Under the pieces are notes generated by a model. It did not search any database. It was not told where the DNA came from and saw only the letters and a program-made list of their open reading frames with translations. This document shows positions 1 through 21,642 of a DNA stretch of 21,642 bases, in pieces. How positions within the stretch are numbered: position 1 is the stretch's first letter; each line of letters begins with the position of its first letter. The translations under genes were made by a program, and so were the position numbers. The DNA is taken from positions 1 to 21,642 of the IMG/VR virus record IMGVR_UViG_3300035698_020554; one strand, 5' to 3'. Source of the stretch: a virus.

Positions 1-490
1 CGCTGGCCTGTGTGGTGACGCCGGCGATGGGCGAAATCAGGCTGACTGCGGCGGCCGTCAGCGCGTTGCCGGCCTCTGCGGCCGTGGCCGCTTTGACGGC
101 GACGGTTGCAGCCCCTGCGACCAGCGTGGCCTCGGCAGTCGTCGTGTATTCAACCGCATCGGCGCGGCGCAATTTGGTGCCGGCTGGGATGATGCTGCCC
201 GTCGTCCCTACAAATGTGACGTTGCCGGCTGCGAACGCTGCCGGAGTGCGGGTGATGCCCCAGATCGAGGCATGGCGGTCCAGTTGTTCGACCTCGGTTG
301 TGTCGGGCAGGATTTGTTCTGATATCCAATTCTGAAACCCGTAAATCGGATGCTCGCCGCCTGCCAGCACGCGTGCCAGGACGTTGAGGTTGGAGCGACG
401 CAGCCGGGCATCGGCACCGGGCAGGCGGGCTTCGATATCAGTTTCGGCAGCGTCGACCAGATCAGTCAGGGTTGGGCGTTTAAAGGGCAT
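1..490 (-). CDS. Baseplate J-like protein (Mu gp47), 5' part only
   Basis: The frame is open from ATG 490-488 to the window edge, giving 163 codons of an incomplete gene. The N-terminus (MPFKRPTLTDLVDAAETDIE) and the segments GFQNWISEQILPDT and HASIWGITRTPAAFAAGNV fit the N-terminal region of phage baseplate J/gp47 proteins. These form the wedge that holds the baseplate around the tail hub. The start codon follows the gp46 stop directly (TAAATG), so translation is probably coupled. The C-terminal half and any tail-fibre genes lie outside the window. Family assignment rests on these motifs and on position after gp45 and gp46. Confidence 0.85.
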   Translation of the reverse strand, partial: MPFKRPTLTDLVDAAETDIEARLPGADARLRRSNLNVLARVLAGGEHPIYGFQNWISEQILPDTTEVEQLDRHASIWGITRTPAAFAAGNVTFVGTTGSIIPAGTKLRRADAVEYTTTAEATLVAGAATVAVKAATAAEAGNALTAAAVSLISPIAGVTTQAS

Positions 491-992
491 TTAAAGCGGG
501 CTCCTATCGGCACCGTTCGCGGCCTGGCCTTGCCAGACGTAATCGAACTTAAAATTCACAGAACTTTGCGCCGGGCGAACCACCAAAATCTGCACGCCGA
601 GCACGCCGGTGCGCACAATCTCGGCGGTCACATCGATGCGCTCGCAGATGCCGTCTTCGATCAACCAGGCGAGCGCTTCTTTGCAATAGTGCCGGGCGCG
701 TTCGACGACGCTCTGCAACTGTTTTTCTCGGCTGAGCAACCAGAGCCTGGAGCCGATCCGATCATCGCTTACTGGGCGGCCATTGACTTGGACGCTGAGC
801 GCATCACCCCACCATCCGCGTTTGTCGGTGGCCTCGGCCGGCAGCGCGTCATCGGGCTCGGCACGGCGGGTCGGTAAACAGAGAAATAACGATCGCTGTC
901 TGAAGGCCGTCATCGGCCAACAGAGCGCCAGTTTGCAGGGCAAAGTCAGCGACCATTTTGTCGCCATAAAATACGGCGCGGATATCGGTCAT
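491..992 (-). pseudogene. Baseplate protein gp46, disrupted by a +1 frameshift
   Basis: The gene starts at ATG 992-990, overlapping the gp45 stop (ATGA). Its first part reads MTDIRAVFYG through DGLQTAIVISLFTD, typical of Mu gp46 (GPW/gp25-like baseplate wedge component). It then runs off into PPCRAR and stops at about 849-851. The rest of the family sequence (RRAEPDDALP, KRGWWGDAL, GSRLWLL, then a C-terminal part ending at 491) continues in another frame. Removing one C from the CCC at plus 868-870 joins the two halves into about 166 codons, the expected family length. This is either a real inactivating indel or a sequencing error. The baseplate would probably not assemble without it. Confidence 0.85.
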
Positions 993-1573
993 GGCGTGAT
1001 CTCCGGCGAGGCGATCGGATACGTCGTGCCGGCGACCGCACCGATGGTGTAATCGTCGCGATAATCCGGATACAGCACGAAGCCGTGCCCCGCACATTCA
1101 ACGATCGTTGCCGTGGCCGAGGTCAGCCGGGCGATGTCACCCTCGACGCGGGCTTCGCCGCCGGCAGTCACGGTCGCGTCGCCGGCGCAGGCGACTTTAA
1201 TCTCGCCTGGCGCATAGCATTCGATGTCACCGTTAGCTTTCATCACCAGATGATTTGCGCCGGAACTGTAGAGCGCGACGTCGCCTTCATCGGTCAGCTT
1301 TAAACGATAGCGCCGATCATCGACGGCGACGACCACGGTATTGGTGCGATTGCCGCCAAGCGCCACCATGATGGCATCGGCGCCGGGGTGTGGCCGGGAC
1401 GTAAAACCATATTCCTGGAGGCGTTCGCGCGCATCGAGGACTTCGTCTTTGAGACCGCGCAACTGCAAGGTCTGCAGCACCGTCGTATCATCGATCGCGG
1501 CGATCACGGCGCGGCCGATGCTGAGCACGATCTTGCGGCGCAATGGGGCTAATAGACGGGCAAAGTTGTTCAT
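989..1573 (-). CDS. Baseplate spike/assembly protein gp45
   Basis: This 194-aa protein matches the Mu gp45 family, the trimeric membrane-piercing spike at the tip of the contractile tail. Visible family features are the N-terminal helix (NNFARLLAPLRRKI), RLQEYGFTSRPHPGADAI followed by VALGGNRTN, and a beta-rich repetitive C-terminal half with acidic/Gly turns. A TTG at 1588 would give a slightly longer ORF. The ATG at 1573-1571 is preferred because it follows the gp44 stop by two bases and has a G-rich ribosome-binding stretch in front of it. It sits between gp44 and gp46, the canonical Mu order. Confidence 0.88.
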   Translation of the reverse strand: MNNFARLLAPLRRKIVLSIGRAVIAAIDDTTVLQTLQLRGLKDEVLDARERLQEYGFTSRPHPGADAIMVALGGNRTNTVVVAVDDRRYRLKLTDEGDVALYSSGANHLVMKANGDIECYAPGEIKVACAGDATVTAGGEARVEGDIARLTSATATIVECAGHGFVLYPDYRDDYTIGAVAGTTYPIASPEITP

Positions 1574-1575
1574 GA

Positions 1576-2634
1576 TCACCACCCCCAATCATCTTTCGGC
1601 GCAGCCGGTTGTGCCAGGCCGGTAAAGGCGGCGGGGTCGGCCAACGTCAGGGCTGCCGTGGTGCCTTGATCACTGAACGAATACGTGACGGCCGAGATCA
1701 ACATGCGGCCTTGCAGATTAACCTCGGGGATCTCGCAATCGACCAGGGTCAACGGTCGCCAAAGCGTGCCGTTGCTGCGCCATCCCTGCACCGTGACGCT
1801 GAGGCGGCGCGCGCGGCCGGCACGCACCGACTGTTCCCACTCGGCGCGTCTTTGACATGCGGCGTTGTCGACGACGTCTTCGGCGAGGATCGAGGTCGGC
1901 CGGTAGCGTGTAATCAGCTGATCTTTGGCGACGGCACTGGGTGCTGCCGCATCGTCGGCGGTCTCGAGACCAAAGTCATTGTCTTGGCCTTTAACGGTAT
2001 AGCTGGAAAACCGTTCGGCATGATCAAATGTGGCATTGGCGCTGAGCACATTGCCGCCGGGACCCGTTTTCAAGGTCGCGTCGGTGGTGTCCGCATACTT
2101 TGATGTCGTCAGGCGCAGGCGGCCGTCCGGACGGGACGTGCACAACAGCCCTTTAAGGCGGCTTAAACGCTCGATTGAAGCGAACGCGGTTTCGCTTTCT
2201 TCGAGTTGGAAGTCGCTGATTGTCTCGCGGGCCTGGGCAGCCTCGACCTCGACGCTGATGCCAAACGGGCGGCAAATATCGGCAGCGATGTCGGCAAGCG
2301 TCTGATCTTTCCAATCGCCGCCAGCGTGCACTGCGGCACAATCAACAAGATCGCCGGTTTTGTCACGGCCGACCGCGCTCAACGTGTGATCGTTGCTGCC
2401 GATCCCGACGTCGACGCTGTCGATCCAGCCGGTGATCAGCGTGTCATCACCCTCGGTCAGGCGGCATGCAAAGCCAGGGCGCACGGCGCGCTTTGATTCC
2501 ATGCCGGGCCACTTATCGGTCAGCTGCAGGCGAAAAGCGCCAGCCATGCGCTCGATGTCACGGACGACTTCGACGGCGGTCCAGCCTTCGAAGATTTGAT
2601 CGTCGATGTGCAGGGCGGGTGTGACGTCAGGCAT
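1576..2634 (-). CDS. P: Baseplate hub protein gp44 (gpP-like)
   Basis: The 352-aa protein has the layout of Mu gp44, the T4 gp27-like hub that joins the tail tube to the spike. The N-terminal segment HIDDQIFEGWTAVEVVRDIE and MAGAFRLQLTDKWPG are characteristic. They are followed by a hub-like central part (AVGRDKTGDLVDCAAV) and a C-terminal beta region (RRLSVTVQGWRSNG, LVDCEIPEVNLQGRMLI). The start overlaps the end of the upstream gpN-like gene by eight bases, as expected in a translationally coupled late operon. No damage is visible. Confidence 0.88.
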   Translation of the reverse strand: MPDVTPALHIDDQIFEGWTAVEVVRDIERMAGAFRLQLTDKWPGMESKRAVRPGFACRLTEGDDTLITGWIDSVDVGIGSNDHTLSAVGRDKTGDLVDCAAVHAGGDWKDQTLADIAADICRPFGISVEVEAAQARETISDFQLEESETAFASIERLSRLKGLLCTSRPDGRLRLTTSKYADTTDATLKTGPGGNVLSANATFDHAERFSSYTVKGQDNDFGLETADDAAAPSAVAKDQLITRYRPTSILAEDVVDNAACQRRAEWEQSVRAGRARRLSVTVQGWRSNGTLWRPLTLVDCEIPEVNLQGRMLISAVTYSFSDQGTTAALTLADPAAFTGLAQPAAPKDDWGW

Positions 2635-3808
2635 TGGTCAACACCTCGATCGTATCGCCGGCGGCGACGAAGCCCGGATGGCGAAGGCCGTTGCGCTTGG
2701 CAATGCTATCTGCGGCCGCGATCACCTTTGAAACGTCATCCCCATAAAGCCGGTATGCCGTGATGATCGATGGCTGCACGGCGTTGGGCTTGAACGTGAC
2801 GACGCCTGGCAGCGCCGGCGCAATTGCCGACGCATGCCGGGTGACGGTGGCGAGGCCTTTTGAAAGTGCACGCCCGACGTCATCGCCGGCGCTGACCAAT
2901 AAGGTGTCGGTGACATCGGTCATGGTATCGCGCATCGCATAGACATCAGCGGAGGTTTCAAACGGCGTGGTCGCAAGGTTGCCGATCGCGGTGGCGACGC
3001 CTATCCGGTTGACCAGGCTGACCAGTGCGGTGCGATTGCCTGCCTGCAATAAGCGGCTGGGCGTGGTGGCAACGATGCTGCCGAGTTGGAATGTATCAGC
3101 CGCCAGCTTCAAGGCAGGTGAAACGCCGGGTGTGGTCGAAACAGCGCTGACCAGACGCGTCGCCAGCAACGCAGGATCGCGGACCAGAGTTGACGCGTTG
3201 GCCGTCATATCGGCGATGTCGAAAGCGAAATTGGCTGCATCACTTAAGGCAGCGCCGGCGTTGGCGGCGTCGTTGACAGTGCTCAGGATCGATGTGGTAT
3301 CCGTCGCGGCCGTATCAGCTACCCAGCCGGGCAAGCCATCAACATTAAAGACGTTGGCGAAGTCGCTGACGGCCGCTGCGTTGATGTCATCGGCAGCGGC
3401 GCCGAGGCGGACGGCGGTATCGATCCGGCCAGACGGCGCGTTATTGCCGCCGGCCCGCTCGAAGCGCAGCGTGAAGCGCGCCATGCCGCCGTCGCGGGTG
3501 GTGAATTGTTCGTTGGCAGAGATCGCGACGCAGCTGATCTCGCCATAGTACGGATGCACCAACGTGCCGGCACCCGGCTTGACCAGTGCCGCTTCCAGGG
3601 CGGCTGCCTTGGCCAGGTGATCAGGCTCCAGCACATAGGCGCTGATATTGATGGTCGACGTCTCGGCGCCCAGGTCCTCGTGATACGGATCGTCGCGGCC
3701 CGGATATTCGTGGCGCTGCACACGGCGGCCGAACTGCCGGCCCACATCTTCATAGTGAAACGGCACGCCCCGGAACGAAGCCTCCAAAAGGTTGTCCCGC
3801 CAACTCAT
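2627..3808 (-). CDS. N: DNA circularisation N-terminal domain protein (gpN/gp43-like)
   Basis: The 393-aa protein starts with SWRDNLLEASFRGVPFHYED, followed by GRRVQRHEYPGRDDPYHEDLG and LVHPYYGEISC. This is the hallmark of the DNA circularisation N-terminal domain shared by Mu gpN and tail/baseplate proteins. The C-terminal two thirds are helical and Ala-rich. The last residues (HPGFVAAGDTIEVLTNA) look like the usual C-terminus, so the gene appears complete. In Mu it acts at the tail-baseplate interface; the name derives from an early suggestion of DNA circularisation. Its start faces the plus-strand lipoprotein gene across only about 41 bases. Confidence 0.88.
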   Translation of the reverse strand: MSWRDNLLEASFRGVPFHYEDVGRQFGRRVQRHEYPGRDDPYHEDLGAETSTINISAYVLEPDHLAKAAALEAALVKPGAGTLVHPYYGEISCVAISANEQFTTRDGGMARFTLRFERAGGNNAPSGRIDTAVRLGAAADDINAAAVSDFANVFNVDGLPGWVADTAATDTTSILSTVNDAANAGAALSDAANFAFDIADMTANASTLVRDPALLATRLVSAVSTTPGVSPALKLAADTFQLGSIVATTPSRLLQAGNRTALVSLVNRIGVATAIGNLATTPFETSADVYAMRDTMTDVTDTLLVSAGDDVGRALSKGLATVTRHASAIAPALPGVVTFKPNAVQPSIITAYRLYGDDVSKVIAAADSIAKRNGLRHPGFVAAGDTIEVLTNA

Positions 3809-3819
3809 TGTGCTAGGCT
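3792..3819 (+). promoter_or_regulatory. Possible promoter of the lipoprotein gene
   Basis: TTGTCC at 3792-3797 and TAGGCT at 3814-3819 are separated by 16 bases and lie 31 bases ahead of the lipoprotein ATG. They could be -35 and -10 boxes. The -10 match is poor. The main argument is that a lone plus-strand gene in a minus-strand late operon needs its own promoter. The element overlaps the first codons of the divergent gpN gene. Confidence 0.3.
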
Positions 3820-3840
3820 CCCCGATGCAACTGTGGGGAG
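3820..3840 (+). promoter_or_regulatory. Short inverted repeat including the lipoprotein ribosome-binding site
   Basis: CTCCCC and GGGGAG bracket an 11-base loop directly in front of the lipoprotein start. The right arm (GGGGAG) doubles as the Shine-Dalgarno sequence, nine bases before ATG 3850. Pairing of the arms in the mRNA could mask the ribosome-binding site and keep expression low. The stem is only six pairs, so the effect is uncertain. Confidence 0.4.
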
Positions 3841-3849
3841 TACGAGCAT

Positions 3850-4668
3850 ATGCGTATTATTGGTGCTATTTTCGTGATTTTGACGACCGCGAGCCTTGTC
3901 GCCTGCGATGAGACAACGCCCGACAAACAGGCACCGGCGGAGATAACCATTACTGGGGTGAATACCAAAGTTGAGACCGACGCGGTCGCTGAGGCCTTCC
4001 GGATTTTTAAAGATCAGTGCCCAAAACTTTTCACAGAATACTGGACGGACGTAGTCTCTGCAGAGGGCGAATTGAAACCGATGGTCAAAGATGTGGGCAA
4101 TGATCTGGCCATCAAATTTCCAATGGCGAAGGCGTACGGATGGAGCCAAAGTCTTCAACTTCGTATCCGTATGAGTGACGCGCCGTCGGCTATACCCGCA
4201 AGTGTGGGCGCAGCTTTTCAAACGCTTTTCTTCGATCTTGGCGGTGGTAGATCGCCTGGTATCTTTGCATTCAAGGATGCCTCTGCAAAAGTTTGTGAGT
4301 TTAAAAAACAATCGGCAAAAGGAGCCTTTCATCCAGTCGAAGCTTTGACCGTCTTGGACACGGACCCGCGTTTGCTTCAGCTCGTTGAGGCAACTGACAA
4401 TAATGCCGAAACATGGCAAGCCGCGTCCGGCAATATTTGGTCCGGAGTCAAACTCTACTTTGGTCCTCATAAACGATACGTTGGTGAGGTCGTCGGTGGT
4501 ACCGATAGAGAAAGCCTGACCAGTGGCGAATTGACGAGAGGCGTCGTCGTTAAAATGGCCGGTGAAACGCTTGAATGGAAAAATCGCGATGCGATCGTCC
4601 TCGGGGCCTGGTACATCCGCCGAGATGACCCCGCTCTCAATCGGCAGCAATGGCGCACGATCAATTAA
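3850..4668 (+). CDS. Predicted lipoprotein, moron gene in the tail operon
   Basis: The 272-aa protein begins with a clear lipoprotein signal peptide: MR, a hydrophobic run (IIGAIFVILTTAS), then lipobox LVAC with Cys19. Asp at position +2 after the Cys is an inner-membrane retention signal in enterics; whether that applies here is unknown. The mature part has no motif I recognise. It includes a Cys-containing segment (DQCPKLFTEYW), a Gly-rich stretch (DLGGGRSPG) and a C-terminal beta-like region ending LGAWYIRRDDP. It lies opposite to every neighbour, between the tape measure and gpN, where Mu-like phages normally have nothing. It is also visibly richer in A and T than the flanking genes. This is the pattern of a moron, often a superinfection-exclusion or lysogenic-conversion gene, though that role is inference. 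Confidence 0.8.
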   Translation: MRIIGAIFVILTTASLVACDETTPDKQAPAEITITGVNTKVETDAVAEAFRIFKDQCPKLFTEYWTDVVSAEGELKPMVKDVGNDLAIKFPMAKAYGWSQSLQLRIRMSDAPSAIPASVGAAFQTLFFDLGGGRSPGIFAFKDASAKVCEFKKQSAKGAFHPVEALTVLDTDPRLLQLVEATDNNAETWQAASGNIWSGVKLYFGPHKRYVGEVVGGTDRESLTSGELTRGVVVKMAGETLEWKNRDAIVLGAWYIRRDDPALNRQQWRTIN

Positions 4669-4676
4669 GGCTCTCA

Positions 4677-6386
4677 TTATCCACCCGCCATCGCCAAGCC
4701 GGTATCGACGGCAATACCGACGTCCGGGTTAATGCTTTTTAAGTCACGCACGCGGGGACGCCCCTCACTATCGATGGTGACTTTGAGCTCACCACCAACC
4801 TGGGTACGTGATGTGCCGCCCGGACCATTTGGAAATGCTGAGGCTGCCGCAGGCGGGGGGCCGCCACTATCAAAACCGAAAAAGCTTTTTACACCATCCG
4901 GCACCATATCGGTGATGCCACTAAGGCCGCTGCGAATTGCCTCAATCGCGCTGGTGAACTTACCGAGAATGCCATCCCACAGATCGCTGAAGAAGGCAGA
5001 GATCGGTTCCCAGTACGTATATATTAAGGCGACAACAGCGACCAATGCCGCGATGGCTGCGATAATTGCCACGATAGGCAATGACACTGCTGAGAGCGCT
5101 GCTACCGCAACGGTAATCCCGCTGATCGCCATACCCAATGAACCGATCGCGATCAGCACCGGCGCGATCGCCGCGGCCAAAGCAGCAATGATTGTGCCCC
5201 ATTTCAGCGCCGTTTTTGAGGATTCGGACAAGCTGCTCATCCATTCCGTGGCGCTTCGCGCAAAGTCGGTAAACCATTGCAGCAGACCGCTGTCACCGAT
5301 GGCCAGTTGCAGCCCTTCAAACGCTGAGACGAACTTGCGCATCTCACCCGTCGCACCCTTCATTTGTGCGTCAGCGACCCGCTTGGCGGTACCCCCGGCG
5401 TTTTCAAGCTGCTTGGAGAAACGTTCAATATGATCGGCACCCGTGTTGATCACTGCAGTCATGGCTGGACCGGCCCGTTCGCCAAAAACCTGCATCCATT
5501 CCGTCGCCTCGCCGCCGCTTTTTTCAAGCACGCGGATGATGTCAACGAGCGACCGCAACTGACCTGTTGAATCCATAATATCGGATTTTTTAATGCCTAG
5601 CCGGCCGAGGGCACGCTGTGCATCTTTGGCGGGATTAGAAAGCCGAGACAGGGTGGCGCGGAGTGCAGTCCCGCCGAGCGATGCCTGATAACCGCTGTCA
5701 CCCATGGTCCCCAATACGGCCGATGTTACCTCAAAGGTTTGGTTCATACCCTTCGCGACCGGGCCAGCGATTTTCATGGCTTCCGCGAGCTGTCCAAGGT
5801 CTGTGTTGGCGCTTGTAAACGCTGTTACGAGAACATCGTTAACCTCGGCTAATTTGTTCGCTTCGATACCGTAACCGCTCATGATATTGGTGACCACGTC
5901 AGCTGCGCGGCCAAGGTCCATATTCCCCGCGGCAGCCAACTGCATGACGCCAGGCAGCGACCCGATGATTTTTTCCGTATCAAAGCCGGCCTGAGCCAAG
6001 AACCCCATAGCTTCGGCTGCCTGAGATGCAGAGAACTGTGTGGTCTTGCCCATCTCACGTGCCAAATCTTGGAGGCTCTTCATATCCTCACCGGTCGCTT
6101 TGGTCAGCACGCCGACCTTGTTCATCGCCTGTTCGAAGTTTGCTGAAGCACGCAACGAGAGAATCCCAAAGCCAACAATGGGCGCCGATACTTTAAGCGC
6201 CATACTTTGCCCGACCTGCGTCATCTTCTTTGACGCGTTGCTCACGCCCTCCATGCTTTTGGCCGCCTTTTTGCCAGCCTCAGACATTGCATTTGTGGCA
6301 CGCTGAACCGAACCAGCGGCCCGTCGCATGGGGCCGCTCATCCGGTCGATCGCCTGCAGTAAGATGCTAAGTTTGAGGTCGCTCAT
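4677..6386 (-). CDS. Tail tape measure protein (gp42-like)
   Basis: This 569-aa protein has the TP901-type tape measure core: MGKTTQFSASQAAEAMGFLA, followed by DLGRAADVVTNIMSGYGI, GQLAEAMKIAGPVAKG and GTALRATLSRLSNPA. The N-terminus is helical and Lys/Ala-rich. Residues from about 385 to 460 form long hydrophobic Ala/Ile/Val stretches, typical of the membrane-active part of tape measures. The protein sets tail length and is ejected with the DNA. It is somewhat shorter than phage Mu's, suggesting a shorter tail. The start is ATG 6386 after an AGAGAGA ribosome-binding site, and it overlaps the end of the frameshifted chaperone product. Confidence 0.9.
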   Translation of the reverse strand: MSDLKLSILLQAIDRMSGPMRRAAGSVQRATNAMSEAGKKAAKSMEGVSNASKKMTQVGQSMALKVSAPIVGFGILSLRASANFEQAMNKVGVLTKATGEDMKSLQDLAREMGKTTQFSASQAAEAMGFLAQAGFDTEKIIGSLPGVMQLAAAGNMDLGRAADVVTNIMSGYGIEANKLAEVNDVLVTAFTSANTDLGQLAEAMKIAGPVAKGMNQTFEVTSAVLGTMGDSGYQASLGGTALRATLSRLSNPAKDAQRALGRLGIKKSDIMDSTGQLRSLVDIIRVLEKSGGEATEWMQVFGERAGPAMTAVINTGADHIERFSKQLENAGGTAKRVADAQMKGATGEMRKFVSAFEGLQLAIGDSGLLQWFTDFARSATEWMSSLSESSKTALKWGTIIAALAAAIAPVLIAIGSLGMAISGITVAVAALSAVSLPIVAIIAAIAALVAVVALIYTYWEPISAFFSDLWDGILGKFTSAIEAIRSGLSGITDMVPDGVKSFFGFDSGGPPPAAASAFPNGPGGTSRTQVGGELKVTIDSEGRPRVRDLKSINPDVGIAVDTGLAMAGG

Positions 6387-6752
6387 GGATCTCTCTTAAA
6401 TGTCTGTGCCAGAAGTCGAGTTCGTCGAGGCTTAGCTCCCAGAGTTCGCCCCGTCCGAAGCCGTATCCGACGGCGACTTCGGCGAGCTTTCGCTCCCAGC
6501 CGCCTGGCCTGGAAAAAAACGATTGAAGACCTCGCCGATGGCGTCGAAGTCGGCGGCATCGATCTCGCCGGCGGCCGACGGTGGAATGTCCGCCAACTTC
6601 GCGACCAGATCGATCATCATGCCGCCGTCCAGGTTCGCCAAATTCAGACCACGCAGGTCTTTGAGTTTTGGGCGTCGCAAGTGAAGCTCGGTCACGTCTT
6701 CACCGTGTGCCTTGATCGGTTCGGTGAGCTTAACGGTTTCTGTCTTGCTCAC
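6367..6752 (-). CDS. Tail assembly chaperone, -1 frameshift product (gp41/gp41' type)
   Basis: The 0-frame gene has T TTT TTT (minus strand, 6519-6513) in the correct phase for a -1 slip. The -1 frame then stays open for 48 codons to TAG 6369-6367. It encodes WERKLAEVAVGYGFGRGELW followed by LSLDELDFWHRHL, the GYG-x-LDEL-FW signature of the frameshift partner in tail assembly chaperone pairs (lambda G/GT type, Mu gp41 extension). The full product would be about 128 residues. The downstream part overlaps the tape measure start by 20 bases, as is usual. Frameshifting is inferred from the slippery site plus the family-like downstream frame. Confidence 0.8.
6432..6752 (-). CDS. Tail assembly protein gp41, unshifted form
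   Basis: The 106-aa protein starts at GTG 6752-6750, overlapping the tail tube stop (GTGA). The segment KTETVKLTEPIKAHGEDVTE followed by LHLRRPKLKDLRGL is characteristic of gp41/gpE-type tail assembly proteins, which coat the tape measure during tail building. The C-terminal tail (Ser/Ala/Pro-rich, ending GANSGS) is what the 0 frame reads past the slip site and looks non-conserved, which supports the -1 product being functional. Confidence 0.85.
   Translation of the reverse strand: MSKTETVKLTEPIKAHGEDVTELHLRRPKLKDLRGLNLANLDGGMMIDLVAKLADIPPSAAGEIDAADFDAIGEVFNRFFPGQAAGSESSPKSPSDTASDGANSGS
6513..6519 (-). promoter_or_regulatory. Programmed -1 ribosomal slip site T_TTT_TTT
   Basis: Seven T residues on the minus strand are phased as CG-T TTT TTT against the gp41 frame (codons CGT, TTT, TTT), a perfect X_XXY_YYZ heptamer. 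The -1 frame entered here encodes the conserved chaperone extension; the 0 frame encodes low-complexity sequence. Confidence 0.75.
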
Positions 6753-7114
6753 GCCTTCATCTCCTCAGCGTCGAGGCCTTCGAAGCGGACCTGGAACTCA
6801 GCGTTTTCGGTGGTGACATCACCTTCGGAGACAAACCAGGCATCGCGGAGGATGATGGTTTTGCCGTTGGCAAGTTCCAGCGTCACGGTGACGCCATCGA
6901 GCGCTTTGGTCGCTGCGACATCGAGGTCGGCGCTGTCGGTGATCACGCCTTCGATGAACGGGGCCATCGGCATGGCGCTGTAGCCGTGCACACCATCAGA
7001 GCCTACGATCGTCTCGCGTTTTTCACCGCCGAGGTTGTAGGTAAACGATCCTTTGGCATCGTGTTGCCGGCCATCGACTTTAAAGAAAATCTTTCCGGCG
7101 CGTCGGTTCTTCAT
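6749..7114 (-). CDS. M: Tail tube protein (gpM/gp40-like)
   Basis: The 121-aa protein contains AGKIFFKVDGRQHDAKGSFT, GGEKRETIVGSDGVHGYS and PFIEGVITDSADLD. These are the conserved blocks of Mu gp40-type tail tube proteins that polymerise into the inner tube of the contractile tail. Length matches the family. It follows the sheath gene by about 20 bases and its stop overlaps the chaperone start. No damage is seen. Confidence 0.92.
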   Translation of the reverse strand: MKNRRAGKIFFKVDGRQHDAKGSFTYNLGGEKRETIVGSDGVHGYSAMPMAPFIEGVITDSADLDVAATKALDGVTVTLELANGKTIILRDAWFVSEGDVTTENAEFQVRFEGLDAEEMKA

Positions 7115-7135
7115 GGGTTTAACTCCGCTTTAAAT

Positions 7136-8611
7136 TTACAGGATGAATTTGACCTGGCCGGCGAACACCCGGAACTGGTTGATGATGTCAGGCGGGATCA
7201 TCGCGTTGACGCGGTTCACGTCGGAGCCGTCACGTTCGACGATGATGTCCTCTTTGAACTGATCGATGTTTTCGACCAGGCCGGCGGCTTCCCACTGGCG
7301 CGCCAAGGCGATCAATTCGGCGCGGATGATCTTTGGCGTCACGACCACCTGGCCGGCACCGAAGTTGGTGCCGTCGTCGGCCAGCTTGTGACGCGGAAAC
7401 TTTTGCAGGATCCGCGCCCGGGTCGAATAGCGCAGGTACGCCAGCGTCTTGAGCGTGTTGACATCGAGGTACGACGCGTCTTCGACGCTTTGCGCGTTGG
7501 TTTCGTAGGTCGTGATCGCGCGCTCGATCCGCACGATGCCGCCGTCGTCAACGGTGAAGGTCGAGATCGCGTCGAACAGCAGCAAATTACGCTCGTTAAG
7601 CTTGAAGCGGTCTTCAATCTTTGGCGCGATCAGGCCGATCAGTGCCAGCGTCTGCAGCGGGCGCGCCGGATCAATGTTGGTGTGATATGCGGCGACGGCA
7701 CCGAATGCGGCGGCCCAGGCCCAAGGTGCCGACGGCGAGCCATCTGCACCAATGATCGTGAGGTGCGGCGAATTGCGGCCGTTGCCGAGTGTGGTGAGCG
7801 CTGCGTGTGTGCCGGCGGCTGCCGTATAGGCATGGCCATCTTGCATGACCATAGGCCCGAAACGCTCGGCGAGTTCGGTTTCCAGGACAACCAGGTTGGC
7901 GGTGTCGGTGTAGGGCTGGATCCAATCGGTGTACCATTCATCGCCCAGTGCCGTAATCGCAACATCAAGGTCCGGGTTGCCGGCACCGGTGGCCATCGCA
8001 CCAAACGCGACGGTTAAGCCGGCGGGCAGGTATTCGCCCGGATAGTGATTGACGCGCAGATCGATGCCGTTACCGGCCTCGCCGGCGTTGCGCGCCGTAA
8101 TGTCGACCTGCTTGTCATCGACGCCGTTGACGGCGGCCGTCACCGGCAGATCGGTGGCAGCGGTGATCGCGGCAACCAGGTTGGTGGCGATGTCGGCCGG
8201 CGCATCGGTGGTGCCGACGCCAACGCGGACACGTTGTCCGGCAATATAGCAATTGAGCGTGCCCGCCGTTGTCACCGCACCACCAAACGTGATGGTGCCG
8301 GCGGCGGCATTCGCTGCGCCGTCGTCATCGAGGGCAACGGCCCAGGTTTCGGTCCAGTCGTAGTTGGCTTTCAGAGCCCGGAACATCAAATGCAGCATCG
8401 AGCCCCGACCAAAGAACGCCTCGGCCTCGGCCTCATCGAGGACACGGGTCGGGATGGCTTCGGCAACGGTGCCGGCAGCCAGGCGCTGACCGATAACGAG
8501 GATCCGCGAAGGCATGCCGGGCAGACCGCGCAGCGCACCGGAGTTGTCGATTTCAATGTACGCACCCGGGGTGCGCAGATTGACGGGGATTTGGTTGAAG
8601 CTGAGTGGCAT
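7136..8611 (-). CDS. L: Contractile tail sheath protein (gpL/gp39-like)
   Basis: At 491 aa this is almost the length of Mu gpL. Family features include SFNQIPVNLRTPGAYIEIDN at the N-terminus, LPGMPSRILVIGQRLA, and the C-terminal LKTLAYLRYSTRARILQKFP. It ends NAMIPPDIINQFRVFAGQVK plus FIL, the domain that contacts the tube. The protein forms the contracting outer sheath. It appears complete and shares the late operon with the tube gene just downstream. Confidence 0.95.
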   Translation of the reverse strand: MPLSFNQIPVNLRTPGAYIEIDNSGALRGLPGMPSRILVIGQRLAAGTVAEAIPTRVLDEAEAEAFFGRGSMLHLMFRALKANYDWTETWAVALDDDGAANAAAGTITFGGAVTTAGTLNCYIAGQRVRVGVGTTDAPADIATNLVAAITAATDLPVTAAVNGVDDKQVDITARNAGEAGNGIDLRVNHYPGEYLPAGLTVAFGAMATGAGNPDLDVAITALGDEWYTDWIQPYTDTANLVVLETELAERFGPMVMQDGHAYTAAAGTHAALTTLGNGRNSPHLTIIGADGSPSAPWAWAAAFGAVAAYHTNIDPARPLQTLALIGLIAPKIEDRFKLNERNLLLFDAISTFTVDDGGIVRIERAITTYETNAQSVEDASYLDVNTLKTLAYLRYSTRARILQKFPRHKLADDGTNFGAGQVVVTPKIIRAELIALARQWEAAGLVENIDQFKEDIIVERDGSDVNRVNAMIPPDIINQFRVFAGQVKFIL

Positions 8612-8614
8612 GAC

Positions 8615-8806
8615 TTAGGTGTCCTTCTTTGCGGTTTTGCCGGACGCCGGCTTTTTGTCGGTGACCACGATCACATCGCCGTCTTTCAGGCGGCGCCGCC
8701 AATACGTCGTCATCGGCTTGGCCTTACCTTCGGCGGGCAGCGCTTGGGCGGTCATGGGGTCTCGCACGATCAGGTCGGGCGTTGCGGGTTTCAGTGTTTT
8801 GATCAT
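8615..8806 (-). CDS. DUF2635 protein (gp38-like)
   Basis: A small 63-aa basic protein with IKTLKPATPDLIVRDPMT, LPAEGKAKPMTTYWRRRLKD and GDVIVV, matching the DUF2635 pattern of Mu gp38 (a K/P-rich piece ending in Y-W-x-R-R-L). Function is unknown; in Mu-like phages it always precedes the sheath gene. The ATG at 8806-8804 overlaps the gp37 stop (TGATG) and is preferred over the GTG one codon upstream. Confidence 0.85.
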   Translation of the reverse strand: MIKTLKPATPDLIVRDPMTAQALPAEGKAKPMTTYWRRRLKDGDVIVVTDKKPASGKTAKKDT

Positions 8807-9405
8807 CACTCGGTCTCCGGGTTGATGGTGTCGGTGGCGTCGGCATCAGCTGCCGGCAACTCAGTCGAAACGTTCCCAAACGGCGGAATGTCCCAATCGA
8901 TATTGAGGGTGGCGAAGGTGTCGAGATCACTGTCGGCGGCGAGGTGTTCAACAATGAACGAGGTCTCGACCTCGGCGGAATAGATCGACACGGTTTTTGC
9001 GTTGGCGAGGGCAACCACCCGGCCGGGGGTCAGCGCCTCGATCTCAAGGCCCAAATCGCTGCCAATCAAAAGCCGCAACATATCGATGACCATCTGGTAA
9101 CTGCCGGCATCGCCAGCGCCGACACCATGACGGGCGGCTGTATTGTTACGTCGATCTTTATTGCCGACGATCACGGCGAACCGCGCCGTGTATTTCCAGG
9201 CTTCGCCGCCGATGTGCTCGGCGTTGACGATGCCGGCAAACATCACCAGCGTCGCCGGAAAGCGTTTGGCGATCTCGGTCGCCGGGCCTTCGAGTTCACC
9301 GCCATAAGATTGAACCGTCGGCAGTGTGTAGCCGAGCGCCGGCGTCGCACCCGACGTGGCGGCTTTAATCTTGTCGATAATCGCTTGTTCAATGGTGCCG
9401 ATCAT
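8806..9405 (-). CDS. DUF1834 / gp37-like tail completion protein
   Basis: The 199-aa protein resembles the Mu gp37 family: MIGTIEQAIIDKIKAATSGA, YTLPTVQSYGGELEG, FPATLVMFAGI and KYTARFAVIVGNKDRRNNTA followed by GAYQM-like GDAGSYQMVIDMLRLL. The family has a gateway or tail-terminator type fold and acts in head-tail joining. ATG 9405 overlaps the preceding stop by four bases (ATGA), showing coupling. The C-terminus ends INPETE. Confidence 0.88.
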   Translation of the reverse strand: MIGTIEQAIIDKIKAATSGATPALGYTLPTVQSYGGELEGPATEIAKRFPATLVMFAGIVNAEHIGGEAWKYTARFAVIVGNKDRRNNTAARHGVGAGDAGSYQMVIDMLRLLIGSDLGLEIEALTPGRVVALANAKTVSIYSAEVETSFIVEHLAADSDLDTFATLNIDWDIPPFGNVSTELPAADADATDTINPETE

Positions 9406-9854
9406 TGGGCCAGGCCCTCAAGGTAGTCGGCTGCGGCCGCTTCGATCTCAGCTTGATCGCCGAAGCCAATGCCAAGGTACGGACGCGCCGGCAATTTTGT
9501 GGCACCGCGACGACCGGCTTCACCCCCGAATTGGTGAATGCCCGCGTAGACCATATTGGAGCCGACTTCGACCTGGTCGTTGCCAGGTACATGCGTGATC
9601 GATGCCAGCAGGATGCCGCTATCGACCAGCGTTTGGCCGCCTTCGGATAGGACACGCCCGGACGGCAGCCAAGCAGCACCGTCCGGTCCGCGACCGCGCT
9701 CGAAGCGATCTTGTGTCGAACTCACGAGGATCGCGCCGATCTCATCCATCAACGGCGTCAGATCATCAACGCCGCGGAGCATTTCTGCGAGGCTGCGACC
9801 GACGGCATCGGCCCCTTTGACGTTTGCGCGGAGTTCCAGGGCAGCACCGGCCAT
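9402..9854 (-). CDS. Phage virion morphogenesis protein (Mu gpG-like)
   Basis: The 150-aa protein shows the family layout: a helical N-terminal segment (ALELRANVKGADAVGRSLAE), DEIGAILVSSTQDRFERG, GRGPDGAAWLPS and GGQTLVDSGILLASITHVPG. It continues with a Gly-containing MVYAGIHQFGGEAGRRGATK and LPARPYLGIG. These proteins act in tail completion and head-tail joining. In Mu the gene sits upstream of the head gene; here, as in several related prophages, it lies between gp36 and gp37. Tight spacing on both sides indicates one operon. Confidence 0.88.
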   Translation of the reverse strand: MAGAALELRANVKGADAVGRSLAEMLRGVDDLTPLMDEIGAILVSSTQDRFERGRGPDGAAWLPSGRVLSEGGQTLVDSGILLASITHVPGNDQVEVGSNMVYAGIHQFGGEAGRRGATKLPARPYLGIGFGDQAEIEAAAADYLEGLAQ

Positions 9855-9855
9855 C

Positions 9856-10275
9856 TTAAAAGCCCTTCATGCTGTCACGGGAAAACATACGGTCTGGACC
9901 TTCGACGATGACGTCGTCCTTGGCGCCGGTCGGCTCAGCGCCGGCGATGTCGAGCACGGCGCGGCCGGCTGCGACGTCACGCAGGAACGTCATCGCATCT
10001 TTATGTGCGGCTGCGACGCGATCAGGCGGGTCTTCTTTATGTAACGCATACCGCACCAGGTCGCAGGCAGTCTTGACCAACGCAGCCGGGATATCGCTGA
10101 GCGGCAGGTCGTAGCGCTTGGCAACGAAGCTATCGATCGTTGCACCGGCATCGGCGATCGCACCATCGAGCACGCCATTATCGGCGACGTTGTCCGCATC
10201 GCGGTCGGTCAGCTCAAGAATTTCCTGAGCGCCGAAGCGTGCTTCTAAGTCAGCCTGGGTGCAGTAGTCGGTCAC
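9856..10275 (-). CDS. DUF1320 / gp36 head-tail connector protein
   Basis: A 139-aa protein with TDYCTQADLEARFGAQEILE, followed by LTDRDADN and AIADAGATIDSFVAKRYDLP, the standard DUF1320 (Mu gp36) signature. The family is thought to be an adaptor between portal and tail. The protein is complete. A 146-base spacer with two hairpins separates it from gp35. Confidence 0.92.
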   Translation of the reverse strand: MTDYCTQADLEARFGAQEILELTDRDADNVADNGVLDGAIADAGATIDSFVAKRYDLPLSDIPAALVKTACDLVRYALHKEDPPDRVAAAHKDAMTFLRDVAAGRAVLDIAGAEPTGAKDDVIVEGPDRMFSRDSMKGF

Positions 10276-10301
10276 GAAATGCTTTTCCTAATATCAGACG
10301 C

Positions 10302-10335
10302 CCGACCGAGGTTTAGGCGCGGTCCCCTCGGTCGG
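10302..10335. other. Perfect 10-bp inverted repeat between gp35 and gp36
   Basis: CCGACCGAGG (10302-10311) and CCTCGGTCGG (10326-10335) are exact complements around a 14-base loop. In minus-strand mRNA this is a GC-rich hairpin between the head and connector genes. No run of U follows on either strand, so it is not a textbook intrinsic terminator. An RNA processing, stability or partial termination role that separates abundant head message from connector message is possible. Confidence 0.6.
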
Positions 10336-10342
10336 ACGATTT

Positions 10343-10356
10343 AGTCCCGCAGGACT
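10343..10356. other. Short second hairpin in the gp35-gp36 spacer
   Basis: AGTCC and GGACT flank a four-base loop, eight bases from the larger inverted repeat. The stem is only five pairs. Together with the neighbour it makes this 146-base spacer unusually structured compared with the overlapping genes elsewhere in the operon. Confidence 0.35.
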
Positions 10357-10421
10357 TTCTGGTCTGGCTCCCCGGTACGTCTGCGCCGACGTGTCCGGAT
10401 CAAAGCCGCTCTCGCTGGGCA

Positions 10422-10742
10422 TTACTTGCCGGCTTTGTCAGCACCGGGCTTGTCAGCATCGGTCGCATCTGGCGCCGGGTCCTTTTGACCGCCGTTCTCG
10501 TCCGACTTTTTCGGTTTGGCCTTACCCTTTGGTCGCGGCAGCACCGTGACCTCTTCGGGATCGACTTCAACCTCGGCGACTTTGAGCTGCGGCTCTGCCT
10601 TAAGAACCTCGAGCTCATCGTCATTGAAGTAATCGGCGGCGAAGTGCTGGGTCTCGCGCGAGAACGCGAGACCGCAGCGGCGGAACGAGGTGGCAATTGC
10701 AGCGATGGCAATGGCGCTCGTGAGTTTCAATTTCCCAGCCAT
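10422..10742 (-). CDS. gp35 / FluMu HI1506-like protein
   Basis: The 106-aa protein has two parts. The N-terminal half (SFRRCGLAFSRETQHFAADY followed by FNDDELEVLKAEPQLKV) matches the short HI1506-type domain found after the Mu head gene. The C-terminal half is a low-complexity Lys/Pro/Asp/Ala tail from about residue 68 to the end. Function is unknown; location suggests a head-associated or decoration role. It follows the major head gene by 15 bases. Confidence 0.8.
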   Translation of the reverse strand: MAGKLKLTSAIAIAAIATSFRRCGLAFSRETQHFAADYFNDDELEVLKAEPQLKVAEVEVDPEEVTVLPRPKGKAKPKKSDENGGQKDPAPDATDADKPGADKAGK

Positions 10743-10757
10743 ACTTCATGTCTCCCC

Positions 10758-11654
10758 TTAAGCTGCGAGCAGCGGTTCGACGTGCCAATCCGCCGTGTTC
10801 ATGTAGACGTTGTTGGCGCCGGCGGCGTCACGTTCTGCCTTGAGCACGGCAAGCGCGTTGGATTCCAACGATGGCGGCACGACCAACAGCGTCGGACGGA
10901 CCCGCAACGGCCGATCGTAATCGCCTTTCAGGCTCATCATCGCGGCGCGCGCAGCGGCGTAGTTCGCGGTGTTGAGGGTTTCCTTCGAGGCATACGCCAG
11001 TTGCCAGAGGCCGTAGCCGGCGTTGCAACGCATATCGACGCCATACGTGAACTCTTTGTTCATGAAGACCCGGGTATCGGTCGGATCATCCTTGGCGACG
11101 AATTGCGCGGGGCGGCGGTTTTGGAAAATGAACGGCTTGAGCGCGCGAGTGACGTCTAGCAGGAACCAAGGCGTCCCAGCCCCGCCCTGGAAGTTCGAGA
11201 CCGACTGCTCGGCGCCGTTTGCGTCCAGCACCGGATGATCGGTATCGAAGAAGTTCTGACCGTCATAGCATGCGGTCGCAAAGCCGGCGTTCAGCAGGCT
11301 CCAGACCAGCTCGTCCGGATATTCAGCGGCGGTTTGGCCGAGATCAGCCATCATCGGGTTGTAGACGCCATAGCTGTCGTCCTCGATGTCGTCGCGATCG
11401 ACGCCGATGGTGTTCTCGAACGGCTTGTTTTTGAGCACATAGCTGTACTGCGAAAGGCTCTGAATTTGGCGCTGGCCAATCCATTGTTTCATGCCGGACA
11501 GCTTACCCATCCAACGATAGTCGTTCTGTGACGTCGTCGATGGCATCATCATGGCGACTTTACCAAAGGTGGTTTCGACCGCTTCAAAGTGCTGGTTAAA
11601 CACCGTGCTGAACGAGGTTTTAAGGCCGCTCAGATTGCCTGCATTGATTTCCAT
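10758..11654 (-). CDS. T: Major head (capsid) protein, Mu gpT-like
   Basis: The 298-aa protein is a full-length gpT homologue: GLKTSFSTVFNQHF, MMMPSTTSQNDYRWMG, WIGQRQIQSLSQYSYVLKNK, FENTIGVDRDDIEDDSYGVY and GQNFFDTDHPVL. It forms the icosahedral shell and normally needs protease, scaffold and portal to assemble. None of those is present here: the gene directly upstream is a remnant of the terminase/deletion junction. The start is ATG 11654-11652 behind a GA-repeat ribosome-binding site. Confidence 0.95.
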   Translation of the reverse strand: MEINAGNLSGLKTSFSTVFNQHFEAVETTFGKVAMMMPSTTSQNDYRWMGKLSGMKQWIGQRQIQSLSQYSYVLKNKPFENTIGVDRDDIEDDSYGVYNPMMADLGQTAAEYPDELVWSLLNAGFATACYDGQNFFDTDHPVLDANGAEQSVSNFQGGAGTPWFLLDVTRALKPFIFQNRRPAQFVAKDDPTDTRVFMNKEFTYGVDMRCNAGYGLWQLAYASKETLNTANYAAARAAMMSLKGDYDRPLRVRPTLLVVPPSLESNALAVLKAERDAAGANNVYMNTADWHVEPLLAA

Positions 11655-11659
11655 GTCAG

Positions 11660-11674
11660 TCTCTCTCTCTCTCT
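11660..11674 (-). repeat. GA dinucleotide tract serving as the gpT ribosome-binding site
   Basis: Seven consecutive GA units on the minus strand lie a few bases before the gpT ATG. The tract offers several overlapping GAGA Shine-Dalgarno registers. As a simple repeat it is also prone to slippage, which would change spacing but not reading frame. Confidence 0.6.
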
Positions 11675-11675
11675 T

Positions 11676-11767
11676 TTAGAGGATTTCAACGGCGACGCCG
11701 GCGGCGTCGACCGAGACGATCTTGCCGGCCACCGAACGGCTGGCTGAATCACCATGTCGTGTTAAGC
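11676..11767 (-). pseudogene. Terminase 3' end (RHGD motif) fused to the tail of a lost gene
   Basis: Read from the inversion edge, the minus strand gives R-LTRHGDSA and then SRSVAGKIVSVDAAGVAVEI with stop TAA 11678-11676. RHGD is the third nuclease motif of Mu gp28-type terminases, normally followed by AIALAL-type sequence. Here the conserved part ends after RHGDSA. The remaining 20 or so residues do not fit a terminase and look like the C-terminus of whatever gene once preceded gpT. The portal, gpF-like and protease genes expected between them are gone, so a deletion junction lies at about 11736-11745. Confidence 0.7.
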
Positions 11768-12351
11768 GATCGAAGCCAACATGGTCGACGTGCCGGTTTT
11801 GCGCTGGGCATGCGAAGATGGTTTTGCGTTAAAGGATGCAAGCATCCGGACCGCCGAAGCTCGAGACTGGTTTGAAGCAAACGTTCTCGAACATCTGGAA
11901 GCCCTGGCGCCGGACCTCCCCTCATTCTTTGGCGAAGATTTCGGCCGTGTGTCAGACCTTACGGTGATATGGCCACTGCAGCTGGCGCAGAATATGAAGC
12001 GCAAAACGCCGTTCACGATCGAGCTGCGCAATGTGCCGTTCGAACAACAGCGCCAGATTTTATTCTGGACGGTCAGCTTGTTGCCGAGGTTTCAGCGCGG
12101 CGCCATGGATGCCGGGGGCAACGGTGCCTACCTGGCTGAGGTCGCGTGGCAGAAATTCGGTGAGCGCCGCATAGAAAAAATAAGCCTGTCGCGTGGCTGG
12201 TACCAAGACAATATGCCACCGTTCGTCGCCGCGTTCGAAGATCGCGCCATCGACCTGCCGCGTGACCGGGACACCATGGATGACCTTCGCTCGCTGCGAG
12301 AAATCGGCGGCGTGATCCAAGTGCCGACATTGCGCACGAAAGGGTCGGATC
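11768..12351 (+). pseudogene. Inverted central segment of the terminase large subunit (nuclease domain)
   Basis: The plus strand encodes ANMVDVPVLRWACEDGFALK, FFGEDFGRVSDLTVIWPLQL, ELRNVPFEQQRQILFW and RGAMDAGGNGAYLAEVAWQK. These are unmistakable Mu gp28-type terminase nuclease-domain blocks carrying the first two metal-binding acidic motifs (GEDFG and AMDAGGNG). The rest of the same gene is on the minus strand to both sides. The segment is bounded by GATC at 11768-11771 and 12348-12351. Turned around, it continues the upstream piece (TRSLI then EANM) and runs into the downstream RHGD motif (KGSD then RLTRHGD), all in one frame. The apparent extension of this frame to 12401 is antisense of the upstream piece. 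Confidence 0.88.
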
Positions 12352-12932
12352 AGGGAGCGGGTCAGTGGCTGACCGCCGCCGCGGCGGGGCACGCAGAATA
12401 GCTCTTCCTGGGCCGCATCGCCATAGAAGTCGATAACTTCCTGTCGCCATTTTACCTGCGCCTGTTCAGACCAGTCTTTGCCGGTGACCAGACAAATTCG
12501 ATTGTAAAGGCCGTCGGCCAGAGCTTGGTCAAGGTCGATGCGTAAAACTTCGCCGGCACGCTTCTTGGCCCGGATCTCACCGATCAGTTCGTTGAACGGG
12601 TTTTCTGCCCCATCGTGGGTGGATACAACGCAGACCTTTCCGCCCCAGATCAGCAATGCCATAGCTGCTTTTAACAGCTCCTCCAAGTCGTCATGGAAGG
12701 CGGCCTCGTCAATGATCACGAAGCCCTGGCGACCGCGCAGCGAGCGTGGCTTCGATGACAGCGCCATGATCTCGTAGCCACTCGCAAACGTGATCCGGAA
12801 AGCCTTAATGTGTTGATCAGGGTCTTTGCCGTCTTCAAACATAAACTCCTGGATTTCGCCTGCGGCCTCGTTAAACGACTTCGCCCACATGCCGGCGGTG
12901 TCGATAAACTCTCGTGCCATGTCCAGGTTGAC
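12348..12932 (-). pseudogene. Terminase large subunit, ATPase part without N-terminus
   Basis: The minus strand carries DMAREFIDTAGMWAKSFNEA, GFVIIDEAAFHDDLEELL (Walker B) and VCVVSTHDGAENPFNELIGE (coupling motif), then ELFCVP and LTRSLI, where homology stops at the inversion edge. The residues that should come before (the Walker A-like KSRQIG region, about 80-100 aa) are missing. Five codons upstream of the first ATG there is an in-frame TAA that ends the truncated gene before it. The open frame continues to 12060 only as antisense of the inverted piece. DNA packaging by this protein is not possible as arranged. Confidence 0.88.
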
Positions 12933-13049
12933 TTACGTTTTTATCGCATCTCTGAGCAGGCTCTCGTTGATCTGGTAATTAGAATTATCCAGAAGCGTTC
13001 TTAGCGTCGTCAATCGCAGGTGTTGGTTTTCATGTTCTTTATAACTCAT
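12933..13049 (-). pseudogene. VpaChn25_0724-type phage protein, truncated after 38 codons
   Basis: From ATG 13049-13047 the frame reads SYKEHENQHLRLTTLRTLLD, then SNYQINESLLRDAIKT and TAA. This matches the N-terminal half of the roughly 90-aa small winged-helix proteins that sit before gp27 in Mu-like phages (L-R-x-LL...Y-x-x-NE-x-LL...AL). The second half, usually beginning YGH and ending with WLEEQGL, is missing. The next bases belong to the terminase, so a deletion has removed the rest of this gene, the DUF3486 gene and the terminase start. The family call is from memory of its pattern. Confidence 0.65.
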
Positions 13050-13056
13050 GACAATC

Positions 13057-13386
13057 TCACTTTTTGTGCAGGTACTCGTCCATGCGCGCCATCCACTCTT
13101 TCAGGCTGCCCATCAATTCACGCACGCCGCTTAGGTCTTTCCGCATCTCTCGAATATCGCCGTCGATTTTTAAAATAGCTGTTCCAGTCGGCAAGGCATC
13201 GACCTTGGAATCCAATGTGTCGAGGCGTTGATGTGCGTGTTGCGAAAGTTTGGCGAGTCGGGCCACCTCATCCGCGAGTTGCGACTTTTTGGCCTCTGCC
13301 ATTACCTTCCGCGACCAACGCACCGTCCAAATCAAGCTCAATAGCGCGATGATGGGTGATGCGATAATGGCTACCAGGCAGCTTTT
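13057..13386 (-). pseudogene. DUF2730 (Mu gp25-like) protein lacking its own start
   Basis: The frame encodes a membrane helix (LVAIIASPIIALLSLIWTV), then a basic WSRK and a long coiled coil (LADEVARLAKLSQHAHQRLD through the C-terminal EWMARMDEYLHKK). This is the DUF2730 layout in Mu-like phages. The helix is complete but no ATG or plausible ribosome-binding site precedes it: upstream the frame merges into DUF3310 sequence and meets TGA at 13389-13387. Only TTG 13341 inside the helix could start translation. The 5' end was probably removed in the deletion that also truncated DUF3310. Confidence 0.65.
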
Positions 13387-13634
13387 TCAAGGTCTTGAAT
13401 AGCCGCACCTTTAAGGTCTGCGCGCCAAATGTATTTGATGGCGTTTCCAAGGTTGAAACCCATATGTTCAACAACGTCGATACACTCGACACCTGATGGG
13501 TGCCCGTTGTAGTGCGTGGGATGATTGACTGGATCGCTCATGGCTTTGTGACCGTTATTAATGGTCGAAGCCGGATGTAGGTAGCCGTCTTCGTCGGGAT
13601 CACAGGGCGGTGCAGGAATTAAACATTCAACCAT
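13371..13634 (-). pseudogene. DUF3310 protein, truncated at its C-terminus
   Basis: The domain is clear: SDPVNHPTHYNGHPSGVECI, DVVEHMGFNLGNAIKYIWRA, and KGAAIQDLEKAAW. DUF3310 proteins continue WYL plus a basic helix, but here TGG is followed at once by TAG. The bases after the stop belong to the next gene's membrane helix. Function of the family is unknown; it is common among phage nucleotide-metabolism and hypothetical genes. A second ATG at 13541 starts exactly at the domain. The upstream 31 residues (Pro/Asp-rich) may be a native extension. The protein may still fold, as only the last helix is lost. Confidence 0.7.
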
Positions 13635-13637
13635 AAT

Positions 13638-13955
13638 CTAATCCTCAGACTTGATAGTTTTTTTGTCTGTCGGTTCTATCGCGCTCAGCCGTACCCGGCC
13701 CAACACCGTGACGATCGCAGACAACGTGGTGTCATAGATCAGGCGCACGCGGTCGCCTGAGCCGAGGCGTACGCGGAGCCGATAACGATGCTGTCCCTGA
13801 CGCACAAACGCGGGGCGCATGCGGTCGATCCGGACGGCCAAACTTTCAATCTCGAGGTGTGACATCGGCACGCCGCGTTCCCGCGCCCGCTTGTGGGTGT
13901 GCAACCCGCAATGGCAGCGCCAGGTAACAAAAGACAAAGGCGACATCGAGCCCAT
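13638..13955 (-). CDS. Small basic hypothetical protein
   Basis: The 105-aa ORF starts at ATG overlapping the gp16 stop (TGATG), supporting translational coupling. I do not recognise the family. The N-terminal 30 residues contain a Cys-His cluster (WRCHCGLHTHKRARERG). From MSHLEIESLAVRIDRM (alternative ATG 13865) it looks like a compact beta-rich domain (HRYRLRVRLGSGDRVRLIYD, IVTVLGRVRLSAIEP). At this position Mu encodes the Mor activator, but no Mor-like helix-turn-helix is visible. Confidence 0.55.
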   Translation of the reverse strand: MGSMSPLSFVTWRCHCGLHTHKRARERGVPMSHLEIESLAVRIDRMRPAFVRQGQHRYRLRVRLGSGDRVRLIYDTTLSAIVTVLGRVRLSAIEPTDKKTIKSED

Positions 13956-14719
13956 CAGCGCGCCCTCCGTTCGGACTTGCGCCAGTCCTGCAAGGTCGCG
14001 AAGCCGAGGTCTTTAAGCTCACCCCGGATCATGCGGCCGAGCGCTGCGATCGCTATATCCTGTTCGGCATTGGTCAGCTGATCGATGCCGCATTTCGCTG
14101 GATGATTTGCAGCACCGCGGGCAAAGCTGTCGAGCGCCGACAGGTCGCGAATTTTCACGACACCCAAGTCGTGGCCAATCCGCCATTGCGCCTCGAGGAC
14201 GCGGCAACGCGGTCGATAGACTGGGACGATCCCGCTGGAGGTTGATACCTGATGTGCCGACCAATCGACGCCGGCTTCCCGCGCCGCCATCGCCTTTAGC
14301 GCTTCGGTGACTTTGTAGATTGCCTCGCCATGCAGCCAGTTCAGTGAGGCGATGCCGGTATCTTTGCCGCCGCTGACCCGTTTGGCGAATGCGGTCAGGG
14401 CCTTTTCGCTGCCGTCCCGCAGGATGCCCAAGCAATGCAGCGAAACCCAGAGCGCGCGGATTTTGCGGATCTGTTTCTCACGGTCCAGTGCGGGCGTATC
14501 AGCCCGTGCGGGTGCTGTCGATTTGGCACGACCACGCTTCGGCTGACCTTTAAACCCAAGCGTTTTAAAATGCTCGATCAGGTCGGTGAGGTGTCGGTCG
14601 CTCAACTTGCTGGCGGAATCTTTATTAAACTGCTCAGCGAGAATCCCGCGATAGGTTTCATCATCCAGGCCAAGTTGTTTCTTGGCGATGTGCACCTTGC
14701 CCACCTGACGTTCGCGGAT
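13955..14719 (-). CDS. Mu gp16-like protein (DUF1018), start uncertain
   Basis: The family core is clear: RERQVGKVHIAKKQLGLDDE, then TYRGILAEQF, KLSDRHLTDLIEHFKTLGFK, and C-terminal blocks typical of the long alphaproteobacterial version (IRKIRALWVSLHCLGILRDG, KIRDLSALDSFARGA, ending TLQDWRKSERRAR). The function of gp16 is unknown; it is an early gene. The open frame continues to ATG 14863, but the 48 extra residues are unlike the family. They lie opposite the end of plus-strand coding sequence, and no good start precedes the core. I therefore limit the call to the core and suspect the native 5' end was separated by an inversion, possibly to 16321-16367. Confidence 0.75.
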   Translation of the reverse strand: MRERQVGKVHIAKKQLGLDDETYRGILAEQFNKDSASKLSDRHLTDLIEHFKTLGFKGQPKRGRAKSTAPARADTPALDREKQIRKIRALWVSLHCLGILRDGSEKALTAFAKRVSGGKDTGIASLNWLHGEAIYKVTEALKAMAAREAGVDWSAHQVSTSSGIVPVYRPRCRVLEAQWRIGHDLGVVKIRDLSALDSFARGAANHPAKCGIDQLTNAEQDIAIAALGRMIRGELKDLGFATLQDWRKSERRAR

Positions 14720-14720
14720 C

Positions 14721-14818
14721 CGCAGCAAGCGCTGAAGATCGGCCTCGATCTGGCCGCGGTGGCGCGCAGGATGATTGAGCGGCGTGAAGCCGAAGCGCAC
14801 GCCCAGGCGGAGGGCTAA
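14721..14818 (+). pseudogene. Orphan C-terminal coding fragment at the island edge
   Basis: The frame CCGCAGCAAGCG onward encodes PQQALKIGLDLAAVARRMIE followed by RREAEAHAQAEG and TAA. Its codons are strongly GC-ending, and it is followed after two bases by the ATG of the next plus-strand gene, as in an operon. There is no start codon and the upstream bases belong to gp16 on the other strand. It looks like the 3' end of a gene whose front is elsewhere, possibly the DnaA-like gene at 16.4-16.9 kb. Confidence 0.4.
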
Positions 14819-14820
14819 AG

Positions 14821-15072
14821 ATGTCGACCCCGACCACCCGCGAACGAGAGTTGGAGCGCGCATTGAACGACGTGATGCTGGCCGCCGCTTCGTTTGCGTT
14901 CGGTCGGGGCATGTCTGAAGCGCGGCAAAACCTTAAAGACGCGATCCACCAAGGCAACGCAACGCTCACCAGCAAACCGTGTGAACGCGCGCCGGATTTG
15001 CGCGAGCTCGCAGAACGCGCAGACGCCGCCAGGGCCGCGCAACCCGGCTTTAGGAAAGACACAGATGGCTAA
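14821..15072 (+). CDS. Small helical hypothetical protein
   Basis: The 83-aa ORF begins STPTTRERELERALNDVMLA and is predicted largely helical with many Arg, Glu and Ala residues. It also has RGMSEARQNLKDAIHQGNAT and a single Cys. I do not recognise it. Its stop overlaps the methyltransferase start (ATGGCTAA), which supports real, coupled translation. It is on the plus strand inside the flipped island. Confidence 0.6.
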   Translation: MSTPTTRERELERALNDVMLAAASFAFGRGMSEARQNLKDAIHQGNATLTSKPCERAPDLRELAERADAARAAQPGFRKDTDG

Positions 15073-15451
15073 AAAATGGTTTTTCGATCCGTTGATCCCC
15101 TACAAGTACGACGTCATCAACGCCGATCCGCCGACGCATTTCAAAACCTTCTCGGCCTTTGAATCCGAGAAAGGCGCGCAGTATCCAACCATGGACGATA
15201 CCTGGCTACGCGCTTTGCCGGTGCAGCAGCTCGCATCCTCGAACTGCCTATTGTGGCTCTGGACGACGATGCCGAAATTGCAAGTGTCGATCGACCTAAT
15301 GGCAGTGTGGGGCTTTCGGTTTGTCACGGCCGGCGCCTGGCACAAGAAGACCCCCAAGGGTAATACGGCGAAGGGAACCGGCTTTGTGCTGCAGTCGGCG
15401 GCCGAGGTTTACCTGATTGGTGCCATCGGCCGTCCAGCGTACCGCAGCTAG
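15065..15451 (+). pseudogene. MT-A70 family adenine methyltransferase, truncated and with altered catalytic motif
   Basis: The 128-aa product follows the MT-A70 pattern: YDVINADPPTHFKTFSAFES, QYPTMDDTWLRALPVQQLAS, CLLWLWTTMPKLQVS, VWGFRFVTAGAWHKK and GFVLQSAAEVYLIGAIGRP. These enzymes methylate N6 of adenine in DNA or RNA; in phages they may protect against restriction. Two features argue against activity. The catalytic DPPW reads DPPT. The chain stops at YRS just after GRP, whereas family members continue about 50-60 residues through a REHSRKPDE-type segment and a final domain. The downstream bases do not contain it in any frame. Probably a decayed gene. Confidence 0.75.
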
Positions 15452-15482
15452 AAAGACCACGCCGACATCACCACGCCGACGC

Positions 15483-15584
15483 ATGTTGCTGGCTGACTTC
15501 GATCTCAGGTTCTGCCCTCAGTGCAGCAAGTTACGCAAACGCCAATACGGCATCGATCCCAGATACGAAGGTGCAGCGATATGA
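15483..15584 (+). CDS. 33-aa Cys-containing mini-protein or gene remnant
   Basis: ATG 15483 opens a 33-codon frame containing LRFCPQCSKLRKRQYG, a zinc-knuckle half (C-x2-C) followed by basic residues, and ends GAAI. Full treble-clef or HNH-like phage mini-proteins carry a second Cys pair, missing here. The stop overlaps the start of the next tiny ORF (ATGA). It may be the 3' remnant of a larger gene, because the frame stays open upstream past the methyltransferase stop. Confidence 0.35.
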   Translation: MLLADFDLRFCPQCSKLRKRQYGIDPRYEGAAI

Positions 15585-15676
15585 CCCGCCGAAATCAACT
15601 TATCCACGCGATCCGCCAGCAGCTGCGCTGGTGGCAAACAATGCTCAAACCACAGTTAAAAGGATATCTAAAATGA
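15581..15676 (+). CDS. 31-aa basic peptide coupled to DUF3164
   Basis: This tiny frame starts in an ATGA overlap with the previous ORF and ends in an ATGA overlap with DUF3164. It encodes TRRNQLIHAIRQQLRWWQTM followed by LKPQLKGYLK. It is basic and amphipathic, with two adjacent Trp. The double coupling is the main evidence. It may be a leader peptide whose translation delivers ribosomes to DUF3164, or a fortuitous frame. Confidence 0.35.
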   Translation: MTRRNQLIHAIRQQLRWWQTMLKPQLKGYLK

Positions 15677-16320
15677 GCGATACGATGATCCCTGAAGGCT
15701 ATGCCAAAGACGCCAAAGGCCGCCTTGTTCCTGAAAACCTGATCAAGCCACAAGAGCGGCTGGAAGATCAAACCGTGCGTACGATTATCGACTACGCACG
15801 TGATCTCAGCGCGCAGATCGCACGGTTCCGCGGTCACACGTTTGATGATGTTGCCACGTTCATGGATACGCTCGGCGAGCAATATGGTGCGACCAAAGGC
15901 GGTGCCAAAGGCAACGTCACGCTAAGCAGTTTTGACGGCTGCTTAAAGGTCACCGTGCAAGTGCAGGACACGCTCACTTTCGGTCCTGAGCTGCAGGTCG
16001 CTAAGGAGTTGTTCGACGCGTGTATCTCTGAATGGTCCGAGGGCGCCGATGATAAAATTCAGGCGCTCGTCTCGCATGCGTTCCAGGTCGACAAGGAAGG
16101 CAAAATAAATCGGGAAGCGCTGTTCGGCTTGCGCCGCCTCGACATCAACGACGACGGTTGGCGCAATGCGGTCGCGGCGCTCAACGATTCGATCCGTATT
16201 CAGGGCTCAAAACAATACGTGCGGTTTTACGAGCGCACCACGCCCGAAGAAAAATGGCGCCCGATCTCGATCGATATTGCCAATGCTGGTGAAGCATCCC
16301 GCAACGCGGAGGCCGCGTAA
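15673..16320 (+). CDS. DUF3164 protein (Mu-like early protein)
   Basis: The 215-aa protein matches DUF3164, sometimes labelled sulfate transporter-like without basis, an early gene of Mu-like phages. Visible blocks are IPEGYAKDAKGRLVPENLIK, QTVRTIIDYARDLSAQIARF, KGGAKGNVTLSSFDGCLKVT, then LPKLQVA-like GPELQVAKELFDACISEW, and C-terminal LRRLDINDDGWRNAVAALND and EKWRPISIDIA. Function is not known; it is often next to Gam and gp16. The start at 15673 has AAAAGGA eleven bases upstream; a longer frame to 15571 overlaps the tiny ORFs. It is complete but on the opposite strand to the rest of the early genes. Confidence 0.88.
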   Translation: MSDTMIPEGYAKDAKGRLVPENLIKPQERLEDQTVRTIIDYARDLSAQIARFRGHTFDDVATFMDTLGEQYGATKGGAKGNVTLSSFDGCLKVTVQVQDTLTFGPELQVAKELFDACISEWSEGADDKIQALVSHAFQVDKEGKINREALFGLRRLDINDDGWRNAVAALNDSIRIQGSKQYVRFYERTTPEEKWRPISIDIANAGEASRNAEAA

Positions 16321-16535
16321 TGTACGCCGAACAACGCCACGTCGGCGGGTCTTGGGTGCAAGAGATCGAAGGCCGGGCCGCCATCACCACCGAGACACCG
16401 AAGACGAATAAAAAGGTGTCGCCGGAACCGCTCGCCAACATGGAAGCTCTGAAACGACTTGCGGCAGTCGCTATCCAGGCAAGATCGGATGACAAATTTC
16501 GGCTCGTCTTTGCTTGGGCGCTTTATGCTGAATGA
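16320..16535 (+). CDS. Uncertain 71-aa ORF at the right edge of the flipped island
   Basis: The ATG overlaps the DUF3164 stop (TAATG). The ORF reads MYAEQRHVGGSWVQEI, a Thr/Lys/Pro-rich middle and MEALKRLAAVAIQARSDDKF to ALYAE. It is antisense to the C-terminal part of the DnaA-like gene, where a Cys/Phe/Ser/Gly pattern looks native, so probably only the first part belongs to this strand. I infer that its first 16 codons may be the displaced start of gp16. It may instead be an intact small gene of unknown function. Confidence 0.35.
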   Translation: MYAEQRHVGGSWVQEIEGRAAITTETPKTNKKVSPEPLANMEALKRLAAVAIQARSDDKFRLVFAWALYAE

Positions 16536-16889
16536 GACCGGTTTTGGTACCGCGGCGATGGTCGGTGTGGAATCACTGACCGTGCGTTTCGGCAGTGCGG
16601 CGACCTTTACGGTCAGATCATTGATAAGTTCATCAATCACCGCGTCGGTTTCACGCAACACGGTGATCGATCGCACGCCATGAAGAACCGTCGTATGATC
16701 GCGACCGTTCAAGAATCGGGCAATTGCGGGAAATGATTTCTGCGTATGTGCGCGCGCCAGAAACATAAAGATTTGGCGGTAGCGGACGAGCGGACGAGCT
16801 CGGCTAGAACCTTTGAGCCGTTCCGCAGTCATACCGGTCTGCGCTGCGACCAAGTTCAGAATATCGGTCATAGAGACATCGACGGTCAT
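16413..16889 (-). CDS. DnaA domain IV-like DNA-binding protein, 3' end unclear
   Basis: ATG 16889 overlaps the upstream stop (ATGA). Residues 5-80 follow DnaA domain IV: TDILNLVAAQTGMTAERLKG, RPLVRYRQIFMFLARAHTQK, FPAIARFLNGRDHTTVLHGV and RSI. The GRDHTTVLH box is the DnaA-box recognition helix, so this is a sequence-specific DNA-binding protein without the ATPase domain. It could recruit or block replication or regulate early genes. Around residue 137 a motif C-LDSD-C-RKSFQSFHVGER looks like the first half of a zinc ribbon; its second Cys pair is absent. The open frame continues to 16227 but over antisense of plus-strand genes, so the native 3' end is probably displaced. Confidence 0.7.
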
Positions 16890-17179
16890 GCGGCGTCTCC
16901 ACCATCCGGGTTGAGTGGTAGCAACTCGACCCCTTGGCCTTTCAGCCATTCCTTCATCGCGATGCGGCCACGCTCTTTGACGAAGTCCACGACGTCGGCG
17001 TTGCGATGCGCACTGCCGTCGATCAGCCGACACGGCTGGCCTTCGATGATTTCAAGGTCCTGGATTGCCGACCGTAAAATGGCGCACACGGACGCGAGCC
17101 CGCCCGGCGTCATTTGGACGCCATTTGGGCCAAAGCTCTCGAGCTTTACGAGGAGACTGCGAAGATCGTCACTGACCAT
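16886..17179 (-). CDS. Small hypothetical early protein
   Basis: The 97-aa protein starts at ATG 17179, two bases after the previous stop and behind GGAGGGAAG. The sequence is VSDDLRSLLVKLESFGPNGV, then a helical middle (GLASVCAILRSAIQDLEIIE), HRNADVVDFVKERGRIAMKE and ends NPDGGDAA. No family is recognised. It is sandwiched between two DNA-binding proteins with overlapping or near-touching ends, so it is part of the same early operon. Confidence 0.65.
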   Translation of the reverse strand: MVSDDLRSLLVKLESFGPNGVQMTPGGLASVCAILRSAIQDLEIIEGQPCRLIDGSAHRNADVVDFVKERGRIAMKEWLKGQGVELLPLNPDGGDAA

Positions 17180-17180
17180 G

Positions 17181-17549
17181 TTACTTCCCTCCTGAAGGCT
17201 GGGTTCGGTGCGGACAAGTGGGGCAGGTACGCAAGAATTGAATTTGGCGTTGATTGGTGAACCGCGTTGCGGGTTTCTGATTGATGATGCAGTCGGCGAG
17301 TGGAATGTCCCCGGCCACCGGGCATTCAACGCGTGCGTCGAGAATGCTGGCGTTGACCGCCCGTTCAACGGCCGTTAAATGCCCGATATATGAGCCTTTT
17401 AAGACGAGACTGACCGTTGCCGCCGAATAGCCGATGCGCTTGGCTGCCCGATGTTGACTGGTCTGATCGCACGTTGTCGCCAACGCTTCGATCCACGCTG
17501 GCAAGTCATCACCCCAGCCCTGGCGTGCCTTGGTTAAGTGTTCACCCAT
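17181..17549 (-). CDS. Helix-turn-helix regulator with C-terminal Cys cluster
   Basis: The 122-aa protein has a Cro/XRE-like helix-turn-helix at about residues 28-52 (QTSQHRAAKRIGYSAATVSL followed by VLKGSY). The C-terminal half contains well-spaced Cys residues (VECPVAGDIPLADCIINQKP and FLRTCPTCPHRT) that could bind zinc. It overlaps the preceding gene by eight bases. A role in early regulation or in transposition is likely, but the operator is not identifiable here. Confidence 0.7.
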   Translation of the reverse strand: MGEHLTKARQGWGDDLPAWIEALATTCDQTSQHRAAKRIGYSAATVSLVLKGSYIGHLTAVERAVNASILDARVECPVAGDIPLADCIINQKPATRFTNQRQIQFLRTCPTCPHRTQPSGGK

Positions 17550-18120
17550 TGGCTACCTCCTGCTGAATATTGGGGTCGATCAACGCCGCGGCCTTCCCCG
17601 ACCAATGCGGTGCGTGGGGACCGGTATTCCGGATCAATCGGTAGCGTTTGAAACCGTTCGACGTCATCGCGGTGCCTGCTTCCCGGCTCGGCAACTCGAT
17701 CACGTAGTGCGCGTCGATGAGCCGTCGCAGGTAGGCGTAGGCGTTGCTGCGCGGGTCACGACCGTGAACGTGTTCCGGGATCAACGAAAGCAAGTCAGCA
17801 ACGGTGGTCGCCTCTTCGAGACGCAGCGCATTCCAAAGTGCGTCGCGAAACGGTGCTTTCTTCTTCGCTCTTCCCGAATGTGGCTTGCGCGGTCCGGAGG
17901 CGATACGTACGCCGTCGGCACGGGTTGTTTCGCCCGCCGGCGTCAATCGGTAAAGACCTGGCTCGAGGCGCTCAACAAGGTCACGTCGCCGCAATACATC
18001 GATCGAGCGCACGACGCGCTTCGTCGTCGGCTCTTCGAGCGCTATAGCTAAGTCGGCGACGGTGACCGGATCGCCCGGCGGCGGTAATTCGTTCAGCAAT
18101 CGTTCGGTGAATGTGCTCAT
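17542..18120 (-). CDS. Protein with two winged-helix-like domains
   Basis: From ATG 18120, overlapping the MuB stop (ATGA), the 192-aa protein shows two similar halves. Residues about 15-65 (DPVTVADLAIALEEPTTKRV then VRSIDVLRRRDLVERLEPGL and YRLTPAG) and about 95-160 (ATTVADLLSLIPEHVHGRDP then NAYAYLRRLIDAHYVIELPS) each read helix-helix-wing. They are joined by a basic linker (GPRKPHSGRAKKKAP). Both are typical of winged-helix DNA-binding domains. It is the first of a group of small DNA-binding proteins that follow MuB. An upstream GTG/ATG at 18162 gives a longer form inside MuB and is less likely. Confidence 0.7.
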   Translation of the reverse strand: MSTFTERLLNELPPPGDPVTVADLAIALEEPTTKRVVRSIDVLRRRDLVERLEPGLYRLTPAGETTRADGVRIASGPRKPHSGRAKKKAPFRDALWNALRLEEATTVADLLSLIPEHVHGRDPRSNAYAYLRRLIDAHYVIELPSREAGTAMTSNGFKRYRLIRNTGPHAPHWSGKAAALIDPNIQQEVANG

Positions 18121-18848
18121 GCCGTGCGGCTCCGCTTTGGTCGTGCCACAACTTCCTGACACAGCACGATGCCTTTCAGCATGTCAGCGGTGACCTCAGT
18201 ATCTTTATTGCGGAACCCGATGCGCTCGACATTCTTGATCGCGGTGATGATCAACCGCGCATGACCTTCGGATTCCTGGTGAATACGCGGCAGAACATCT
18301 TCAGCGACTTTGACCTCGCAGAGTTCGTCGACGCAGACCCGAACGTCTTCGATCGTTGCCGGCAGAAAATCGACCCGTGACGATATCCGTGTGCGGATCT
18401 GGCTGTGCCGTTTCAGAGCACCCCAGGTGAACTCACGTCCGACAAGAATCACGGGGATTTCCAGTAGGTCCGAGATGTCACGAATGTTCTCTAAAATCGA
18501 AATGTTTTTGATCGCGCGCTCGACCTCATCGATGACAATCGGGCGGGGTTCGCGCGCCATGATGCTGACCACTTGGTTGAACAGCTTTTCGACCCTGTTA
18601 GCAGGGACCTGTTCACCCAGCTCGGTCACCAGATCGCGGAGCAACCAACCCGGGGTCATGGATTCCTGAATGCGCAGGTAAATGGCGTTCGACTGCATTG
18701 CCCACCATTTTGCCGTCCGGGTTTTACCGTAGCCGGCTTCACCTTGGGCCAATGCCATACATGCCTCTGGCGCTGCGCGGTCATCGAGCGCTGCAACGGC
18801 GGTTAAAAACCGCGAGACGTTTGACGTTTGTACAAATTTGGTCTTCAT
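18117..18848 (-). CDS. muB: MuB-like transposition ATPase (target DNA activator)
   Basis: The 243-aa AAA+ protein carries Walker A GEAGYGKTRTAKW (residues 36-48) and Walker B PIVIDEVERA (around 103-112). It also has a sensor-like region (PVILVGREFTWGALKRHSQI) and a small C-terminal helical domain (VLPRIHQESEGHARLIITAI). MuB coats target DNA, delivers it to MuA and provides target immunity. No N-terminal helix-turn-helix domain precedes the ATPase, as in many short MuB/TniB-type relatives. It lies just downstream of MuA with a strong hairpin in between and appears intact. Confidence 0.92.
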   Translation of the reverse strand: MKTKFVQTSNVSRFLTAVAALDDRAAPEACMALAQGEAGYGKTRTAKWWAMQSNAIYLRIQESMTPGWLLRDLVTELGEQVPANRVEKLFNQVVSIMAREPRPIVIDEVERAIKNISILENIRDISDLLEIPVILVGREFTWGALKRHSQIRTRISSRVDFLPATIEDVRVCVDELCEVKVAEDVLPRIHQESEGHARLIITAIKNVERIGFRNKDTEVTADMLKGIVLCQEVVARPKRSRTA

Positions 18849-18866
18849 TTAAGCTCCTGTTGTTAT

Positions 18867-18903
18867 GGAAACCGTCGCGACCTTGCCTGGGGCGACGGTT
18901 TCC
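18867..18903. promoter_or_regulatory. Perfect 12-bp inverted repeat between A and B
   Basis: GGAAACCGTCGC (18867-18878) and GCGACGGTTTCC (18892-18903) are exact complements around a 13-base loop. They fill most of the 60-base gap between the MuA stop and the MuB start. In the A-B transcript this hairpin sits just ahead of the MuB ribosome-binding site (AGGAGC). There is no U-run, so a canonical intrinsic terminator is unlikely. It could adjust the MuA:MuB ratio by pausing, RNase processing or translation initiation effects, or be a protein-binding palindrome. Confidence 0.7.
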
Positions 18904-18908
18904 GATTT

Positions 18909-21113
18909 CTAGTCAGCCCCTAAAACCATTCGGATCGTCGGGCTCTTCTCTACGAGGCGTGCCGCGTAGGCACGGTCGTCTTCGTCTGCGTTGGGGTTCG
19001 TTAATGCCCAGCGCACAAAACTGATGTCGTCGTCGAAATGTGGGCGTTCGTCGTCTGTATGCAGCTGCACAACGTTGGTCTGATCGACGTCGTCGTCATC
19101 GGCGACGTTCAAAGCGGCAAACAATGCGTCAGCGGCAGCCTGATCGGCTTCGTCGATCTCAGGGGCGGCTTGCGGCTCATCGGCGGCGGCCGCATCGGCC
19201 GCGGCGTCCAGTTCCGGTGATGTGTAGGATTCGGCTTGTTTTGGGAACGGTGTCAGGGTCGCGTTGTTCTGCTCATTCACCCTCAAAACTGCGTCAATGG
19301 CATCGCGCGGCTTGATGCCACGGATTTCGCGGTTGAGCGGATCGACCTCGGCAGCGAGGCGCTTGGCCTGCATATCGCGGGCTTCGCGGATGGCGTCGCC
19401 TGGATCAACGCCGAGCCGCTCAGGGCATTCAGCGACACAGATAAATTCGCGTCCGTCCGGAGAATAGACGTAAATACGGCCCATATCTTGTGGGTCAACA
19501 CGGACAAAGACATGATTTCCCGGCACGAGATCGCCATGAATAAAGTGCGCTTTGTCGTAACGGATGCCGAACTTGGTAACGACGCGGATGCCGTCCTTAC
19601 CGGCCAGCGGCGCCAGCAGAATATCGAGGGCGCGCTCGTCTTCAATCATACGGATCGGCCCGGTCCAGGCGGCGATCATCTCAAACGGCGTTTTCCCGTT
19701 AAGCCCACCGTGCGGCGTATGGCTGTATTTGACCTCCAGCCACTTGGTAACTTTTTCTTGCAGCTCTGATTGGTTGAGGTCGACACAGAACGCGTCGGTG
19801 TCGCTCTCGCCTAAGCGCTTGGCGAAGCTGCGCCGCGCCTCGATCTTTTTACGGTCGGTGACGTTGTGCCCGACAAAGCCCGGCAGCAACGGCATCAGGC
19901 CGCGTTGCAGCGTACCGATGTGGCGTTCGACCGTGCCCTTTTGCTCGGGCGAGAATGGGTCGGTGATGTCATGATGAATGCCAAGGTGTGCGAGCGCGTT
20001 CTTAAACCGGTGGCTGACGAAATCTGAGCCGTTGTCGGTACGAAGAATTTCAGGGACACCCCAGGCCTGCATGGTAACGCGCAGTAAGGCCAGGACAGCC
20101 TCGGTCTTTGGTGTCTTAGTCACCGTCACCATCATGCGCCGGGGGTAAATATCGACCACTGCATAAATTGAATGACGACCGTCGCTCAGCAGCACGTCGG
20201 CCGGTGAGGCATCGATCTCCCAAAGCTGATTTGGGCGCTTCACCCAATGGTTCATGTTGGTGCCTGAGAACTTCATTTTGCTCTTGTAGGCGTCCGGGTC
20301 GGTCATTTTGGTGAGGGCTTCGCGATGCTCCTCTTTCCACTTCGAGACAAACCGCTGAAACGTGCGGATCGGCGGCAGCGTGCGCGGCTTCCCGCCGACG
20401 TCGAGCGTTTTACCGAATTCAGCTTCCACCAAATCGCGAATATGATCGGCGGTCAGGTGTGGCTGATTGACGATCCGTGCCGCGATAAACTTAGCGACCG
20501 AACCGCCTTCGGCACTGTCGAGAACGCCGCTGCCTTTGCGGTTGCCGTGCTTGCCGGCCAGCGCGTTGAACTCACCTCGTGCGCGCCGATATTCCCAGCG
20601 CCGCAGGGTATTTACACAAAGACCTTTTTTCTTCCCGGAGTTCGTTGTCATCGCGCTCGACACCCAGTCCGGGATGCCGTTTATTTTACCGTTGCGGTAC
20701 ATCATCACGAACGTGTAACGCGCCGCTTCAAGCGACATCGTCGACTTAACCCGATAGATGTCCCAGAAATTCAAGATCACCAGAATAGCGTCACGACGCA
20801 GCTCACCATGTTTGGTCGATGGTGGCTCGGGGATTGCGTGTGCGCCGTCGAAGATTTCTTCCATCGGCGGCGCGTCGGCATTTTGAAGCTGTCGGATCAC
20901 ATAGGTGTTGCGGGCCGAGGCCGGCAGGATCGTGTAGTGGTATTCCCAGCCACCGCCCTTGCCTTGGCGGCGGCGTGCCAAAGGTTTGCCCGCCTTGTTG
21001 CAGGCGGATTGCCAGCGGCTTCTTTTCGCCAATCGCACCACGGCAGAATGCGTTTTCGGCATACCTGGCAGTTTTAATGCCACCAACTCAGCCGCAGAAA
21101 ACCACTCATTCAT
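18909..21113 (-). CDS. muA: MuA-type DDE transposase
   Basis: The 734-aa protein has the full MuA layout. It begins with an N-terminal winged-helix Mu DNA-binding domain (NEWFSAAELVALKLPGMPKT, residues 2-70), followed by a helical end-binding region. The RNase H-like core has WEIDASPADV with Asp301, RTDNGSDF with Asp360, and KGTVERHIGTL with Glu396, the classical DD(35)E spacing. A beta-barrel C-terminal domain (GRIYVYSPDGREFICVAECP) and an acidic Ala-rich tail that in MuA contacts MuB and ClpX complete it. It performs strand transfer for integration and replicative transposition. All catalytic residues are present and the gene looks intact. The start overlaps the preceding stop (ATGA). Confidence 0.96.
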   Translation of the reverse strand: MNEWFSAAELVALKLPGMPKTHSAVVRLAKRSRWQSACNKAGKPLARRRQGKGGGWEYHYTILPASARNTYVIRQLQNADAPPMEEIFDGAHAIPEPPSTKHGELRRDAILVILNFWDIYRVKSTMSLEAARYTFVMMYRNGKINGIPDWVSSAMTTNSGKKKGLCVNTLRRWEYRRARGEFNALAGKHGNRKGSGVLDSAEGGSVAKFIAARIVNQPHLTADHIRDLVEAEFGKTLDVGGKPRTLPPIRTFQRFVSKWKEEHREALTKMTDPDAYKSKMKFSGTNMNHWVKRPNQLWEIDASPADVLLSDGRHSIYAVVDIYPRRMMVTVTKTPKTEAVLALLRVTMQAWGVPEILRTDNGSDFVSHRFKNALAHLGIHHDITDPFSPEQKGTVERHIGTLQRGLMPLLPGFVGHNVTDRKKIEARRSFAKRLGESDTDAFCVDLNQSELQEKVTKWLEVKYSHTPHGGLNGKTPFEMIAAWTGPIRMIEDERALDILLAPLAGKDGIRVVTKFGIRYDKAHFIHGDLVPGNHVFVRVDPQDMGRIYVYSPDGREFICVAECPERLGVDPGDAIREARDMQAKRLAAEVDPLNREIRGIKPRDAIDAVLRVNEQNNATLTPFPKQAESYTSPELDAAADAAAADEPQAAPEIDEADQAAADALFAALNVADDDDVDQTNVVQLHTDDERPHFDDDISFVRWALTNPNADEDDRAYAARLVEKSPTIRMVLGAD

Positions 21114-21580
21114 GGCCGGCTTCCCTTGCGTGCGTTGCGGCGTGCGGCTTCGAACGACTTTTCGAGCTCGTCTTTTTTGTCGGCGAGTTGACCAACCTCA
21201 ACCCACGTCAGATAGCGATTATCAATGACGCTGTGTTCAAACAGGTCCGAGCCCAACTGCATCAACCGCAAATCGCCGGTAACGTGGACGAGCGCCAACA
21301 ATCTAAGGAAGGGGATTGTATGGTCGCTGCGCGCCTCGCTGGCATAGGCATCGAGCATGTTCTTGGTGACCTCTTCACCGAGCCAGATCGACATATTTTC
21401 AGCGATGTCTTGCCGCGTGCGTTCGCTGTCGGTCAGCGTTTCCGAGACCGCGCGGGCGATCCGCGCGCGCAGCGTTGACGTGCGAACGCGGTGATCATCG
21501 AAGCGGGTGACGAGTTGTTGCGGCTCCCAGGCCAACAAGTCGCCTGTGCGCGCGTCGTGGCGATCCCGGCCCTGCGTCAC
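21110..21580 (-). CDS. Hypothetical early protein upstream of the transposase
   Basis: The 156-aa protein begins at GTG 21580-21578, which overlaps the previous stop (GTGA), and its own stop overlaps the MuA start. I know similar proteins only as conserved hypotheticals that precede MuA in alphaproteobacterial Mu-like prophages. Visible are RIARAVSETLTDSERTRQDI, a helix-turn-helix-like middle (AENMSIWLGEEVTKNMLDAY), FLRLLALVHVTGDLRLMQLG and a basic C-terminus (AARRNARKGSRP). The position argues for a role in early control or transposition. Confidence 0.7.
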   Translation of the reverse strand: MTQGRDRHDARTGDLLAWEPQQLVTRFDDHRVRTSTLRARIARAVSETLTDSERTRQDIAENMSIWLGEEVTKNMLDAYASEARSDHTIPFLRLLALVHVTGDLRLMQLGSDLFEHSVIDNRYLTWVEVGQLADKKDELEKSFEAARRNARKGSRP

Positions 21581-21642
21581 GCCAGCTGCTCCGGATCGTA
21601 GGCGTCAATCACGCCGATATCGCACAGCAAATCCAGAAAGCC
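21577..21642 (-). CDS. C-terminal end of an unidentified early gene
   Basis: The frame is open from the window edge and ends GFLDLLCDIGVIDAYDPEQL-A with TGA 21579-21577. Only 21 residues are visible, too few to identify. The stop overlaps the next gene's GTG start, so it belongs to the same early operon. Confidence 0.6.
   Translation of the reverse strand, partial: GFLDLLCDIGVIDAYDPEQLA

Follow-up and report, generated by a model that had tools for sequence, protein, structure and literature searches.

The window analyzed here is the complete linear viral record IMGVR_UViG_3300035698_020554 (21,642 bases), whose gene content identifies it as a predicted Mu-like (transposable) phage with genes mostly on the minus strand. 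It encodes a repressor-like gene, a MuA transposase (rve and Mu-transpos_C domains), a MuB-like ATPase and GemA, the hallmarks of transposable phages, together with a terminase fragment and, in the customary Mu-type head and tail order, the genes for the major head protein, sheath, tube, tape measure and baseplate. Outside 11.7-16.4 kb the genes checked gave full or near-full-length matches to relatives or family models, and neither frameshifts nor stops were seen in them. Between the tape measure and baseplate genes, positions 3850-4668 of the plus strand hold a 272-aa ORF with a lipoprotein-like start (MRIIGAIFVILTTASLVAC); it gave no match in PHROGs or Pfam and could be a cargo gene. An early gene at 16548-17033 carries a DnaA C-terminal DNA-binding domain (Pfam Bac_DnaA_C), as is also found in several Mu-like relatives, and a 105-aa ORF adjoining GemA (13641-13955) is without a PHROG match. 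The features of the region between 11.7 and 16.4 kb are collected in Table 1.

Table 1. Predicted features of the rearranged region, in window positions.
Feature	Position	Strand	Evidence and remarks
Tail of phrog_1731 virion protein gene, fused behind terminase piece	11682..11744	-	phrog_1731 profile 109-134 of 135; L002 gene 9726-10505
Deletion join, terminase to phrog_1731 gene tail	11741..11749		4,919 L002 bases absent; exact base uncertain
Terminase C-terminal short piece, RLTRHGDSA	11745..11767	-	aligns with RMLRHGDSA of L002
Inverted block, terminase nuclease part	11768..12351	+	flip restores frame; 76-77% identity to L002 terminase residues 279-473; GATC at both edges
Terminase ATPase part (Walker B), without N-terminus	12352..12930	-	phrog_2 E 3e-12; 73-74% identity to L002
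Deletion join, gp26-like gene to terminase	12926..12934		38 phrog_436 codons upstream; 85 terminase codons absent; exact base uncertain
Deletion join, DUF3310-like to DUF2730-like gene	13370..13376		both genes truncated at junction (~13373); exact base uncertain
Third inverted block, truncated MT-A70 gene	14730..15448	+	MT-A70 shares GemA strand in 11/11 relatives; approximate edges
Second inverted block, DUF3164	15508..16429	+	edges GGTTC / GAACC; DUF3164 shares MuA strand in 62/62 relatives; 5-nt inverted microhomology

Translation of the minus strand follows the terminase ATPase part, with VIIDE as Walker B, as far as ...GGGQPLTRSLI and enters an unrelated frame beyond. The nuclease part is read from the plus strand of the adjoining block (EANMVDVPVLRW...RTKGSD), and the minus strand below 11768 continues with RLTRHGDSA. 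Reverse-complementing 11768-12351 brings all three parts into one stop-free frame. The inversion is flush at both edges with zero sequence loss, and GATC stands at 11768-11771 and at 12348-12351. A 584-bp in-place inversion breaks the large terminase gene of this contig. An earlier note on this DNA had claimed just such an inversion between two GATC sites, and the claim is borne out by the continuity of the flipped frame and by the uninterrupted gene of the closest relative found, IMGVR_UViG_3300010430_000385 (L002; 77% identity in the nuclease part and 75% in the major head protein). The L002 terminase (536 aa) lies on one strand in the expected order and reads through both join points (...TRALIEACQVEVPVFRW...RTKGSDRMLRHGDSA...). 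Against one strand of L002, blastn aligned window positions 12348-12930 in minus and 11919-12349 in plus orientation.

The translated flipped sequence was searched against terminase families and matched phrog_2 with an E value of 2.4e-17, compared with 3.1e-12 for the minus-strand ORF alone; the score for Pfam Terminase_6N stayed under its cut-off, and solved structures gave no sequence match for the terminase. The read-through protein is matched nearly over its full length by 80 genome loci. Only after flipping 11768-12351 do the acidic motifs of the nuclease stand in order, D247 and D304 followed by HGD. Both aspartates, which lie in the block, are invariant in 92 full-length homologues, all of which also have the H-x-D motif near the C-terminus and the Walker B D71 with the following acidic E72. 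The phrog_2 match, the VIIDE Walker B and these nuclease motifs support the assignment to Mu gp28-type large terminases, with which the window copy also shares its place between gp26/27-like and head genes; unlike these, it is split by an inversion and lacks both ends. Walker A is absent, since the missing 85 N-terminal codons include the stretch SRRIGMTWA of L002, which we read as a putative Walker A; a simple Walker A pattern matched just 42 of the 92 homologues. Compared with L002, the terminase has a pN of 0.15 and a near-saturated pS of 0.75, and for the inverted part, which was under clear past selection, the values are 0.17 and 0.73. Gradual decay is not seen, given the terminase values and the full or near-full-length genes outside the cluster.

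Two genuine genes on opposite strands, in place of one split gene, would also account for two ORFs that are both open and start with ATG. The relatives refute this reading and leave it a negligible probability: in all of the 105 loci taken from the viral and genome collections, the ATPase and nuclease parts, each homologous to one of the two ORFs, belong to the same protein and share a strand. The flipped frame, moreover, runs without interruption. Accordingly, the inverted order was seen in no relative found (0 opposite-strand cases in the 105 loci). An exact-match search of viral_contigs for the left-junction 30-mer, with the window's own record left out, returned 0 matches, and no sister contig, whether in the same or in the normal order, turned up in viral_contigs or genome_contigs. 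When gap-free alignment was tested at the two join points, homologues proved to carry indels near both.

The flip joins the three parts in one frame, as claimed, yet it does not yield the whole gene. RLTRHGDSA covers only the beginning of the terminase C-terminal part. At SRSVAGK the frame passes into phrog_1731, which makes the restored frame a fusion, and the sequence after RHGDSA, SRSVAGKIVSVDAAGVAVEIL, is the tail of this other head gene. RLTRHGDSA...VEIL as a full terminase C-terminus was ruled out on this ground. The L002 bases absent at this join, judging by position and size, should be those that hold the portal, a head protein and the protease, and L002, with its complete and uninverted terminase, has the ~4.9 kb of following genes. 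At the other end, the 38 codons of the gp26-like gene run into NLDMAREF, and the terminase N-terminus is 85 codons short of that of L002. The window terminase is not functional as it stands. A further deletion joins two genes that match phrog_236 and phrog_736, which from their sequence we take to be DUF3310-like and DUF2730-like, respectively. The deletion joins and the edges of the third block are placed within about 5-20 bases; this imprecision arises because the collections searched hold no close sister sequence.

Two more inverted blocks follow. DUF3164 and MT-A70, found here on the plus strand, share the MuA or GemA strand in every relative that carries them (62 to 0, 92 to 0 and 11 to 0). 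The order of DUF3164, MT-A70 and GemA is that of several relatives and the strands alone differ, so that two blocks were apparently flipped in place. A single large inversion of 14.7-16.4 kb is less simple for the same reason, and this is not certain, as the position of MT-A70 varies among relatives. The MT-A70-type DNA methyltransferase gene stops at 15448, ~80 residues shorter than its homologues, and one edge of the third block must therefore have lost sequence. Flipping the DUF3164 block gives the DnaA-C-like gene a tail, C-x4-C...SFQSFHVGERFCPQC, that resembles the four-cysteine tail CLRCREAFPSAHIGNRLCVGC of L140 (weakly, E 0.06-0.1). The earlier note had seen one clean scar in the terminase. 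This does not hold, because both ends of the gene are deleted and, over the next 4 kb, a further deletion and two more inverted blocks are found. Altogether, a minimum of three inverted blocks and three deletion joins fall within 11.7-16.4 kb; some nine joins, of which three are direct deletions, are packed into 4.7 kb.

The edges of the inverted blocks share inverted microhomology, 4 nt (GATC) at the terminase block and 5 nt (GGTTC) at the DUF3164 block. When breakpoint pairs were drawn at random from the window, 2.1% of trials reached 4 nt and 0.7% reached 5 nt. The DUF3164 edges were picked by eye, partly from the microhomology itself, which makes the 5-nt figure the less independent of the two. 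Together, the two microhomologies favour joins made by strand annealing. GATC occurs 193 times in the window, once per 112 bases, and at this frequency a chance 4-nt microhomology is a better reading than a recognised site. This density, the three further sites inside the terminase block and the different edges of the second block led us to reject any special role for GATC, including that of a restriction footprint. A proximity-ligation mark, GATCGATC, was likewise rejected: it occurs twice, and by our own estimate from site density ~1.7 occurrences are predicted.

An invertible DNA switch that toggles the terminase by flipping 11768-12351 would fit the flush edges of this segment and the frame restored across both of them. 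Like invertons and other phase-variable DNA inversions, the segment is short and inverted. Unlike these, its inverted repeat has just 4 nt in place of a long one, the repeats of 4-5 nt differ from block to block, and there is no sign of switching. Moreover, the terminase lacks its N- and C-terminus in either orientation, and relatives show a single orientation. We consider a switch very improbable. A literature search for such inversions in bacteria gave no useful result.

The most likely reading is a non-functional rearrangement made by microhomology, a one-off broken or chimeric copy and no new genetic device. The 3' end or broken end of one strand may have paired with the nearby opposite strand at 4-5 nt of inverted microhomology, and extension or joining of the paired end would have produced the two measurable inversions. 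The cluster probably formed all at once and not in a working phage, while the DNA was amplified or made into a library or the reads were assembled, and would have neither a function nor a way of switching back. In multiple displacement amplification, 85% of chimeras are inversions, mostly of segments <10 kb apart, and most have complementary ends of 2-21 nt; joins arise about once per 22 kb, and direct joins of <10 kb are rare (11/475) (PMC1855051). The window resembles such chimeras in its nearby inverted segments and in the few complementary bases, 4 and 5 nt, at the inverted joins. It differs from them in that one inversion is flush at both edges, the joins are denser and direct deletions are present. 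A deletion at the inverted join is absent from the terminase block with its exact edges, and the MT-A70 block did lose sequence. A single amplification chimera leaves one inverted join plus a deletion. The flush terminase inversion, in which nothing was lost, would need the same site pair twice, and this counts against an amplification chimera. Scaffolding errors would not explain the microhomology, another point against this origin.

The chief rival reading is a real defective phage or prophage, in which the head-packaging and early regions were broken and rejoined in the cell via short microhomologies, leaving the terminase dead. An inversion exact at both edges is expected of two double-strand breaks with reversed rejoining, direct deletions are rare among amplification chimeras, and the contig is one continuous consensus. 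Against this, none of the joins is present in any relative found, and some nine joins without point decay, that is, without a frameshift or stop in the other genes checked, are a poor fit to slow prophage decay and would require a single shattering event. Such an event in the cell, with several pieces from packaging and early operons flipped in place and rejoined via 4-5 nt of inverted microhomology, seems unlikely to us, while a defective phage or prophage in general is a possibility that we hold at somewhat less than even. On balance we lean, with limited confidence, towards an in-vitro or assembly chimera as the origin of the contig arrangement. The rearranged order is known from this one contig.

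Should single molecules be shown to carry the arrangement, they would exemplify a phage genome that was shattered and rejoined without point decay. For viral contigs more generally, annotation can list a pair of opposing ORFs in place of a single rearranged gene, and comparing gene order with relatives can reveal several such joins in a single record.
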